Shown: piece after piece, positions 1-64,000 of the stretch
How the letters are laid out: each line of letters opens with the position of its first letter
How positions within the stretch are numbered: position 1 is the stretch's first letter
Source: Agromyces laixinhei
GTDB taxonomy: Bacteria; Actinomycetota; Actinomycetes; Actinomycetales; Microbacteriaceae
Direction of reading: 5' to 3'
Length of the DNA: 64,000 bases
Assembly: GCF_006337065.1 (NCBI RefSeq)
Contig: NZ_CP040872.1
Location: forward strand, 2,728,001 to 2,792,000
The notes under the pieces: generated by a model
Database searches by the model: none
What the model was told of the DNA's origin: nothing
Seen by the model: only the letters and a program-made list of their open reading frames with translations
Made by a program: the position numbers and the translations under genes

Positions 1-571
1 GCTCAGGAGCTGACGGACGCCGAGTGGTCGATGGTGCTCGCCCGTTGCCCATCGCGCAGCCTGACGATCGTCGGCGACCGGGCCCCAGGCCAGACACGGA
101 TTCACCGAGTCGTGGCGGGAGCGCCTCGCGCGAATCGGCCTCGACCACGTCGCACTCGCGAGTCTGGCGATCAACTACCGCACGCCCGAAGAGGTCATGA
201 GCGAAGCGGAGCCCGTCATCAGAGCGGCGATTCCCGATGCCAACGTGCCGAGGTCTGTGCGCAGCAGCGGCATCCCGGTCGCCCACGGGTCGGTGTCCGA
301 GATCGACACGGTGCTCGAGGGCTGGCTCGCCGAGCACGCCGAGGGCACGGCGTGCGTGATCAGCAGCGACGGCGTCCGCGAGGAGACGGACGGCCACGGG
401 GCATCCGCTCGCATTCGCTCGCTCACCCCCACGCTCGCGAAAGGTCTCGAGTTCGACCTCGTCGTGCTGATCGACCCTCAGTCGTTCGGCGACGGCATCG
501 AGGGGGCGGTGGATCGCTACGTCGCGATGACCAGGGCCACCGGGCGGCTCGTCGTGCTCACGAGCACGTGA
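1..571 (+). pseudogene. helR: HelR-like superfamily 1 helicase, 3' fragment with frameshift
   Basis: This is the C-terminal end of a UvrD/HelR-type ATPase; the gene begins outside the window. The early part reads in frame 1 as AQELTDAEWSMVLARC followed by a GDRA motif, matching helicase motif III. After GDRA the homologous sequence (QARHGFTESWRERL, then INYRTPEEV and TPTLAKGLEFDLVV, motifs IV-VI) continues in frame 2, so one extra C lies in the C run at 83-86. The tail VDRYVAMTRAT is the usual motif VI region. HelR proteins remove stalled or rifamycin-bound RNA polymerase from DNA (known for the family). Either a sequencing error or a real inactivating lesion explains the shift. Family call is firm; the exact subfamily (HelR rather than another UvrD-like protein) is from remembered sequence. 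Confidence 0.75.
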
Positions 572-594
572 CGAGCTCGGGTCGGCGCGGCCGT

Positions 595-918
595 TCAGTC
601 GATCTGGAACGACTCGGATTCTGCCGGCTCCGGCACGTGCTGGAGGCCGCCGGTGCTGCTGGCCGACGCGATGAGATCCTCGATCCAGAGCCGGTTCAAC
701 GCCGGCGGCCGGTTGCCGCTGAAGACGAACTGCACCGGAATCGACTCCTGGAGCCACATCGTCGTGCGCCCGCTGCCTCGTTCGACGCCGTGCTCCCACG
801 TGAACGCGAAGCTCTCGGACCGACGCAGCTTGGTGATGATGGCCACCCTGAGATGCGCCAACGTGCGATCGTCGATGTCGAATTCACGCAACGACGTGCC
901 GTAGATGAGCTTTCCCAT
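595..918 (-). CDS. DUF7882 family protein
   Basis: A 107-residue protein with MGKLIYG at the N-terminus and the phrases FAFTWEHGVE, TMWLQESIPVQF and PALNRLWIEDL, which I recognise as the small DUF7882 family common in Microbacteriaceae. It is sometimes wrongly labelled as ATP-dependent DNA ligase; no ligase motif is present. Function is unknown. The start is supported by a TATTCT -10 box exactly 6 nt upstream of the ATG, which implies a leaderless mRNA. It stands alone between the HelR fragment and the SDR gene. Confidence 0.85.
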   Translation of the reverse strand: MGKLIYGTSLREFDIDDRTLAHLRVAIITKLRRSESFAFTWEHGVERGSGRTTMWLQESIPVQFVFSGNRPPALNRLWIEDLIASASSTGGLQHVPEPAESESFQID

Positions 919-924
919 GCATCG

Positions 925-930
925 AGAATA
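925..930 (-). promoter_or_regulatory. -10 box of leaderless promoter for the DUF7882 gene
   Basis: TATTCT on the minus strand, followed by 6 nt and then the ATG at 918. No Shine-Dalgarno sequence fits in the gap, so transcription should start at or next to the A of the ATG. Confidence 0.55.
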
Positions 931-951
931 CGTCGAACGAAGCCCCGCAGA

Positions 952-1836
952 TCACAGCCCCCGACCGCCGGTCACCGGAAGGATCGCGCCCGAGACGTAC
1001 GAGGCGTCCTCCGACGCGAGGTACACATAGGCGCCCGCGAGCTCGGCAGGCTGACCGGCCCGGCCGAGCGGCGTGTCGTGACCGAACTCCGGTACCTTGT
1101 CGGGCCATCCGGTCGCAGGGATCAGCGGCGTCCAGATCGGTCCGGGTGCAACGGCATTGACGCGGATGCCCCGCGGCCCGAGCTCCTCAGCGAGCGCCTT
1201 CGTGAAGGCGACCAGTGCCGACTTCGTCATCGCGTAGTCGACGAGACGCGACGACGGGTCGAATCCCTGGATCGAGGTGGTCGTGATGATGCTCGCGCCG
1301 GCCGCCATATGGGGCACCGCAGCGCGCGCGAGGAACACCGGCGCGAAGAGGTTCACCCGCATCACCGACTCGAAATCGTCAGTGGGGATCTCATCGATGC
1401 CGCCACGGTCTCGCTGGTGGGCGGCGTTCAGAACGAGCAGGTCGAGTCCGCCGAATGTCGAGCGCGCCCGTTCGATCACGTGCTCGCAATGAACCTCCGA
1501 TCGCAGGTCACCGGCAAGCAGGAGTGCCGATCGCCCGGCCTCTTCGATCCAGCGTGCCGTCTCCTCGGCGTCATCCGATTCGCTCTCGAGAAAGGAGATC
1601 GCGACGTCGGCTCCCTCACGAGCGAAGGCGATCGCGACGGCCCTCCCGATGCCGGAGTCACCACCGGTGATGAGCGCCTTCCGCCCGACCAGACGACCGG
1701 CTCCCCGATAGCTCTGCTCACCGTGATCGGGCCGCGGCGCCATCTCTTCGGTGCTGCCGGGCGGGAACTGCTGCTGTCTCGGAAACGGACCGGCAGAATA
1801 CTTCGTCGTCGGGTCGATGAGTCCGGAACGCGCCAT
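952..1836 (-). CDS. SDR family oxidoreductase (YghA-like)
   Basis: A 294-residue short-chain dehydrogenase of the classical type with an N-terminal extension of about 45 residues (proline/glutamine-rich, as in the YghA/GsaB-like stress dehydrogenases). The NAD(P)-binding TGGDSGIG motif is near residue 57, NAA (VLNAAHQ) near 136, the catalytic Ser sits in TTTSIQGF and the Tyr-Lys pair in YAMTK; RVNAVAPGPI and the C-terminal VTGGRGL are typical. Substrate is unknown; relatives act on sugars or aldehydes under stress. A strong GAGGAGG ribosome site precedes the ATG. It is divergent from a small membrane protein, with a notable inverted repeat between them. Confidence 0.9.
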   Translation of the reverse strand: MARSGLIDPTTKYSAGPFPRQQQFPPGSTEEMAPRPDHGEQSYRGAGRLVGRKALITGGDSGIGRAVAIAFAREGADVAISFLESESDDAEETARWIEEAGRSALLLAGDLRSEVHCEHVIERARSTFGGLDLLVLNAAHQRDRGGIDEIPTDDFESVMRVNLFAPVFLARAAVPHMAAGASIITTTSIQGFDPSSRLVDYAMTKSALVAFTKALAEELGPRGIRVNAVAPGPIWTPLIPATGWPDKVPEFGHDTPLGRAGQPAELAGAYVYLASEDASYVSGAILPVTGGRGL

Positions 1837-1908
1837 GGGCTTCCTCCTCTACTCGTCTCGTCGATGTTCGTTCCTTGGTCACGCTACGGGCGAGCCTGCA
1901 AGCGCGAC

Positions 1909-1951
1909 AGGGGTTGACAGCGCCTCAGCGCACCTCGGGATGTCAACCCCT
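1909..1951. promoter_or_regulatory. Inverted repeat AGGGGTTGACA-N21-TGTCAACCCCT
   Basis: A perfect 11-bp inverted repeat (1909-1919 and 1941-1951) with a 21-nt spacer lies in the divergent region between the SDR gene and the small membrane protein gene. Each arm contains TTGACA, which resembles a -35 box in both directions, but no good -10 is found 17 nt downstream. A dimeric regulator operator or a pair of alternative-sigma -35 elements are both possible. Confidence 0.45.
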
Positions 1952-2033
1952 TTCCGGGAACCCGGCGATCCCATAGCGTTCACTACATCCCGGGTCAGTC
2001 TGCTGCCCGGGAGCGACAACCGAAGGAGTCCCC

Positions 2034-2198
2034 ATGAACATCCTGTTGATCATCGTCATCGTCGTCGCCATCATCCTCGCGATCACCGGCGGTCTCGTGC
2101 AATCGCTCCAGTTCCTGCTGTGGGTCGGTCTTGTACTCCTTGCGATTGCGGTGATCGCCTGGCTCATCCGAATGATCGCGGGACGCAACAGCGCGTGA
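2034..2198 (+). CDS. Small hydrophobic membrane protein
   Basis: A 54-residue protein beginning MNILLIIVIVVAIILAITGG, with two hydrophobic segments (about residues 3-21 and 26-46) and a short basic tail (RMIAGRNSA). The ATG follows a clear AAGGAG ribosome site at 2021-2028 with 6-nt spacing. Proteins of this kind are frequent in Actinobacteria as envelope or stress-linked peptides; no function can be assigned. It is divergent from the SDR gene and close to the acidic small protein gene on the other strand. Confidence 0.7.
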   Translation: MNILLIIVIVVAIILAITGGLVQSLQFLLWVGLVLLAIAVIAWLIRMIAGRNSA

Positions 2199-2201
2199 GC
2201 G

Positions 2202-2399
2202 CTAGGGTCGCCGAGATCCGTCGGGGTCGTCGCGTTCCGGCCGAGCGTCGGTCTGGTTCGCTCCGATCTCTGCGCCCGCACCCTCGCCGTGAGCCGGATC
2301 GCCACTCTCATCCTGGCTCGTGACGGCGTCTTCGGGGAGCTCGGAGTCCACGTAGGCTCCGGGCTCTTCATCGGGTAGTCGGTCGTTGTGTGTGGACAT
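2202..2399 (-). CDS. Small acidic hypothetical protein
   Basis: A 65-residue, strongly acidic, probably disordered protein (MSTHNDRLPDEEPGAYVDSE at the start, many Asp/Glu/Pro). GGAGG lies 7 nt before the ATG, which supports translation. I recognise the DRLPDEEPG phrase from small Microbacteriaceae proteins without known function. It ends 3 nt from the stop of the small membrane protein on the opposite strand. Confidence 0.6.
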   Translation of the reverse strand: MSTHNDRLPDEEPGAYVDSELPEDAVTSQDESGDPAHGEGAGAEIGANQTDARPERDDPDGSRRP

Positions 2400-2504
2400 G
2401 ACTGGCCTCCGTCTCTGTCGTGGTCATGGTTTCCACCACCGTCGCATCCGTCTGGCACGCACTCAAGGGCTTGACATGCCGGTGCGGGCCTCACTCGAGC
2501 CGAC
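2400..2504. other. Intergenic gap, no gene seen
   Basis: About 105 bases between the acidic protein start and the DUF1345 stop. It carries the ribosome site of the acidic gene and presumably its promoter; I see no convincing -10/-35 pair or hairpin. Confidence 0.4.
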
Positions 2505-3218
2505 TCAGTTCGAGAGGAAGACCACCGTGATCAGCATGGCGATGATGAAGGTGCTGAATGCGAACGCGATGAGGGTCTGCCCCGTCACGACTCGTCGGGC
2601 GAGCGTCGTCAAGATCGAGACATCGGAGGACGAGAAGGTCGTGGCGATCTGCGCCGACAGGTAGAAGTAGTCCGCAAAGACCGGCTGCGATTCATCACCG
2701 GGAAACTCGAGGCTCGGTACCGCCGCGTTCAGTCGCGCGTAGTGCACGGCGTATGCGTACACGGTGACCAACCACGCGGAGACAACGACCCCCACACCGA
2801 GCCCGTTCGCGACGGGGCTGTCGATCAGACCGGGAGACGCCAGGAGCAGGGCCACCGAGGCGAGGGCGAGAATCGCCCAGTGCACGTTGAGCGTCGGGCC
2901 CGCACCCGACAGCCTCGCCTCGAAGAGTTCGCGTCTGCGAGTCGGGGTGGTCGCCGTGATCCAGGCGTGCAGTGTCGCTGCGTCGCGGCGCGCGAAGACC
3001 CTCTGCGTCAGCACGGCGTACGTGACCGAGTAACAGATCCAGAACACGAACGACGTGACGACGACCGAGTCGGTCGAGAACCTGAAGTCGACGATGACGT
3101 GGGAGATCACGAACACGAGCACGGTGACACCCGCGGCGATGGCCATCGAGGTCCAGTTGCGCCGGGCATCGGATGCGAGCGCCGGCACACCTGACCGCGT
3201 GGTCTTCGTCACGATCAC
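2505..3218 (-). CDS. DUF1345 family integral membrane protein
   Basis: A multi-pass protein with hydrophobic segments around [63 protein letters not shown] and [17 protein letters not shown]. The [20 protein letters not shown] and [14 protein letters not shown] phrases are the signature of DUF1345, a family whose C-terminal half resembles ion-channel pore/TM arrangements; function is unknown. The open frame extends to a TTG at 3317, but that would abut the tRNA terminator, so I choose the GTG at 3218 with GGGG about 9 nt upstream. The length from this start is 237 residues. Confidence 0.8.
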
Positions 3219-3313
3219 GGCCGGATCCCCATGCCGCAATTCTGCAGGGGCGGCACCCGCCCGGTCAACGAACCGCGCCGACTCATCGACGCCATGCGCC
3301 AAGCCGCTCGCGC

Positions 3314-3352
3314 ACAAGAAAGGCCCGGTCAGAATTGCTTCTGACCGGGCCT
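3314..3352 (-). terminator. Intrinsic terminator of the tRNA-fMet gene
   Basis: A perfect 14-bp stem (AGGCCCGGTCAGAA at 3321-3334 and its complement at 3339-3352) with the 4-nt loop TTGC, immediately after the encoded CCA end of the tRNA on the minus strand. The run after the stem on that strand is TTCTTG, a weak U tract. Confidence 0.85.
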
Positions 3353-3354
3353 CA

Positions 3355-3431
3355 TGGTTGCGGGGGCAGGATTTGAACCTACGACCTCTGGGTTATGAGC
3401 CCAGCGAGCTACCGAACTGCTCCACCCCGCG
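3355..3431 (-). tRNA. tRNA-fMet (CAT), initiator
   Basis: A 77-nt tRNA with anticodon CAT. It has all initiator hallmarks: the unpaired C1-A72 at the top of the acceptor stem, three consecutive G-C pairs in the anticodon stem (GGGCTCATAACCC), and the T-loop GTTCAAATC. CCA is encoded at 3357-3355. It is the only tRNA I see in the window. A strong hairpin terminator follows directly. Confidence 0.96.
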
Positions 3432-3499
3432 GCACAAGAAGAAACTCTAGCACGAGATCTGAGCCCGTGCGAATCGAGCACGGCACGGTCGGCCCAGCT

Positions 3500-4375
3500 T
3501 CAGCTCTCGGCTACAGCAGCCTGCGCGCGCGGCACTGCGACGAGCTCGAACGAGAGTGGAAGCCACTGCTCGGCCGGCCAGCCGAACATGCCATCGCCGA
3601 GCTCGACCGTCGCGGGGAAGATGCGCCACGGCACCCGGTAGTGCTCCGTGAAGGTCTCGACCTCGAGGCCGGCGCCGCGAAGCGCCTCGAAGATCTCACC
3701 GAGCGGATGCATCCACTCCCAGGTGCGCGCATTGACGAGCGCGGCCTCAGGGTCGGCGTAGTCGCTCGCATCGTCGATGATGTCAGGTGTCTCGTTCACG
3801 TAGGGGTAGGCGAACGACGGCAGGCCGCCGGGCCCGCCGTCGCCGTCGAATACGAACGCCGCCGGATGACCGTCGGCGAAGTGGAAGCGGCCGCCGGGCT
3901 TCACGAACCACGACACGATGCGTGCCCACTCCGCGACATCCGGAAGCCACCCGATCGTGCCCCACGACGTGAACACGAGGTCGAACGACTCCGGCTCGGG
4001 AAGCATGTGGCGGGCGTCGTAGACGTTCGCCTCGATGAACCGGGCACGGTGCGAGAGACCGAGCTCTTCTGCCATACGGCGCGCCTCGACGACGGCCTGC
4101 GACGAGAAGTCGATGCCGACGACCGTGGCCCCGAGATTCGCGAGCGACAGCGTGTCGGAGCCGAAGTGGCACTGCAGATGCAGCACGCGCACGCCCTCGA
4201 GCCCGTCGGGGTAGAGACGCTCGATCGTGTCACGCACGATCGGGTCGAGCACGTCGCCGCCCTCGCGGAGGCGCGTGCGGTCGTACATCTCCGATGCGAC
4301 GTGCACGGCGACACGTTCGTTCCAGTTCGCGAGATTGTCGTCGAGCCACTCGCCGCTGCGCAGGTCGACGCCCAC
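3500..4375 (-). CDS. Class I SAM-dependent methyltransferase
   Basis: A 291-residue methyltransferase. The SAM motif I region is GVRVLHLQCHFGSDTLSLA (about residues 58-75), followed by GIDFS, an acidic post-I residue region and DLVFTSWGTIGWL (motif IV); FHFADGHPAAFVFDGD follows. This group methylates small molecules, but the substrate cannot be deduced. I choose the GTG at 4375: it lies 1 nt after the TGA of the UPF0182 gene and has AAGGAG 8 nt upstream. The longer ATG frame at 4441 would sit deep inside the upstream gene. Translational coupling to UPF0182 is likely. Confidence 0.88.
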   Translation of the reverse strand: MGVDLRSGEWLDDNLANWNERVAVHVASEMYDRTRLREGGDVLDPIVRDTIERLYPDGLEGVRVLHLQCHFGSDTLSLANLGATVVGIDFSSQAVVEARRMAEELGLSHRARFIEANVYDARHMLPEPESFDLVFTSWGTIGWLPDVAEWARIVSWFVKPGGRFHFADGHPAAFVFDGDGGPGGLPSFAYPYVNETPDIIDDASDYADPEAALVNARTWEWMHPLGEIFEALRGAGLEVETFTEHYRVPWRIFPATVELGDGMFGWPAEQWLPLSFELVAVPRAQAAVAES

Positions 4376-4376
4376 G

Positions 4377-7286
4377 TCAGGGCTCCTTGGTGGCTTCGAG
4401 GAGCTGTGCGATGATCTCGGCGAGTTGCGCATCGGCGGCACCGTATGCAGCCCAGTCTCCTTCGGCGAGTGCCGCCTGCTTGTTCTTCAGCGCCTGCGAA
4501 GCCTGATTCAGCAGCGCCTGCACCTCGTCGCTCGGGGCTTCGGGGGTCGTCGGCTCCTCGCCGTCGCCCTCGTCGGGCGGTGTGGGCGTTGTTCCCGGCT
4601 CCACCTCGTTGTCACCCGCGTCGGCACCGGAGTCGCCGCCGAAGAGCACGTCGAGCGCGAGGTCGAGCGTGTCCTGGAACGCGATCTGGTCGCCGAACGC
4701 CACGAGCACCTTCTGCAGCAGCGGGTAGCTCGTATTGCCGGTCGATTCGACGTAGACGGGCTGCACGTAGAGCAGGCCGCCACCCACGGGCACCGTCAGC
4801 AGGTTGCCGTTGATCACGTTCGACTGGCCCTGTTTCAGCAGGTTGAGCGATTGCGAGACGGTCGGGTCGGAGTTGAATTTCGCCTGTACCTGACCCGGCC
4901 CGGGCACGTTGTCGTCTTCAGGCAGTGTCAGGAGCCTGAGCTTGCCGTAACCCTCTGCGCGTTCGCCGTCTTCGCTGCCCGCATCGGCGTCGACGGCGAG
5001 GTAGCCGCGCAGCACGTTGCGGCTCTGATCGCCGCGAGCCTCTGGAATGAACGTCGAGTAGAGCGAGTAGCTCGGCGCTTCCTGACCCGGCATCTGCATG
5101 GTCAGGTAGTAGGGCGGTTGCAGCAGCGTGCTGGCGGCGTCGGCCGTCGGGTCCTTCGGAGTCGTCCACGCGTCTTCACGCGAGTAGAACGGAACCGCCT
5201 CGGTGACGTGGTAGCGACCGAGCACTTCGCGCTGCACCTTGAAGAGGTCTGACGGGTAGCGCACATGGCTGATGAGGTCGCCCGACATCTCGCTCATCGG
5301 CTCGATCGTCGTCGGGAAGATCTTCTGCCAGGTCTGCAGGATCGGATCCTCGTCGTCCCACGCATAGAGCGTGACCGAGCCGTCGTAGGCGTCGACGGTC
5401 GCCTTCACAGAGTTGCGGATGTAGTTGACCTCGTCGAAGGCGAGCGTCGGCGCCTCAGTCTCGCTGTCGGCGATCGCATCGCTCATGCTGACCTTGTTGG
5501 AGTACGGGTACTGGTCGGAGAGCGTGTACCCGTCGACGATCCAGACGAGCTTGCCGTCGACGACCGAGGGATACGTGTCGGAGTCGAGGGTGAGGTACGG
5601 GGCGACCTTCTGCACGCGCTCGATCGGGTCGCGGTCGTAGAGGATCTGCGAATCGGTCGTGACCTGGTCGGAGAGGAAGATCTGCTCGGACTGGAACTTC
5701 AGCGCGTAGACGAGCTTCGTGAAGGCGTTGTCGAGCTTCGGTCCGCCCTCGCCCCGGAACGTCGTCTGGGTCTGGTCGCCCCCCTCGGAGCCCGACGGAT
5801 AGTCGAGTTCGATCGGCTTCGCATCTTTCGGAGCCCCGACGATCGAGTACGCGGGCGAGTCCTCGCCGAAGTACACGCGCGGCTGGAAGTCGCCGAGCAC
5901 GCCGGATTGCGGGATGCCCGACTGGAGGAACACCGGCTGGCCGTCGACCGAGCGCTGGTTGCCCGCGGCGGCGACGAGGCCGTAGCCGTGCGTGTAGACG
6001 AGGTGCGAGTTGAACCAGGTCTCGGCGTCGCCGAGGCCCGAGAGGTTCACGTCGCGAACCGCCACGACCATGTCTCGCGTTGCGCCGTCGATCTCGTACC
6101 GGTCGACATCGAGCGCCGACGGGAACTGGTAGTACTGCCGGAATTGCTCGAGTTGTTCGAACGCGGGGCTGATGACGAGCGGATCCATGAGTCGGATGTT
6201 CGCGGTCGTCTCAGCGTCTTCGCGGAGCGCGCCGGGTTCGGCGTCGGTCTTCGCCTCGAACGGGATCTGCTCGACGTCGGCGACGCCGTATGCGTCTCTC
6301 GTCAGGTCGATATTGCGCTGGATGTACGGCTCTTCGAGCGAACGGGCACTCGGGTCGACCTGGAAGCGCTGGACCACCCACGGGTAGAGCGAACCGATGA
6401 GCAGGCTCGAGACGACGAGCAGCGCCGTGCCGACGAGCGGCAGGCGCCATCGGCCCATGATCGCGGTGATGAAGAAGAGCACCGCGACGACGGCCGCGAT
6501 CGCCGCGAGGATGCCGCGGCCGGGGATCGTGGCATGGACGTCGGTGTAGGAGGCACCTGTGATGAGCGAGCCGGTCTCGGTCACCGTCGCATACTGGTCG
6601 AGCCAGATGCTCACCGCCTGCAGCAGCAGATAGATGCCTGCGGTCACGGCGATCTGAATGCGGGCCGACTTCGAGATGACGACCTCGCGGCCGCTCACGC
6701 GGAGCGCGCCGTAGAGGTAGTTCGTCGCGATGACGAGCAGCACCGACAGCAGCACGACGGCGGAGGCGAAGCCCACCACCGAGCGGTAGAACGGCAGTTC
6801 GAACACGAAGAAGCCGACGTCGAACCCGAACTGCGGGTCGGTCGTGCCGAATGGCGTGCGATTCAGCCAGGCGAGCGTGAGCTCCCAGCGGGTGGAGGCG
6901 GAGACCCCGGCGAAGATGCCGAGCACGACGGGGATGCCGTACATCGCGAGCCGCCGCAGGGGCTCGAAGACCTCTTGATACCGGTCGAGCTGCGAGTTCA
7001 GCTTCGCGTAGACCGGCCGCGAGCGGTAGGCGATCTGGATGGATCCCCACACTGGCAGCGCCATGGCGAGGAACCCGACCAGGAAGAGCACGATGCGCGC
7101 GATCCACTCCGTCGTGAGCACCGAGAGGAACCCGAGCTGGTCGTACCAGAGCACATCGGCGTAGATTCCGGCGAAGGCGAAGAACGCGATGACGAGCACG
7201 CCGACGACGCCGATCGTGATCGCGATCGGGGCGCGTCGACGCCTGACCCTCGGTTCTTGCGGCTGTGCTGACACTCTCGGCCTCAT
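4377..7286 (-). CDS. UPF0182 (COG1615) family large membrane protein
   Basis: A 969-residue protein. The N-terminal third has about seven transmembrane helices (starting IAITIGVVGVLVIAFFAFA near residue 21), then a long extracytoplasmic domain with family phrases such as YTHGYGLVAA, PRVYFGE, NYIRNSVKATVDAYDGSV and QMPGQEAPSYSLYSTFIP. The tail is acidic and Pro/Thr-rich (near residues 880-920), followed by an Ala/Leu-rich helix. Function is unknown; the family is near-universal in Actinobacteria and this position next to the YlbL protease is conserved (Rv3193c-Rv3194c in M. tuberculosis, from memory). The start may instead be the GTG at 7274, which has GAGG 6 nt upstream. Confidence 0.92.
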   Translation of the reverse strand: MRPRVSAQPQEPRVRRRRAPIAITIGVVGVLVIAFFAFAGIYADVLWYDQLGFLSVLTTEWIARIVLFLVGFLAMALPVWGSIQIAYRSRPVYAKLNSQLDRYQEVFEPLRRLAMYGIPVVLGIFAGVSASTRWELTLAWLNRTPFGTTDPQFGFDVGFFVFELPFYRSVVGFASAVVLLSVLLVIATNYLYGALRVSGREVVISKSARIQIAVTAGIYLLLQAVSIWLDQYATVTETGSLITGASYTDVHATIPGRGILAAIAAVVAVLFFITAIMGRWRLPLVGTALLVVSSLLIGSLYPWVVQRFQVDPSARSLEEPYIQRNIDLTRDAYGVADVEQIPFEAKTDAEPGALREDAETTANIRLMDPLVISPAFEQLEQFRQYYQFPSALDVDRYEIDGATRDMVVAVRDVNLSGLGDAETWFNSHLVYTHGYGLVAAAGNQRSVDGQPVFLQSGIPQSGVLGDFQPRVYFGEDSPAYSIVGAPKDAKPIELDYPSGSEGGDQTQTTFRGEGGPKLDNAFTKLVYALKFQSEQIFLSDQVTTDSQILYDRDPIERVQKVAPYLTLDSDTYPSVVDGKLVWIVDGYTLSDQYPYSNKVSMSDAIADSETEAPTLAFDEVNYIRNSVKATVDAYDGSVTLYAWDDEDPILQTWQKIFPTTIEPMSEMSGDLISHVRYPSDLFKVQREVLGRYHVTEAVPFYSREDAWTTPKDPTADAASTLLQPPYYLTMQMPGQEAPSYSLYSTFIPEARGDQSRNVLRGYLAVDADAGSEDGERAEGYGKLRLLTLPEDDNVPGPGQVQAKFNSDPTVSQSLNLLKQGQSNVINGNLLTVPVGGGLLYVQPVYVESTGNTSYPLLQKVLVAFGDQIAFQDTLDLALDVLFGGDSGADAGDNEVEPGTTPTPPDEGDGEEPTTPEAPSDEVQALLNQASQALKNKQAALAEGDWAAYGAADAQLAEIIAQLLEATKEP

Positions 7287-7345
7287 GCTCGGTCGGGATG
7301 GGATCGGGATTCCATCCTATGGTCGGGTTCCTTTGAATGAGCTGT

Positions 7346-8461
7346 TCACTCGGGGCACGACGGATATGACCCGGTGACGTCGCCGTCGGCGACGTCTTCG
7401 ACGATCGTCCGCGCCTGGTCGAGCGTCGAGACGGCGAACACGGTGACGCCGTCGGGCACATGACCGGTGACCTCGTCGCAGTTCGACTCGGGAGCGAGGA
7501 ACCAGCGGGCCCCTGCACCCTCGGCAGACCAGAGCTTCTGACGGATGCCGCCGATCGGCCCGACTGCGCCCGCGGAGTCGATCGTGCCCGTTCCCGCGAT
7601 GATCTCACCGCCCGTCATCGGGCCGCGGGTGAGCTTGTCGACGATGCCGAGCGCGAACATCATGCCGGCGCTCGAACCGCCGACGTCGTCGAGCTGCAGC
7701 TCCACGTCGATCGGGAACTCGTAGTGCATGCGCACGCCCACCCCGATCACGGTGGCGCCGCCACGGTCGACGGGCGTCACCTCGACGGTCTGCGGCTCAC
7801 CGTCGCGGATGATGTCGATCTGCGCCGGAGCATCCGTGCCGTGCTCGCGCACCGCCGCCTGCAGTTCGCCGATCGAGTGCACCTCGGTGCCGTCGAGGGA
7901 GACGATCACGTCGTCCGCCTCGAGGATGCCGTCGGCGGGCGAGTCATCGAGGAGCCCTGCGACGGTCACCTCACGCGGAAAGTCGTGGCCCAGTTCGACG
8001 AGTGCGGCGGCGATCGCATCTTGTTGCGAGTCGACCATGGCGATCTCGTTCTGGGCGTCGCGGTCTTCGGACGTGACGCCGGGCGGGAAGTACACCTCGA
8101 TGGGGGCGACCGAACGCGTTCGATCGAACCACGCGCCGATCACCTCGAGCCAGCTCGGCGTGCGGCCGGGGCGCCCGAGCACCGAGACCGTGAGCAGGTT
8201 GAGCTCGCCTTCGGTGGGATACGTGGTCTCATCGGGGATCTCGATGAGCGGCACCTCTTCGCCGTCGCCGTTCTCGGCGACGCCGAGGGTGTCGTAGACG
8301 GGGCCCGGTTGCGCGAACACGTAGGGGGACGGAATGAGCACGAACACGATGCCGATCACGATCGCGACGGAGAGGGCGATCCATCCGATGCGCTCGGAGA
8401 GCGGACGTCGCTCACGGCTCGTTCGCGGCGCCGACGACGGCTCGTCGGAGAAGAGGGCCAT
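7346..8461 (-). CDS. YlbL-like PDZ/Lon-type membrane serine protease
   Basis: A 371-residue protein with a single N-terminal transmembrane helix (residues 26-45), a PDZ domain around 160-235 (VTVAGLLDDSPADGILEADD, IVSLDGTEV) and a C-terminal S16/Lon protease domain. The catalytic Ser is S264 in GGSSAGM and the Lys is K309 in GGIRQK; the 45-residue spacing fits Lon-type Ser/Lys dyads. It should cleave extracytoplasmic or membrane-proximal substrates. A GGAAGG ribosome site precedes the ATG. It is transcribed in the same direction as UPF0182 and divergent from the DUF2342 metalloprotease gene. Confidence 0.93.
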   Translation of the reverse strand: MALFSDEPSSAPRTSRERRPLSERIGWIALSVAIVIGIVFVLIPSPYVFAQPGPVYDTLGVAENGDGEEVPLIEIPDETTYPTEGELNLLTVSVLGRPGRTPSWLEVIGAWFDRTRSVAPIEVYFPPGVTSEDRDAQNEIAMVDSQQDAIAAALVELGHDFPREVTVAGLLDDSPADGILEADDVIVSLDGTEVHSIGELQAAVREHGTDAPAQIDIIRDGEPQTVEVTPVDRGGATVIGVGVRMHYEFPIDVELQLDDVGGSSAGMMFALGIVDKLTRGPMTGGEIIAGTGTIDSAGAVGPIGGIRQKLWSAEGAGARWFLAPESNCDEVTGHVPDGVTVFAVSTLDQARTIVEDVADGDVTGSYPSCPE

Positions 8462-8641
8462 CCGTGTTCCTTCCGAGGCGACGGGTTCGTCGCAATCGCG
8501 CGCGCCGGGGCCGGCGCTGTTCGCGATGGGCGGACACCCGGAACGCCCAGCCTAGGCCATTTCCCAGACACTGTGCCGCGTCTCGGCGTTACGGTTGAAC
8601 CTGACGCGACTGGGAGGTGGCCGGAGTGGCCGATCGGCAAG

Positions 8642-10003
8642 ATGAGCCCGACGACCGGAACCCCCGAAGACGAGTTCCGCGAGATGCTGCGCGAACTGCT
8701 CTCGGGTGCCGGCGACATCGACCCGTCGAGCCTCGCCGGCGCCGCGGGCCTGCCCAATGACCCGGCGAGCATCGCCGCGCTGTTCTCGCAGCTGCAACAG
8801 GCGATGAACAAGGCCGATGACGGCATCGACTGGAGCGTCGCCCTGCGACAGGGCGAAGAGCGCGCCGCGGCCGGTCAGCTCCAGATCGACGATGAGGCAC
8901 GCGCGAAGTTCGATCAGGCCTTCCAGGTGGCTTCGCTCTGGCTCGACGAGTCCGTCGACTTCGGCGCGCTGCCTGGCACCCCCGAGGTGCTCACCCGGCG
9001 CGCATGGGTCGCAGCGACGATGCCGATCTGGTCGCAACTGGCCGAGCCGGTCGCCCTCTCCATCTCCGACGCCCTCACGAGGGTCATGAGCGAGCAGGCA
9101 CCCGAAGAGATGCGGTCGATGATCGAGGGGGCGAGCCGCATGATGCGCGGCGTCGGTGGAGCGCTCTTCGCGATGCAGCTCGGTCAGGTCGTCGGTCAAC
9201 TCGCCACCGAGGTCGTCTCGGGCGGCGATGTCGGCATTCCGCTCCTCGATGACGGCCGGGCGGCGATCCTGCCGCAGAACGCGGCCGAATTCGGCAACGA
9301 CCTCGACATCCCGACCGACCAGATCGAGCTCTACCTCGCGGTTCGCGAGCTCGCCCACGCGCGACTGTTCCGGCACGCCCGCTGGTTGCGCCTGCACCTC
9401 ATCACCGCGATCACGGCGTTCGCGCGCGGCATCGACATCGACACCGAACGACTCGAGGAGCTCGCCGAGGGCTTCGACCCGTCGAACACCGAAGAACTGC
9501 GCAACGCCGTCGTCAACGGGGCGCTCATCCGCGGCAGGAGCGAATCACAGCAGGCCGCACTCGCCCGCCTCGAGACGATGCTCGCGCTCGTCGAGGGCTG
9601 GGTCGACGCGGCGACCGCCGACGCCACGGCACGCCTGCCCAAGTCCGACGCGATCGCCGAGTCGATCCGTCGTCGCCGGGCGTCGGGCGGGCCGGCGGAG
9701 TCCGCATTCGCGACCCTCGTCGGCCTCGAGCTGAGGCCGCGGCGGCTCCGGGAGGCCACTGCGATGTGGCGCGCCGTCACCGACGCGGTCGGCGTCGAGG
9801 CGCGCGATGCGCTCTGGTCGCACCCCGACCTGCTGCCGACCGCCGAAGACCTCGACGATCCGGCCCGACTCGTGGCCCGCCTCACGGGTACCGACAGCGC
9901 CGAAGCCGAGGCCGACGACGAGTTCGACCAAGCGCTCGAGCAACTCCTCCGCGGCGAGACGCCCGCAGCGCCGGGCGAAGACGGCGAAGAACCGGCGAGC
10001 TGA
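8642..10003 (+). CDS. Zinc-dependent metalloprotease family protein (DUF2342), 5' end probably frameshifted
   Basis: A 453-residue protein of the family annotated as zinc-dependent metalloprotease or F420-biosynthesis-associated (Rv3195-like). Supporting phrases are DIDPSSLAGAAGLPNDPASI, ALFAMQLGQVVGQLATEVVSGGDVGIPL and LYLAVRELAHARLFRHARWLRLH, whose histidines are the proposed metal site. The best start signal, GGGAGG 9 nt before a GTG at 8626, is in another frame; reading from there gives VADRQDEPDDRNP and would join EDEFREM if one C were removed from the run at 8661-8665. The ATG at 8642 has no ribosome site. I therefore suspect a 1-base error or lesion near the start. Proteolytic activity is inferred only. 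Confidence 0.85.
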   Translation: MSPTTGTPEDEFREMLRELLSGAGDIDPSSLAGAAGLPNDPASIAALFSQLQQAMNKADDGIDWSVALRQGEERAAAGQLQIDDEARAKFDQAFQVASLWLDESVDFGALPGTPEVLTRRAWVAATMPIWSQLAEPVALSISDALTRVMSEQAPEEMRSMIEGASRMMRGVGGALFAMQLGQVVGQLATEVVSGGDVGIPLLDDGRAAILPQNAAEFGNDLDIPTDQIELYLAVRELAHARLFRHARWLRLHLITAITAFARGIDIDTERLEELAEGFDPSNTEELRNAVVNGALIRGRSESQQAALARLETMLALVEGWVDAATADATARLPKSDAIAESIRRRRASGGPAESAFATLVGLELRPRRLREATAMWRAVTDAVGVEARDALWSHPDLLPTAEDLDDPARLVARLTGTDSAEAEADDEFDQALEQLLRGETPAAPGEDGEEPAS

Positions 10004-10083
10004 CCGGTCATCCGGCGCGCAGACGGCGCTCCGCCTGTGGAAGGATTCCGCGACGAAGCGCGCCGTTCGGGCATGCTCTCGTC

Positions 10084-10986
10084 ATGTCTCCGCGCATCGA
10101 CCCGCGCCTCCCCGTCGTGTGGCGCTCCCCCACCGAGATGCAGCTCGGCACGACTCCGCGTGTCGTGCTGCACGACCCGGGCGAGTTCGAGCACGGGCTC
10201 ATCACCGCTCTTCGCCACGGGGCGGCTCCGGCGACCCTCCAGACGATCGGCACCGGGCTCGGCGGGTCCCCCGAGGCGGTGCGCGCACTCCTGAAGACGC
10301 TCGCGCCCGCATTCGAACCGGATACCGCGGGCAGAGCGGCGGGCACGAGCAGAGCGGAGGCCGAAGCATCCGCTCGATCGCGACGAGTCGCCATCGACGC
10401 GCCACGTGAGATCGGCGACCGCCTCGCCGAGCACCTCGCAGTGCTCGGCCACGAACCGGTGTCCGCCATCGACGCCGACCCCGCCGAGACGGCACTCGCG
10501 GTCGTCGCGGCGACCTGGGTGATCTCCCCCGCGCGCCACCTGCCGTGGCTGCGCGGCGATGTGCCGCACCTCGCGGTCGTGTTCGACGACAACGGTGCCC
10601 GCATCGGCCCGCTCGTCGAGCCTGGCGACGGCCCGTGCCTGCGTTGCCTCGAACTCGCGCGCCGCGACGACGACCCCGCATGGCCCGTGATCGCGGCCCA
10701 GCTCGCCGGCCGCCCGGCAGCGAGCTGCACCCCTCGAGCCGTGCACGACGTCGTGTCGCTTGCGGCGTCCCTCATCGACGACCGGCTCCACCACGCGCAC
10801 AACCCCCTTCGGGAGTCGTCGGTCAGGCCGGGGCGCCCGGGCGAGGCCTCGGCGCCGACGGCGCACCGGTGGCACTCCGAGTGCGGGTGCCGAGCTCTTG
10901 CAGGAACCTCGACGGCTCCCGTTCGCCTCGATAGCCGCCGCCCTGACGCGGCCAGCTCAGCTCGAGGCGCCGCCGTGCCCGCGTGA
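10084..10986 (+). CDS. E1-like / cyclodehydratase-homologue protein (TOMM leader-peptide-binding type)
   Basis: A 300-residue protein related to the E1/ThiF-like domain of thiazole/oxazole cyclodehydratases: VPHLAVVFDDNGARIGPLV, then CLRC (C185, C188) and CGC (C267, C269), which probably form a zinc site. The glycine-rich ATP-binding loop of true E1 enzymes is not evident. There is no YcaO gene or precursor peptide nearby, so it is not part of a visible RiPP cluster. The same order (metalloprotease, this protein, uvrD2 on the opposite strand) occurs in mycobacteria (Rv3195-Rv3198c, from memory). The start may be leaderless (CATGCT, 6 nt, ATG). Its 3' end overlaps the convergent uvrD2 by 164 bp. 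Confidence 0.8.
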   Translation: MSPRIDPRLPVVWRSPTEMQLGTTPRVVLHDPGEFEHGLITALRHGAAPATLQTIGTGLGGSPEAVRALLKTLAPAFEPDTAGRAAGTSRAEAEASARSRRVAIDAPREIGDRLAEHLAVLGHEPVSAIDADPAETALAVVAATWVISPARHLPWLRGDVPHLAVVFDDNGARIGPLVEPGDGPCLRCLELARRDDDPAWPVIAAQLAGRPAASCTPRAVHDVVSLAASLIDDRLHHAHNPLRESSVRPGRPGEASAPTAHRWHSECGCRALAGTSTAPVRLDSRRPDAASSARGAAVPA

Positions 10987-12637
10987 TGCCGACATAGAGG
11001 AGGCGTCGCTCCTCGTCGATCGCGTCGAAGCCCTGTGCATATGCGATCGGGAGCATGCCCTCGGTGAGCCCGACGATGTGCACCTGGCCCCACTCGAGGC
11101 CCTTGGCCGAGTGCAGGGTCGCGAGCGTCACCGCGGCGACCGTCGGCTCGTGCTGCGCCTCGGCGCGGGCTCGCAGCTCATCGGCGAACGCTCGGAACGT
11201 CGTACCGGGCGGCGCGTCGTCGACGAGCCGGGCGATCGCGTTCAGCGACTCCCAGCGGGCGCGCACCGCGCCCGGGCCCTCGGGAGCCTGCGTGCTCCAC
11301 CCGAGTGCGCGCAACACGTCGCTGACCGACTTGAAGAGCGGCTCGCCGGCGATCGTGAGGGCGGCGGCACGCAGCGCGTGCACCGCCTCGCGCACCTCGG
11401 GTTGGTCGAAGAACCGCGAGGCGCCGCGCACACGCGACCCCACCCCGACCTCTTCGAGCGCTCGCTCGAGGATCGCCGACTGCGAGTTCACGCGCATGAG
11501 CACGGCGATGGATTCCGGAGCGACGCCGGCGTCGATGCTCGCGCGAATGCGGGTCGCGACACCGCGTGCTTCGGCGAGGTCGTCGGCGTATTCCGTGATC
11601 GTCGGCTCGGCGTTCGGCTTCGGCGCGGCGGTGGTCGGCTTCGTCGTGGACCGCGACGTCGTCGCCGTGGCATCCGTCTCAGAAGAGACCGCCTCGAGCC
11701 GCAACGCGCCTGCCCTTCCGCGCATGAGCCGGTTGGCGACGCCGACGATCTCGCTCGTCGAGCGGTAGTTGCGTTCGAGACGCACGACCGTGGCGCCCTC
11801 GAAGCGGCGCTCGAAGTCGAGCAGGTACTCGGCGCTCGCCCCGGCGAACGAGTAGATCGTCTGGCTTGCGTCGCCCACGACGCAGAGGTCGCGTCGTTCG
11901 CCGAGCCAGAGCTCGAGCAATTGCTGCTGAGCAGGTGAGACATCCTGGTATTCGTCGACGATGAAGTGCCGATAGCTCTCGCGCACGTGCATCGCGACGG
12001 ATGCCTCGGACTCGATCATTCCCGCTGTGGCGAGCAGCACGTCTTCGAAGTCGAGCGTGCGCCGTTCGTCTTTCAGCGACTCGTAGGCGTCGACGACCGC
12101 GAGGAACTGCTCGGCGGTGAGCTTGCCCGGCGCACCGCGGGTGGCGAGCCGCGTCGTGTAGCTCTCAGGCCCGGCGCACGAGACCTTGCGTCTCTCGATC
12201 TCGGCCGCGACGTCGCGCAACGTCGCCGTGTCGACTCGGACCTTGGCGCGCTCGGCGGCCTGCCCGAGCAGACGCCCCTTGAACTCGAGCACGCGAGGCG
12301 CGTTGCCGCCGACGACGATCGGCCAGAAGTGGTTGAGCTGCGCGAGGGCGGCCGCATGGAACGTGCGCGCTTGCACGGCGCCCGCGCCGAGAGTGCGCAG
12401 CCGCGCGCGCAACTCGGCCGCGGCCCGCGAGGTGAAGGTGAGCGCCATCACGCGAGCGGGATCGTACGTGCCCGACGCCACTCCGTACGCGATGCGATGC
12501 GTGATCGCACGGGTCTTCCCGGTGCCGGCGCCGGCGAGCACGCAGACCGGCCCGAGCAGCGCTTCGGCAGCGACTCGCTGCTCCTCGTCGAGCGCATCGA
12601 GCAGGGGGTCGGATGCCGCGGTCACGACGTCGCCCAT
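10823..12637 (-). CDS. uvrD2: UvrD2-type ATP-dependent DNA helicase
   Basis: A 604-residue superfamily 1A helicase: Q motif LDEEQRVAAEA, Walker A AGAGTGKT (35-42), DEYQDVSPAQ (motif II), GDASQTIYSF (III), RLERNYRST (IV), TLHSAKGLEWGQVHIVGL (V) and LYVGITRARRRLELSW (VI). Context (nudC directly upstream, adnAB nearby) matches the actinobacterial UvrD2 locus. Mycobacterial UvrD2 is about 700 residues with a C-terminal HRDC domain; here the protein ends soon after motif VI, so HRDC is absent. The ATG overlaps the nudC 3' end by 16 nt, indicating coupled translation. It acts in DNA unwinding and repair. Confidence 0.9.
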   Translation of the reverse strand: MGDVVTAASDPLLDALDEEQRVAAEALLGPVCVLAGAGTGKTRAITHRIAYGVASGTYDPARVMALTFTSRAAAELRARLRTLGAGAVQARTFHAAALAQLNHFWPIVVGGNAPRVLEFKGRLLGQAAERAKVRVDTATLRDVAAEIERRKVSCAGPESYTTRLATRGAPGKLTAEQFLAVVDAYESLKDERRTLDFEDVLLATAGMIESEASVAMHVRESYRHFIVDEYQDVSPAQQQLLELWLGERRDLCVVGDASQTIYSFAGASAEYLLDFERRFEGATVVRLERNYRSTSEIVGVANRLMRGRAGALRLEAVSSETDATATTSRSTTKPTTAAPKPNAEPTITEYADDLAEARGVATRIRASIDAGVAPESIAVLMRVNSQSAILERALEEVGVGSRVRGASRFFDQPEVREAVHALRAAALTIAGEPLFKSVSDVLRALGWSTQAPEGPGAVRARWESLNAIARLVDDAPPGTTFRAFADELRARAEAQHEPTVAAVTLATLHSAKGLEWGQVHIVGLTEGMLPIAYAQGFDAIDEERRLLYVGITRARRRLELSWPRQGGGYRGEREPSRFLQELGTRTRSATGAPSAPRPRPGAPA

Positions 12638-13572
12638 GCGAGCCCCACTCCCTCGGGGTCGATGGGCCGGCCATACCAGCGTTCGAGCAACCAGCGTGCG
12701 ATCGACGTGCCGCCCGGCAGGCCGATCTCGGCCCGCGCTGCGGTGATCTCTTCACGGGAGAACCAGCGCAGGTCGAGGATCTCCTCGCCGTCGGGCACCG
12801 CCGACGACGGCTCGGCCCCCGCCGCGATGCGGGCCGTGAAGCCCAGCATGATGCTCGCCGGAAACGGCCATGGCTGCGAGGCGACGTATTCGACCCGGTC
12901 GACGAGGATCCCGGCCTCCTCTTCGATCTCGCGCACCACCGCGGCCTCGAGCCCTTCGCCGGGCTCGACGAAGCCGGCGAGCAGCGAGTAGCGGTTCGCC
13001 GCCCACAGCGCGTTCGAGCCGAGCAGCACCCGATCGTCGTCGTCGGTCACGAGCACGATGACGGCCGGGTCGGTGCGCGGGAAATGCAGGCCGTCGTCGA
13101 TGGTGCAGCGCCGCGCCCATCCGGCTTGCACGGGCACCGTCGCGGCGCCGCAGCGACCGCAGTACCCATGGCGTTCGTGCCAGTTCGCGAGCGCGACCGC
13201 CGGGGCGACGAGACTCAGATCGCGATCACCCAGCACCCCGGCGGCCTCGCGGAGCCCCTGCCACCTGGCCGCTTCGGGTTCGATCGACGCCGCGGCATCC
13301 GCGCCGAAGACCCGAAGCTCGAACCGCGAGCCGTCGTCGCGTCCGAGATAGCAGCGCAGAGTCGAAGCGGGAAGATCGCCCGGGCGCAGGAGCTCGAGGA
13401 GCGGCGCCGACCCCTCGACGCGCTCGGCGAGGAGCACCCGCCCCCGGTGCAGCGCGACGACGCGCGTCGAGGGGTCGGCGTCGAGCGACGGCTCGAGCCC
13501 GGGGTCGGCGCGCGACACGGCATCCCGGTCGATCGTCGAACGCGCGAAGACCGGCGGTGTCGGTTCGATCAC
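12622..13572 (-). CDS. nudC: NAD(+) diphosphatase
   Basis: A 316-residue NudC-type Nudix hydrolase that cleaves NAD(H) to NMN and AMP and removes NAD caps from RNA in characterised relatives. The Nudix box is GFVEPGEGLEAAVVREIEEEAG (about residues 200-221), preceded by FPRTDPAVIVLV and followed by the NudC-specific SQPWPFPAS. The zinc ribbon before it is CGRC...RRC with the fourth Cys replaced (CTIDDG), so metal binding may be altered. GTG start with GAGGGG about 8 nt upstream. It forms an operon with uvrD2 and is divergent from the phosphotransferase-like gene. Confidence 0.93.
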   Translation of the reverse strand: MIEPTPPVFARSTIDRDAVSRADPGLEPSLDADPSTRVVALHRGRVLLAERVEGSAPLLELLRPGDLPASTLRCYLGRDDGSRFELRVFGADAAASIEPEAARWQGLREAAGVLGDRDLSLVAPAVALANWHERHGYCGRCGAATVPVQAGWARRCTIDDGLHFPRTDPAVIVLVTDDDDRVLLGSNALWAANRYSLLAGFVEPGEGLEAAVVREIEEEAGILVDRVEYVASQPWPFPASIMLGFTARIAAGAEPSSAVPDGEEILDLRWFSREEITAARAEIGLPGGTSIARWLLERWYGRPIDPEGVGLAWATS

Positions 13573-13651
13573 GTGCCACCCCTCGATGCCGGGTCGGAGT
13601 CGGAGTCGGCCGGAAGGCGTGGCGGTCGCCCGCCGCCGCGAGTTGCCTGCT

Positions 13652-13657
13652 TAAGCT
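13652..13657 (+). promoter_or_regulatory. -10 box of leaderless promoter for the phosphotransferase-like gene
   Basis: TAAGCT followed by 7 nt and the ATG at 13665; no ribosome site is present. Confidence 0.5.
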
Positions 13658-13664
13658 GATTGCC

Positions 13665-14939
13665 ATGGCCAGACCTCCTCTCACTCTAGCCGCGTTGGCC
13701 ACGGCGGCGGTGCCCGGACTCGAGGTACGGGCGGTGCGCGCACTGTCTCGCAAGAGCCACGGCGCCTTCGACGCGGTACTGCTGCGAGACACCGATGACC
13801 GCCTGCTCGTGCTGCGGGTGCCCCGCTCGCAGGGCGCCGAATCCGAGCAGTCGGCCGACCTCGTGGCGCTGCGCGCACTCACCACCGGCATCCGTTCGCG
13901 CCTGCCGTTCGACGTTCCCGAGTTCGTCGGCCAGGCGCCGGTCGACGGCACCCGCGCCGTGGTCACGAGCTACGTTCCCGGCGCCGCCCGCACCGCCGAC
14001 GAGCTCACCGAGCACGACGGCATCGCGACCTCGGTCGGGCTCGCGCTCGCCGCGGTGCACGCCCTGCCGACGGGATTCATCGCCGACGCGGGTCTGCCCA
14101 GCCAGACCGCCGACGAATCGCACGACGGCGTCGTCGACCTCATCGGCCGGGCCGCCGACACCGGCCACCTGCCCGCCGCGCTCCTTCGGCGCTGGGAGGA
14201 GGCGACCGACGACGCCGCGCTCTGGCGTTTTCGCCCGACCGTTGTGAACGGCACGCTGGCCGCCGACTCGCTCCTCGTCGACGGCGACGCCGTGACCGGG
14301 CTCATCGGTTGGTCCGCGCTCGCGCAGGGAGACCCCGCGCGCGACCTGAATTGGCTGCTCACCTCGCGGGGCGACTCCGCCGAGCGAGCCCTCGACGCGT
14401 ACTTCGGTGCGCGATCCGGCGAAGCCGACGCGCACTTGCCGCAGCGCGCGCTGCTGTATGGGGAACTGGAACTCGCCAAGTGGCTGCTGCATGGCGTCGA
14501 GACTCACGACGAGGCGGTCATCGCCGACGCCGTGGGGCTGCTCGACGGACTCGTCGAGAGCGTGCATGATCGGTCCAGCGAACCCCTGTCGCCCGAGACC
14601 GGGCCGATCCTCACCGTCGGCGACGTCGAACGGATGCTCGATGAGACGCCGCGAGGGAGCCGGCCGCGCGAGAACGGCTCGAACCTCCTCACCGACAGCT
14701 ACGACTTCTCCGAGCTCGAGCGCCGTGAAGCCGGCGAACGCGACACCGCGCCCTTCGACGCCACCGCGCCGATCCCCCTCGATCTCTCGGATTGGGGTGA
14801 TGCAACGCCCGGCGCTGCGGACCCCGTCGCGTCGGACCCCGGCGACGGTCAGCGCGACACCGACGGGGATACCGATGGCGACGCCGGTTCGGATGCCGCG
14901 ACCGACGCCCAGGCCCGGCGCAACGCCGCCTCGTCGTAG
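13665..14939 (+). CDS. Phosphotransferase (APH/choline-kinase fold) family protein, probable pseudokinase
   Basis: A 424-residue protein with the aminoglycoside/macrolide phosphotransferase fold: RALSRKSHGAFDAVLL, LVLRVPRS (ATP-Lys region), TSYVPG hinge, GLALAAVHALP, then the catalytic region. There the usual HGDLxxxN reads NGTLAADS (N195, G196, T197) and the metal-binding IDW reads IGW (214-216), although GDPARDL after it is kept. The catalytic Asp, metal Asn and metal Asp are therefore all missing. The last ~90 residues are acidic and disordered (GDTDGDAGSD). Its location between nudC and adnB suggests a genome-maintenance or regulatory role rather than antibiotic resistance. The 3' end overlaps adnB by 91 bp. 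Confidence 0.82.
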   Translation: MARPPLTLAALATAAVPGLEVRAVRALSRKSHGAFDAVLLRDTDDRLLVLRVPRSQGAESEQSADLVALRALTTGIRSRLPFDVPEFVGQAPVDGTRAVVTSYVPGAARTADELTEHDGIATSVGLALAAVHALPTGFIADAGLPSQTADESHDGVVDLIGRAADTGHLPAALLRRWEEATDDAALWRFRPTVVNGTLAADSLLVDGDAVTGLIGWSALAQGDPARDLNWLLTSRGDSAERALDAYFGARSGEADAHLPQRALLYGELELAKWLLHGVETHDEAVIADAVGLLDGLVESVHDRSSEPLSPETGPILTVGDVERMLDETPRGSRPRENGSNLLTDSYDFSELERREAGERDTAPFDATAPIPLDLSDWGDATPGAADPVASDPGDGQRDTDGDTDGDAGSDAATDAQARRNAASS

Positions 14940-17900
14940 ATGGCGTCGGGCCTGATGACCCGGTCGTCTTCGACGAAATAGAACACCGCGTCGATCGTGT
15001 CGGGCGAGGTGCCCGCCCACTTCGCATACGCGAGCCGGTAGAGCGCGAGTTGCGTCTGCTTCAGTTCGAGATCATGCGCGTCGCGCGGCGCCTTGCCCGT
15101 CTTCCAGTCGACGACCTGATGACGGATGCCGCGCCGACCGAGCTCGCTCGACGGGTCGACGTCGTACACCGCATCGAGCTTGCAGACGAAGACGTTGTCG
15201 CCGATCGGCAGGTGCAGTTCGATCTCGACGGCAGAAGGCCGTCGGCCGCCCCACTCCGACGCCTCGAACGTGGTCTGCAGTTCGCGCAGGCGCTGCGCGG
15301 TCGGGTCGGCGACGCGTTCGTCGAGCGGAACGACCGATGCGAAGTACGCCTCGGGGTCGTCGAGCGCGTCGATCGCCCCGGCCTCGATCTCACCCGTCGA
15401 CCGTTGCTCGACCCACTGGTGGAACAGGGTACCGATGCGGGTCGCCCGGTACGGCCTCTGCGGCATCGGCCTGCGCAGCTGCCCGGCGACGGCCGCGGGG
15501 TCGTCGACGTAGTCCTTGAACCGCGAAGCGGGCACTCGCACCGGCACCTCGACGCTGCCTGGCCCTTCGGCGCGACGACGACGCTCTTCGAGGAGCAGCC
15601 GGATGCGATCGGCCAGCACCGGGCCGATGCCCTCGCCACTCGGCCGATCGGCTGCAGCTCGCACCGCGTCGGCGGCGGCGGTCACCGCACGACGGCGCGC
15701 GCCGAGCGGGTCGAGCGGCCAGCTCACACGCTCGGCCCCGCCGACCCGCGGGTTCTCGTCGTGCTGTGAGGCGACCGGCAACGCCCCGGCCTCGATCACT
15801 CCGGCGATCACGAGTTCGCGCAGGAACGGGCTCGGCATGCGCGGCGCCTTCTGGCTCGCCCACCACGACCCCGACAGCAGCAGATCGCCGCGCGTGCGGG
15901 TGAGAGCCACGTAGGCGAGGCGTCGCTCCTCTTCGGCATGACGCAGCTTGTTCTCTTCGGCGAAGTCGCCGACCGCGCGGTCGAACTCGGCCTGGCTCTG
16001 GACGCCGCGCCACTGGAGCTCTGGCAATTCACCGGCGTCGCCCTTGAACTCGAAGGGCAGCTCACCGAACGACAACCACCCCTTCGACGAGCGCGGCTTC
16101 GAGGGGAGCTCGTCGCCGACCATGCGCGGGATCGCCACGACGTCCCACTCGAGGCCTTTCGAGCCGTGGATCGAGAGCACCTGTACGGCGCCGGGCTCTG
16201 GCTCGTCGTGACGCGGCGCCAGCCGGTCGCGCTGCTCGGCCTCGGTGAGCCAGCCGAGGAACGCGCCGAGCGTGGCGTGTTCCGAGACCTCGGCGAAGCC
16301 CGCGAGCAGCTCGTCGAATGCCTCGAGGCTCGGCGCCCCGAGCGGCTGCGACGCGTTCGCTGCGACCTCGATGTCGAGCAGCAGCTCTTGCTGCACGAGG
16401 CTGACGAAGTCGATGAGGCCGAGACCGGCCCGGCGTCGCAGCGATTGCAGCTGCGCGCCCGCCCGCCGCATGCGGGCGAGGCCGATCTCGCTGAAGCCGG
16501 CCAGCGCGGAGTGCGAGTCGGGCGCCACGAGCAGGAAGTCGAGGGCGTCGACGATCGACGGCGATTCGTCGGGCGCGATCGATGCGCGGAGCCCCGCCCG
16601 TACTTCGTCGCCGAGCCGCCGTGCGCCGAGATCGCGGTCGGCGAGCCACTTCGCGAGCGAGTGCAGCGCGGCGAGGTCGGCCGGGCCGATGCGCCAGCGG
16701 GCACCGCCCAGCACCCGCACGAGTTCGGAGCCCGCGGTGGGATCGTTGAGCACGCGCAGCACGCAGACGAGGTCGGCGATCACGGGCTGGTCGAGGAGGC
16801 CCGCCATGCCGAGCACGTGCACGGGAACGCCTCGGGCGCGGAGGGCCGCAGTGAAGATGCCGACGCTCGTGAAGGTGCGGCAGAGCAGCGCCCCGCTGCG
16901 ATGTGCGGCCTCGTTCGAAGCACCGCTCGCCGCGCTTCCGCCGCGACCGAGGCGCTCGGCGAACCATCTCGCCACGAGATCGGCCTCCTGCTCGATCGTC
17001 TCGGCCCATGCCGCCTCGAGCCGGCCGTGCTGTGCGAACGGCGACGCAGCGAGCGGTGCCTTCGGGATGCCGGCGTCGAGCGGCAGGATCAGCGTGTTCG
17101 CGCCCTCGAGGACGACCTTCGGGTTGCGCCAGCTCGTGGACAGGTCGTAGACGGCGGCATCGCGGCCGGGTGCGAAGTCACGGCCGAAGCGCGCGAGGTT
17201 CGCGGCGCTCGCGCCGCGCCATCCGTAGATCGACTGGTCGGGGTCGCCGACCGCCATGACGGCCTGCTCGCCGAACAGCCTGGAGAGCAGGCGCGTCTGC
17301 ACGACGCTCGTGTCTTGATATTCGTCGAGCAGCACGGTGCGATAGCGCTCGCGGTGCCCGGCGACGACCTCGGGGTGGCGCTCGCAGATCGCGAGCGCGA
17401 GCGCGACCTGGTCGGAGAACTCCACGAAGCCCCGCTGCTGCTTCGCCGCCGCATAGGCGTCGGCGAGCTCGAGCAGCGGCGGCAGCGCTCCGACGACGCC
17501 GAGCGCGTCGACGAACGACGTGAAGTCGGTGCGCTTGCGCGGCGCCTCGATCGGCAGCCCCTCCATCGCGAGGAAGTCGCGGGTCATGGCCCGCACATCG
17601 CGGCTGTCGGCGACGTTCTCGGCGAGCGCGCGACTGAGCGAGAGCACCGCACCGGTGACCTTGTCGAGCGAGGCGTCGAGTTCGACGAGGCGTTGGTCGG
17701 CCGATGCCGCGACGACCGACCGTGCCAGCTGCCAGGCGGATGCCTCGCCGAGCACGGCCGCGTCGGGCTCGCGCCCGATGAGCATGGCGTGTTCTCGGTA
17801 GATCGCGCTCGCGAAGGCGTTGTACGTGCCGACCGACGCGGATTCGAGCGGATCGAGCGAGACGTCGGCGATTCCGAGCGAGACGAGCTGCGCGATGCGC

Positions 17901-18148
17901 TCGCGGATGCGCTCGGCGAGCTCGGCCGCGGCCTTGCGGGTGAAGGTGAGCCCGAGCACCTCGGATACGTCGACATGGCGGTTGGCCAGCAACCAGACCA
18001 CGCGATTGGCCATCGTCTCGGTCTTGCCGCTGCCCGCCCCCGCGACGACGATGCTCTGGCCGCGCGGGTCGGCCTCGATCACGGCGCGTTGCTCGGCGGT
18101 GGGCGCGTGCAGCCCGAGCCGCACGGCGATGTCGGCGGCGGCGATCAT
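14849..18148 (-). CDS. adnB: AdnB-like ATP-dependent helicase-nuclease subunit
   Basis: A 1099-residue protein: full UvrD-type motor (Walker A GAGSGKT at 37-43, DEYQDTSVVQ, GDPDQSIYGWRGA, STSWRNP, LSIHGSKGLEWDVV, LAYVALTRTRGDLLLSG) and a C-terminal RecB-type PD-(D/E)XK nuclease (GTLFHQWVEQ, FVCKLDAVYDV, VVDWKTGKAP, QTQLALYRLAYAK). In mycobacteria AdnA and AdnB form the dimer that resects double-strand breaks for homologous recombination. ATG overlaps the adnA stop as ATGA, so translation is coupled. The length equals the mycobacterial AdnB (about 1100 residues). Confidence 0.9.
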   Translation of the reverse strand: MIAAADIAVRLGLHAPTAEQRAVIEADPRGQSIVVAGAGSGKTETMANRVVWLLANRHVDVSEVLGLTFTRKAAAELAERIRERIAQLVSLGIADVSLDPLESASVGTYNAFASAIYREHAMLIGREPDAAVLGEASAWQLARSVVAASADQRLVELDASLDKVTGAVLSLSRALAENVADSRDVRAMTRDFLAMEGLPIEAPRKRTDFTSFVDALGVVGALPPLLELADAYAAAKQQRGFVEFSDQVALALAICERHPEVVAGHRERYRTVLLDEYQDTSVVQTRLLSRLFGEQAVMAVGDPDQSIYGWRGASAANLARFGRDFAPGRDAAVYDLSTSWRNPKVVLEGANTLILPLDAGIPKAPLAASPFAQHGRLEAAWAETIEQEADLVARWFAERLGRGGSAASGASNEAAHRSGALLCRTFTSVGIFTAALRARGVPVHVLGMAGLLDQPVIADLVCVLRVLNDPTAGSELVRVLGGARWRIGPADLAALHSLAKWLADRDLGARRLGDEVRAGLRASIAPDESPSIVDALDFLLVAPDSHSALAGFSEIGLARMRRAGAQLQSLRRRAGLGLIDFVSLVQQELLLDIEVAANASQPLGAPSLEAFDELLAGFAEVSEHATLGAFLGWLTEAEQRDRLAPRHDEPEPGAVQVLSIHGSKGLEWDVVAIPRMVGDELPSKPRSSKGWLSFGELPFEFKGDAGELPELQWRGVQSQAEFDRAVGDFAEENKLRHAEEERRLAYVALTRTRGDLLLSGSWWASQKAPRMPSPFLRELVIAGVIEAGALPVASQHDENPRVGGAERVSWPLDPLGARRRAVTAAADAVRAAADRPSGEGIGPVLADRIRLLLEERRRRAEGPGSVEVPVRVPASRFKDYVDDPAAVAGQLRRPMPQRPYRATRIGTLFHQWVEQRSTGEIEAGAIDALDDPEAYFASVVPLDERVADPTAQRLRELQTTFEASEWGGRRPSAVEIELHLPIGDNVFVCKLDAVYDVDPSSELGRRGIRHQVVDWKTGKAPRDAHDLELKQTQLALYRLAYAKWAGTSPDTIDAVFYFVEDDRVIRPDAIYDEAALRRAWASVAASEPASPSVSPSVSR

Positions 18149-21100
18149 GCCGACACCGCCGGCACGAGGTGCACGCGGTACTGCCAGGCGCCGAATCTCG
18201 AGCGGAAGCCGAGTTCGGCCGGCCCCTCGAACTCACTGCCCGACATGGTGCGGGCGACGTTGCCGAGTCGCTCGCGGAACTCCGACTCTGCGGCGTCGTC
18301 GAACGGCTGCTGGGCGCGTTCGGTGAAGGCGTTGCCGCGCGTGGGCTTTGCGAGGTAGACGAGCTTCGCACCGCCGAGCGCGCCGCCGCTGGGCACTTCG
18401 CCGGCGCGCGCCGCCATCTGGTAGGCCGCGAGTTGCGGGTGCGCAGCGGTCTCGGCTGCAGACGGCGGCGTTCGGCCGGTCTTCAGATCGACGATCACCG
18501 TGGTGCCGTCGGCCGAGGCCTCGACACGGTCGATCGTGCCCGAGATGCGCACCCGGTCGACGACGAGCGTGAACCGCCCCTCGGCGCCGAGCAGCACCTT
18601 GCCGTCGTCGACGAAGTTCGCGAGATAGTCGGAAGCCCCTTCGGTCATGCGCCGCGCGCCGCGGAGTTCGCGTTCGGCCACCCACCCGGCGTCGAAACGC
18701 AGTTCGCGCCATCGCTCTTCGACGGCGGACCACAGGGTCTCGATGCTCGTGTCGCCGTCGTCTCTGGCGCCGGCCTCTTCGACGACGGCGTGCACGATCG
18801 TGCCGATCGAGGCGGCGAGACCCGACGGCGGAGAGGCCACGTGGTCGATGAACCAGCCGAGCGGCGACTCCTCGGCGCGATCGATCTGCGACGGCGACAC
18901 CGAGACGAGGGCTTCGGGGTCGCCCTCGAGGTCGACGAGCGGCGCCGTGGTCGATGGCCCGGCGAGTCCGTACCACTCGTCGGGGTGCGCTCCGGGCACG
19001 CCCTGTTCGGCGAGCAGGGCGAGTGCTGCCGGGGCCTCGCCGCCGCCAGAGCTCGTCACCTCTTCGCGGAGGGCCCCGACGAGACCGCGCAGGTGCAGCG
19101 GGCGACGGCGGCCCGACTTGATGCGCTCGCTCGCGTACCCCATGAGCATCGAGGGCTGTTCGTCGTCGTTGGCAGTGCAGCTGAGCACGAGCTGCCGGCT
19201 CGCCCGCGAGGCGGCGAGCGCGAAGAGTCGCAACTCGTCACCGCGCACCGACGCCCGCGCCTCCGCGACCGTCTCGGTGGCCGGCAGGGGGGCACCGGAA
19301 CGCGCTGCGGCGACGACGCGCGGGAGATGTGCCGCATGCAGGAGCGTGCCGCGAGGACGGAGATTCGGCCACACGCCGTCTTGCAGACCGGCGATCACGA
19401 CGACCTCGAACTCGCGACCGATCACCGCGGGCGGCGTCGTCACGACGACGCTCTCGGCCGAGCGTTGCGGCGCGAGCGAGTCTTCCGGCAGCTCACTCGC
19501 GAGCACCTCGTCGACGAACCGCACGGTCGGGGCGTCGGGCTCGCGTTCGACGAACCGCTGTGCCGCCGCGAAGAGCGCGACCGCGGCGTCGAGCGCACGG
19601 TTCGCCTCTTCGGCGAGCACGCCCGTGCCGGCGGCCTGCGTCGACCACTCGGCAGCGAGTCCGCTGCCCTCCCAGATCGACCAGAGCACCTCTTCGATCG
19701 TGCCGCCTCGATGCGCGACGCCGCGAGCGGTCGCGAGCAGCTTCGACAGCCGCGCCGCACGGCGTGCAGGGGCCGCGTCGATCGTCTCGAACCCGCCCGG
19801 CGCGGCGATCGCCTCGACGAGCAGCTCGTCGGCCGTGCGCGTGCCCTCGTTCGCGAGTTCCTCGTGCCGCAGCGCGAGCCGAAGGCGCCGCAGCCCCACA
19901 CTGTCGAGGCGGCCGATCGGCCCGGTGAGCACGGTCACCGCGAGCTCGGGGGTCAGCGGCTCACGATCGAGCACGAGCGAGGCCGCGGCGAGCAGCGCCG
20001 CCGCCGCGGGAGCGTCGCGCAGTGCGGTGCGGGCGGCGTTGCCGGCGGTGGGCACATCGGCGAGCGCCAGCCCGCGCTCGAAGCCGGGCACGTCGCCCCC
20101 TGAGCGCAGCACGACCGCCATCGACGACCACGGCACGCCGCCCAGGAGGTGACGCTCGCGCAGCACCGCGGCGACGGCCTGGCACTCCGCGGCGTGCGAG
20201 GGCGCTTCGATGCCGAGCACCGCGGCGAGTGGATCGACATCGGCTGTCGCGTCAGCATCGATCGCCGGTGCGGCGTGCACGGCCGAACGGTGCGTTCCGC
20301 CGAGTGCGGTGCCGATGTGGCCGCTGACCGACTGCACGATCGACCGCAATTCGGGTCGGCCGCGGTGCACGACGGGCAGGTCGAGGCGCTGCACGGCGCC
20401 CGCGCCGAGCACCGAACCGAGCGAGCCCAGGAGTTCGGCGCACCCTCCGCGGAACCCGTTGGAGGCGACGTCGGGGTCGCCGAGCGCGACGACGGTGACG
20501 CCGCGGCCGGCGAAGGCGCCGAGGAGCGCTGCGGTCGCCTCGGTCGCCTCTTGGGCGTCGTCGACGACGATGAGCCGCAGTCGCGCGAGTGCACCGAGGG
20601 CGGCGGCCGCCGTGGGATCCGTCGTGCTCTGCCGTACGATCGCCGCGGCGAAGGCGCCGAGTTCAGACGAGTCGTACTGGTTCGGGCGCAGTTGCGCCTT
20701 CACCTCGTCGTACTCCTCGAGGAATGCCGCGGCCGCGACCCACTCGGGCCGGCCGGAGCGCTCGCCGAGCGCGGCGAGCGCGGGGGCGTCGACACCGTGC
20801 TCGACGGCCCGCATGAGCAGGTCGCGAAGCTCGGAGCGGAAGCCGCGGAGCACCCGCACCTCTGGCGTGAGCGGATCGGGCCACGACGGCCCGAAGCCGT
20901 CGCGGATGCCGCCCTCGAGCAGTTCGCCGATGATCTGGTCGTGCTCGGCGCCCGTGAGCAGCGTCACGGGCACCCCCGTGTACGCCCGCACGAGCTGGAA
21001 CGCGATCGAGTTCGCCGTGCGAGCGAGGGGGCCCCTCGTCGTGACGCCCAGTCGCACCGCGAGCCGGTCTCGCAGCGCAGTCGCCGCGACGCGCGTCGCC

Positions 21101-21267
21101 GAGAGCACGAGCACCTCGTCGGTGGCATGGCCGAGGTGCTCGATGCGATCGGCCGCGAGCTCGATCGAGAACGTCGTCTTGCCGCTGCCCGGGGCGCCGA
21201 ACACGGCCGCGTGCGTGCCTGCCGCGAGCCGTGAGACGGGGGCATCGGATGTCGCGGTGACCTGCAT
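18145..21267 (-). CDS. adnA: AdnA-like ATP-dependent helicase-nuclease subunit
   Basis: A 1040-residue protein with an N-terminal Walker A GAPGSGKT (24-31), RLRLIVVDDAQEATEATAALL (motif II region with DDAQ instead of the usual DExQ), RVNxx-poor central part, VVVIAGLQDGVWPNLRPRG (motif V/VI region) and a C-terminal RecB-family nuclease (GTIVHAVVEEAG, IDRVEASADG, VIVDLKTGRTP, HPQLAAYQMAA). It should be the partner of AdnB in end resection. The ORF is open 900 nt further upstream, but that part overlaps two convincing genes on the other strand; the chosen ATG at 21267 is preceded by TAGCGT and 7 nt, a leaderless arrangement. Confidence 0.9.
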   Translation of the reverse strand: MQVTATSDAPVSRLAAGTHAAVFGAPGSGKTTFSIELAADRIEHLGHATDEVLVLSATRVAATALRDRLAVRLGVTTRGPLARTANSIAFQLVRAYTGVPVTLLTGAEHDQIIGELLEGGIRDGFGPSWPDPLTPEVRVLRGFRSELRDLLMRAVEHGVDAPALAALGERSGRPEWVAAAAFLEEYDEVKAQLRPNQYDSSELGAFAAAIVRQSTTDPTAAAALGALARLRLIVVDDAQEATEATAALLGAFAGRGVTVVALGDPDVASNGFRGGCAELLGSLGSVLGAGAVQRLDLPVVHRGRPELRSIVQSVSGHIGTALGGTHRSAVHAAPAIDADATADVDPLAAVLGIEAPSHAAECQAVAAVLRERHLLGGVPWSSMAVVLRSGGDVPGFERGLALADVPTAGNAARTALRDAPAAAALLAAASLVLDREPLTPELAVTVLTGPIGRLDSVGLRRLRLALRHEELANEGTRTADELLVEAIAAPGGFETIDAAPARRAARLSKLLATARGVAHRGGTIEEVLWSIWEGSGLAAEWSTQAAGTGVLAEEANRALDAAVALFAAAQRFVEREPDAPTVRFVDEVLASELPEDSLAPQRSAESVVVTTPPAVIGREFEVVVIAGLQDGVWPNLRPRGTLLHAAHLPRVVAAARSGAPLPATETVAEARASVRGDELRLFALAASRASRQLVLSCTANDDEQPSMLMGYASERIKSGRRRPLHLRGLVGALREEVTSSGGGEAPAALALLAEQGVPGAHPDEWYGLAGPSTTAPLVDLEGDPEALVSVSPSQIDRAEESPLGWFIDHVASPPSGLAASIGTIVHAVVEEAGARDDGDTSIETLWSAVEERWRELRFDAGWVAERELRGARRMTEGASDYLANFVDDGKVLLGAEGRFTLVVDRVRISGTIDRVEASADGTTVIVDLKTGRTPPSAAETAAHPQLAAYQMAARAGEVPSGGALGGAKLVYLAKPTRGNAFTERAQQPFDDAAESEFRERLGNVARTMSGSEFEGPAELGFRSRFGAWQYRVHLVPAVSA

Positions 21268-21274
21268 GCCGGCA

Positions 21275-21280
21275 ACGCTA
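21275..21280 (-). promoter_or_regulatory. -10 box of leaderless promoter for adnA-adnB
   Basis: TAGCGT on the minus strand, 7 nt before the ATG at 21267. It fixes the adnA start and implies a leaderless adnAB transcript. Confidence 0.5.
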
Positions 21281-21329
21281 ACGGGTTCCGCCGACAGTGA
21301 ACGGGCACGGGCCCGGCCGGCCCGTGTCG

Positions 21330-21335
21330 TAGTGT
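21330..21335 (+). promoter_or_regulatory. -10 box upstream of the DUF3107 gene
   Basis: TAGTGT, about 25 nt upstream of the GTG at 21361; the short leader holds GAAAGG as ribosome site. Confidence 0.45.
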
Positions 21336-21360
21336 TGGCGCAACAGTAGAAAGGTGCACC

Positions 21361-21585
21361 GTGGACGTTCGCATCGGCATCCAGAACTCCCCCCGTGAGC
21401 TCGGCTTCGAGACCTCGCAGTCGGCCGCAGAGGTCGAGCAGGCCGTCGCTGCGGCGCTCGCCGGCCAGTCGGCGCAGCTGACGCTCACCGACGACAAGGG
21501 CGCCCGGTACGTCGTGCCCGCCGCCGCACTCGCCTACGTCGAGATCGGCTCCGAGGAGTCGCGCCGCGTCGGCTTCGTCGCCTGA
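21361..21585 (+). CDS. DUF3107 family protein
   Basis: A 74-residue protein (VDVRIGIQNSPRELGFETSQ at the start, then KGARYVVPAAALAYVEIGSE). This is the small DUF3107 family (Rv3208A/TB9.4-like, from memory), widespread in Actinobacteria and of unknown role, always near the rhlE/ferritin-like genes. The GTG has GAAAGG 8 nt upstream. A membrane protein gene follows after a single base. Confidence 0.92.
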   Translation: MDVRIGIQNSPRELGFETSQSAAEVEQAVAAALAGQSAQLTLTDDKGARYVVPAAALAYVEIGSEESRRVGFVA

Positions 21586-21586
21586 C

Positions 21587-21892
21587 ATGGAGCTCATCTT
21601 CATCGTGGTCGGCGGCGCCATCCTGGGCTTCGCGATGCAGTTCGTCGTGCCGCAGCGCCACCTCCGCGGCGTCGCGGTGAGCGGGTCGATCGGCGCCGCC
21701 GTCGCCGCCGTCGTGTGGGTCGCGCTGACCTGGCTCGGCTGGCCATGGGACGGCGGATGGATCTGGGTCGTCTCCCTCGTCGCATCGGCCCTCGTGCCGG
21801 CTGCGGTGCTGTACCTCATCACACCACGCCGTGAACGGGGCGACACCGCGCTCTTCGAGCGACTCTCCCGCCCGGGTGTCGCGCGGGCCTGA
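21587..21892 (+). CDS. Small membrane protein
   Basis: A 101-residue protein with three hydrophobic segments (about 2-20, 30-50 and 56-80) and a charged C-terminal tail (RRERGDTALFERLSR). The ATG lies 1 nt after the DUF3107 stop, so translation is coupled and the two products may work together. I do not recognise the family. Confidence 0.8.
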   Translation: MELIFIVVGGAILGFAMQFVVPQRHLRGVAVSGSIGAAVAAVVWVALTWLGWPWDGGWIWVVSLVASALVPAAVLYLITPRRERGDTALFERLSRPGVARA

Positions 21893-21935
21893 CCCCTGGT
21901 GAGGCACGCACCCCGACGAACGGGGCCGCGACCGC

Positions 21936-22655
21936 TCAGGCCGTGAGCCCGAGCGCGTCCATGCGGCGCGTGTGCGCCGCGATGAGCTCGGTGAAGACGG
22001 GCTCGACGTCGGCACCTCGGTCGCGGGAATCCGAAGCGCGCAGCGCCGATCGGGCCATCAGCAGCGTGTCGCCGACGAGGCTCCTGCCCCAGAGGGCGAG
22101 ACGGTCCGAGAGGCCGGGCTCGACCTGCGATTCGATCGCGGCGAACAGTTCGTCGTGCAGCACCGCCCCCCACTCCGCCTCGTCGAGGATCACGCGCACG
22201 CGTGCGGAAAGCTCGCGGGGCAGCCCCTCGGCCAGACGCGAGAAGTAGTCGTCGAGCATGCCGGAAGTGACGTGGATGCCGAGCAGCAGCTCGTACCAGT
22301 CGGCTCCGGCGCTCGCCTGGCGGAATCGGTCGACGGCGGGAGCGAACGGGGCCATCACCTCTTCGGGGACGACCTCCAGCCGGCGGATCTCTGCGACGAG
22401 CGCGTGATGCTGCTTCAGCGCGATGCCGGCAGCGCGACTGAGCCCGGCCTTCGAGGCAAGCGAGGGCGCCGTCGCGACAGCACGCGCGAGGGACTCGAAG
22501 AACTCGAGCTGGATGTAGGCGGCCTGGCCGAGGAACGGCACCGGATCGGGCACGAGCTCCGTGAAATCGACCTTCGCGAGATCGGCCGGTGCGACCCGCG
22601 GGCGCCGCCGAGCAAGCTCAGGGCGCGGGATGCGCCGATTCGACCAGAGAACCAC
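21936..22655 (-). CDS. Ferritin-like fold-containing protein (Rv3210c-like)
   Basis: A 239-residue helical protein: FLGQAAYIQLEFFESLARAV (first helix with Glu), ALKQHHALVAEIRRLE, WYELLLGIHVTSGMLDDYFSRLA, ILDEAEWGAVLHDELFAAIE. It fits the ferritin-like fold with partial metal-ligand conservation; activity is unknown. Rv3210c in M. tuberculosis has the same neighbourhood. The longer frame is rejected because TAAGCT lies 7 nt before the GTG at 22655, giving a leaderless start. Divergent from rhlE. Confidence 0.85.
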   Translation of the reverse strand: MVLWSNRRIPRPELARRRPRVAPADLAKVDFTELVPDPVPFLGQAAYIQLEFFESLARAVATAPSLASKAGLSRAAGIALKQHHALVAEIRRLEVVPEEVMAPFAPAVDRFRQASAGADWYELLLGIHVTSGMLDDYFSRLAEGLPRELSARVRVILDEAEWGAVLHDELFAAIESQVEPGLSDRLALWGRSLVGDTLLMARSALRASDSRDRGADVEPVFTELIAAHTRRMDALGLTA

Positions 22656-22662
22656 AGCAGAC

Positions 22663-22668
22663 AGCTTA
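22663..22668 (-). promoter_or_regulatory. -10 box of leaderless promoter for the ferritin-like gene
   Basis: TAAGCT on the minus strand, 7 nt before the GTG at 22655. Confidence 0.45.
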
Positions 22669-22692
22669 CCGAGGCCTTCACGAGGTCTCGGA

Positions 22693-22698
22693 TAGGGT
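22693..22698 (+). promoter_or_regulatory. -10 box upstream of rhlE and its leader ORF
   Basis: TAGGGT, 5 nt before the GTG of a 32-codon leader ORF and about 100 nt before the rhlE start. Divergent from the ferritin-like promoter, with only 24 nt between the two -10 boxes. Confidence 0.45.
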
Positions 22699-22703
22699 AG
22701 AGG

Positions 22704-22802
22704 GTGCATGCGGGCGATGGATCCGCAGCCGTGCGCCTGGGGTTGAGAACGGGGCGCGCATCCGACCGCCACCTCGAGCACCACGAACAGGCAGACTTTT
22801 GA
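22704..22802 (+). CDS. Possible leader peptide ORF coupled to rhlE
   Basis: A 32-codon GTG-initiated frame (begins VHAGDGSAAVRLGL, ends HHEQADF) right behind a -10 box. Its TGA (22800-22802) overlaps the rhlE TTG start (22799-22801) as TTGA. rhlE itself has no good ribosome site, so termination-reinitiation from this leader would explain its translation. This is inference from geometry; no homologue is known to me. An alternative ATG frame at 22708 gives only 12 codons. Confidence 0.3.
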   Translation: MHAGDGSAAVRLGLRTGRASDRHLEHHEQADF

Positions 22803-24331
22803 CCACTTTCACCGACCTCGGCATCGCGCCCGACATCGTCGACGCCCTCGCCGGGAAGGGCATCATCGATGCCTTCCCCATCCAGGAACAGACCATCCCC
22901 CTCGCCCTCTCGGGCCAGGACATCATCGGCCAGGCGAAGACCGGCACCGGCAAGACCTTCGGATTCGGGCTGCCGATCATCCAGCGCCTCGGCGACGACC
23001 CCGAGCCCGGCGTCAAGGCGCTCGTCGTCGTGCCGACCCGTGAGCTCTGCGTGCAGGTGACCGAAGACCTCGAGCTCGCGACATCCGAACGCTCCACCAA
23101 GATCGTGTCGATCTACGGCGGCAAGGCCTACGAGGGACAGATCGAGCAGCTCAAGGCCGGCGCGCAGATCGTCGTCGGCACCCCCGGGCGCCTGCTCGAC
23201 CTCGCCTCGCAGCGCCTGCTCTCGCTCAAGAACGTGCAGGAGATCGTGCTCGACGAGGCCGACAAGATGCTCGACCTCGGCTTCCTCGCCGACATCGAGA
23301 AGATCTTCGCGCAGACCCCCGCGGTGCGCCACACGATGCTCTTCTCGGCCACCATGCCGGGCCCGATCGTCGCGCTCGCCCGCCGCTTCATGTCGAAGCC
23401 CATCCACATCAGGGCGACCGACCCCGACGAGGGTCTCACGCAGGCCAACATCAAGCACCTCGTCTACCGCGCGCACTCACTCGACAAAGACGAGGTCATC
23501 TCGCGCATCCTCCAGGCCGAGGGGCGGGGCAAGACCGTCATCTTCACGCGCACGAAGCGTGCGGCGGCCAAACTCGTCGAAGAACTGAACGACCGCGGCT
23601 TCAACGCCGCCGCCGTGCACGGCGACCTGAACCAAGACCAGCGCGAGCGCGCCATGGCCGCGTTCAAGGCAGGCAAGAAAGACATCCTCATCGCCACGGA
23701 TGTCGCGGCCCGCGGCATCGACGTCGACGACGTCACGCACGTCATCAACCACACCATCCCCGACGACGACAAGACGTACCTGCACCGCGCCGGTCGCACC
23801 GGCCGCGCCGGCAAGACGGGCATCGCCGTGACCTTCGTCGACTGGGACGACCTGCACAAGTGGGCGCTCATCAACCGTGCCCTCGAGTTCGGTCAGCCCG
23901 AGCCGACCGAGACGTACTCGTCGAGCCCGCACCTGTTCACCGATCTCGACATCCCGGCCGGCACCAAGGGCCGTCTCAAGCCGTCGTCGGCCGTCGCACC
24001 GACCCGCTCGGCGACCGCCGGTCGCAACGAAGGCGGCCGCTCCGGAGGGCGACGCTCCGAGGGGCGTTCCGAGCGATCGGATGCCGGTACCGAGCGCGCA
24101 CCCCGCACCCGCAGTCGCAACCGCACGCGCGGCGGCAAGCCGGCCGGCGAGACGTCGACCGCTGCGACCGAGTCGGCGAACGCCGATGCCGCGACCGAGC
24201 TCGCCGTGAAGGAGCCCGGCACGGGCACGCACGACGGCAAGGGCCACGAGCACCACGACGGCAACGCCGCTCCCCCGCGCCGCCGCCGTCGTCGCGGCCC
24301 GCGCACCGGTGGCAGCACGCCCCAGGTGTGA
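22799..24331 (+). CDS. rhlE: DEAD-box RNA helicase, RhlE-type
   Basis: A 510-residue DEAD-box helicase: FTDLGI...GIIDAFPIQEQTIPLA (Q motif), AKTGTGKT (I), PTRELC (Ia), GTPGRLLDL (Ib), VLDEADKML (II), FSATM (III), TRTKRAA (IV), DVAARGIDVDDV (V), HRAGRTGRAG (VI). The C-terminal 130 residues are basic and rich in Arg/Gly/Ser/Thr (RSGGRRSEGRSERS), as expected for RNA binding. It remodels RNA, in cold response or ribosome assembly in relatives. TTG start (LTTFTDLGIAPD) chosen from homologue N-termini. The last residues stop 19 nt before the PHP gene end. Confidence 0.93.
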   Translation: MTTFTDLGIAPDIVDALAGKGIIDAFPIQEQTIPLALSGQDIIGQAKTGTGKTFGFGLPIIQRLGDDPEPGVKALVVVPTRELCVQVTEDLELATSERSTKIVSIYGGKAYEGQIEQLKAGAQIVVGTPGRLLDLASQRLLSLKNVQEIVLDEADKMLDLGFLADIEKIFAQTPAVRHTMLFSATMPGPIVALARRFMSKPIHIRATDPDEGLTQANIKHLVYRAHSLDKDEVISRILQAEGRGKTVIFTRTKRAAAKLVEELNDRGFNAAAVHGDLNQDQRERAMAAFKAGKKDILIATDVAARGIDVDDVTHVINHTIPDDDKTYLHRAGRTGRAGKTGIAVTFVDWDDLHKWALINRALEFGQPEPTETYSSSPHLFTDLDIPAGTKGRLKPSSAVAPTRSATAGRNEGGRSGGRRSEGRSERSDAGTERAPRTRSRNRTRGGKPAGETSTAATESANADAATELAVKEPGTGTHDGKGHEHHDGNAAPPRRRRRRGPRTGGSTPQV

Positions 24332-24349
24332 CGTCACGGCCCGGTTCGG

Positions 24350-25219
24350 CTACGGCAGCACCGGCGCCGATCCCCGGCCCTCGGCGATGATCGCCTCGAC
24401 GACGTCGGGGTCGGTGCGGCACTGGCCGAGGCTGTTCGGCTTGCCGGTGCCGTGGTAGTCGCTCGAGCCCGTGACGCGAAGCCCGAAACGCTCGGCGAGG
24501 GCTCGCAGCCGCGGCTTCGCATCGGCGCGGTTCTCGGGGTGCTCGATCTCGAGCCCGAAGAGGCCCGCCTCGACGAGCTGCTCGAGTCGCGCGGGCGGAA
24601 TGACACGCTCGGCGCCGCGGGTGCCCGGATGCGCGAGCACCGGCACGCCGCCCGCAGCGCGGATGAGCCGCACGCCCGTCAGCGGATCGGGCGCGTAGTG
24701 CGGCTGCGCGTAGCCCGCTCGCGGGTGCAGGATGCCGTCGAATGCCGCCGAGCGTGAGGCGACGTGGCCGCGGGCGACGAGCGCGTCGGCGATGTGCGGC
24801 CGGCCGATCGTCGTGCCCTCGACGGTCTGGGCGAGCACGTCGTCCCAGGTGAGGGCGTAGTCGCGGCCGATGCGGCGCACGATCGCCTCGGCACGGTTCA
24901 GCCGCGATTCGCGGATGCGCGCCGTCTCGGCGATGAGCGACTCGTCGAACGGGTCGATGAGGTACCCGAGCAGGTGCACGCTCGTGTACCCCTCACGGGT
25001 CGAGAGCTCCATGCCGGGAATGAGTGCGACGCCGGTCTCGGAGACGGCAGCAGATGCCTCCACCCAACCGCTCGTGGAGTCGTGGTCGGTGAGGGCGACG
25101 CCCCAGAGGCCGGCGCGTGACGCCTGCCGCATGAGTTCGGCCGGCGCTTCGGTGCCGTCGGAGACCGTCGAGTGCGTGTGCAGGTCGGCTTCTCCCGCGT
25201 CGACGGTGGTTTCCGGCAT
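24350..25219 (-). CDS. PHP domain metal-dependent phosphoesterase
   Basis: A 289-residue PHP-family protein: DLHTHSTVSDGT (13-24), LTDHDST, PGMELST, PHIADAL, LAHPGTRG, and GSSDYHGT at the end supply the metal-binding His/Asp set. Related proteins (YciV/RNase AM type) hydrolyse nucleotides such as 3',5'-bisphosphates or act as 5'-3' exoribonucleases; the substrate here is not determined. The ATG is preceded by TAGCAT and 6 nt (GAGGGG), which could act either as a leaderless start or, less likely, as a short ribosome site. Confidence 0.9.
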   Translation of the reverse strand: MPETTVDAGEADLHTHSTVSDGTEAPAELMRQASRAGLWGVALTDHDSTSGWVEASAAVSETGVALIPGMELSTREGYTSVHLLGYLIDPFDESLIAETARIRESRLNRAEAIVRRIGRDYALTWDDVLAQTVEGTTIGRPHIADALVARGHVASRSAAFDGILHPRAGYAQPHYAPDPLTGVRLIRAAGGVPVLAHPGTRGAERVIPPARLEQLVEAGLFGLEIEHPENRADAKPRLRALAERFGLRVTGSSDYHGTGKPNSLGQCRTDPDVVEAIIAEGRGSAPVLP

Positions 25220-25225
25220 CCCCTC

Positions 25226-25231
25226 ATGCTA
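25226..25231 (-). promoter_or_regulatory. -10 box of leaderless promoter for the PHP gene
   Basis: TAGCAT on the minus strand, 6 nt before the ATG at 25219. Paired back-to-back with the EEP-gene promoter, 28 nt apart. Confidence 0.5.
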
Positions 25232-25259
25232 GTCGCGGCATTCTCACGGTCAGCGCCCC

Positions 25260-25265
25260 TAGTGT
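25260..25265 (+). promoter_or_regulatory. -10 box of leaderless promoter for the EEP-family gene
   Basis: TAGTGT, 7 nt before the ATG at 25273. It favours that ATG over the in-frame GTG at 25264, which overlaps the box itself. Confidence 0.5.
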
Positions 25266-25272
25266 GGATGGA

Positions 25273-26292
25273 ATGCTCCCCCGCATCCTCGGCTGGGCCA
25301 TCGTGCTCGGCACCGCCGTCATGGCGCTCGTCCTCCTCTGGCCGCAGGCGTTCGGCCTGCAGAACCAGTGGGTGGCCGCGCACATCGTCGCGCTTCGCGG
25401 CACGGCGGCCGCGGGCGGGATCGTCGCGCTGCTCCTCTTCCTCCTCCTCGCGCTCGCGCGGCCGCTCCGCGTCTTCGCGTTCGCGATGGCCGCGGTGTTC
25501 GCGCTCTTCGCGGCAGGCAACATCACGGTGCTGACCGCTCGCGGCTTCGGCGGTTCGACCTCCGAGGCCGGCGCCGACTCGGTGACGGTACTCTCCTGGA
25601 ACACGCTGGGCGAGGTGCCCGATGCGTCGACGATCGCGGGCCTCGCGCTCGAGCGAGGTGCCGACATCGTGGTGTTGCCCGAGACGACCGAACCGCTCGG
25701 TGAAGAGGTCGCGATCGCGATGCGCGAGGGCGGCAACCCCATGTGGGTGCACACGGCCTCCTACGACGACATCGCGAAGGCCCGCTCCACGACGATCCTG
25801 ATCAGCCCCGACCTCGGCGACTACGAGGTCGTCTCGGCGAACGCGCCCGGCCCGCCGGGCAACACGAACACCGTGCCGAGTGTCGTCGCCGACCCCGTCG
25901 ACGGTGACGGCCCGCGCATCGTCGCCGTGCACGCGGTCGCACCGATCCGGTGGGAGCTGCGCAACTGGCGCAGCGACCTCGACTGGCTCGCTGAGCAGTG
26001 CGCCGGCGACGACGTCATCATGGCCGGCGATTTCAACGCCACGGTCGATCACTTCGCCGGTCACGGCATCGACGGCGGTGACCTGGGGCGATGCACGGAT
26101 GCCGCGGCGCACGCCGGCGCAGCGGGCCTCGGCACGTGGCCGACCGACGTGCCGCCGTTCTTCGGCAGCCCGATCGACCATGTGATGGCGACGCCGAACT
26201 GGAGCGTCGAGGCGTTCGAGATGCTCGAGAGCCACGACGACGCCGGCAGCGACCATCGGCCGGTCGTGGCGACGCTCGTCGCGGCCGATTGA
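25273..26292 (+). CDS. Endonuclease/exonuclease/phosphatase (EEP) family membrane protein
   Basis: A 339-residue protein with three N-terminal transmembrane segments (about residues 3-22, 35-57 and 62-80), then an extracytoplasmic EEP domain: VTVLSWNTLG, VLPETTEP (metal Glu), AVHAVAP, IMAGDFNATVDHF, IDHVM and SDHRPVVATL. The family cleaves phosphodiester or phosphomonoester bonds of nucleic acids or lipids outside the cell; substrate unknown. It is divergent from the PHP phosphoesterase, and followed by aminopeptidase P with its own ribosome site. Confidence 0.9.
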   Translation: MLPRILGWAIVLGTAVMALVLLWPQAFGLQNQWVAAHIVALRGTAAAGGIVALLLFLLLALARPLRVFAFAMAAVFALFAAGNITVLTARGFGGSTSEAGADSVTVLSWNTLGEVPDASTIAGLALERGADIVVLPETTEPLGEEVAIAMREGGNPMWVHTASYDDIAKARSTTILISPDLGDYEVVSANAPGPPGNTNTVPSVVADPVDGDGPRIVAVHAVAPIRWELRNWRSDLDWLAEQCAGDDVIMAGDFNATVDHFAGHGIDGGDLGRCTDAAAHAGAAGLGTWPTDVPPFFGSPIDHVMATPNWSVEAFEMLESHDDAGSDHRPVVATLVAAD

Positions 26293-26309
26293 CAGGAGGC
26301 GGTGCGAGA

Positions 26310-27890
26310 ATGGTCGGCATGGCGAACACCAGCGACACCTCGACAACTGAGACGGCGGCTCCCGCGACGACCGAGAGCGACGAGAGCGGTCGCAACGCGA
26401 ACCGTTCGACGACACCCGGCTCCGAGGGCTTCAAGAACTTCATCGGCAGCGGCTGGGCCGAGCGCGACGAGACCCTGCCGCAGGCGCGCGAGCAGGCGTC
26501 GTTCGCCGCTGCACGCCGGGCGAAGGTCTCGGCGGCGTTCACGGGCCGGCGACTCATCGTGCCCGCCGGCGACATGAAGCAGCGCGCGAACGACACCGAC
26601 TACCCGTTCCGCGCCCACTCGGCCTTCGCGCACCTGACCGGTTGGGGCTCCGACTCCGAGCCCGGCGCCGTGCTCGTCTTCGAGCCCACGACCGACGGCC
26701 ACGAGGCCACCGTCTACTTCCGCGAGCGCGCGGGCCGCGACTCCGAGGAGTTCTACGCGAACCCCGCGATCGGCGAGTTCTGGATCGGCCCGCGACCCTC
26801 GCTCGCACACGTCGCCGCCGACCTCGACCTCGCGACCAGGGGGCTCGAGGAGTTCGACCGGGTCATCGACGCCGTCGACACGGCGACCCTCGTGGTTCGC
26901 GAGGCCGACGCATCCGTCACCGAACGCGTCGATCACGCGCGAATCCGCTTCGCCGCCGAGCAGGCGCTGTCGACGAATGCCAGCGACGCTCCGTTCTCGC
27001 TCGAGGTCGGCGGTTCGCACGAGCCCGACGCCGAGCTCGCCCAGTCTCTCTCCGAGCTTCGGCTCGTGAAGGACTCGTTCGAGATCGCCGAGATGCGTGC
27101 CGCGATCGACGCGACGCAGCGCGGCTTCACCGAGGTCATCGAAGAGCTTCCCCGCATCACCGCAGAGGTTCGCGGCGAGCGCGTCATCGAGGGCGTCTTC
27201 GCGACACGCGCCCGGCTCGACGGCAACGACGTCGGGTACGGTTCGATCGCCGCCGCCGGCCCGCACGCGACCGTGCTGCACTGGACCCGCAACGACGGCC
27301 CCGTCGTGCCCGGCGACCTCGTGCTGCTCGATGCGGGCGTCGAGATCGACAGCTACTACACGGCCGACATCACCCGCACGTTCCCGGTGAACGGCACGTT
27401 CTCCGACGTGCAGCGTCAGGTCTACGAGGCCGTGCGCGAAGCTGCCGATGCGGCCTTCGCGATCGTGCGCCCCGGCATCGTCTTCCGCGAGGTGCACGCC
27501 GCGGCGATGCAGGTCATCGCCCGCAAGACCGCCGAGTGGGGCTTCCTGCCGGTCTCGGCCGAGGAGTCGCTCGAGCCCGACAACCAGTTCCACCGCCGCT
27601 ACATGGTGCACGGCACGAGCCACCACCTCGGCCTCGACGTGCACGATTGCGCGCAGGCGCGACGCGACATGTACATGGACGGCGTGCTCGAGGCCGGCAT
27701 GGTCTTCACGATCGAGCCCGGTCTCTACTTCCAGCCCGACGACCTCACCGTGCCGACGGAGTTCCGCGGCATCGGCGTGCGCATCGAAGACGACATCCTC
27801 GTCACCGCCGATGGCGCCGAGAACCTCTCGGCCGGCATCCCCCGCACGGCCGACGAGGTCGAGGCGTGGGTGCGCGGCGCCGCCGACTGA
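26310..27890 (+). CDS. pepP: Aminopeptidase P family protein (Xaa-Pro aminopeptidase)
   Basis: A 526-residue M24B metallopeptidase. An N-terminal Thr/Glu-rich extension (residues 1-35) precedes the AMP_N domain (FTGRRLIVPAGDMKQRANDTDYPFRAHS, FAHLTGW) and the pita-bread domain. Metal ligands appear in order: DAGVEIDSYYTADITRTFP (two Asp), HGTSHHLGLDVHD (His), IEPGLYF (Glu) and IRIEDD-type IGVRIEDD (Glu). It removes N-terminal residues before proline. AGGAGG at 26294-26299 supports the ATG at 26310 rather than the one at 26319. Confidence 0.93.
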   Translation: MVGMANTSDTSTTETAAPATTESDESGRNANRSTTPGSEGFKNFIGSGWAERDETLPQAREQASFAAARRAKVSAAFTGRRLIVPAGDMKQRANDTDYPFRAHSAFAHLTGWGSDSEPGAVLVFEPTTDGHEATVYFRERAGRDSEEFYANPAIGEFWIGPRPSLAHVAADLDLATRGLEEFDRVIDAVDTATLVVREADASVTERVDHARIRFAAEQALSTNASDAPFSLEVGGSHEPDAELAQSLSELRLVKDSFEIAEMRAAIDATQRGFTEVIEELPRITAEVRGERVIEGVFATRARLDGNDVGYGSIAAAGPHATVLHWTRNDGPVVPGDLVLLDAGVEIDSYYTADITRTFPVNGTFSDVQRQVYEAVREAADAAFAIVRPGIVFREVHAAAMQVIARKTAEWGFLPVSAEESLEPDNQFHRRYMVHGTSHHLGLDVHDCAQARRDMYMDGVLEAGMVFTIEPGLYFQPDDLTVPTEFRGIGVRIEDDILVTADGAENLSAGIPRTADEVEAWVRGAAD

Positions 27891-27905
27891 CCGACGACGC
27901 GGCGG

Positions 27906-28247
27906 TCAGGCCGTCGGGCGAGCGGCCCGGCGCGCCTGCCACCACGCCCAGAAGCGGGCGAGATGGCGCTTGACGAACGCGGCGACGCGCTTCGCCCAGG
28001 CGAACTCGGTGCCGAGAACGGCGAGGCCGAGGAAGACGATGAGCCACCCGGGCCCCGGCAGCGGCACGAGCAGCAGGCCGAGGGTCGCGATGAGGCCGCC
28101 GAGCACGGCGACGACGATGCGGTAGGCACGGCGCAGGCCCGGCCTGCCCTCGATGCGCCGGCGGACGCCGCGGAGCAGCCGCATGATCGGCCGGTCGGGT
28201 CGCTCGCCCTCGGCGATCTCCGCTGCGATCTCGTCCTGCGTCACCAT
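27906..28247 (-). CDS. TIGR02611 / PGPGW family membrane protein
   Basis: A 113-residue protein with a basic N-terminal region, two transmembrane helices (about 40-62 and 66-82) joined around the signature VPLPGPGWLIVFLGLAVLGTEF, and a basic C-terminus. PGPGW is the family hallmark; function is unknown. The ATG follows TAGCGT by 6 nt (leaderless). Confidence 0.88.
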   Translation of the reverse strand: MVTQDEIAAEIAEGERPDRPIMRLLRGVRRRIEGRPGLRRAYRIVVAVLGGLIATLGLLLVPLPGPGWLIVFLGLAVLGTEFAWAKRVAAFVKRHLARFWAWWQARRAARPTA

Positions 28248-28253
28248 GCGGTC

Positions 28254-28259
28254 ACGCTA
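28254..28259 (-). promoter_or_regulatory. -10 box of leaderless promoter for the PGPGW-family gene
   Basis: TAGCGT on the minus strand, 6 nt before the ATG at 28247. Confidence 0.5.
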
Positions 28260-28310
28260 TATCGCGAGTCTGGGACTCAGCCTCGAATCCGGGCGAGGGC
28301 TCGCCGGCGC

Positions 28311-29096
28311 TCAGCGACCGGACGCCGGCGGCTCCGATGCCGGGGGTTCCGATGCCGGCGGCTCCGATGCCGGTTGCTCGGTCGACCCGGAATCGGATCC
28401 GTCGCCATCGGCCTGCGGTGCAGCGGATGCCGCGTCGTCGGCGCCGGGCGTCGGCGCGAGCTCCCCGTAGCGCGGGCGAGCGGGCGCCTGCGAGGAACGG
28501 GCGGCCTCTGCGGCGGCGCGCTTCGCGGCATCCGTCGCCTCGCCGTAGCTGAGCGGCCGACTGCCGTTCTCGAGCGGAGCGGACGTGGCGGGCCGCTCGG
28601 GGGCCGGTGCATCGACGCCGAGCACGCTGCGGGCGCGATCGATGTGCGCGTTCGCGGCGATGATCGCGTAGCGGGCCGCGAGCACCTGCCCGACCGAGGT
28701 GAAGTCGCGGCGACGGCGGTTCAGCGAGTACGAGACGACGCCGAAGATCACCCCGAACCCGGCGCCGATGAGCACGGCCGAGATGAGGATGCCGACCGAG
28801 GCGCCGGTCGGCGCGAAGATGAAGAACAGGAGGCCGAGGAATGTTCCGAGCCACGCGCCCGACAGCGCCCCTGCGGCGGCGGCGCGGCCCCACGTGAGCT
28901 TGCCCGTGATGCGCTCGACGCTCGTCAGGTCGGTGCCCACGATCGCGAGCTCCTTCACGGGGAACTCGGCTTTGGCGAGCGTGTCGACGGCGGCCTGCGC
29001 CTCGGCGTAGGTCTCGAAGCTCGCGACCGTCTCCCCCTTGGGCATGGTCGGATATGCTCGGCCCACTCGGCCGCCGAACGGCGATTGACTACTCAC
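28311..29096 (-). CDS. General-stress-type membrane protein with proline-rich tail
   Basis: A 261-residue protein. Residues 22-62 resemble the general stress protein 17M domain (ETVASFETYAEAQAAVDTLA, LAIVGTDL), then two transmembrane helices around 74-92 and 95-120 (GALSGAWLGTFLGLLFFIF), a cytoplasmic segment and a ~90-residue disordered Ala/Pro/Ser/Glu-rich tail ending in three ASEPP units. The GTG at 29096 is chosen; AAGAAT lies 6 nt before it, a weak leaderless -10. The long frame running antisense through the MgtE-like gene is an artefact. Divergent from that gene, as in the mycobacterial Rv1232c-Rv1233c neighbourhood. Confidence 0.82.
   Translation of the reverse strand: MSSQSPFGGRVGRAYPTMPKGETVASFETYAEAQAAVDTLAKAEFPVKELAIVGTDLTSVERITGKLTWGRAAAAGALSGAWLGTFLGLLFFIFAPTGASVGILISAVLIGAGFGVIFGVVSYSLNRRRRDFTSVGQVLAARYAIIAANAHIDRARSVLGVDAPAPERPATSAPLENGSRPLSYGEATDAAKRAAAEAARSSQAPARPRYGELAPTPGADDAASAAPQADGDGSDSGSTEQPASEPPASEPPASEPPASGR
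28323..28370. repeat. 15-nt tandem repeat inside the stress protein gene
   Basis: Three copies of GCCGGCGGCTCCGAT (one with two changes) plus a partial fourth encode the ASEPP repeats at the protein C-terminus. Such a repeat can expand or contract in frame. Confidence 0.8.
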
Positions 29097-29162
29097 CCGG
29101 CCATTCTTCCACGATGCACGCGTCGGAAGCCGGGAAGGCGCCTCGCACGCGGCATCCGGGAC

Positions 29163-29168
29163 TAGGTT
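29163..29168 (+). promoter_or_regulatory. -10 box of leaderless promoter for the MgtE-like gene
   Basis: TAGGTT, 6 nt before the GTG at 29175. Confidence 0.5.
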
Positions 29169-29174
29169 GGAACC

Positions 29175-30503
29175 GTGAGTGCCACGAGAGTCTTCGTCGC
29201 CCGACTCGCCGGGTGCGCCGTATTCGACCCCGCCGGTGATCGGGTCGGCAAGGTGCGCGACGTCCTCGTCGTGTACCGCAAGAACGACCCTCCGCGCGTC
29301 GTCGGCCTCATCGTCGAGATTCCCGGCAAGCGCCGCGTGTTCCTCTCGATCGGCCGGGTGACCTCGATCGGCGGCGGGCAGATCATCACGACCGGCCTCA
29401 TCAACCTGCGCCGCTTCGAACAGCGCGGCGGCGAGGTGCGCGTGATCGCCGAGATGCTCGGTCGCAAGGTCGCGTTCACCGACGGTTCCGGGGACGCCAC
29501 GATCGAAGACGTCGCGATCGAAGAGCTCGAGCCAGGCGAGTGGCAGGTCGACCAGCTCTTCGTGCGCCGCCCGAAGGGAGCTTCGCCGTTCTCGAAGGGC
29601 CAGTCGGCCTACGTGACGTGGCGAGAGGTGCGCGAGCTCACGACCAGCGGTGAGGCGCAGTCGGCCGAGCACCTCATCGCGAGCTATTCCGAACTGAAGC
29701 CCGCCGACCTCGCCAACACGCTCCTCGATCTGCCGGTGCAGCGCCGTCAGGAGGTCGCCGAAGAGCTCTCCGACGACCGGCTCGCCGACGTGCTCGAAGA
29801 GATGCCGGAGGCCGACCAGGTCGTGATCCTCGCCGGTCTCGGTGACGACCGGGCCGCCGACGTGCTCGACCACATGCAGCCCGACGACGCCGCCGACCTC
29901 ATCGCGCAACTCCCCGAAGAGCGCGGCGAGCACCTGCTCGAGCTCATGGAACCCGAAGAGGCCGACGATGTGCGCTTCCTCCTCTCCTACGGGCCCGACA
30001 CCGCCGGCGGTCTCATGACGACCGAGCCGATCATCGTCTCGGCCGACGCGACCGTCGCCGAGGGACTCGCGCTCATCCGCCGCCACGACCTGCCGCCCGC
30101 TCTCGGCGCCGCGATCTGCGTGACGCTGCCGCCGTACGAGCCGCCCACCGGGCGATTCCTCGGCTTCGTGCACTTCCAGCGCATGCTGCGCTATCCCCCG
30201 CACGAGCGCCTCGGCACCCTCATCGACCAGGGCCTCGAGCCTGTGCGTGCCGACACTTCGGCCGCCGAAGTCAGCCGCATCCTCGCGAGCTATGACCTCG
30301 TCTCGGTGCCCGTCGTCGACGAGAAGCATCGACTCGTCGGGGTGGTGACGATTGACGACGTGCTCGACTACCTCCTGCCAGATGACTGGCGAAGTCATCC
30401 CGAAGACGCCGAGGTGGGGCGCCGCGCAGCCGCGCGTGCCCAGATGACGACGGGGAGCATCCCCATCCCACACGGAAGGAGGGCGGGAGATGGCACGCGC
30501 TGA
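29175..30503 (+). CDS. MgtE N-terminal and CBS domain protein without membrane part
   Basis: A 442-residue protein: an N-terminal region resembling a PRC-barrel-like module (FVARLAGCAVFDPAGDRVGKVRDVLV, repeated logic near IAEMLGRKVAFTDGSGDATIEDV), an MgtE intracellular domain (ADLANTLLDLPVQRRQEVAEELSD, DDAADLIAQLPEERGEHLLELM) and a CBS pair (GGLMTTEPIIVSADATV, VVDEKHRLVGVVTIDDVLDYLLPDDW). The transmembrane domain of true MgtE magnesium channels is missing, so this is probably a Mg2+- or nucleotide-sensing protein. It overlaps the DUF1003 gene by 14 nt and heads a MgtE-DUF1003-Mrp operon. Confidence 0.92.
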   Translation: MSATRVFVARLAGCAVFDPAGDRVGKVRDVLVVYRKNDPPRVVGLIVEIPGKRRVFLSIGRVTSIGGGQIITTGLINLRRFEQRGGEVRVIAEMLGRKVAFTDGSGDATIEDVAIEELEPGEWQVDQLFVRRPKGASPFSKGQSAYVTWREVRELTTSGEAQSAEHLIASYSELKPADLANTLLDLPVQRRQEVAEELSDDRLADVLEEMPEADQVVILAGLGDDRAADVLDHMQPDDAADLIAQLPEERGEHLLELMEPEEADDVRFLLSYGPDTAGGLMTTEPIIVSADATVAEGLALIRRHDLPPALGAAICVTLPPYEPPTGRFLGFVHFQRMLRYPPHERLGTLIDQGLEPVRADTSAAEVSRILASYDLVSVPVVDEKHRLVGVVTIDDVLDYLLPDDWRSHPEDAEVGRRAAARAQMTTGSIPIPHGRRAGDGTR

Positions 30504-31008
30504 CGACGAGCGTCGATTCGACACCCCGAAGGGCACCCGCCGCTCCAGGTCCTTCCGCGGCTCGGGCGACAGCGACCGCTTCGGTCGCTTCACCGAGTGG
30601 GTCGCGCGCGGCATGGGCACCCCCGGGTTCCTGCTCGGGCTTTCGGTGTTCGCGATCGGCTGGATGGGGTGGAACACCTTCGCCCCCGAGGAGTTGCGGT
30701 TCGACTCGTTCGCGATCGGCTTCACCGCCCTCACCCTGATGCTCTCCCTGCAGGCCTCGTACGCCGCGCCCCTCATCCTGCTCGCGCAGAACCGCCAAGA
30801 CGACCGCGACCGCGTGCAGATCGAGCAGGACCGCCAGCGTGCCGAGCGCAATCTCGCCGACACCGAGTACCTCGCCCGCGAGGTCGTGGCGCTTCGCCTC
30901 GCGATGAAAGACCTGGCGTCGCGCGACTTCATCCGCTCCGAGCTGCGCTCGATCATCGAGGAGCTCGACCGACGCGACGAGGAGGAGGCGGAGCATGCCG
31001 GCCGCTGA
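30490..31008 (+). CDS. DUF1003 family membrane protein
   Basis: A 172-residue protein with two transmembrane segments (GTPGFLLGLSVFAIGWMGWN at about 42-61 and FAIGFTALTLMLSLQASYAAPLILLAQNRQ at about 73-100) in the order typical of DUF1003, then a charged coiled-coil (DDRDRVQIEQDRQRAERNLA) and an acidic tail. AAGGAGG precedes the ATG. It overlaps both neighbours (14 nt each), so MgtE-like, DUF1003 and Mrp are co-translated. Function unknown. Confidence 0.92.
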   Translation: MARADDERRFDTPKGTRRSRSFRGSGDSDRFGRFTEWVARGMGTPGFLLGLSVFAIGWMGWNTFAPEELRFDSFAIGFTALTLMLSLQASYAAPLILLAQNRQDDRDRVQIEQDRQRAERNLADTEYLAREVVALRLAMKDLASRDFIRSELRSIIEELDRRDEEEAEHAGR

Positions 31009-32188
31009 GCCCGGTGCCACAGACCCGGCCGCGCTCGAGGCGGCCGTGCGTTTCGCGCTCACCGGCGTCATCGACCCCGAGATCCGCAAGCCCGTCACCG
31101 ATCTCGACATGGTCGATCACGTCGTCGCCCTCGACGGTGGTCGCGTCGAGGTCGGTATCCGCCTGACGATCGTCGGATGCCCCGCCTCCGACCGCATCGA
31201 ACGCGATGTGCGAGCGGCCGCCGAATCCGTCGTCGGCGACGGCAACGCCGAGGTCGTGCTCTCGGTCATGACGCCCGAGCAACGCTCCGCCCTCACCGAA
31301 CGCCTCCGCGGCGGCCGTGCTGCGCGCGGCAACCCCTTCGGGCCCGGCAGCCTCACCCGGGTCATCGCGGTCACGAGCGGGAAGGGCGGGGTCGGCAAGT
31401 CGACGATCACCGCGAACCTCGCCGTCGCGCTCGCGGCCCGGGGTCTCTCGGTGGGGCTCGTCGATGCCGACGTGCACGGCTTCTCGATCCCCGGGCTTCT
31501 CGGTCTCGTCGACGATGCCGGCCTCGCCGCCCGGCCGACGCGGGTCGACGAGATGATCCTGCCGCCCGTCGCGCACGGGGTGAAGGTCATCTCGATCGGC
31601 ATGTTCGTCGAACCGAGCGAAGAGGGCGGGCGCGCGTCATCCGTCGCCGTCGCCTGGCGCGGGCCGATGCTGCACCGCACGCTGTCGCAGTTCCTGACCG
31701 ACGTGTACTTCGGCGACCTCGACGTGCTGCTCGTCGACCTGCCGCCGGGCACAGGCGACGTCGCGATCTCGCTCGGGCAGTTGCTGCCCAACGCCGAGGT
31801 GCTCGTCGTGACGACCCCGCAGCCCGCGGCAGCCGACGTCGCCGAGCGTTCTGGGGTCGTCGCGCGACAGACGGGGCAGAAGCTCGTCGGTGTCGTCGAG
31901 AACATGGCCGGGTTCGCACAGCCCGGCGGCGAGGTCCTCGACCTCTTCGGCGCCGGCGGGGGCGCGATCGTGGCCGAACGTCTCTCGGAGGGCCAGCCCG
32001 TACCCGTGCCGCTCCTCGCGAGCGTGCCGCTCAGCGTGGCCCTTCGCCGCGGCGGCGACGAGGGCATCCCGGTCGTGCTCGCAGAGCCCGATGACCCCGC
32101 TGCCCGCGCGATCGAGCAGATCGCCGCGCAACTCGCCTCGGTGCCGCGCTCGCTGGCCGGCCGACGTCTCGATGTCACCGTGCGGTGA
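30995..32188 (+). CDS. mrp: Mrp/NBP35 family P-loop ATPase
   Basis: A 397-residue protein: an N-terminal MIP18/DUF59 domain (GVIDPEIRKPVTDLDMV) and a deviant Walker A ATPase domain (VTSGKGGVGKST near 125, VDADVHGFSIPGLLG, LLVDLPPGTGDVAISL, VVENMAGF). Relatives carry or insert Fe-S clusters. The CPxC cluster-binding motif found in NBP35/ApbC after VVENM is absent here (AQPGGEVLDLFGAGGG), as I recall for mycobacterial Mrp (Rv1229c). It is the third gene of the MgtE-DUF1003-Mrp unit, followed by a lipoprotein. Confidence 0.93.
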   Translation: MPAAEPGATDPAALEAAVRFALTGVIDPEIRKPVTDLDMVDHVVALDGGRVEVGIRLTIVGCPASDRIERDVRAAAESVVGDGNAEVVLSVMTPEQRSALTERLRGGRAARGNPFGPGSLTRVIAVTSGKGGVGKSTITANLAVALAARGLSVGLVDADVHGFSIPGLLGLVDDAGLAARPTRVDEMILPPVAHGVKVISIGMFVEPSEEGGRASSVAVAWRGPMLHRTLSQFLTDVYFGDLDVLLVDLPPGTGDVAISLGQLLPNAEVLVVTTPQPAAADVAERSGVVARQTGQKLVGVVENMAGFAQPGGEVLDLFGAGGGAIVAERLSEGQPVPVPLLASVPLSVALRRGGDEGIPVVLAEPDDPAARAIEQIAAQLASVPRSLAGRRLDVTVR

Positions 32189-32192
32189 GCGG

Positions 32193-33101
32193 ATGTCTCG
32201 CGCCCGTCTGAACCGTCGACGCGCGAGCTCCGTCGCCGCCGCCTTCGCTGCCGCCCTCGCGCTCGCCGCGTGCACCCCCGCGGCGACACCCCTGCCCGAG
32301 GGGCTCTCGGCGCAGGTCAAGCAGGGCCGGCTCGATGTCGAGGCGCGCCGACTCGTCGTTCGCATCGAGAACGCCGGCGGTGTGCCGGTCACGGTCGAGC
32401 GGCTCGAAATCGCCTCACCGAGCTTCACCCCCGCCATGGTGCGCGACGAACCCTTCGAGGTCGGAGCCGACGACGCACTCGAGATCCGGGTGCCGCTCTC
32501 CGAGACCGACTGCGCCCCGAGCGGCGGTGACGCCGACAGCAGCGACGTCGCGGCGCCCGTCGCGACAGTCGTCCTCGACGTCACGACCGAGTCCGGCGCG
32601 GCATCGGGCGAACTCACGGCAGACGACCCCTTCGACACGCTCGCACGGGTCGTCGCCGCCGACTGCCTCGCCGAGTCCGTCGAGCGCGTCGCTGCGATCG
32701 TGATGCCCGAGCACCTTCGCGTGATCGGCAGCGGCACCGAGCAGCGCGCGTTCATCGACGTCGAGGTCGTGCCCGCGGCATCCGCCCGACCGTCTGATGA
32801 CGTCGAGGGTTCGTTCGTGATCGACCGCGTCCACGGCACGACCCTCCTGAGTGCAGAGAGTGGGGCCGAATGGCCGCTCGGCATCGAGGTGGCCGCCGGC
32901 GGCGATCCCGTCACGATCACGCTGCCGGTTCGGCCCGCCCGCTGCGACGCGCACGGGGTCGCCGACGACAAGCGAGGCACGATCCTGCCGTTCGAGATCC
33001 GCACGAGCGATGGGCGAGCGGGCCGGCTCGACCGTTCATCGGGCGACGCGCTGAAGGCCGAGCTCTACGCCTACTACGGCGAGCGGTGCGGGCTGCAGTG
33101 A
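32193..33101 (+). CDS. Putative lipoprotein of unknown function
   Basis: A 302-residue exported protein. The N-terminus (RARLNRRRASSVAAAFAAALALAAC) is a Sec signal with the lipobox LAAC. The rest is acidic and beta-rich with two repeats of similar logic (VRIENAGGVPVTVERLEI ... LEIRVPLSETDC; VVPAASARPSD ... VTITLPVRPARCDAHG), ending AYYGERCGLQ. Paired Cys in each half may form disulfides. The ATG is 5 nt after the mrp stop, so it is co-transcribed. I do not recognise the family. Confidence 0.8.
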   Translation: MSRARLNRRRASSVAAAFAAALALAACTPAATPLPEGLSAQVKQGRLDVEARRLVVRIENAGGVPVTVERLEIASPSFTPAMVRDEPFEVGADDALEIRVPLSETDCAPSGGDADSSDVAAPVATVVLDVTTESGAASGELTADDPFDTLARVVAADCLAESVERVAAIVMPEHLRVIGSGTEQRAFIDVEVVPAASARPSDDVEGSFVIDRVHGTTLLSAESGAEWPLGIEVAAGGDPVTITLPVRPARCDAHGVADDKRGTILPFEIRTSDGRAGRLDRSSGDALKAELYAYYGERCGLQ

Positions 33102-33134
33102 CGGCAGCGACCCTGCAGCATCCTCATCAGCGCA

Positions 33135-33182
33135 CTCGAACCGGTGCTCGAACCGGCGCTCGGACCCGTGCTCGGACCCGTG
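33135..33182. repeat. 12-nt tandem repeat in the intergenic region
   Basis: Four copies in two pairs: CTCGAACCGGTG, CTCGAACCGGCG, CTCGGACCCGTG, CTCGGACCCGTG, then a fifth partial CTCGATAG that runs into the -10 box of the next gene. The array covers the region where the -35 element would lie. Confidence 0.85.
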
Positions 33183-33187
33183 CTCGA

Positions 33188-33193
33188 TAGAAT
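33188..33193 (+). promoter_or_regulatory. -10 box of leaderless promoter for the small membrane protein gene
   Basis: TAGAAT, 6 nt before the ATG at 33200; the 12-nt repeats lie directly upstream. Confidence 0.55.
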
Positions 33194-33199
33194 CCCGGA

Positions 33200-33487
33200 A
33201 TGAGCACGACGAACCCTGATCCCGCCCCGCTCTCCGACGAGTCGCGCGCCCAACTGCTCAATGCCGAGGTGGCGAGATACGCGCAGCGCGGATGGACCGT
33301 GCAGTCCGTCGTCGCCGGTCAGGCCGTGGTCTCCAGGAACAAGCGCATCGGCTGGTTCTGGAACCTCATCCTCGTGCTCCTCACCGGCGGCCTCTGGCTG
33401 ATCTACGTCGTCTATCGCGCGCTCAACCGCAAGGTGCTCACCGTCGTCATCACGGTCGACGCCGCGGGGCGGATCCGCACGAGCTGA
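33200..33487 (+). CDS. Small single-helix membrane protein
   Basis: A 95-residue protein: N-terminal helix (SRAQLLNAEVARYAQRGWTVQSV), a central transmembrane segment (IGWFWNLILVLLTGGLWLIYVVY at about 51-73) and a short beta-like C-terminus (KVLTVVITVDAAGRI). This layout is common in Microbacteriaceae proteins of unknown function. Leaderless start. A second small gene follows 26 nt later with its own ribosome site. Confidence 0.8.
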   Translation: MSTTNPDPAPLSDESRAQLLNAEVARYAQRGWTVQSVVAGQAVVSRNKRIGWFWNLILVLLTGGLWLIYVVYRALNRKVLTVVITVDAAGRIRTS

Positions 33488-33513
33488 TCGCCGCAGCGGC
33501 GAAGGAGGATTCC

Positions 33514-33891
33514 ATGGCGATTGCTGCCGACTGGATCGAGCATCGGCGAGGCGACGGCGAACTGCTCGGGTGGATGCGACCCGACGGTGAGGGCTTCGTC
33601 GTCATCGACCTGCTCGGCCGCCCGTTGACCGATGCCGTCGACTGGCTGAGCGCTGAAGAGACACTCGAGGCGACCGGTATCGGCTACCTCGCCGAACTCT
33701 ACGAGCTGCGGCTCGACGACGGGCGCTGGATTCGCGTGCGCATCACCGAGGCCTCCTCGACGGTGCTCCGCGTGAAGAACGACGACTTCGGCGCGATCGA
33801 CGTGCCGACCGTCGAGTACGAGCTGCCATTCCCGATCGACGACCGGCTCCGCCCACTGACCGGTGAGCGGGCGTTCATCCTCGATCCCTGA
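33514..33891 (+). CDS. Conserved hypothetical protein
   Basis: A 125-residue soluble acidic protein (AIAADWIEHRRGDGELLGWM at the start; EGFVVIDLLGRPLTDAVDWL; RVRITEASSTVLRVKNDDFGAID). It looks like a compact beta-rich domain; I do not recognise a function. A strong AAGGAGG lies 6 nt before the ATG. Its last 17 bases overlap the convergent PLP-lyase gene. Confidence 0.78.
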   Translation: MAIAADWIEHRRGDGELLGWMRPDGEGFVVIDLLGRPLTDAVDWLSAEETLEATGIGYLAELYELRLDDGRWIRVRITEASSTVLRVKNDDFGAIDVPTVEYELPFPIDDRLRPLTGERAFILDP

Positions 33892-35425
33892 CCGGCTCCA
33901 CGACCCGCGCGAGCAGCTCGATGAGCAACCGCTCGGTGAGCTGGGGCGGCAGCTCTTCGACGAGCGCCAGCACCGGTGCGAGCGTGTCGGGCAGGGCGCC
34001 GGCCGAACCCGTGGTCTCGTCATCCGGAGCGACGCCGCCGAGCAGCCCGAACGCGCGCAGGAGACCTGCCGCGCTCTCCGAGTCGAGACCGGCGGATGCT
34101 CCGGCGAGCGCGTCGAGACCGCCGGGCACCGAGTCTGCGAGCGCTGCAACGAGAGCCGCCCCGTCGACGGCCGGCTCGCCGCGCACGGCGTCGGCCGCGG
34201 CGACGAGTGCCTGCGACAGCTCGCCGACCACGGTCTTCGTCACGGGTGTCACCGTGAGGTGGGTCGTGTGCGGCAGGCGCGTGCCGTCGGCCTGGGTGAG
34301 GGCGGGTTGCAGTTGCAGGTGCCAGCCGGCCGCGCGCGCGGCATCCGCCCAATGGTGCGGGTCGACCCGGCGGCCGGCCGGCACCGACTCGTCGGTGGCG
34401 ACGGCGAAGAGCGGGCCCGTCGGCTCGCCGACCACCGTCAACCCCTCGATGCCCGCGACGACCTCGCGCAGCGCGCCGGTCGCGCGCGCCGCCTGCGCGG
34501 TGAGGCCCGTGAATCCGTCGTCGCCGAGCGCCTCGATGATCGCCCACGCCGCGGCGAGCGGTCCGGCGGGCTTCGAGCCCATGAGCGTCGGGTTCACGAC
34601 GGGGTAGCCCGGCCACGCGGTCGTCGCGAAGTACTGGAACCGCTGCCGATCACGCCCCCTCGTGAGCAGCACCGAAACGCCCTTCGGCGCGTACCCGTAC
34701 TTGTGCAGGTCGGCTGAAAGGCTCGTGACGCCGGGCACCGACAGGTTCCACGCCGGCAGTTCCTCGGGCCAGAAGGCGAGTGCGAAGCCGCCGATGCACG
34801 CGTCGACGTGCAGGGCGATGCCCCGCCGGGCGGTGATCGCCGCGACATCCACGACCGGGTCGAGCGCCGCGAACGGGTACGACGGCGCGCTCACGACCAC
34901 GAGGGCCACGTCGTCGCCGAGCCGCTCCTCGATCGCCGTGGCCGAGACGGCGCCCGTCGCCGGGTCGACGGGCACGAGATCGAGCTCGAGCCCGAAGTAC
35001 TCGGCCGCCTTGTGGAACGCGGCGTGCACGGTGACGGGAGCGACCACCCGCGGCACCCGTGGCGTGCCCGCACGAACCGAACGCCACAGGTCGCGGGCCG
35101 ACTTGACCGCGAGCAGGCAGCTCTCGGTGCCCCCCGAGGTGACCGAGCCGGCGATCTCGTCGTCTTCCGCCCCGCCGAGCACCCGCCGTGCGAAGCCGAC
35201 GACGCCGACCTCCATTGCGGCGACGGAGGTGAACGTCGTCGGGTCGAGGCCGTTGACCGGCTGCACGAGCCTCGCGGCATCGGCTGCGAGCTCGTCGAGT
35301 TCGGCGAGGCCGGAGTCGTACACGTACGAGAGCACCCGGCCCCCGTGCGTCGGTGCGTCGGCAGCGCGCAGCGCCTCGAGTTCGGCGAGGATCTCAGGTG
35401 CATCGCGACGAAATCCGTGCATCAT
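33875..35425 (-). CDS. PLP-dependent lyase/decarboxylase of the sphingosine-1-phosphate lyase type
   Basis: A 516-residue fold-type I PLP enzyme. Motifs: TSGGTES (96-102, phosphate binding), VTVHAAFHKAAEYFGLELDL with H134, SAPSYPF (179-185), HVDACIGGF (206-214, D208 to the PLP nitrogen) and SADLHKYGYAPKG with K242 as Schiff-base lysine; later QYFATTAWPGYP and GSKPAGPLAAAWA. The HKYGYAPKG and HVDAC(I/L)GGF motifs match S1P lyases better than glutamate decarboxylases. S1P lyases split a 2-amino-3-hydroxy phosphate into an aldehyde and phosphoethanolamine; the substrate here is unknown. About 130 extra C-terminal residues follow the usual fold. ATG overlaps the MFS stop (ATGA), so both are co-translated. 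Confidence 0.82.
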   Translation of the reverse strand: MMHGFRRDAPEILAELEALRAADAPTHGGRVLSYVYDSGLAELDELAADAARLVQPVNGLDPTTFTSVAAMEVGVVGFARRVLGGAEDDEIAGSVTSGGTESCLLAVKSARDLWRSVRAGTPRVPRVVAPVTVHAAFHKAAEYFGLELDLVPVDPATGAVSATAIEERLGDDVALVVVSAPSYPFAALDPVVDVAAITARRGIALHVDACIGGFALAFWPEELPAWNLSVPGVTSLSADLHKYGYAPKGVSVLLTRGRDRQRFQYFATTAWPGYPVVNPTLMGSKPAGPLAAAWAIIEALGDDGFTGLTAQAARATGALREVVAGIEGLTVVGEPTGPLFAVATDESVPAGRRVDPHHWADAARAAGWHLQLQPALTQADGTRLPHTTHLTVTPVTKTVVGELSQALVAAADAVRGEPAVDGAALVAALADSVPGGLDALAGASAGLDSESAAGLLRAFGLLGGVAPDDETTGSAGALPDTLAPVLALVEELPPQLTERLLIELLARVVEPVRDRG

Positions 35426-36813
35426 GCCACCGTCTCCGCAGTCGGTGCGACGGCGTCGGCCTCGATATCGCCGCGCCGGAGCGGGTACCTGCGCAGCGCC
35501 ACGAGGCTCGCGGCCACGAGCAGCGCGGGGATCACGCTGAAGCTGATCGCGATGCCCGCGATCGCGGCCGGCGACTGGGTCACCGTCTGGGAGCCGGTCG
35601 ACTCCGCGTAGCCCGTCATCGCGAGCACGATCGTGAGCACCGTGGCGCCGAGCGCCATGCCGGCCGTCTCGCCGGCGGTCCAGACCCCGCCGAAGCTGCC
35701 GGCGCGGCCGATGCCGTGCGTGCTGGCGTCGTGCGAGATCACGTCGGGCAGCATCGCCATCGGCAGCGACTGCATGCCCGCATAGCCCGCGCCGGCGAGC
35801 GCGACGGGCACGTAGACCCAAGCCCCGGGCCCCCAGATCATGCCGACGAGGCTGAGCGCCGCGAGGCCGAAGAGCGTGCTCGCGAGCGCGAAGCCGCGCT
35901 CTTTGCCGACGCGGGCTGCCACCGCCTGCCAGACCGGCGCGAAGAGCACGGCCGGGCCGATGAGCGCCACGAAGAGCAAGGTGACCGCTCGCTCGTCGCG
36001 GAGCACCCAGGTCGCGACGAACTGGGCACCGGCGAGCATGAGTCCGGTCGCGAGTCCCTGCAGCACGAATGCGGCGAGCAGCGCGCGGAACGCGGCGCTC
36101 CGCCGCAGCGCTGCGAAGCCCTCGGCGTAGCCGGCACGGATGTCGCGGCGCGGCGCGGCATCCGTCGATGCACTGAGCTCGGGCGCACCGGCCTTCGCAG
36201 CCGTCGTCGCGGCGACGAACATGCCCGCGCCGATCACGAGGCCCGCGACGAGCGCCATCACGAGGTACCCCGTGCGCTCGTCGTCGAAGGCCGCCCGCAC
36301 CTCGGGGCCGCCGGCGCCGAAGAGCAGGATCGCGAGCGTGAGCACGACGACGCGCCAGGTGAGCAACCGCGTGCGGGCGTCGTAGTCGGCGGTGATCTCG
36401 GCCGGCAGCGCGACGTAGGGCACCTGGAAGATGCTGAACGCCGTGGCCGTCGTGAGGAAGGCGAGGAACACCCAGATGCCGGACGCCCCGGGGTCGAGTC
36501 CGGCCGGCACCGCGAAGGTCGCCGCGAATCCGACGGGCAGCGCGAGGGCGCCGACGATCATCCAGGTTCGGCGCGTGCCGGTGCGCGCGAGCGCTCGGTC
36601 GCTGCGCTCGCCGATCCACGGGTCGATCACGACATCCCACACCTTCGCGGCGGTGACGACGAGTCCGGCGACCAGTGCGGTCACCCCGAGCGTGTCGGTG
36701 AGGTAGTACACGAGCACGAGGCCGGGCAGTGTGGCGAAGCCCCCGGTGCCGATGGATCCGATCGCATAGCGGGTCACGACACCGCGGGACAGGGTTCGCT
36801 CCGATGCGGCCAT
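35422..36813 (-). CDS. MFS transporter, GPH (glycoside-pentoside-hexuronide) type
   Basis: A 463-residue transporter with about twelve transmembrane helices. LPGLVLVYYLTDTLG, KVWDVVIDPWIGERSDR and RRTWMIVGALALP are typical of the GPH cation symporters; PDVISHDASTHGIGRAGSFGGVW near residue 370 is the second conserved loop. The cargo is unknown, but its ATGA coupling to the S1P-lyase-like gene suggests it imports that enzyme's substrate or exports a product. The start is fixed at 36813 by TACACT 6 nt upstream (leaderless), divergent from the aldehyde dehydrogenase promoter. Confidence 0.88.
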   Translation of the reverse strand: MAASERTLSRGVVTRYAIGSIGTGGFATLPGLVLVYYLTDTLGVTALVAGLVVTAAKVWDVVIDPWIGERSDRALARTGTRRTWMIVGALALPVGFAATFAVPAGLDPGASGIWVFLAFLTTATAFSIFQVPYVALPAEITADYDARTRLLTWRVVVLTLAILLFGAGGPEVRAAFDDERTGYLVMALVAGLVIGAGMFVAATTAAKAGAPELSASTDAAPRRDIRAGYAEGFAALRRSAAFRALLAAFVLQGLATGLMLAGAQFVATWVLRDERAVTLLFVALIGPAVLFAPVWQAVAARVGKERGFALASTLFGLAALSLVGMIWGPGAWVYVPVALAGAGYAGMQSLPMAMLPDVISHDASTHGIGRAGSFGGVWTAGETAGMALGATVLTIVLAMTGYAESTGSQTVTQSPAAIAGIAISFSVIPALLVAASLVALRRYPLRRGDIEADAVAPTAETVA

Positions 36814-36819
36814 GGAGGC

Positions 36820-36825
36820 AGTGTA
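36820..36825 (-). promoter_or_regulatory. -10 box of leaderless promoter for the MFS-lyase operon
   Basis: TACACT on the minus strand, 6 nt before the ATG at 36813. Confidence 0.55.
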
Positions 36826-36882
36826 CTCACCCCCGACGGGCCGCATTCGGTCTCGCCGGAGAGCGAAGTGGGTCATTTGACC

Positions 36883-36888
36883 TAGACT
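36883..36888 (+). promoter_or_regulatory. -10 box of leaderless promoter for the aldehyde dehydrogenase gene
   Basis: TAGACT, 6 nt before the ATG at 36895. The in-frame GTG at 36889 directly abuts the box and is unlikely to be the start. Confidence 0.55.
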
Positions 36889-36894
36889 GTGCGC

Positions 36895-38445
36895 ATGCGT
36901 GCCCAAACCGTCTCCCCCGCCCTGTTCGCGAGCCTCGACGACGATGTCGTCGCTTCGGGCTCCGAGACCGTCTCCGTGCCGACCCCGTCAACGGGCGAGA
37001 CTCTGCATGAACTGCCGCGTTCGAGCGCCGACGACGTGCGCGACGCCTTCGCCCGAGCACGTCTCGCACAGCTCGCGTGGGCCCGCGTCGGCTTCGCCGA
37101 ACGCCGTCGCGTGCTGTTGCGGGCGCACGACCTCATCTTGGAGCGCCGCGAGATGCTGCTCGACCTCATCCAGCTCGAGAGCGGCAAGACCCGCGGCCAG
37201 GCGTTCGAGGAGATCTTCGCGGCGGTCTCCGTCACCCGGTACAACGCACTCGCGGCCCGCAAGGTGCTCCGCAGCCGCCCCGTTCGCTCAGGCCTGCCGA
37301 CCGTTGCGACCAGCCGGGTGCGATACCGCCCGAAGGGCGTCGCGGGCGTCATCACGCCGTGGAACTTCGCGCTCAGTCTCGTCGCGATGGACGTCATTCC
37401 CGCGCTCGCCGCCGGTTGCGGCGTCGTGCAGAAGGCCGACGACCAGGGCGCCCTCTCGATCCTCGCGCTGCGACGCGCCTTCATCGACGCCGGCGTTCCC
37501 GCCGCGCTCTGGGCGGTCGTCGCCGGGCCGGCGGCCGAGGTCGGCGAAGCGCTGACGGATGTCGCGGACTTCATCTGCTTCACGGGCTCGACGGCCACCG
37601 GCCGCACGATCGGCGAGAAGGCGGGCCGACGCCTCGTCGGCGCCTCGCTCGAACTCGGCGGGAAGAACGCCCTGCTCGTGCTCGACGATGTCGACCCCGG
37701 GCAGGCCGCGGCGAACGCCGCGCACGCCGCCTTCTCTGCCATGGGCCAGCTCTGCGTCTCGGTCGAGCGCATCTACGTGCAGCGGAAGGTCGCCGGCCCG
37801 TTCCAGCGTGCGCTCATCGAGCGACTGCGGGCAGCTCGGCTCGGCTCGGAGCTCGACTTCGACGCCGACTTCGGATCGCTCGCGAGCGCCGCGCAACTCG
37901 CCCGGGTGCAGGCGCATCTCGACGATGCGGTCGAGAAGGGCGCCGTGGTGCTCGTCGGCGGCAAGCACCGGCCCGACATCGGACCGTGGTTCTTCGAGCC
38001 GACGGTGCTCACCGGCGTCACGCCGGACATGCTCGTGTACGCCGAAGAGACCTTCGGGGCGATCGCCTCGCTCTACCTCGTCGATGGCGACGACGAGGCT
38101 GTGCTCGCGGCCAACGCGGGCGACTACGGCCTGAACGCCGCCGTCTTCACGCGCTCCGCCGGCCGGGCGCGCCGTGTCGCCGACGCGATCGAGGCCGGCA
38201 GCGTCAACATCAATGAGGGGTACCGCGGCTCGTTCGCCTCGGTCGCCGCGCCGATGGGCGGCGTCAAGCAGTCGGGCCTCGGTCGGCGCAATGGCGAGGC
38301 GGGTATGCTGCGCTTCGTCGAGCCCGTCACGATCTCATCGACGACCGGCCTGCTGCAGCTGCCGCGCACGGGGCGGGAGTACGAACAGCAGGCACCGCTG
38401 CTCATGCTGCTCGCCCAGGCGCTGAAGGCACTGCGGCTGCGCTGA
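36895..38445 (+). CDS. Succinic-semialdehyde dehydrogenase type (GabD2-like) aldehyde dehydrogenase
   Basis: A 516-residue ALDH. Conserved parts: VITPWNFALSL (N157), K180 in VVQKADD, FTGSTATGRTIGEKAG (228-244), LELGGKN with catalytic E253, GQLCVSVERIYV with nucleophile C287, ETFGAIASLYLV and GVKQSGLGRRNGEAG. The length, the CVSVERIYV phrase and NINEGYRGSFASVAAPMGG closely follow actinobacterial GabD2 (Rv1731 type). It oxidises an aldehyde to an acid with NAD(P)+. Being divergent from the S1P-lyase-like/MFS operon, it may act on the aldehyde released by that lyase rather than in GABA degradation. Confidence 0.88.
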   Translation: MRAQTVSPALFASLDDDVVASGSETVSVPTPSTGETLHELPRSSADDVRDAFARARLAQLAWARVGFAERRRVLLRAHDLILERREMLLDLIQLESGKTRGQAFEEIFAAVSVTRYNALAARKVLRSRPVRSGLPTVATSRVRYRPKGVAGVITPWNFALSLVAMDVIPALAAGCGVVQKADDQGALSILALRRAFIDAGVPAALWAVVAGPAAEVGEALTDVADFICFTGSTATGRTIGEKAGRRLVGASLELGGKNALLVLDDVDPGQAAANAAHAAFSAMGQLCVSVERIYVQRKVAGPFQRALIERLRAARLGSELDFDADFGSLASAAQLARVQAHLDDAVEKGAVVLVGGKHRPDIGPWFFEPTVLTGVTPDMLVYAEETFGAIASLYLVDGDDEAVLAANAGDYGLNAAVFTRSAGRARRVADAIEAGSVNINEGYRGSFASVAAPMGGVKQSGLGRRNGEAGMLRFVEPVTISSTTGLLQLPRTGREYEQQAPLLMLLAQALKALRLR

Positions 38446-38462
38446 GCGCCCCGCAGGGCCGC

Positions 38463-38855
38463 TCAGGTCGCTTCGGAGTCGAAGGGTGCCGGCTGCTCGG
38501 GACCGAGCGGTTCGCGCCCCCGCTTCTGCTGCAGGTAGGCCGAGTTCTCGCCCGCAGAGGTTCGTGCCACCGTGGGCGTCGGGGCCTCCTCGGCGAACGG
38601 GTCGACGTCGGTGAGCGCCTCGCGGATGATGCGTCGCGGGTCGTACTGGCGGGGGTCGAGCTTCTTCCAGTCGACGTCGTCGAAGTCGGAGCCCATCTCG
38701 TTGCGCATGCGGTCTTTCGCGCCGTTGGCCATGTCGCGCAGCGATCTGACGAGCCGGCCGAGTTGCGCCGCGTAGTGCGGCAGCCGCTCGGGCCCGAGCA
38801 GGAAGACGGCGATCACCCCTACGATGAGGAGCTTCTCGAACGTCAGACCGAACAC
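38463..38855 (-). CDS. tatB: Sec-independent (twin-arginine) translocase subunit TatB
   Basis: A 130-residue TatB: FGLTFEKLLIVGVIAVFLLGPERLPHYAAQLG with the N-terminal transmembrane helix and GPERLP hinge, then an amphipathic helix (VRSLRDMANGAKDRMRNEMG) and an acidic, disordered tail. It forms the substrate-receptor complex with TatC for export of folded proteins. TATCCT 6 nt before the GTG at 38855 defines a leaderless start and excludes the longer frame. In mycobacteria tatB follows sigE-rseA-htrA; those genes are absent here and the O-methyltransferase is divergent and adjacent. Confidence 0.9.
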   Translation of the reverse strand: MFGLTFEKLLIVGVIAVFLLGPERLPHYAAQLGRLVRSLRDMANGAKDRMRNEMGSDFDDVDWKKLDPRQYDPRRIIREALTDVDPFAEEAPTPTVARTSAGENSAYLQQKRGREPLGPEQPAPFDSEAT

Positions 38856-38861
38856 CCATAC

Positions 38862-38867
38862 AGGATA
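38862..38867 (-). promoter_or_regulatory. -10 box of leaderless promoter for tatB
   Basis: TATCCT on the minus strand, 6 nt before the GTG at 38855. Confidence 0.55.
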
Positions 38868-38948
38868 GTCGGCGGCGAGGCGACTGGGAGACACGCCGTC
38901 GGCACCCTAGGCTGAGGGACTGAGAGAGATGCATCCGGGAGACGCCAC

Positions 38949-39581
38949 GTGACCGATCACGACCTGAACTGGAAGTACGTCGACGACTCGGTCGCCGTGC
39001 CCGAATCGATCGCAAGGGCTCGCCTGCAATCGCTGGAGCTCGGCATCGATCCGGTGTCGCCGGCCATCGGCGCGCAACTCGCCGTGCTCGCCGCGGCATC
39101 TCGCGCCGAGTCGATCATCGAGGTCGGCACCGGTGTCGGCGTCTCTGGCCTCTGGATGATGCAGGCGGCCCGGCGCGCCCTCCTCACGTCGATCGACACC
39201 GAGACCGAGTATCAGCAGCACGCCCGGCAGCATTTCGCCGACGCGGGCGTCGCGGCCGCGCGTGTGCGGCTCATCGCCGGTCGCGCGAGCGAAGTGCTGC
39301 CGCGCATGAACGAGAGCTCGTACGACATCGTCTTCATCGACGCCGACGCCCCGTCGGTCATCGAGTATGCGGAGCACGGCCTTCGCCTGGCCAAGCCCGG
39401 CGGCATCGTGCTCGTCGCGCGTGCGCTCTGGAAGGGCCGGGTGTCCGACCCCGCGCGCCGCGACGAATCGGCGAACGCCTACCGCTCGCTCATCTCGGAG
39501 CTCGCGACGTCGACGGCCGTGGCCACCGCGATCTCGCCCGCCGGCGACGGCCTGCTGCAGATCGTCAAGCTCGGCGTCTGA
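38949..39581 (+). CDS. O-methyltransferase (class I, Rv1220c-like)
   Basis: A 210-residue SAM-dependent O-methyltransferase of the catechol/caffeoyl-CoA type: IIEVGTGVGVSGLWM (motif I), TSIDTETEYQQHARQHF, DIVFIDADAPSVIEYAEHGLRLAKPGGIVL with the metal-binding DAD, and ALWKGRV. The substrate is unknown; Rv1220c has the same neighbourhood (tatB/DUF3117). GTG start with GGGAG 9 nt upstream; a TAGGCT -10 box lies near 38908. Confidence 0.92.
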   Translation: MTDHDLNWKYVDDSVAVPESIARARLQSLELGIDPVSPAIGAQLAVLAAASRAESIIEVGTGVGVSGLWMMQAARRALLTSIDTETEYQQHARQHFADAGVAAARVRLIAGRASEVLPRMNESSYDIVFIDADAPSVIEYAEHGLRLAKPGGIVLVARALWKGRVSDPARRDESANAYRSLISELATSTAVATAISPAGDGLLQIVKLGV

Positions 39582-39621
39582 GCTCCGGCCGCCGCACAGC
39601 GCAATCGAGACCGCACAGAGC

Positions 39622-39653
39622 AATCGAGCCCCGAGGGATCTCGGGGCTCGATT
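39622..39653. terminator. Bidirectional terminator between O-methyltransferase and DUF3117 genes
   Basis: A perfect 14-bp stem (AATCGAGCCCCGAG at 39622-39635, complement at 39640-39653) with the loop GGAT, between two convergent genes. A partial direct repeat (CGCACAGCGCAATCGAG and CGCACAGAGCAATCGAG) leads into it. Confidence 0.85.
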
Positions 39654-39666
39654 CGAGTGACGTGAC

Positions 39667-39840
39667 TCAGGCGGGATTCACGACGCCGCCGAGGACGTCG
39701 TAGAGCTCCTTGGCCTCAGCATCGTTCACCGAGACGACGAGGCGCCCGCCACCCTCGAGTGGAACTCGAACGATGATGAGTCGACCCTCCTTCACGGCCT
39801 CCATCGGCCCATCTCCGGTGCGTGGCTTCATGGCCGCCAT
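39667..39840 (-). CDS. DUF3117 family protein
   Basis: A 57-residue protein starting MAAMKPRTGDGPMEAVKEGR and continuing VRVPLEGGGRLVVSVNDAEA. This is DUF3117 (Rv1211-like), among the most conserved small actinobacterial proteins, of unknown role. GGGGAG 5 nt before the ATG at 39840 sets the start; the earlier ATG at 39870 lies next to the -10 box and is not credible. Confidence 0.93.
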   Translation of the reverse strand: MAAMKPRTGDGPMEAVKEGRLIIVRVPLEGGGRLVVSVNDAEAKELYDVLGGVVNPA

Positions 39841-39868
39841 TGAGCTCCCCTTTCGTGGCTGAGATTCC

Positions 39869-39874
39869 ATTATC
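39869..39874 (-). promoter_or_regulatory. -10 box upstream of the DUF3117 gene
   Basis: GATAAT on the minus strand, giving a leader of about 22 nt that carries the GGGGAG ribosome site. The 140-nt intergenic region up to 39981 otherwise shows nothing I can name. Confidence 0.4.
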
Positions 39875-39981
39875 TGCCAATGCGGGCGTTGCTGAGAAAT
39901 CGCCGCGAGCCTGTGGACAACCTGATCGTCGACTTTCCACAGCTCGACGACGTTTCACACGGGCGCGGACACCCGCTCCGA

Positions 39982-41214
39982 TCAGGGAGGCGTCCAGTCG
40001 CGGCCGTCGATCCCCCACGCGATGAGCAGCCAACCGAGCTGCAGCAGCAGGGAGAGCGCGACCATCCCCCAGCGATAGCACCGCGCCCGCGGCTGCGCCA
40101 CGGCACCGACGAGCGGGAACATCGGCGCGAGAAGCCGGAAGGTGCTCGACTGCGGAAAGAACACTGCGAGCAGGTACAGCGCGTAGCTCGCGAGCCAGAG
40201 CCGCAGGTCGACCCCGAGACGCCGCACCGCCGGCAGGAACAACGTCACCGCGAACGCCACGATGAGTACGACCACGACGATCGTGCCGAACGGCTGGCCG
40301 AGCCACCAGTCACCCGACTGGAACCACGCGGTGAACGGCACGAGCTCCTGGTACCCGATGTAGGCCGAGCGCCACGCGAGTTCGGTCGCGGTGTAGCCGT
40401 GCAACTCGCCGGTCGCCGCCCACACGATGCCGGGCCACGCGAGCCCGATGAGCCCGGCGAAGACGGTCACGGATGCCGCGAGCACCCGTTCCCGCATCGG
40501 GAACGGGTCGCTCCTGCGCGTGTACCAGCGCCAGACCCAGTGCAGTCCGAGGGTGAGCGCGAATGCGAGCGCCCCCGGCCGCGTGAACGCCCATACGGCG
40601 AGCACCGGCACGAGCCATCCGTATCGTCGATCGACGAGCAGGAGCAGCGCGAGTGCGAGCCACAGGAGGCCGAGCGATTCGGCGTACCCGAACTGCATGA
40701 TCGGCGAGACGGGTGCGACCGAGAAGAGCACGACGGCGAAGAGCGCGCGGTCGGGTTCGAGGAAGCGCGACATGAGCCGGTGGGTCACGAGCGCGGCTCC
40801 GAGACCCGCGGCGAGCGACACGACGACGGATGCCACGTTCCACGGCACCCCGAGCCAGGTCACGACGCCGACGAGCACCGGGTAGACCGGAAGGAACGCC
40901 CATGCGTTCTCGGCGACCTGCCCCGCCTCGGTCAGGGGCAGCTCACTCGGGTACCCGCCGAGCCAGATGATCTGGTACCACCGGGCATCCCAGAGGTTCG
41001 CGTAGTCGAAGTAGTCCGGTCGCGCGGCCGTCCACGGGTTCGAACCCTGCACGCCCGCCAGCACGAGCACCATGACCGTCGTGATCGCGCGGGCACCGAG
41101 GAAGATCAGGGCGACCTTCGCCCACCACGGCGCGAGCCGCCAGCGCACGCGCGGCGAGCGGCGCGTGGCGCGGAAGGGGTCGGGGTCGCGAAGAGCGGCC
41201 GACGACGTGCTCAT
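39982..41214 (-). CDS. GT-C type membrane glycosyltransferase (PIG-V-like)
   Basis: A 410-residue protein with about nine to eleven transmembrane helices. The luminal motif WDARWYQIIWLGGYP after the first helix contains the acidic residues typical of GT-C mannosyltransferases, and AFLPVYPVLVGVVTWLG, FGYAESLGLLWLALAL and FTRPGALAFALTLG match actinobacterial PIG-V-like proteins. It probably transfers a polyprenyl-phosphate sugar to an envelope glycan or protein; acceptor unknown. It lies 25 nt downstream of dapE on the same strand. Confidence 0.85.
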   Translation of the reverse strand: MSTSSAALRDPDPFRATRRSPRVRWRLAPWWAKVALIFLGARAITTVMVLVLAGVQGSNPWTAARPDYFDYANLWDARWYQIIWLGGYPSELPLTEAGQVAENAWAFLPVYPVLVGVVTWLGVPWNVASVVVSLAAGLGAALVTHRLMSRFLEPDRALFAVVLFSVAPVSPIMQFGYAESLGLLWLALALLLLVDRRYGWLVPVLAVWAFTRPGALAFALTLGLHWVWRWYTRRSDPFPMRERVLAASVTVFAGLIGLAWPGIVWAATGELHGYTATELAWRSAYIGYQELVPFTAWFQSGDWWLGQPFGTIVVVVLIVAFAVTLFLPAVRRLGVDLRLWLASYALYLLAVFFPQSSTFRLLAPMFPLVGAVAQPRARCYRWGMVALSLLLQLGWLLIAWGIDGRDWTPP

Positions 41215-41239
41215 GCGTTCCCCGTTCGGATCGCGCCGC

Positions 41240-42337
41240 TCAGGCGGTGACGCCGGTCAGCCAGGCGCGGAGCGCCGTCTCGGTGTGCCGGATCTGCCGG
41301 ACATCGACCCGTTCATCGTCGGCGTGCGCCTTGAGGGGGTCGCCGGGGCCGAAGTTCACCGCCGGGATGCCGAGGGCGCTGAAGCGAGCGACATCCGTCC
41401 AGCCGTACTTGGGGCGCGGCTCTGCGCCGACCGCGCGCACGAACTGCTGCGCGAGCGGATCGTCGAGTCCGGGCCGTGCCCCTTCTGCGCTGTCGACGAT
41501 CGCAACGTCGAAGCCGTCGAAGAACGAGGTCACGAGGGCGGATGCCTCGGCCACGCTGCGGCTCGGCGCGAAACGGTAGTTGACCGTGAGCACGGCCTCG
41601 TCGGGAATCACGTTGCCCGCAATGCCGCCCGAAACGAGCACGGCGTTCAGCCCCTCGCGGTAGGCGAGCCCGTCGACCTCGACGGTCTCGGCCTCGTACT
41701 CCGCAAGCCGCGTGAGCGCCGGAGCGAGCTTGTGGATGGCGTTCTCGCCCACCCAGCTGCGCGCCGAGTGCGCCCGCAGCCCGGCGGTGCGCACCTCAGC
41801 GCGGAGGGTGCCGTTGCAGCCGCCCTCGACCTGCCCGTTCGACGGTTCGCCGAGGATCGCGAAGTCGCCGGCGAAGAGGTCGGGCCGGTTGCGCGAGAGT
41901 CGGCCGAGTCCGTTCAGCGATGCCGCGACCTCCTCGTTGTCGTACCACATCCACGTGACGTCGACGACGGGTTCGGTGAGCTCGAGCGCGAGCTTCAGCT
42001 GCACCGCGACGCCGGCCTTCATGTCGACCGTGCCGCGCCCCCACAGGTAGTCGACGCCGTCTTCGGTCTCGAACCGAGTCGGCACGTTGCCGTTGATCGG
42101 CACGGTGTCGAGGTGGCCGGCGATCACGACCCGGCGCTCGCGACCGAGGTTCGTGCGTGCGACCACGGTGTCGCCGTCGCGGAACACCTCGAGGTGGGAC
42201 GCCCCGGCAAACGCCTGTTCGACGAGGTCGGCGAGCAGCGTCTCATCGCCCGACACGCTCGGCACATCGCAGATCGCCTGCGTGATGGCGACGGAATCGG
42301 CGGCCAGGTCGAGCGTGAGCGGCGTGTGGGCGGGCAT
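41240..42337 (-). CDS. dapE: Succinyl-diaminopimelate desuccinylase
   Basis: A 365-residue M20 family metallohydrolase: GHLDTVPING (metal His and catalytic Asp), GRGTVDMKAGVAV (bridging Asp), MWYDNEEVAASLNG (catalytic Glu and metal Glu), LGEPSNGQVEGGCNGTLR, and C-terminal His in PLKAHADDERVDV. It releases succinate from N-succinyl-LL-diaminopimelate in lysine and peptidoglycan synthesis. TAGACT 6 nt before the ATG indicates a leaderless start. dapD lies 0.7 kb away on the other strand with a channel gene between them. Confidence 0.95.
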   Translation of the reverse strand: MPAHTPLTLDLAADSVAITQAICDVPSVSGDETLLADLVEQAFAGASHLEVFRDGDTVVARTNLGRERRVVIAGHLDTVPINGNVPTRFETEDGVDYLWGRGTVDMKAGVAVQLKLALELTEPVVDVTWMWYDNEEVAASLNGLGRLSRNRPDLFAGDFAILGEPSNGQVEGGCNGTLRAEVRTAGLRAHSARSWVGENAIHKLAPALTRLAEYEAETVEVDGLAYREGLNAVLVSGGIAGNVIPDEAVLTVNYRFAPSRSVAEASALVTSFFDGFDVAIVDSAEGARPGLDDPLAQQFVRAVGAEPRPKYGWTDVARFSALGIPAVNFGPGDPLKAHADDERVDVRQIRHTETALRAWLTGVTA

Positions 42338-42343
42338 CCCCCG

Positions 42344-42349
42344 AGTCTA
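42344..42349 (-). promoter_or_regulatory. -10 box of leaderless promoter for dapE
   Basis: TAGACT on the minus strand, 6 nt before the ATG at 42337. The -10 box of the divergent channel gene is only 10 nt away, so the two promoters should interfere with each other. Confidence 0.6.
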
Positions 42350-42359
42350 GGCGTCCGAG

Positions 42360-42365
42360 TAGGCT
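42360..42365 (+). promoter_or_regulatory. -10 box of leaderless promoter for the TMEM175-type gene
   Basis: TAGGCT, 6 nt before the GTG at 42372. Confidence 0.55.
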
Positions 42366-42371
42366 GAGCGC

Positions 42372-43016
42372 GTGATCAGGCGGCGGCAGCACCCGGATGC
42401 GACTCAGGCCACCACGCGCCTCGAGGCGTTCACCGACGGCGTGTTCGCGATCGCCGCGACGCTGCTCGTGCTCGACCTCACGACCCACGCCCTCGGCGAG
42501 GTCGACAGCGACGCCCAACTGTGGGCGGCACTGGGCGGCATGTGGGAGCTGTTCCTCAACTTCGGGGTCAGCTTCATCGTGCTGTGCCTGCTGTGGATGA
42601 CCCATGTGCAGCAGTTCGAGAGCATCGCCCGGGTCGACGCCGTGATGACCTGGCTCAACAACGGCCGACTGCTGTTCGTCGTGCTCGTGCCCTTCACGAC
42701 CGGTGTCGCGACCGAGTACTCGGAGTACTACGCCGGGCGCATGCTGATGCCCATCACCTTCTTCCTCGCCATCCTGTTCAGCTGGCTGCAGTGGCGCTGG
42801 GCCGTGCACCACCGCAGCGACCTGATGCCCGACCTTCCCGAGCAGGATGTGCGCACGCTCGATCGCGGATCCCTCAGCGCGGTCATCCTCGCCACCTCGG
42901 TGGTGGTGCTGTCGCCGTGGCTCGGATCCGCGGCGTTCCTGATGTTCACCCTCGACAGTCTGCTCACGCGGGCGTTGCGCACGCGCAGTGCCGGAGCCGG
43001 GACCACGACCGGCTGA
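42372..43016 (+). CDS. TMEM175 (DUF1211) family potassium channel-like protein
   Basis: A 214-residue membrane protein with about six helices. RLEAFTDGVFAIAATLLVLDL near residue 16 is the (R/K)xxFSDGVFAIxxTLL signature of the bacterial TMEM175 pore helix (here TDG instead of SDG). NFGVSFIVLCLLWMTHVQQF, RLLFVVLVPFTTGV and MPITFFLAILFSWLQW are further family parts. Bacterial relatives form tetrameric K+ channels with low selectivity. Leaderless GTG start, divergent from dapE. Confidence 0.9.
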   Translation: MIRRRQHPDATQATTRLEAFTDGVFAIAATLLVLDLTTHALGEVDSDAQLWAALGGMWELFLNFGVSFIVLCLLWMTHVQQFESIARVDAVMTWLNNGRLLFVVLVPFTTGVATEYSEYYAGRMLMPITFFLAILFSWLQWRWAVHHRSDLMPDLPEQDVRTLDRGSLSAVILATSVVVLSPWLGSAAFLMFTLDSLLTRALRTRSAGAGTTTG

Positions 43017-43070
43017 ACGACGGCGTCACGCGGAGTCGCCTTCGTGAGTCACACGTGCCCACTGCCTCGA

Positions 43071-43076
43071 TACGCT
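43071..43076 (+). promoter_or_regulatory. -10 box of leaderless promoter for dapD
   Basis: TACGCT, 6 nt before the ATG at 43083. Confidence 0.55.
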
Positions 43077-43082
43077 TGACGC

Positions 43083-44048
43083 ATGCCCGCGAACGATGCT
43101 TCCACCCCTCCCGCCCGCACCGCCCACGGCGCCGGTCTCGCAACCGTCGCGGCCGACGGCACCGTGCTCGACGCGTGGTTCCCGAACCCCGAGCTCGTGG
43201 GCGAAGGCGGCGCCGAGGCATCCGCTCTCGCACCTGCCCACCTCGAACTCGCCCGGCCCGACGACCGACGCAACGTCACCGTCGAGGCCGTCGACTTCAC
43301 GATCGATCTCGACGCAGCCCCCGACGGCACGGCCGACGCGTACCTGCGCCTGCACCTGCTCTCGCACCTCGTCGTGCGGCCGAACACGATCAACCTCGAC
43401 GGCATCTTCGCGCACCTGCCCTCGGTCGTGTGGACGAACGGCGGGCCGGTGCATCCCGACGACTTCACACGACTGCGCCCGGCGCTCCAGCGTGCCGGAA
43501 TCCACGCCGAGGGGCTCGACAAGTTCCCGCGACTGCTCGACTACGTCACACCCGACCGCGTGCGCATCGCCGACGCCGCCCGCGTGCGACTCGGCGCGCA
43601 CCTCGCACCCGGCACCACCGTCATGCACGAGGGCTTCGTGAACTTCAACGCCGGCACGCTCGGGGCGTCGATGGTCGAGGGGCGCATCTCGCAGGGCGTC
43701 GTCGTCGGCGACGGCAGCGATATCGGCGGCGGCGCATCGATCATGGGCACGCTGTCGGGCGGAGGCACGCAACGCATCGAGATCGGCGAGCGCGCGCTGC
43801 TCGGCGCGAACTCGGGCATCGGCATCTCGATCGGCGACGACAGCGTCGTCGAAGCGGGCCTCTACGTCACGGCGGGCACCAAGGTCGTGCTGCTCGGCGG
43901 CAAGGGCGAGCGGCCGAGCACGGTCAAGGCGGTCGTGCTCTCGGGAGTGCCGAACCTGCTGTTCCGCCGCAATTCGCTGAACGGCCAGGTCGAGGCCCTC
44001 TCCCGCTCGGGCGACGGCGTGCAGCTGAACACCGCTCTGCACGCGTAG
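43083..44048 (+). CDS. dapD: 2,3,4,5-tetrahydropyridine-2,6-dicarboxylate N-succinyltransferase
   Basis: A 321-residue actinobacterial-type DapD. N-terminal domain up to about 170, then a left-handed beta-helix with hexapeptide repeats ([67 protein letters not shown]). It uses succinyl-CoA to acylate tetrahydrodipicolinate on the way to meso-DAP and lysine. Leaderless start. A hairpin terminator follows 50 nt after the stop. Confidence 0.95.
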
Positions 44049-44098
44049 CAGCTCCGGGCACGCGACCCGGCCCGGCACTCCCACATCACAGCCCTGCA

Positions 44099-44122
44099 AC
44101 GACCGCCCGCAACGGCGGTCGT
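44099..44122 (+). terminator. Hairpin after dapD
   Basis: ACGACCGCC (44099-44107) pairs with GGCGGTCGT (44114-44122) around a 6-nt loop. Only a short GTCTCC tail follows, so terminator strength is uncertain. Confidence 0.6.
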
Positions 44123-44143
44123 CTCCGCTACAGTTGTTCACTC

Positions 44144-44163
44144 GGGCCGCCATGGGGCGGCCC
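44144..44163 (+). promoter_or_regulatory. Hairpin in the leader of the penicillin-acylase-family gene
   Basis: GGGCCGCC (44144-44151) pairs with GGCGGCCC (44156-44163), loop ATGG, ending 27 nt before the GTG. It could be part of a tandem terminator for dapD or a leader structure. No clear promoter is seen between the two hairpins, though TACAGT near 44129 is a possible -10 box. Confidence 0.4.
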
Positions 44164-44190
44164 TCTGCTTGCACATCACGAAGGAGTGGC

Positions 44191-46782
44191 GTGGGTACCG
44201 ACGCATCGCGAACCAGTCGGCATCGAGTGATGAAATTCGTCATCGGCCTGCTCATCACCGTGCTCGTGCTCGCGATCGTCGCGGCCGGACTCGGCTGGTG
44301 GACCGTGCATCGTTCGTTCCCGACCCTGAACGGCGCCGTCGACGTTCCGGGGCTCGGCGCCGAGGTGACCGTCATCCGCGACGATGCCGGCATCCCGCAG
44401 CTCTACGCCGAGACCGACCACGACCTGTTCTTCGCGCAGGGCTACGTGCACGCGCAAGACCGCTTCTGGGAGATGGACTTCCGCCGGCACGTCACCTCCG
44501 GGCGCCTCGCCGAGCTCTTCGGAGAATCGCAGGTGGGCACCGATGCATTCATCCGCACCCTCGACTGGCGGGGCATCGCAGAACAGGAGTACGAGGCGCT
44601 CGCATCCGCCCCGAAGGCGTACTACGACGCATACGCCGAGGGGGTCAACGCCTACCTCGGCGAGCGCAGCGGTGCCGACCTCTCGCTCGAGTACGCGGTG
44701 CTCGGGCTGCAGAATCCCGGCTACTCCCCCGAACCGTGGACGGGCGTCGACTCGATCGCCTGGCTGAAGGCCATGGCGTGGGATCTCCGCTCGAACCTCG
44801 GCGACGAGATCGACCGCGCGATGCTGTCGACCGCGCTGCCGCCCGAAGAGGTCGCCCGCCTCCATCCCGAGTTCCCGTGGGGCACCATGCCGACGATCGT
44901 CGGCGAGCAGCCGGCAGCAGCGCCCGCCGGGCTGTCGTCGACCCGGCTTCCGGGCGACGTCGACGCCTCCGAGACGGATGCCGCCGCGGCATCCGCGCCC
45001 GTGTCCGACTACGTCGCGGCCCTCGCCACGCTGCGCGCGACGATCGACGGGGTGCCCGAGCTGCTCGGCCCTGAGGGCGGTGACATCGGCTCGAACTCGT
45101 GGGTGGTGTCGGGCGCGCTGACCGAGTCGGGCCTGCCGTTGCTCGCGAACGATCCGCACCTCGGGCCGACCATGCCGTCGATCTGGACCCAGATGGGCCT
45201 GCACTGCGTCGAGATCACCGAGACCTGCGGCTTCGACGTCGCCGGGTTCTCCTTCTCGGGGCTGCCCGGAATCGTCATCGGCCAGAACGCCTCGATCGCG
45301 TGGGGCTTCACCAATCTCGGGCCCGACGTCGCCGACCTCTACCTCGAACGTCTCGACGGCGACTCCTACGAACTCGACGGGGCGCTCGTGCCGCTGACAC
45401 TCCGTGAGGAGACCATCGAGGTCGCGGGCGGCGATCCCGTCACGATCACGGTGCGCTCGACCGATCGCGGCCCGATCGTGACCGACATCAGCACCGACTT
45501 CGGCGAGGTCGCGGCGCAGTTCCCCGCGGCATCCGGCCAGCCCGACGGCACGTACGAGGTCTCGCTCCAGTGGACCGCGCTGACGCCGGGCACGACCGCC
45601 GGCGCGATCTTCGCGCTCGACCGGGCGCAGGACTGGAACGGGTTCCGCGCGGCCGCCGCGCTCTTCGACGTGCCGGCGCAGAACCTCATCTACGCCGATG
45701 TCGCGGGCAACATCGGCTATCAGGCTCCCGGCCGCATTCCCGTGCGCACGTCCGGCGACGGCACCCTCCCCGTGCCGGGGTGGACGAGCGAGAACGGCTG
45801 GTCGGGCACGATCCCCTTCGATGAGCTGCCGTCGGTGCTGAATCCGGCGGCCGGCTACATCGTGACCGCCAACAACGCGGCCGCGGGCCCCGACGGGCCG
45901 ATGCTCACGAAGGACTGGGACTACGGGTACCGAGCCGCGGGTATCGACCGCCTGATCCGTGAGCGCATCGACTCGGGCGAGAAGTTCACGGTCGACTCGC
46001 TCGCCGAGATCCAGCTCGACACGGCGGATGCGAATGCCGAGGCATTCCTGCCGGTGATCGCCTCGCTCGAGGTCGACGGTGATGCCGCCCGTGGCGCGGA
46101 GCTGCTCGGCGGCTGGAACGGCAACGCCGATGTCGACAGCGCACAGGCGGCCTACTTCGCCGTGTTCTGGCGCACGCTGCTCGATGACATGTTCGGCGAG
46201 TTGCCCGAGGCCGCCCTTCCGCAGGGCGGCGACCGATGGTTCAACGTCGTCGGCACCCTGCTCGGCGAGCCCGACGCGGCGTGGTGGACGAACGAAGACC
46301 TCGGCGTCGCCGGCCGTGACGCGATGATCGCGAACGCGCTCGACGCCGCGTGGAAAGAGGCCGAGCAGCGCATGGGGTCGAACCCCGACTCGTGGCGATG
46401 GGGTCGGCTGCACACGCTGACCCTCACGAACCAGAGCTTCGGGGAATCGGGCATCGCACCGATCGAGTGGCTCTTCAATCGGGGCCCGTACGAGCTCGGC
46501 GGCGGCTCGGCGATCGTGAATGCGATCGGCTGGGACGCGAGATTCGGCTACGCCGTCGACTGGGTTCCCTCGATGCGCATGGTCGTCGATCTGGCCGACC
46601 GCGACGCTTCACGCTGGATCAACCTGACGGGCGCCTCGGGTCACGCGTTCCACGCGAACTACGCCGATCAGGCACCGCTCTGGCAGCGGGGCGAACTGCT
46701 CGACTGGCCGTTCACCCGCGAGGGCGTCGAGGCCGACGCACGCGACACGTTGACGCTGCAGCCGGCTCAGGCCGAGGGGTAG
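44191..46782 (+). CDS. Penicillin acylase family (Ntn-hydrolase) protein
   Basis: An 863-residue exported Ntn hydrolase precursor. One N-terminal transmembrane/signal helix (FVIGLLITVLVLAIVAAGLGWW, about 16-37), alpha-chain signature (VTVIRDDAGIPQLYAETDHDLFFAQGYVHAQDRFWEMD), a spacer, and the autocatalytic beta-chain start in GSNSWVVSG (near residue 300; the Ser after Gly is the nucleophile), then ANDPHLGP. Substrates in the family include beta-lactams and acyl-homoserine lactones; here unknown. AAGGAG precedes the GTG at 44191. The stop overlaps the convergent citrate synthase gene by 16 bp. Confidence 0.92.
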   Translation: MGTDASRTSRHRVMKFVIGLLITVLVLAIVAAGLGWWTVHRSFPTLNGAVDVPGLGAEVTVIRDDAGIPQLYAETDHDLFFAQGYVHAQDRFWEMDFRRHVTSGRLAELFGESQVGTDAFIRTLDWRGIAEQEYEALASAPKAYYDAYAEGVNAYLGERSGADLSLEYAVLGLQNPGYSPEPWTGVDSIAWLKAMAWDLRSNLGDEIDRAMLSTALPPEEVARLHPEFPWGTMPTIVGEQPAAAPAGLSSTRLPGDVDASETDAAAASAPVSDYVAALATLRATIDGVPELLGPEGGDIGSNSWVVSGALTESGLPLLANDPHLGPTMPSIWTQMGLHCVEITETCGFDVAGFSFSGLPGIVIGQNASIAWGFTNLGPDVADLYLERLDGDSYELDGALVPLTLREETIEVAGGDPVTITVRSTDRGPIVTDISTDFGEVAAQFPAASGQPDGTYEVSLQWTALTPGTTAGAIFALDRAQDWNGFRAAAALFDVPAQNLIYADVAGNIGYQAPGRIPVRTSGDGTLPVPGWTSENGWSGTIPFDELPSVLNPAAGYIVTANNAAAGPDGPMLTKDWDYGYRAAGIDRLIRERIDSGEKFTVDSLAEIQLDTADANAEAFLPVIASLEVDGDAARGAELLGGWNGNADVDSAQAAYFAVFWRTLLDDMFGELPEAALPQGGDRWFNVVGTLLGEPDAAWWTNEDLGVAGRDAMIANALDAAWKEAEQRMGSNPDSWRWGRLHTLTLTNQSFGESGIAPIEWLFNRGPYELGGGSAIVNAIGWDARFGYAVDWVPSMRMVVDLADRDASRWINLTGASGHAFHANYADQAPLWQRGELLDWPFTREGVEADARDTLTLQPAQAEG

Positions 46783-48077
46783 TGCCGCTCGGGCTCCCCG
46801 ATGTAGAGCTGCTGCGGGCGGCCGATCTTCGTCTGCGGGTCGAGGTTCATCTCGCGCCAGTGGGCCATCCAGCCGGGCAGGCGGCCGATCGCGAAGAGCA
46901 CGGTGAACATGCGCGTCGGAAAGCCCATCGCCTTGTAGATGACACCCGTGTAGAAGTCGACGTTCGGGTAGAGCCGCCGCTCCTTGAAATAGTCATCTTG
47001 CAGGGCGAACTGCTCGAGCTCCTTCGCGATGTCGAGCAGCGGGTCGGCGACGCCGAGCCCGGCGAGCACCTCGTCGGCCGACTGCTTGACGATCGTCGCG
47101 CGCGGGTCGTAGTTCTTGTAGACGCGGTGCCCGAAGCCCATGAGCTTCACGCCGTCTTCCTTGTTCTTGACGCGCTCGACGAACTTCTCGACCCCTTCGC
47201 CGGAGTCGCGGATGCGGCCGAGCATCTGCAGCACCGCTTCGTTCGCACCGCCGTGAAGCGGGCCCGAGAGCGCCTGGATGCCGGCGGAGATCGAAGCGTA
47301 GAGGTTCGCGCCGGTCGATCCGACGAGTCGCACGGTCGACGTCGACGCATTCTGCTCGTGGTCCTCGTGCAGGATCAGGAGCCGGTCGAGCGCGGTGGAG
47401 AGCACCGGATCGACGCCGAACGGCTCGGCCATGTTGCCGAAGTTCAGCTTCAGGAAGTTGTCGACGAACGACAGCGAGTTGTCGGGGTACAGGAAGGCCT
47501 GGCCGATCGACTTCTTGTGCGCGTAGGCCGCGATCACGGGCAGCTTCGCGAGGAGGCGGACCATGGTGAGTTCGACCTGCTCGGGGTCGTTCGAGTCCGT
47601 CGAGTCCTCGTAGTACGTCGAGAGCGCAGACACGGCGCTCGAGAGCACCGACATGGGGTGCGCGGTGTGCGGCAGCGACGAGAAGAAGCGCTTGAGGTCT
47701 TCGTGCAGCAGCGTGTGGCGCCGGATCTTCTCGTCGAACTCGCCCAGCTGGTCGGCCGTCGGCAGTTCACCGTAGATGAGCAGCCACGCGACCTCGAGGA
47801 ACGTCGAGTTCGCCGCGAGTTCTTCGATCGGGTAGCCGCGGTAGCGGAGGATGCCCTGCTCGCCGTCGATGTAGGTGATCGCCGACCGCGTCGATGCGGT
47901 GTTGACGAATCCGTAGTCGAGCGCGGTGAGGCCCGTCTGCCTTGTCAGCGTCGACACGTCGATGCTCGAGTTGCCCTGCACCGCGCGCTGGACGGGCAGC
48001 TCGGCCGTCGTACCGCCGTAGCTGAGGGTCGCGGTCTGAGGGGTCTGTCCTGCCGCATTCTTCACGACGTCGCTCAC
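46767..48077 (-). CDS. gltA: Citrate synthase
   Basis: A 436-residue type II citrate synthase: GILRYRGYPIEELA, HEDHEQNASTSTVRLVGST (His), SGPLHGGANEAVL (catalytic His), MGFGHRVYKNYDPRA (His) and PNVDFYTGV (catalytic Asp). It condenses oxaloacetate and acetyl-CoA at TCA cycle entry. AGGAGG 4 nt before the GTG at 48077 sets the start; an 11-codon longer frame lacks a ribosome site. Stands between the convergent acylase gene and the dapC unit. Confidence 0.96.
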   Translation of the reverse strand: MSDVVKNAAGQTPQTATLSYGGTTAELPVQRAVQGNSSIDVSTLTRQTGLTALDYGFVNTASTRSAITYIDGEQGILRYRGYPIEELAANSTFLEVAWLLIYGELPTADQLGEFDEKIRRHTLLHEDLKRFFSSLPHTAHPMSVLSSAVSALSTYYEDSTDSNDPEQVELTMVRLLAKLPVIAAYAHKKSIGQAFLYPDNSLSFVDNFLKLNFGNMAEPFGVDPVLSTALDRLLILHEDHEQNASTSTVRLVGSTGANLYASISAGIQALSGPLHGGANEAVLQMLGRIRDSGEGVEKFVERVKNKEDGVKLMGFGHRVYKNYDPRATIVKQSADEVLAGLGVADPLLDIAKELEQFALQDDYFKERRLYPNVDFYTGVIYKAMGFPTRMFTVLFAIGRLPGWMAHWREMNLDPQTKIGRPQQLYIGEPERHYPSA

Positions 48078-48259
48078 GGCGCCTCCTGTGATCGTCACTA
48101 GCGCGGTCACCTGCCTTCCGGTCGCGGCCCTCAGGGCGGCCGCGGCCCGATTACAGCCTAGACGGGCGCCGGGCCAACTGTCGCACTCGCCAACAGATCG
48201 CCGCTTCCGTTGGTGGGAATCACAGCCGCAGGCCTCGCCTCAGCACGAACGAGCGGATG

Positions 48260-49375
48260 TCACGCCGGTGCGGCAGCTCGGAGCCGCTCGGAGGCGGCCG
48301 AGATGCGCTCGTCGGTCGCGGTCAGCGACAGCCGAACATGTTCGGGATGGTGGGGGCCGTAGAAGATGCCGGGGCCGGCGACGATGCCGAGGTCGGCGAG
48401 CCGCCCGATCGACTCCCAGGCCGCGCGGCCCTCGGTCGCCCAGAGATAGAGTCCGGCCTCGCTGCGATCGATGCGGAATCCGGCTGCCTCGAGCGCGGGC
48501 TTCAGCAGGTCGCGGCGTGCGCGGTATCGCTCCTTCTGCTCTGCCACGTGCACGTCGTCGCGGAGCGCGGCGATCATCGCCGCCTGCAACGGTTGCGGGA
48601 GCATGAGCCCCGCGTGCTTGCGCACGGTCGTGATGCGCCCGATGACGGCTGCGCACCCCGCGATGAAGGCGGTGCGGTACCCGGCCATGTTCGACTGCTT
48701 CGACAGCGAATAGGCGACGAGCACCTGGTGACGGCTCTCGCCGACGACCCGCGGGTCGAGCAGGCTCGGAGCCGGGGCATCCGCCCACTCGCCCTCCCAC
48801 CCGAGCTCGGCGTAGCACTCGTCGCCGACGATGATCGCGTCGAGTTCGAGGGCACGCTCGCGTGCGGTGCGCAGTTCGTCGATCGTGAGCACCCGGCCGT
48901 CGGGGTTGCCTGGGCTGTTCAGCCAGACGAGCTTCGTCTCGGCGGGCCACTCGGCCGGGTCGTCGGAGGCCATCGCCGTGGCGCCGACGAGCACGGCGCC
49001 CATCTCGTAGCTCGGGTACGCCGCCCGCGGGTGCACGACGACGTCGCCCTCGCCGAGTCCGAGCAGGAACGGCAGCAGTGCGACGAGCTCCTTGGAGCCG
49101 ACGGTCGGCAGCACATTGGCCGACGTGAGCCCGGTGACACCGCGGCGACGGGCGAACCAGTCGATGATGGCGCTGCGCAGTTCGTCGGTGCCGATCGTCT
49201 GGGGATAGGCGTGGGCATCGGTCGCGTTCGCGAGCGCTGTTCGCACGAGCGCCGGGGTCGGGTCCACCGGCGAGCCGATCGACAGGTCGACGACACCGTC
49301 GGGATGCACGGCGGCGCGCTCACGGAACGGCACCATGAGGTCCCACGGATAGTCGGGCAGCTCGCCGCGCGCCAT
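48260..49375 (-). CDS. dapC: Succinyldiaminopimelate transaminase
   Basis: A 371-residue class I aminotransferase: LPDYPWDLMVPF and VDLSIGSPVDPTP at the N-terminus (DapC-like), GSKELVALLPF, WLNSPGNPDGRVL, VGDECYAELGWEG (D and Y) and VAYSLSKQSNMAGYR with the PLP lysine. C-terminal RLSLTATDERI. It forms N-succinyl-LL-diaminopimelate precursor in lysine/DAP synthesis, complementing dapD and dapE in this window. The ATG lies 2 nt after the ferredoxin stop; the fdxA-dapC pairing is conserved in Actinobacteria. Confidence 0.94.
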   Translation of the reverse strand: MARGELPDYPWDLMVPFRERAAVHPDGVVDLSIGSPVDPTPALVRTALANATDAHAYPQTIGTDELRSAIIDWFARRRGVTGLTSANVLPTVGSKELVALLPFLLGLGEGDVVVHPRAAYPSYEMGAVLVGATAMASDDPAEWPAETKLVWLNSPGNPDGRVLTIDELRTARERALELDAIIVGDECYAELGWEGEWADAPAPSLLDPRVVGESRHQVLVAYSLSKQSNMAGYRTAFIAGCAAVIGRITTVRKHAGLMLPQPLQAAMIAALRDDVHVAEQKERYRARRDLLKPALEAAGFRIDRSEAGLYLWATEGRAAWESIGRLADLGIVAGPGIFYGPHHPEHVRLSLTATDERISAASERLRAAAPA

Positions 49376-49377
49376 GC

Positions 49378-49698
49378 TCAGTGCGCCTGAGGAGGGAGCA
49401 CCGCGATCACGGGGTGATCCTTCGGGATGACGCCGATCTTGGCGGCACCGCCGGGCGATCCGATGTCGTCGAAGAACTCGACGTTGGCCTTGTAGTAGTC
49501 GGCCCACATCTCGGGCAGGTCGTCTTCGTAGTAGATCGCCTCGACCGGGCAGACCGGTTCGCACGCCCCGCAGTCGACGCACTCGTCAGGGTGGATGTAG
49601 AGCGAGCGTTCACCCTCGTAGATGCAGTCGACGGGACACTCGTCGATGCAGGCGCGGTCTTTGACGTCGACGCACGGAAGGGCGATGACATAGGTCAC
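49378..49698 (-). CDS. fdxA: 7Fe/8Fe-type ferredoxin
   Basis: A 106-residue ferredoxin: [18 protein letters not shown] and [20 protein letters not shown] provide the Cys sets for a [3Fe-4S]/[4Fe-4S] pair, followed by the conserved [25 protein letters not shown] tail found in actinobacterial FdxA/FdxC. It is an electron carrier. GTG start with GAAGGGA about 11 nt upstream. Coupled to dapC. Confidence 0.95.
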
Positions 49699-49735
49699 GG
49701 TGTTCGCTGTCCCTTCGAGAGGATGGGACTCCAGT

Positions 49736-50137
49736 CTAGGCGTCGCGCAGGGTCTCGGCGTCGCGCGGCCGGGGCTTCGGCAGCTTCGGCCAGGCGACGA
49801 CGAGCACCGCGATGAGCGCAGGCGCGATCGACCACACCGTGCCGGTGAGGTCGCCGACGATGAGCACCGAACCGCCCGGACCCGGAAGTGTGAGCACGGC
49901 GACCGCGACGACGATGCCGGCACCCGCTGCTGCGGCGGCCCCGCGCCCGCCGGCGACGAGCCTGATTCCGAGCAGCAGGCCCGCGACGCCGACGAGGGCG
50001 GCGACGAGCCCCCACGGAACCGCGATCTCACCGATGGTCCACGACGTGCGATGCCCGACCGTGCCGAGTGCGCCGTAGAAGAGCCCGATCAGGAACGCGA
50101 CGACGATCGTGCCGATGCGGCTGCCGCGACTCGTCAT
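49736..50137 (-). CDS. DUF6113-type membrane protein
   Basis: A 133-residue protein with four hydrophobic segments (about 8-26, 38-60, 68-85 and 96-114) and a Pro/Arg-rich end ([13 protein letters not shown]). I place it in DUF6113 with moderate certainty. Its ATG overlaps the stop of the upstream lipoprotein as ATGA, so the pair is co-translated. Function unknown. Confidence 0.78.
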
Positions 50138-50583
50138 TTCGTCTGTGGCGTGACCGTGTACGAGACCGCCTCGCCCTCACCGGCCACGAGCACGAAGTAC
50201 TCGCCGTTCGAGTACACGACGGCGCTCGCGCCCTCACCCGACAGTGTGGTGTCTTCGGTGAAGCCCGCGGCCTCGAGCTTCGCCGCCGCGTCGGCGACGG
50301 GGTCGGCCGCGGTCGACGCGATCATCACGATCCAGCCTTCGCTGCCGCCCGCGCCGGCGGCGAAGGTGATGTCGCCGTCGACGAGTGCGACCGATTCGGG
50401 AAAGCCGTCCGGCAGTTCGCCGCCGAGGCTGACGTCGCCGCCGGTGGCGCCCTCGACGGCGTCTTCGACGCCCTGCTCGACGAGGTCGGCCGGGTTCGGG
50501 AAGCAGGCGGAAAGACCCGTCACGGCGAGCGCCGCGATCAGCGCGGCAGCGCCCAGACGACGGCTGGTGGTGGACTGTCGCAT
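50134..50583 (-). CDS. Small lipoprotein of unknown function
   Basis: A 149-residue exported protein: signal peptide RRLGAAALIAALAVTGLSAC with lipobox LSAC, then an acidic linker and a domain with two beta-rich halves (VALVDGDITFAAGAGGSEGW; KLEAAGFTEDTTLSGEGASAVVYSNGEYFVLVAGEG). This resembles small sensor or inhibitor lipoproteins, but no family is recognised. GAGGAG 5 nt upstream of the ATG at 50583. Confidence 0.82.
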   Translation of the reverse strand: MRQSTTSRRLGAAALIAALAVTGLSACFPNPADLVEQGVEDAVEGATGGDVSLGGELPDGFPESVALVDGDITFAAGAGGSEGWIVMIASTAADPVADAAAKLEAAGFTEDTTLSGEGASAVVYSNGEYFVLVAGEGEAVSYTVTPQTK

Positions 50584-50736
50584 GGTCGACTCCTCGTATG
50601 CAGTGGTCTGGTATCGGGGCGTGCACGGCGCGCATCGAGGCATCCGATGGCCCCTTCAGGAATTCTATCGGGCACGCGGGGCGGATGCCGTAGCGTGGAG
50701 CGCGACACGGAACGGGCCGTGCGGAGAGGATCGACG

Positions 50737-51546
50737 ATGGCCGAGCCCAGCACCCAGGAGAACGGGCCCGACGTGCGCGTCGAGCGCGACGGCGGCATCG
50801 CGATCGTGACGATCGACCGGCCGAGGGCGCTGAACGCGCTCTCCCCTGAGGTGCTCTCCACGATCCTCGGCACCTTCGAGGCGCTCGCCGCCGAGGGCAG
50901 CGACGTACGCGGGGTACTGCTGACCGGCGCCGGCGGACGCGCCTTCGTGGCGGGCGCCGACATCAGGGCGATGGCGCAGTTCACACCCGAACAGGCTGAA
51001 GAGACGGCCCGACTCGGTCACCGGGTCGCCGCAGCGATCGAGGGGCTCGCTGCCCCCGTCATCGCGTGCGTCGACGGCTTCGCACTCGGCGGTGGCCTCG
51101 AACTCGCGCTCGCCTGCGACTTCATCTACGCAACGGATGCCTCGAGCTTCGGGCAGCCCGAAGTGCATCTGGGGCTCATCCCGGGGTTCGGCGGCACCGT
51201 GCGTCTCCCCCGTGCCGTCGGCCTGGCCAGGGCGAAGGAGCTCATCTACACCGGACGACGCATCGACACGGCCGAGGCCCTCGCCATCGGACTCGTCGCT
51301 CGGTCGTTCGCCGATCGCGAGTCGCTCTTCGCGGGAGCTCGGGCGACGCTCGACGAGGTCGGCGCGAACGCCGCACCCGCGGTCGGTCTCGCCAAGCGCG
51401 TGCTCGTCGACGCGGCCGGCCGGCGCACCGAGTCGGCGACGGAGCTCGAAGTCGCGGGCTTCGGCGACGCATTCCGCACACAGGACATGCGCGAGGGCGT
51501 CGCGGCCTTCGTCGAGAAGCGCGAGCCGGAGTTCACCGGCGCCTGA
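50737..51546 (+). CDS. Enoyl-CoA hydratase/isomerase family protein
   Basis: A 269-residue crotonase-fold protein: VTIDRPRALNALS, GAGGRAFVAGADIRAM (oxyanion hole), DGFALGGGLELALACDF (second oxyanion Gly and Glu region), FGQPEVHLGLIPGFGGTVRLPR (second catalytic Glu) and EGVAAFVEKREPEF. It hydrates trans-2-enoyl-CoA in beta-oxidation or a related route. GGAGAGGA 6 nt upstream supports the ATG. No other fatty-acid gene lies beside it. Confidence 0.92.
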   Translation: MAEPSTQENGPDVRVERDGGIAIVTIDRPRALNALSPEVLSTILGTFEALAAEGSDVRGVLLTGAGGRAFVAGADIRAMAQFTPEQAEETARLGHRVAAAIEGLAAPVIACVDGFALGGGLELALACDFIYATDASSFGQPEVHLGLIPGFGGTVRLPRAVGLARAKELIYTGRRIDTAEALAIGLVARSFADRESLFAGARATLDEVGANAAPAVGLAKRVLVDAAGRRTESATELEVAGFGDAFRTQDMREGVAAFVEKREPEFTGA

Positions 51547-51566
51547 GCCGCGCACGCACGCACTGC

Positions 51567-51672
51567 TTCCGCGCGACGCACCTTCCTCGCGCGCACGCGC
51601 GCCTTCCGCGCACGCACCTCTTCCGCGCGCACGCACCTCTTCCGCGCGCACGCGCGCCTTCCGCGCGCACCC
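51567..51672. repeat. Degenerate tandem array, period about 19 nt
   Basis: Six units beginning TTCC start at 51567, 51583, 51604, 51621, 51640 and 51659 (spacings 16, 21, 17, 19, 19). The best units read TTCCGCGCGCACGCACCTC. The units are made almost only of C, G and A after the TTCC. Confidence 0.8.
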
Positions 51673-51673
51673 A

Positions 51674-51743
51674 TGTAGGACGAAGCCACCTTTGTAGGAC
51701 ACACCGATATCGGCGCGTCCTACACAGCGCTCTTCGTCCTACA
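51674..51743. repeat. Three-level nested palindrome (70 nt)
   Basis: Outer arms TGTAGGACGAAG (51674-51685) and CTTCGTCCTACA (51732-51743), inner arms TGTAGGAC (51693-51700) and GTCCTACA (51717-51724), and a central palindrome CCGATATCGG (51704-51713). TGTAGGAC thus occurs four times, twice in each orientation. It lies between convergent stops, so it may end transcripts from both sides, or be a mobile or protein-binding repeat. Confidence 0.85.
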
Positions 51744-51765
51744 GTCCTCTAATCACCGGCCAGCT

Positions 51766-51822
51766 CTGCTGACCAGTCCCACAGCTGCTGACCAGTCCCG
51801 CGTCTGCTGACCAGTCCCACAG
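51766..51822. repeat. Exact 19-nt tandem repeat, three copies
   Basis: Units start at 51766, 51785 and 51804: CTGCTGACCAGTCCC followed by ACAG, GCGT and ACAG. The period equals that of the GC-rich array 100 nt upstream. Confidence 0.9.
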
Positions 51823-51843
51823 CTGGGCGGCCTGAGCCGCGCG

Positions 51844-52695
51844 TCAGCCGAGGCGGGCCGACAGCCAGGCGAAACCGTCGAATCGCACGCCATCCTCGCC
51901 GAACATCTCGAGGTGCAGGTGCGGGCCGGTCGACTGACCGGTCGAACCCACGAGCCCGATGACCTGGCCGGCCGTGACCTGTTGCCCGACCGAGACGGTC
52001 ATCGACCCGATCTGCATGTGCCCGTACGAGCTCGTGATGAGTTCGCCGCCGATGTTGTGCTGCACCTCGATGTTGACCCCGAGTCCGCCGCCGTTCTCGG
52101 TGGCGAGCACCACGACGCCGTCGGCGATCGACATCACGGGGGTGCCGTTGCCCGGGTTGAAGTCGACGCCGTCGTGATTCGTCGAGCAGCCCGAGCACGG
52201 GGCCGCACGCGGGCCGAAGCCGCTACTGCGGTTCTCAGGGGTCAGCACCGGCCAGACGATCGTGTCGGTGTCGACGAGTGCGACGTTGCCGAGACTCGCG
52301 ACCTCCGACACGATGGGCGGCGGCGCCGCCACGACGTCATACGGTTCGGCCGCCAGCTGCGACATGACACCCTCGCCGCCGACCTCGACCGTCTGCGGGG
52401 TGTACTCGATCGTGTCTTCGGCCGGGGCATAGACCGAGGCGCGGGCCTCCGTGTCGGTCGCTGAGACCGCGAGTGACGGCAGGCTCGTGGCGACCATCAT
52501 GGCCGCGGCGAACGACATTGCGATGACTGAGAACATCGGCCGCAGCGAGCGCCTCGGGCGATGCGCGCGCACCGCGGAGGGTGTGCCGCCGGGTCCGGTC
52601 GGGTCATGCGGTGCGCCGGCGACGGAGCGGCGGGCGGTGCGAAGGCGGGAGGGGCTGGGGGCGGCCGCGCGGCGGCCGTGCTTGGGGGGAATCAT
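51844..52695 (-). CDS. M23 family metallopeptidase (LytM-like)
   Basis: A 283-residue exported protein: basic N-terminal region (residues 1-52), hydrophobic segment PMFSVIAMSFAAAMMVATSL (about 53-72), linker, then a LytM domain with zinc ligands in TNHDGVDFNPGNG (HxxxD) and GPHLHLEMFG (HxH); GHMQIGSMTVSVGQQVTAGQVIGLVG is typical. It should cleave peptidoglycan cross-bridges or act as a degenerate activator; the ligands are intact. ATG at 52695 is chosen; a TTG at 52737 would extend it by 14 residues. No ribosome site is seen for either start. Confidence 0.88.
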   Translation of the reverse strand: MIPPKHGRRAAAPSPSRLRTARRSVAGAPHDPTGPGGTPSAVRAHRPRRSLRPMFSVIAMSFAAAMMVATSLPSLAVSATDTEARASVYAPAEDTIEYTPQTVEVGGEGVMSQLAAEPYDVVAAPPPIVSEVASLGNVALVDTDTIVWPVLTPENRSSGFGPRAAPCSGCSTNHDGVDFNPGNGTPVMSIADGVVVLATENGGGLGVNIEVQHNIGGELITSSYGHMQIGSMTVSVGQQVTAGQVIGLVGSTGQSTGPHLHLEMFGEDGVRFDGFAWLSARLG

Positions 52696-52805
52696 ATGGG
52701 GGTGCGTTACGTATTTTCCGAGTCGAGTGCGAGACAACCTCAGTTACGGTACGGATCGATTCTGAGAAAAGCCTCAGATGCGCATGCATAGAACCTGCGA
52801 GCGGC

Positions 52806-52835
52806 GCACTCAGGTGCACTCAGGTGCACACAGGT
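52806..52835. repeat. 10-nt tandem repeat
   Basis: GCACTCAGGT twice, then GCACACAGGT, between the M23 peptidase start and the typA terminator. Its helical-turn period could phase protein binding upstream of the M23 gene. Confidence 0.75.
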
Positions 52836-52869
52836 GCACCAGGCACACGCAACGCACACCGAGACAACA

Positions 52870-52909
52870 AGCGGATGCCGCCGGGCCGATCAGCCCCGCG
52901 GCATCCGCT
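52870..52909 (-). terminator. Terminator of typA
   Basis: AGCGGATGCCGC (52870-52881) pairs perfectly with GCGGCATCCGCT (52898-52909), with extra GGGC/GCCC pairing inside. On the minus strand the stem is followed by TGTTGTC. Confidence 0.75.
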
Positions 52910-52926
52910 CATGCAGAAGTCGTGTG

Positions 52927-54831
<1,905 letters not shown>

Positions 54832-55002
54832 GTTTGGTCCTCGGGGTGCCGGCCGCCCGTCGCCCCCGAGCACGAGATCAGCGCACGGAGACAGCGTGGA
54901 AGCGCTGAGATGAAGGTCTGTGGGGAGCGCAGGATGCCGCAGTCACGGCGTGCGCCCATCCAGCTTACAGGGTCGGGCGACCGCGAAGCTGAGAACGCAC
55001 GT

Positions 55003-55035
55003 GCGCCCGGCCTCCGATCCACTCGGAGCCGGGCG
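55003..55035. terminator. Hairpin between typA and the dpp operon
   Basis: GCGCCCGG (55003-55010) and CCGGGCGC (55028-55035) with a further CTCCGA/TCGGAG pairing inside, one bulged base. It lies downstream of dppDF on the minus strand, without a T tract. The rest of the 234-nt gap shows only the typA ribosome site. Confidence 0.6.
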
Positions 55036-55065
55036 CTCGCGTACTGCTGTACGCCAGCTCGGCGT

Positions 55066-56832
55066 CTAGGCTCCGAGCTGGATGTTCGCACCGGGGATCG
55101 CCGCGAGGAGATCTTTCGTGTACTGCTCCTGCGGGTGGTCGAACACCTCGTCGGTGGTCGCCGACTCGACGATCTTGCCGCGCTGCATCACGCAGACCCG
55201 ATCGGCGATGACGCGCACGACGGCGAGGTCGTGGGTGATGAAGAGGTACGTCAGACCGAGTTCTGCCTGCAGATCGGCGAGCAGGCGCAGGATCTGCGCC
55301 TGGACGAGCACGTCGAGCGCGGAGACCGCCTCGTCGAGCACGAGGATCTCGGGCTTCAGCGCGAGCGCACGCGCGATCGCGATGCGCTGACGCTGTCCGC
55401 CCGACAGCTCGTTGGGATACCGGCCGACCAGCGTTCGCGGCAGCGACACCTGCTCGAGCAGCTCGAACACACGCTCCCGGCGGGAAGCGTTCGTGCCGAC
55501 TTTGTGCGTGAACAGCGGCTCCGAGATGGTGTTGCCGATGTTGCGAAGCGGGTTGAGCGTGCCGTACGGATCCTGGAACACCGGTTGCATTCGACCGCGG
55601 AGCTCGAACAGCTCTTTGCCGCTCGTGGCCGCGAGGTCCTTGCCTCCCACGACGATCTTCCCGCTCGTGGCATCCTCGAGCTTCAGCAGCAGCTTCGCCA
55701 CGGTCGACTTGCCCGAGCCCGACTCACCCACGAGCGCCATGGTGGTGCCCTTGGGGATCTGGAACGAGACCTGATCGACCGCGGTGAACTCGCCCGAACC
55801 CCGGATCTTGAAGACCTTGGTGAGGTCTTCGACCACGATCGCCGGCGGAGCGGATTCTGCAGCGGCGAGCGCTTCGGCGCGGGCTTCCGCCGTTGCGAGC
55901 AGGTCGATCGAGTCACCTGCCGCACTCGCTGCGTCGTCGGACATCGAGGACTCGGCCGCCGAGATCGATCCTGTTGCCTGGATGCGGCGCGAGGCGAGAC
56001 TCGGCGCCGCGGCGACGAGTCGCTGCGTGTACGGATGCTGCGGGTTCTGCAGGATCTGGGCCGACGGGCCGGATTCGACGATTCGGCCCTTGTACATCAC
56101 GACGAGCTGCTCGGCGCGTTCGGCCGCGAGGCCGAGGTCGTGCGTGATGAACAGCAGCGTCGTGCCGAGCTCGCGGGTGAGCGACTCGAGGTGATCGAGG
56201 ATGACCCGCTGCACCGTGACGTCGAGCGCGGAGGTCGGCTCGTCGGCGATGAGCAACTGCGGGTTCGCTGCGAGGCCCATGCCGATCAGCACGCGCTGGC
56301 GCATGCCGCCCGAGAACTGGTGCGGGAACTGCTTGAGCCGCCGGTCGGCGTCGTGGAGACCCGCCTGCTTCAGCACCTCGATCGCGCGCTTCTTGACCTC
56401 TTTGCGCCCCGTGGCGATGCCGTTCGCCTGGATGGCCTCCTCGACCTGGAAGCCGATCGACCACACGGGGTTGAGGTTGGACATCGGGTCCTGCGGCACG
56501 AAGCCGATCTTGCGGCCGCGGATCCCCTCCATTTCCTTCGCCGACGCCTTCGTGAGGTCTTGGCCGTCGAGGAGGATCTGGCCGCCCGAGATGTGGCCGG
56601 TGCCGGGCAGCAGGTTGATGATCGCGTGCGCCGTGGTCGACTTGCCGGAGCCCGACTCACCCACGATCGCGAGGCTCTGCCCCCGGTACAGGGTGATGTT
56701 GGCGCCGTCGACAGCCTTGAGCACTCCGTCTTGGGTGTTGAACCCGACCTGCAGGTTCTTGATCTCGAGGAGCGGCCGCTCCTCGCCGGCCGAGCTGTCG
56801 TGCATGCCGGCTCCGTTCGTGGTCTCGCTCAT
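55066..56832 (-). CDS. dppDF: Peptide ABC transporter, fused twin ATP-binding protein (DppD-DppF)
   Basis: A 588-residue fusion of two oligopeptide-type ABC ATPases. First domain: [14 protein letters not shown] (Walker A), [14 protein letters not shown] (signature), [12 protein letters not shown] (Walker B). A ~50-residue Ala-rich linker follows near residue 280-330. Second domain: [42 protein letters not shown]. The two ATPases power DppB/DppC uptake of peptides. ATGA overlap with dppC. Such fusions are common in Actinobacteria. Confidence 0.94.
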
Positions 56833-57782
56833 CGCTGGGCCCTCGCCTTCGGGTCGAGCGCGTCACGGATGACCTCGCCGAGCATGATGAAGCTCAGCAC
56901 GGTGATCGACAGCGCGATGGAGGGCAGGATCAAGGTCTGGGGTGCCTGGCGCAGGTCGTTCTGCGCCGCCGAGATGTCGTTGCCCCACGACATCGTCGTG
57001 CTCGGAAGGCCCACGCCGAGGAAGGACAGACTCGCCTCGGCGACGATCGCCGCCGCGAGCGAGAGCGTCGTGATGACGATGACCGGCGCGATCGAGTTCG
57101 GCAGCACGTGGCGGAGCAGGATCCTGAACTTCGAGACGCCCAGCGCGGTGGCCGCCATCACGAAGTCGGAGTTCTTCACCCTGAGGATCTCGGCTCTCAG
57201 CACACGTGCCGTGGATGGCCAGGCGAAGAGGCCGATCGCGAGCGAGATCACCCAGACGCTCGCGTACTTCGACATCACCGACATGACGACCACTGCGGCG
57301 AGGATGTAGGGGATCGAGAAGAAGATGTCGCCGATTCGCGAGAGCACCGAGTCGATCCATCCGCCGTAGAAGCCGGAGAATGCCCCGAACACGATGCCGA
57401 GGAAGGCCACCAGGAAGGTCACGATGAGACCGACTGACAGCGAGGTCGACGTGCCGTGGATGATGCGCGAGTAGATGTCGCAGCCCTGTTTCGTGAAGCC
57501 GAGCGGATGGCCCGCGGTCGGCCCGCCGTTGCTGTTGGCGAGCTGGCAGTCGTTGTTCGGGGGAACCTGCGTGAACCAGTTCGGGAACAGTGCGACGACG
57601 ACGACCAGCACGATGAGTGCGGCAGAGATCCAGAACATCGGGCGCTTGCGAACGTCGGCCCAGGCATCGCGCCACAGGTTCGACGGCTTGCCCTCGGTCT
57701 TGACGGAGTCGATCGCGACGAGCGGCGTCTCTTCGAGCGGAGCGACGAAGTGCTCCTGATTGGGTCGGGTCTTACTTGGCAT
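56829..57782 (-). CDS. dppC: Peptide ABC transporter permease DppC-type
   Basis: A 317-residue permease with an N-terminal cytoplasmic tail, a first helix at about 51-67 ([16 protein letters not shown]), a periplasmic loop [19 protein letters not shown], and the EAA-type coupling motif [22 protein letters not shown]. Six helices in total. Works with DppB. Overlaps both neighbours: 11 nt with dppB and an ATGA with dppDF. Confidence 0.94.
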
Positions 57783-58701
57783 AGCGGATCCTCGGGTCGA
57801 GAACGGCGTAGAACAGATCGATCAGCAGGTTCACCACGAGATAGATCAGCACCATGATGGTGACGAAGGCGACGACGGTCGGGTTCTCTCCCCGGATGAT
57901 CGCCTGGTAGACGGTGCGGCCGACACCCGGCACGTTGAAGATGCCCTCGGTGATGACGGCGCCGACCATGAGCACACCGAAGTCCACCGCGAGGTAGGTC
58001 ACCACGGGGATCAGCGAGTTGCGAAGGATGTGCACGGGGACGATGCGCCGGCGGGAGAGGCCCTTGCTCGCGGCGGTGCGAACGAAGTCTTGACCCTCGG
58101 TCTCGATGACTGACGACCTCGTCAGTCGAACGATCTGCGCGAAGCTGCCGGTCGCGAGTACCAACGCCGGTAAGACGAGCTCAGACCATGGCGCACCGAA
58201 CCCGACAGTGGGCCGGAACCACCCGAGCTGGATGGCGAAGACGTACTGGGCCACGAAGCCCACGACGAAGATCGGGACCGAGATGAGCATGAGGCTGACC
58301 ACGAGGGCGCTCGCATCGAAGATGCCGCCCTTGCGCAGGCCCGAGACGAGGCCGACCGAGATGCCGGCGACCATCAGGAAGAAGACCGAGAGCATCGCGA
58401 GCCGGAGGGTCACCGGAAAGGTCTGCGCGAGGATATCGGCCACCGGCTGACCCGAGAACGAGACGCCGAGGTCACCGCGAAGGATGTTGCCGAGGAAGAG
58501 CAGGTACTGGACGATGAACGGTTTGTCCAGGTTGTACCGCGCCCGCAGCTCCTCGACCACGGCCGGGGGCGGGGTCTTGTCGCCGAAGAGCCCGACGACG
58601 GGGTCGCCCGGCATGGCGAAGACCATGAAGTAGATCAGGAAGGTGGTGCCGAGCAGCACAGGGATCACCTGCAGCAGTCGGCGCACGATGTAGCCGGCCA
58701 T
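57772..58701 (-). CDS. dppB: Peptide ABC transporter permease DppB-type
   Basis: A 309-residue permease: AGYIVRRLLQVIPVLLGTTFLIYFMVFAMPGDP (typical DppB start), GDLGVSFSGQPVADIL, and coupling motif VRTAASKGLSRRRIVPVHILRNS. Six helices. Second gene of the operon; a strong hairpin separates it from dppA, probably reducing its expression relative to the binding protein. Confidence 0.94.
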   Translation of the reverse strand: MAGYIVRRLLQVIPVLLGTTFLIYFMVFAMPGDPVVGLFGDKTPPPAVVEELRARYNLDKPFIVQYLLFLGNILRGDLGVSFSGQPVADILAQTFPVTLRLAMLSVFFLMVAGISVGLVSGLRKGGIFDASALVVSLMLISVPIFVVGFVAQYVFAIQLGWFRPTVGFGAPWSELVLPALVLATGSFAQIVRLTRSSVIETEGQDFVRTAASKGLSRRRIVPVHILRNSLIPVVTYLAVDFGVLMVGAVITEGIFNVPGVGRTVYQAIIRGENPTVVAFVTIMVLIYLVVNLLIDLFYAVLDPRIRYAK

Positions 58702-58815
58702 TGATCAGGCCCCGCAATTCGTGGATGTTGACATGTCGAAGAAACCTCACCGCTATGCGAGTTCGTCACACGATGCTACGCCGATCGGGTTCGCATCGGG
58801 TGAATACGTGGGGAT

Positions 58816-58843
58816 GGGGCGGCAGCCGATCGGCTGCCGCCCC
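58816..58843 (-). terminator. Perfect 28-nt palindrome between dppA and dppB
   Basis: GGGGCGGCAGCCGA and its exact complement meet at GATC with no loop spacing beyond it. No T tract follows on the minus strand. It probably protects the dppA message 3' end or partly terminates it, giving more binding protein than permease. Confidence 0.7.
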
Positions 58844-58882
58844 ACAGGTGACTCAAGAAACCCGAGTCGACCTGAACGAGAA

Positions 58883-60505
58883 CTACTCGCTCTTGGTGAT
58901 CTGGTAGTAGAGCGGTACCGAGTTCCATCCGTACTGGACGTTCTCGACCTGCTCGCTCCACGCTCCGTTGACGGTGCGGTACCAGAGCGGGATGGCGGGG
59001 AGGTCCTTGAAGAGGATCTCCTGCGCCTGCTGGAACTTCTCGTTCGCGGCATCGATCTCAGTCTCGGCGAGACCCTCGGTGAGGAGGGTGTCGAACTCGG
59101 GGTTCGAGTAGTCGCCGTCGTTCGAGCCCGCACCCGTGCCGTAGATCGGTCCGAGGAAGTTGAACAGCGCCGGGTAGTCGGCCTGCCAACCCGAGCGGAA
59201 CGGGGTCTGGATAGCGCGGTCGGTGACCGAGGTGCGGAACTCGGCGAAGGTCGGGAACGGGTTGCCCGATGCCTCGATGCCGAGGTTGTTCTTCAGCTGG
59301 TTCGCCACAGCGTCGACCCAGGCCTGGTGGCCGCCGTCGGCGTTGTACCCGATCTGGAATGTTCCCGTCCAGGGCGCGATGGCGTCGGCCTGAGCCCAGA
59401 GGTCTTTGGCTGCGTCAGCGTCGAAGTCGAGCACGTCGGAACCGGGGATCTCTTCGGAGTAGCCGTCGATGACCGGCGACGTGAAGTCATGGGTAGCCGT
59501 AGCGGCGCCCTCGAAGATCACATCGGTGATCTCTTCACGGTTGATCGCCTTCGAGATGGCAGCGCGGCGGAGTTCACCCTCTTCGCCCGAGAAGTGCGGC
59601 AGGCGAGCCGGGATCGTGAACGACTGGAAGATGGCCGCGGCCTGGTTGACCGAGCGGTCGCCGAACTCGTCTTCGTACGTGCCGAGCGCGCTCGGCGGAA
59701 TCTGGTCGACCACATCGACGTTGCCGCCCTGGAGGTCGGCGTACGACGCGTCCTGCGTGGCGTAGAAGATGATGTCGAGTCCGCCGTTGGCGGGCTGGCG
59801 GGGGCCCTGGTAGTCGGGGTTCACGACGAGGTCGATCTTCTCGTTGTGCTTCCAGGCGCCTTCGCCGTCGAGCATGTACGGGCCGTTGCCGATCGGGTTC
59901 TCGCCGAAGGCCTCGAGGTCTTCCCATGCCGACTCGGGCAGCGGGAAGAACGCCGAGTAGCCGAGGCGCAGCGGGAAGTCCGACTCGGGCTGCGACAGCG
60001 TCACCTCGAAGGTCAGGTCGTCGACGACCACGAGACCCGGCAGTTCGGGCACGTTGACGTCGTAGCTGAAGCCCTCGATCGACTCGAAGAAGTAGCTCGA
60101 AAGCTGGGCGTTGTCGAGCGCCGCGCCGTAGTTCCACGCGTCGACGAACGAGTTCGCCGTGACCGGCTCGCCGTTCGAGAAGGTCTGATCGGCTTTGATC
60201 TTGATCGTGTAGTGCTGCGCGTCTTCGGTCTCGATCGACTCGGCCATGTCGTTGACGGGGGCGCCGTCGGCGTCATAGAAGATCAGGCCCGCGAAGATCG
60301 AGTCGAGGATCTTGCCGCCGCCGACCTCGTTCGTGTTGGTCGGGATCAGCGGGTTCTGCGGCTCTGAGCCGTTCGTCGTGATGATGGCGGTGGAGCTGCC
60401 GGACTCGTCTGTAGCGCCGGTGTCGCCGCTGGTGCAGCCCGAGAGCGTGAGCGCTCCCGCAGCCGCAAGAGCAATGGCGACCACGCCAATTCTCTTGATC
60501 TTCAA
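58883..60505 (-). CDS. dppA: Peptide ABC transporter substrate-binding lipoprotein (family 5)
   Basis: A 540-residue solute-binding protein: signal peptide with lipobox LSGC (ALTLSGCTSG), then family 5 motifs (TNEVGGGKILDSIFAGLIFYDADG, KADQTFSNGEPVTANSFVDAWN, DIIFYATQDASYADLQGGNVD, RSGWQADYPALFNFLGPIY). It captures peptides for DppBC-DF. TTG start at 60505, 4 nt after AGGAGG; other in-frame starts upstream lack a ribosome site. First gene of the operon. Confidence 0.93.
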   Translation of the reverse strand: MKIKRIGVVAIALAAAGALTLSGCTSGDTGATDESGSSTAIITTNGSEPQNPLIPTNTNEVGGGKILDSIFAGLIFYDADGAPVNDMAESIETEDAQHYTIKIKADQTFSNGEPVTANSFVDAWNYGAALDNAQLSSYFFESIEGFSYDVNVPELPGLVVVDDLTFEVTLSQPESDFPLRLGYSAFFPLPESAWEDLEAFGENPIGNGPYMLDGEGAWKHNEKIDLVVNPDYQGPRQPANGGLDIIFYATQDASYADLQGGNVDVVDQIPPSALGTYEDEFGDRSVNQAAAIFQSFTIPARLPHFSGEEGELRRAAISKAINREEITDVIFEGAATATHDFTSPVIDGYSEEIPGSDVLDFDADAAKDLWAQADAIAPWTGTFQIGYNADGGHQAWVDAVANQLKNNLGIEASGNPFPTFAEFRTSVTDRAIQTPFRSGWQADYPALFNFLGPIYGTGAGSNDGDYSNPEFDTLLTEGLAETEIDAANEKFQQAQEILFKDLPAIPLWYRTVNGAWSEQVENVQYGWNSVPLYYQITKSE

Positions 60506-60711
60506 TGTTCCTCCTGTGGGATGTGCGTCGACAGCACGGCTTCTGGCCGCACTGGAGCGCTGGTAGATCGAGACTATGAAGCGCGCCACCTCGAAGCAAA
60601 CCAGAACGGCAAACCGTTACCCACGCGCAACCTAGCGACGCCCCGTCCGCCGGAAATCGCCGCGGCCCCGCAGCATTCTTGCGTTCGGATCGCTCATGCG
60701 AGGATTGCCGC
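60506..60711. other. Intergenic region between dppA and the CPBP gene
   Basis: About 200 bases of divergent promoter region. It holds the AGGAGG site of dppA; promoter boxes are not clear to me. Just before the CPBP ATG, GAGGAT lies 6 nt upstream, a poor -10 or a ribosome-site remnant. Confidence 0.4.
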
Positions 60712-61476
60712 ATGTCTTCCGCGGCGCGCCTTCGACTCGAGGTCGGGATCGTGTTCGGTCTCTCGCTCGGTGCCTCCGCCGTCTACTCGATCGTCTCGAT
60801 CGTGGCGAAGTTGACCGAGGAGACCCCGCTCGGCGAGCAGACCGTCGCCCTGAACCCCTCACGTGCGCCGCGTGAATGGCTCGACTTCACCTACCAGTTC
60901 CTCGACGTCTTCTTCGGCCTCTTCGCCGTCGCGCTCGTGCTGTACCTCTTGTGGGCGCCAGGCACGAATCCGTTCCGCCGCATCGGGCTCGACCTGTCGA
61001 GACCCGGCCGCGACGCGGCATCCGGAGTGCTGCTCGTGCTCGCCATCGGCGTGCCCGGTCTCGCCCTCTACGCGCTCGGCCGCGCGCTCGGCCTCACTGT
61101 CGCGGTGGAGGCCTCACCGGCCGACTGGTTGTGGTGGACGGTGCCGGTGCTCATCTTCCGAGCGCTCGAGGCCGCGCTCGTCGAAGAGGTCATCGTCGTG
61201 GGCTACCTCTTCACGAGGTTCAGGGAACTCGGTGTCGGACCATGGGCGACGATCGTGTCGAGCGCGCTGCTTCGCGGCACGTACCACCTGTACCAGGGCA
61301 TCGGACCGTTCTTCGGCAACGTCGCGATGGGGGTCGTCTTCGGCTGGTGCTACCAGCGCTGGGGCCGCACGATGCCGCTCGTCATCGCGCACTGGATCCT
61401 CGACATCGTCTCCTTCGTCGGCTACCCGCTCGCGGTGGGCTGGTGGCCGGGGCTCTTCACCGTTTCGACCGGCTGA
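60712..61476 (+). CDS. CPBP/Abi family intramembrane protein
   Basis: A 254-residue membrane protein with about seven helices. The CAAX protease/bacteriocin-processing (CPBP) core is ALVEEVIVVGYLFTRF near residue 160, SALLRGTYHLYQGIGPFFGN and LVIAHWILDIVSF. The Glu pair and both His are present, but the usual EExxxR reads EEVIVVG, i.e. Arg is replaced. Such variants are common in Microbacteriaceae as I recall; protease activity is uncertain. The stop overlaps the convergent gene by 55 bp. Confidence 0.88.
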   Translation: MSSAARLRLEVGIVFGLSLGASAVYSIVSIVAKLTEETPLGEQTVALNPSRAPREWLDFTYQFLDVFFGLFAVALVLYLLWAPGTNPFRRIGLDLSRPGRDAASGVLLVLAIGVPGLALYALGRALGLTVAVEASPADWLWWTVPVLIFRALEAALVEEVIVVGYLFTRFRELGVGPWATIVSSALLRGTYHLYQGIGPFFGNVAMGVVFGWCYQRWGRTMPLVIAHWILDIVSFVGYPLAVGWWPGLFTVSTG

Positions 61477-61871
61477 GAGCGACGATTCGCGTGCCCCGCG
61501 CGCAGCGTGCGCGGCACATGCTCGCTTCGGCCGAGCACGACCACGGTCGCGGGCATCGGCGGCAGCGCTTCCTCGGCGGCCTCGACACGCAGGTCGGGAT
61601 CGGTGCCGCGCACGCGCGCCAAGTCGAGCCCGCTGCGCCGCGACGGTGTGCAGACCGTCGAGTAGTAGCCCTCGTCGCCGAAGGCGCCCCCGCCGAAACC
61701 GGTGATCGACTGGGCTCTGCGCAGCGCCTCGGCGGTGGCCGGGTCACGTCGCTCGAGGAGACCCGCGCGCTGCTCGAGCCCGAGGCCGCGGCCCGCGAGC
61801 ACCGTGGTGCCCACGAGCAGCCCCACGAATCCGAGGGTGGCGACCACCCCGATGAAATCGACGAACATCAT
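61422..61871 (-). CDS. Hypothetical protein with N-terminal membrane anchor
   Basis: A 149-residue protein starting MMFVDFIGVVATLGFVGLLVGTTV (transmembrane), then EQRAGLLERRDPATAEALRRAQSITGFGGGAFGDEGYYSTV and a basic C-terminus. I do not recognise it. The ATG pair at 61871/61868 has only a weak CAGGGGG before it. Its last 55 bases overlap the CPBP gene on the other strand. Confidence 0.6.
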   Translation of the reverse strand: MMFVDFIGVVATLGFVGLLVGTTVLAGRGLGLEQRAGLLERRDPATAEALRRAQSITGFGGGAFGDEGYYSTVCTPSRRSGLDLARVRGTDPDLRVEAAEEALPPMPATVVVLGRSEHVPRTLRAGHANRRSQPVETVKSPGHQPTASG

Positions 61872-62006
61872 GCCCCCTGCTTCGAGAGAACCGGGTGCCA
61901 TGACGGAACCCGCTGAGAAATTCGAGAGAACCTCAGTGTACTCCCGGGGGTTGCGAACGGGGTGGCCCGGATCCGCCGATTCGCGAGGCTCGCGAGGCTC
62001 GCGAGC

Positions 62007-62294
62007 ATGGAGGAGTCCTCAGTCGAGGGCACAGGATTGAACGGAACCATGCTCCTCGCCCAAGCCCTCGCCGTGGGCCTCATCGCGGCCCGCGCGACCG
62101 ACCGCCGCTTCGGCATCGACCGGGCAGCACGACGAGAGGCGCAGCGCCGCGAAACCGAGGTGCTCGCGGCCGAACGGCGCTTGCGCGCGCCTCGCGCCAG
62201 GCGACACACCCTTTCTCAGGAACCGCCCCCCGAAATCGCACTCTTCTCAGGAGAAACGGGCCGGTTTCAGCCGAACCGGCCCGAAGACTCCTGA
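62007..62294 (+). CDS. Doubtful small ORF
   Basis: A 95-codon frame with high GC at third positions in its middle (TMLLAQALAVGLIAARATDRRFGIDRAARREAQ), ending after an Arg-rich part and overlapping the gcvP terminator. No ribosome site is visible and I recognise no family. A GGCTCGCGA 9-nt direct repeat lies just upstream (61987-62005). It may be a real small membrane-anchored protein or a chance frame. Confidence 0.3.
   Translation: MEESSVEGTGLNGTMLLAQALAVGLIAARATDRRFGIDRAARREAQRRETEVLAAERRLRAPRARRHTLSQEPPPEIALFSGETGRFQPNRPEDS
62258..62282 (-). terminator. Terminator of gcvP
   Basis: GGGCCGGTT (62258-62266) pairs with AACCGGCCC (62274-62282). On the minus strand the stem is followed by GTTTCTCC. 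It lies 35 nt after the gcvP stop. Confidence 0.75.
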
Positions 62295-62316
62295 AAAAAG
62301 TGGATGCGGGGTGAGG

Positions 62317-64000
62317 TCAGGCGAAGGCCTCGATGGGCGGGCAGGCGCAGACGAGGTTGCGATCGCCGTAGGCCTGGTCGACGCGGCGCACGGGCGCCCA
62401 GTACTTGCCCCGCACGAGCGAGTGCACGGGGTAGACCGCCTGCTCGCGCGTGTACGGGTGCGTCCACTCCCCCGTGATGACCGACTCCGCGGTGTGCGGC
62501 GCGTTCACGAGCGGGTTGTCGTCGGCAGGCCACTCACCCGAGGCGACGGCATCGGCCTCGGCCTTGATCGCGACCATCGCCTCGACGAAGCGCTCGAGCT
62601 CTGCCAGGTCCTCCGACTCGGTCGGCTCGACCATGAGCGTGCCCGCGACGGGGAACGACATGGTCGGCGCGTGGAAGCCGTAGTCGACGAGGCGCTTCGC
62701 CACGTCGTCGACGCTCACGCCCGTCGCGGCCGTGAGCGGGCGCAGGTCGAGGATGCACTCGTGCGCGACGAGGCCGTTGTCGCCCGTGTAGAGCACCGGG
62801 AAGTGCTCGCGCAGCCGCGATGCCACGAAGTTCGCCGCGAGCACCGCGGTCGCGGTCGCCTGCTTCAGGCCCTCCGAGCCCATCATTCGCACGTACGCCC
62901 ACGAGATGGGCAGGATCGACGGGCTGCCGTACGGCGCGGCAGAGACCGGTCCGCCGCCGTGCACGAATCCGCCCGAGTGGTCGGCACGCTGCGCCATCGG
63001 ATGCCCCGGCAGATACGGCGCGAGGTGCGCCTTCGCCGCGACCGGGCCGACGCCGGGGCCACCGCCGCCGTGCGGAATGCAGAACGTCTTGTGCAGGTTC
63101 AGGTGCGAGACGTCGCCGCCGAAATCGCCGAACCGCGCAAAGCCGAGCAGCGCGTTGAGGTTCGCGCCGTCGACGTAGACCTGGCCGCCCGCGTCGTGCA
63201 CCGCCTGCGCGATGTCCTTCACCTCGTGCTCGTACACGCCGTGCGTCGACGGGTAGGTGATCATGAGCGCGGCGAGGGTCTCGGCGTGCTCGGCGATCTT
63301 CGCCCGCAGGTCGTCGAGGTCGACGTTGCCGAGCGCGTCGGTCGCGACGACGACGACCCGCATGCCGGCGAGCACTGCGGATGCCGCATTGGTGCCGTGC
63401 GCGCTCGAGGGGATGAGGCAGACCGTGCGCTCGTCTTCGCCGTTGGCGTGGTGGAAGCCGCGGATCGCGAGGAGGCCGGCGAGCTCGCCCTGACTGCCCG
63501 CGTTCGGCTGCAGCGACACGGTGTCGTACCCCGTGACCTCGGCGAGCCAGGTCTCGAGCTGCTCGATGAGGCCGAGCGACCCGACGGCGTCGGCCGCTGG
63601 CGCGAACGGGTGCAGGTTCGCGAAGGCGGGCCAGGTGACGGCCTGCATCTCGGTGGCCGCGTTGAGCTTCATGGTGCACGAGCCGAGCGGGATCATGCCC
63701 CGGTCGAGTGCGTAGTCGCGGTCGGCGAGCTGCTTCAGGTACCGCATCATCTGCGTCTCGGACTGATGCGTGTTGAAGACGGGGTGCTCGAGATAGGAGG
63801 AGGTGCGTCGGAGCGCCTCGGGGATGGCGTTCGGCAGCGAGCCGCTGCCGGCACGGAACGGCGCGTCGTCGAATCCGAAGGCGCGAACGACCGCCTGCAG
63901 GTCTTCCCAAGTGGTCGTCTCGTCGACGGAGACCTGCACGGTCGCGTCGTCGGCCTCCCACACGTCGATGCCCAGCGCTCGGGCGCGCTCGACGACGTGC
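62317..64000 (-). CDS. gcvP: Glycine dehydrogenase (aminomethyl-transferring), C-terminal part
   Basis: At least 561 residues of the glycine cleavage P-protein; the frame is open through the window end ([12 protein letters not shown] precedes the first in-window GTG), so the gene is incomplete here. The PLP lysine is in [30 protein letters not shown] ([17 protein letters not shown]), [19 protein letters not shown] and [11 protein letters not shown] are further P-protein phrases. It decarboxylates glycine and passes the aminomethyl group to the H-protein. A terminator follows; gcvT/gcvH would be expected upstream, outside the window. Confidence 0.97.

What the first reader, a model, noticed from the sequence alone, without database searches (positions are those of the whole stretch)
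33875..38445. S1P-lyase-like enzyme, coupled MFS carrier and divergent aldehyde dehydrogenase: a candidate undescribed catabolic unit
The PLP enzyme carries S1P-lyase motifs (HVDACIGGF, SADLHKYGYAPKG with K242, AAFHKAAEYFGL) rather than plain glutamate-decarboxylase ones, plus a ~130-residue C-terminal extension. It is ATGA-coupled to a GPH-type transporter and divergent from a GabD2-like ALDH. S1P lyases release an aldehyde, which an ALDH could oxidise. The three genes interrupt an otherwise conserved Mrp-tatB block. The hypothesis: import of a phosphorylated or hydroxylated amine, retro-aldol cleavage, oxidation of the aldehyde.
Basis: partly seen in the sequence, partly recalled or inferred. 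Interest (0 to 1): 0.7.

Follow-up and report, generated by a model that had tools for sequence, protein, structure and literature searches.

The report
Transporter-coupled relative of sphingolipid-cleaving enzyme
This stretch holds a two-gene unit, an enzyme related to the one that cuts the lipid signal sphingosine-1-phosphate and a transporter whose gene overlaps it, in which the pocket that grips the phosphate is rebuilt, so the unit probably takes up and cuts some other amino compound; the aldehyde dehydrogenase next door looks like only a neighbour.

Summary
The PLP enzyme (33875-35425, -) is nearest to sphingosine-1-phosphate lyases (SPL), ahead of decarboxylases, in sequence and predicted fold, and overlaps an MFS_2 transporter gene by 4 bases. 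The aldehyde dehydrogenase is a GabD2-type SSADH resident in the Mrp-tatB block: in 11 of 11 family genomes that have it without the enzyme it still lies between Mrp and TatB. Of 150 family genomes 41 have enzyme and transporter, 1 an enzyme fragment without a scored transporter, 2 the transporter alone. The enzyme belongs to a separate clade ("D-type", my name) in which two of five substrate-phosphate positions are replaced (StSPL Ala103 to Tyr, His129 to Asp) and entry Tyr482 is gone. Of 39 phylum-level loci, 14 of 14 D-type and 1 of 25 other SPL-like genes have a multi-span membrane-protein gene directly beside them; besides MFS_2 it can be GltS-like. Best reading: uptake of a non-phosphorylated amino compound, then PLP-dependent C-C cleavage. 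Substrate unknown; a phosphorylated substrate and use of this ALDH are disfavoured, not excluded.

The parts
33875..35425 (-). PLP-dependent enzyme of the sphingosine-1-phosphate-lyase-like family, 'D-type' subfamily, 516 aa (P0001)
35422..36813 (-). MFS_2/GPH-type transporter, 463 aa, upstream gene of the two-gene unit
35422..35425 (-). ATGA: start codon of the PLP gene overlapping the stop codon of the MFS gene
   Evidence: an NTGA overlap in 57 of 71 genus/family/order loci and 24 of 41 named loci that have the pair
34700..34702 (-). codon of Lys242, the Schiff-base lysine (StSPL Lys311)
35243..35245 (-). codon of Asp61, at the place of StSPL His129 (substrate-phosphate ligand)
35324..35326 (-). 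codon of Tyr34, at the place of StSPL Ala103 (substrate-phosphate pocket)
36889..38445 (+). GabD2-type succinic semialdehyde dehydrogenase (start GTG 36889 or ATG 36895); neighbour, resident of the Mrp-TatB block, not taken as part of the unit
30995..32188 (+).
38463..38894 (-).

Best explanation
A two-gene uptake-and-cleavage unit. An MFS_2 transporter, probably cation-coupled, brings in a small amino compound; the translationally coupled PLP enzyme, an SPL-fold lyase whose phosphate-head-group pocket has been rebuilt (Tyr34, Asp61, Gln371, loss of the entry Tyr), forms an external aldimine with it through Lys242 and breaks a C-C bond at the amine carbon. The substrate is more likely a non-phosphorylated amino alcohol or amino acid than a sphingoid-base phosphate. 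Shown by sequence: gene overlap, co-inheritance, family, residue changes. Inferred: direction of transport, bond cleaved (retro-aldol or decarboxylation), substrate class. The GabD2-type ALDH is not a dedicated third step.
Against: Three of five phosphate-site residues are kept (StSPL Tyr105, Asn126, Lys317), and an active bacterial S1P lyase has Gln at the His129 place (PMC6148460 Table 3), so phosphate binding is not excluded. 30 of 80 named loci show no multi-span neighbour by the same rule, among them all 5 Myxococcota and 12 Streptosporangiaceae loci; about six of the 30 are cut by contig ends. L065 has the enzyme without the MFS. The MFS is nearest to lysophospholipid symporters in the PDB, which would suit a lipid. 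No substrate, activity or transport direction was measured. Pocket residues were placed by sequence alignment, not on coordinates.
Confidence: 0.55

Rival explanations
1. One reading: import of a phosphorylated (or hydroxylated) amine, S1P-lyase-type retro-aldol cleavage, and oxidation of the released aldehyde by the divergent ALDH as one three-gene pathway.
For: SPL family membership; Tyr105, Asn126 and Lys317 equivalents kept; ALDH neighbours the pair in 32 of 32 fetched same-genus regions; PLP and ALDH co-occur above chance over 150 genomes (24 of 42 against 11 of 108, Fisher p 7e-9, not corrected for kinship); three Nocardioidaceae loci have a 43% identical ALDH about 2-3 kb away, and 5 of 25 non-D loci have some ALDH in the stretch, in L126 directly upstream of the PLP gene; nearest PDB entries of the MFS are lysophospholipid symporters.
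Against: ALDH lies between Mrp and TatB without the pair in 11 of 11 family genomes and in the two genus members without the pair that were fetched (L066, L067; a third, G027, was not fetched). No ALDH beside the pair in the 10 relocated family loci, nor in 9 of 27 at the Mrp locus (one of the 9 cut by a contig end). ALDH is a GabD2-type SSADH by an equivalog model. 3 of 80 named loci with such an ALDH in the stretch is about what my own arithmetic expects from 15 and 17 ALDH hits in two near-complete genomes. His129 and Ala103 replaced.
Confidence: 0.15
2. The enzyme is an amino-acid decarboxylase (SPL scaffold, decarboxylase chemistry) and the partner is an amino-acid or amine carrier, as in GadB/GadC-like pairs (recalled comparison): the rebuilt head-group pocket holds the side chain of the amino acid.
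For: Unrelated partners include a GltS-like (sodium/glutamate symporter family) protein and an ABC permease of the branched-chain amino acid/urea type (PF02653; L117/L156); other SPL-like, non-D enzymes on six annotated alphaproteobacterial plasmid stretches share the stretch with amino-acid ABC transporter genes, not always adjacent; a class III aminotransferase gene follows the GltS-like gene in L182.
Against: Scores for MfnA and GAD models are far below cut-offs (129 of 299 and 75 of 380 bits); the C-terminal region and overall alignment are SPL-like. The plasmid enzymes are different subfamilies.
Confidence: 0.25
3. A scavenging or detoxifying retro-aldolase for non-phosphorylated sphingoid-like amino diols, with the MFS as a lipid-like carrier.
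For: Nearest PDB relatives of the MFS are lysophosphatidylcholine symporters (E 2e-16) ahead of MelB; a Burkholderia S1P lyase breaks down sphingosine at about 8% of its activity with S1P (PMC5234717, passages).
Against: The substrate-entry Tyr482 of SPLs is absent from the D-type rows counted, and where the partner is GltS-like a lipid is an unlikely cargo (inference).
Confidence: 0.1

Closest known systems
Sphingosine-1-phosphate lyase (StSPL of Symbiobacterium thermophilum, PDB 3mad; yeast Dpl1p; human SGPL1)
   Same: Fold over nearly the whole length including the C-terminal region, Schiff-base Lys, PLP-binding His/Asp/Cys/His and GGT, three of five substrate-phosphate residues
   Different: Ala103 to Tyr, His129 to Asp, Tyr482 absent, Gln371 in place of Asn, extra C-terminal residues, gene overlap with a transporter, separate clade
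Group II decarboxylases (archaeal MfnA, GadB)
   Same: Fold type and PF00282 family
   Different: Equivalog scores far below cut-off; weaker and mostly shorter structural match
GPH/MFS_2 symporters (MelB; MFSD2A)
   Same: PF13347 over the full length; Asp60 and, in the window's protein, Asp64 at the cation sites of MelB Asp55/Asp59; most of the 51 aligned sequences have Asn at 64
   Different: Gly and Gln at the two galactoside-binding Asp places; an invariant Glu382 that aligns with MelB Val376, next to Lys377
GabD2-type succinic semialdehyde dehydrogenase (neighbour)
   Same: NF006916 above its curated cut-off
   Different: Not taken as part of the unit

Membership tests
Sphingosine-1-phosphate lyase (EC 4.1.2.27) | Nearest solved relatives and whole-length fold are S1P lyases | tested here: met
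Sphingosine-1-phosphate lyase (EC 4.1.2.27) | PLP residues (GGT, His201, Asp274, Cys276, His310, Lys311 of StSPL) | tested here: met
   Invariant G98 G99 T100 H134 D208 C210 H241 K242 in the 30 rows of A3; roles from PMC6148460 Table 3
Sphingosine-1-phosphate lyase (EC 4.1.2.27) | Substrate-phosphate site Tyr105, Ala103 (or Thr), Asn126, His129 (or Gln), Lys317 | tested here: not met
   Three kept, Ala103 to Tyr34 and His129 to Asp61
Sphingosine-1-phosphate lyase (EC 4.1.2.27) | Substrate-entry Tyr482 | tested here: not met
   No Tyr in that column in 166 rows of the three D-type groups (one a gap); Tyr in 25 of 25 other SPL-like rows
Sphingosine-1-phosphate lyase (EC 4.1.2.27) | Falls in the clade of StSPL | tested here: not met
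   Separate side of a branch, SH-aLRT 99.4; StSPL with six His129-type rows at 98 (quick method, no bootstrap; an AU test begun there did not finish)
Sphingosine-1-phosphate lyase (EC 4.1.2.27) | Cleaves S1P to hexadecenal and phosphoethanolamine | not testable with these tools
   assay needed
Group II amino-acid decarboxylase (MfnA, GAD) | Reaches the curated cut-off of the equivalog models | tested here: not met
   TIGR03812 129 of 299 bits, TIGR01788 75 of 380 bits
GPH:cation symporter | Pfam MFS_2 over the full length | tested here: met
   256 bits
GPH:cation symporter | Curated cut-off of the GPH subfamily model TIGR00792 | tested here: not met
   150 of 231 bits; distant MFS_2 member
GPH:cation symporter | Galactoside-binding Asp19 and Asp124 of MelB | tested here: not met
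   Gly24 (51 of 51) and Gln130 (50 of 51), matched by eye on the printed alignment (roles PMC8329300, passages)
Succinic semialdehyde dehydrogenase GabD2 (neighbour) | Equivalog model NF006916 above cut-off | tested here: met
   632 bits, cut-off 521

The most novel reading that the evidence does not exclude
A widespread, undescribed uptake-and-cleavage module: a subfamily of S1P-lyase-fold enzymes, found in Actinomycetota, Thermodesulfobacteriota, Myxococcota, Spirochaetota and others, has exchanged its phosphate pocket for another head-group pocket and is repeatedly paired with transporters of unrelated families (MFS_2, GltS-like), so a new PLP lyase reaction on a non-phosphorylated amino compound is encoded next to its own carrier.
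Probability: 0.5. Interest if true: 0.7.

Novelty: new variant of a known kind. Interest (0 to 1): 0.5.

Why it matters
Sources name close relatives 'sphinganine-1-phosphate aldolase', 'glutamate/tyrosine decarboxylase-like' or 'aspartate aminotransferase family'; the residue pattern argues that these labels mislead for this clade. The motifs YVYD and NGLDPT plus a transporter neighbour give a simple test for re-annotation, and the enzyme-carrier pair is a small, easily expressed target for finding a new substrate. It also bears on the history of the S1P-lyase pocket: of 39 phylum-level SPL-like loci only 6 carry His at that place.

Tried and rejected
Three-gene unit: rejected by the block survey and presence table. 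Link to histidine degradation: hut-like genes (read by eye) lie near the pair in several relocated loci of related genera, but the other relocated loci have other neighbours, so I take it as one local gene order. Link to dapD/dapE (L118, L121; read by eye, DapE similarity): both loci come from one genus (g190), one context. Cysteate/taurine idea from TauE and aminotransferase neighbours: too few loci; the one paper search returned nothing. Paper searches: by title and start of abstract I saw no listed paper on this clade, which proves no absence, since most subscription papers are not held. I read passages of PMC5234717 (and its outline), PMC6148460 and PMC8329300, not whole texts. The AU test of a clade joining P0001 to the S1P-lyase rows did not finish and was not repeated. 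In one search the decarboxylase outgroup rows were very long and did not stay together; one search leaves them out. In one search three labels (T169, D274, C276) sat one residue off; one search gives the right columns. In one search the GltS count (6) missed L167 and L169, because the match ran past the gene end; it is 8.
Full report
What is there. On the minus strand an MFS_2 transporter gene (35422-36813) is followed by a PLP-enzyme gene (33875-35425) with a 4-base ATGA overlap; an aldehyde dehydrogenase gene (36889-38445) runs the other way. The genome is one 3.44 Mb contig; the nearest named proteins are from Agromyces.

The three genes. In the same genus 33 of 36 other genomes have the enzyme at E below 1e-190. 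I fetched regions for 32 of them (not G014, at a contig edge): 32 of 32 show PLP-MFS-ALDH-TatB in this order; in 31 Mrp is seen on the other side, L054 does not show it. Of the three genus members without a strong hit I fetched two; in both ALDH is still between Mrp and TatB with no PLP or MFS match (L066, L067). In the family sample of 150 genomes: enzyme in 42 (one, G188, a fragment), MFS in 43, both in 41; ALDH in 35; enzyme and ALDH in 24 (thresholds E 1e-40, 1e-80, 1e-130; only up to 10 or 11 first-look candidates per genome were scored). All 11 ALDH-without-enzyme genomes have ALDH between Mrp and TatB, two of them at 45% identity in 1.4 Mb genomes. Of the 39 family genomes outside the genus with an enzyme hit I fetched 37, G188, and not G084. 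In the 37, MFS is next to the enzyme in 37; 27 lie at the Mrp locus (18 with ALDH, 9 without, one of the 9 cut by a contig end), 10 lie elsewhere with no ALDH in the fetched stretch; one of those genomes, G138, has the ALDH elsewhere. One genome keeps the MFS alone at the Mrp locus (L241), one elsewhere (L242), and G188 has remnants of both genes (L243). Of three loci from other families of the order, two have the pair and one (L065) the enzyme alone. So ALDH reads best as a resident of the block and the pair as the variable part between Mrp and ALDH; the remnants show losses, and how often the pair was gained or lost is not settled. PLP and ALDH do co-occur above chance (Fisher p 7e-9), which a shared locus and kinship can explain; a functional link is not excluded. 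Away from the block a similar ALDH is in 3 of 80 named stretches and in 5 of 39 phylum-level ones, all 5 non-D.

A distinct subfamily. I aligned the enzyme with 112 loci and later with the 80 best named loci as well. Residue roles are from Table 3 of PMC6148460. At the place of StSPL His129, 72 of 72 genus/family/order loci have Asp. Of 60 match rows outside the family in the phylum search I fetched 39 (L106-L144): 14 have Asp, 15 Asn, 6 His and 4 Gln. I call the Asp rows D-type, so the 14 are so by definition. Not by definition: those 14 have Tyr at StSPL Ala103 in 13 (0 of 25 others) and no Tyr at Tyr482 (25 of 25 others keep it), and D-type rows form one side of a branch (54 rows, SH-aLRT 99.4; quick method, 80 rows; 94 with outgroups in). 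StSPL groups with the six His rows (98). Over the three groups of 166 rows Ala103 is Tyr in 161, Lys317 is kept in 165 and Asn126 in 164. The 80 named loci were found with the patterns [VE]NGLDPT[VTA]F or SxDLHK[YF][GA]Y, so their 79 of 80 Asp is biased by selection; they are the best 80 of at least 590 relatives, and some are the same contigs as unnamed loci (L150 and L115, L156 and L117).

Transporter neighbours. By a hydropathy rule (same strand, within 350 bases, 7 or more hydrophobic segments), 14 of 14 D-type and 1 of 25 other phylum-level loci have such a neighbour. In ten of the 14 it is the MFS_2 gene upstream, in two a GltS-like gene downstream (L118, L121; 32-33% identity), in L114 an MFS_1 gene and in L117 an ABC permease gene, tested on the same contig as L156 (PF02653; below the cut-offs of the urea and LivH models). 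Of 80 named loci, 41 have the MFS_2 gene upstream, all in Actinomycetota (41 of 56), and 8 a GltS-like gene downstream (three Thermodesulfobacteriota, two Spirochaetota, a SAR324 MAG, a MAG labelled WOR-3 and a delta-type worm symbiont MAG); PF03616 was reached above its cut-off in 2 of 6 GltS-like proteins tested. 30 of 80 show no multi-span neighbour, among them all 5 Myxococcota and 12 Streptosporangiaceae loci; about six of the 30 are cut near the gene by contig ends. The rows are related, so these counts are not independent events. NTGA overlaps join the pair in 57 of 71 and 24 of 41 loci.

The transporter. Its nearest PDB relatives are lysophosphatidylcholine symporters, then MelB. MelB's two galactoside-binding Asp residues (PMC8329300, passages) are Gly24 (51 of 51) and Gln130 (50 of 51) in an alignment of 51 sequences, the window's included; Asp60 at the cation site is invariant, Asp64 is Asn in 46; Glu382 is invariant and aligns with MelB Val376, next to Lys377 (residues matched by eye). 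A sugar cargo of MelB type is therefore unlikely.

Mechanism. Shown: a co-inherited enzyme-carrier pair with overlapping genes, S1P-lyase catalytic residues and an altered head-group pocket. Inferred: import, then external aldimine at Lys242 and C-C cleavage of a non-phosphorylated amino compound. Whether the bond broken is C2-C3 (retro-aldol) or C-COO (decarboxylation) is open. Amino-acid-type partners lean toward an amino-acid-like substrate: GltS-like proteins, one ABC permease, and, for other SPL-like subfamilies, amino-acid ABC genes in the same stretch on six of six annotated alphaproteobacterial plasmid regions opened (7 of 11 plasmid hits were opened, one without annotation).

Noticed in passing
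L244, L245, L246, L247, L249, L250 (alphaproteobacterial plasmids): Other, non-D SPL-like subfamilies (other residues at the His129 place) lie in stretches with amino-acid ABC transporter genes, GntR or LysR regulators and, in four, M20 hydrolases; L246 also has an M24 protein resembling ectoine hydrolase (270 bits, cut-off 613) and a gene annotated Tpa.
   Followed up: partly
L166, L167, L169, L170, L174: GltS-linked D-type loci also carry a TauE/SafE-type gene beside or near the enzyme (PF01925 tested on L169 and L170, the rest by similarity).
   Followed up: partly
G095:C1:143783-148211 and G091:C16:179250-184964: Two family genomes have a second copy of the MFS gene (52-55% identical to the window's) on the other side of the enzyme gene.
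   Followed up: no
L117 and L156: What looks like one 39,825-base contig is counted in the window's phylum in one collection and titled Acidobacteria in the other.
   Followed up: no
L209 and L109: Two loci with nearly identical enzymes: L109 has the MFS gene upstream, L209 shows only an 88-residue partial match to that stretch.
   Followed up: partly
L228:2840-10360: A SAR324 MAG locus groups an SPL-like D-clade enzyme with a TPP enzyme, an MFS gene resembling galactonate transporters and a GPH-like MFS gene.
   Followed up: no
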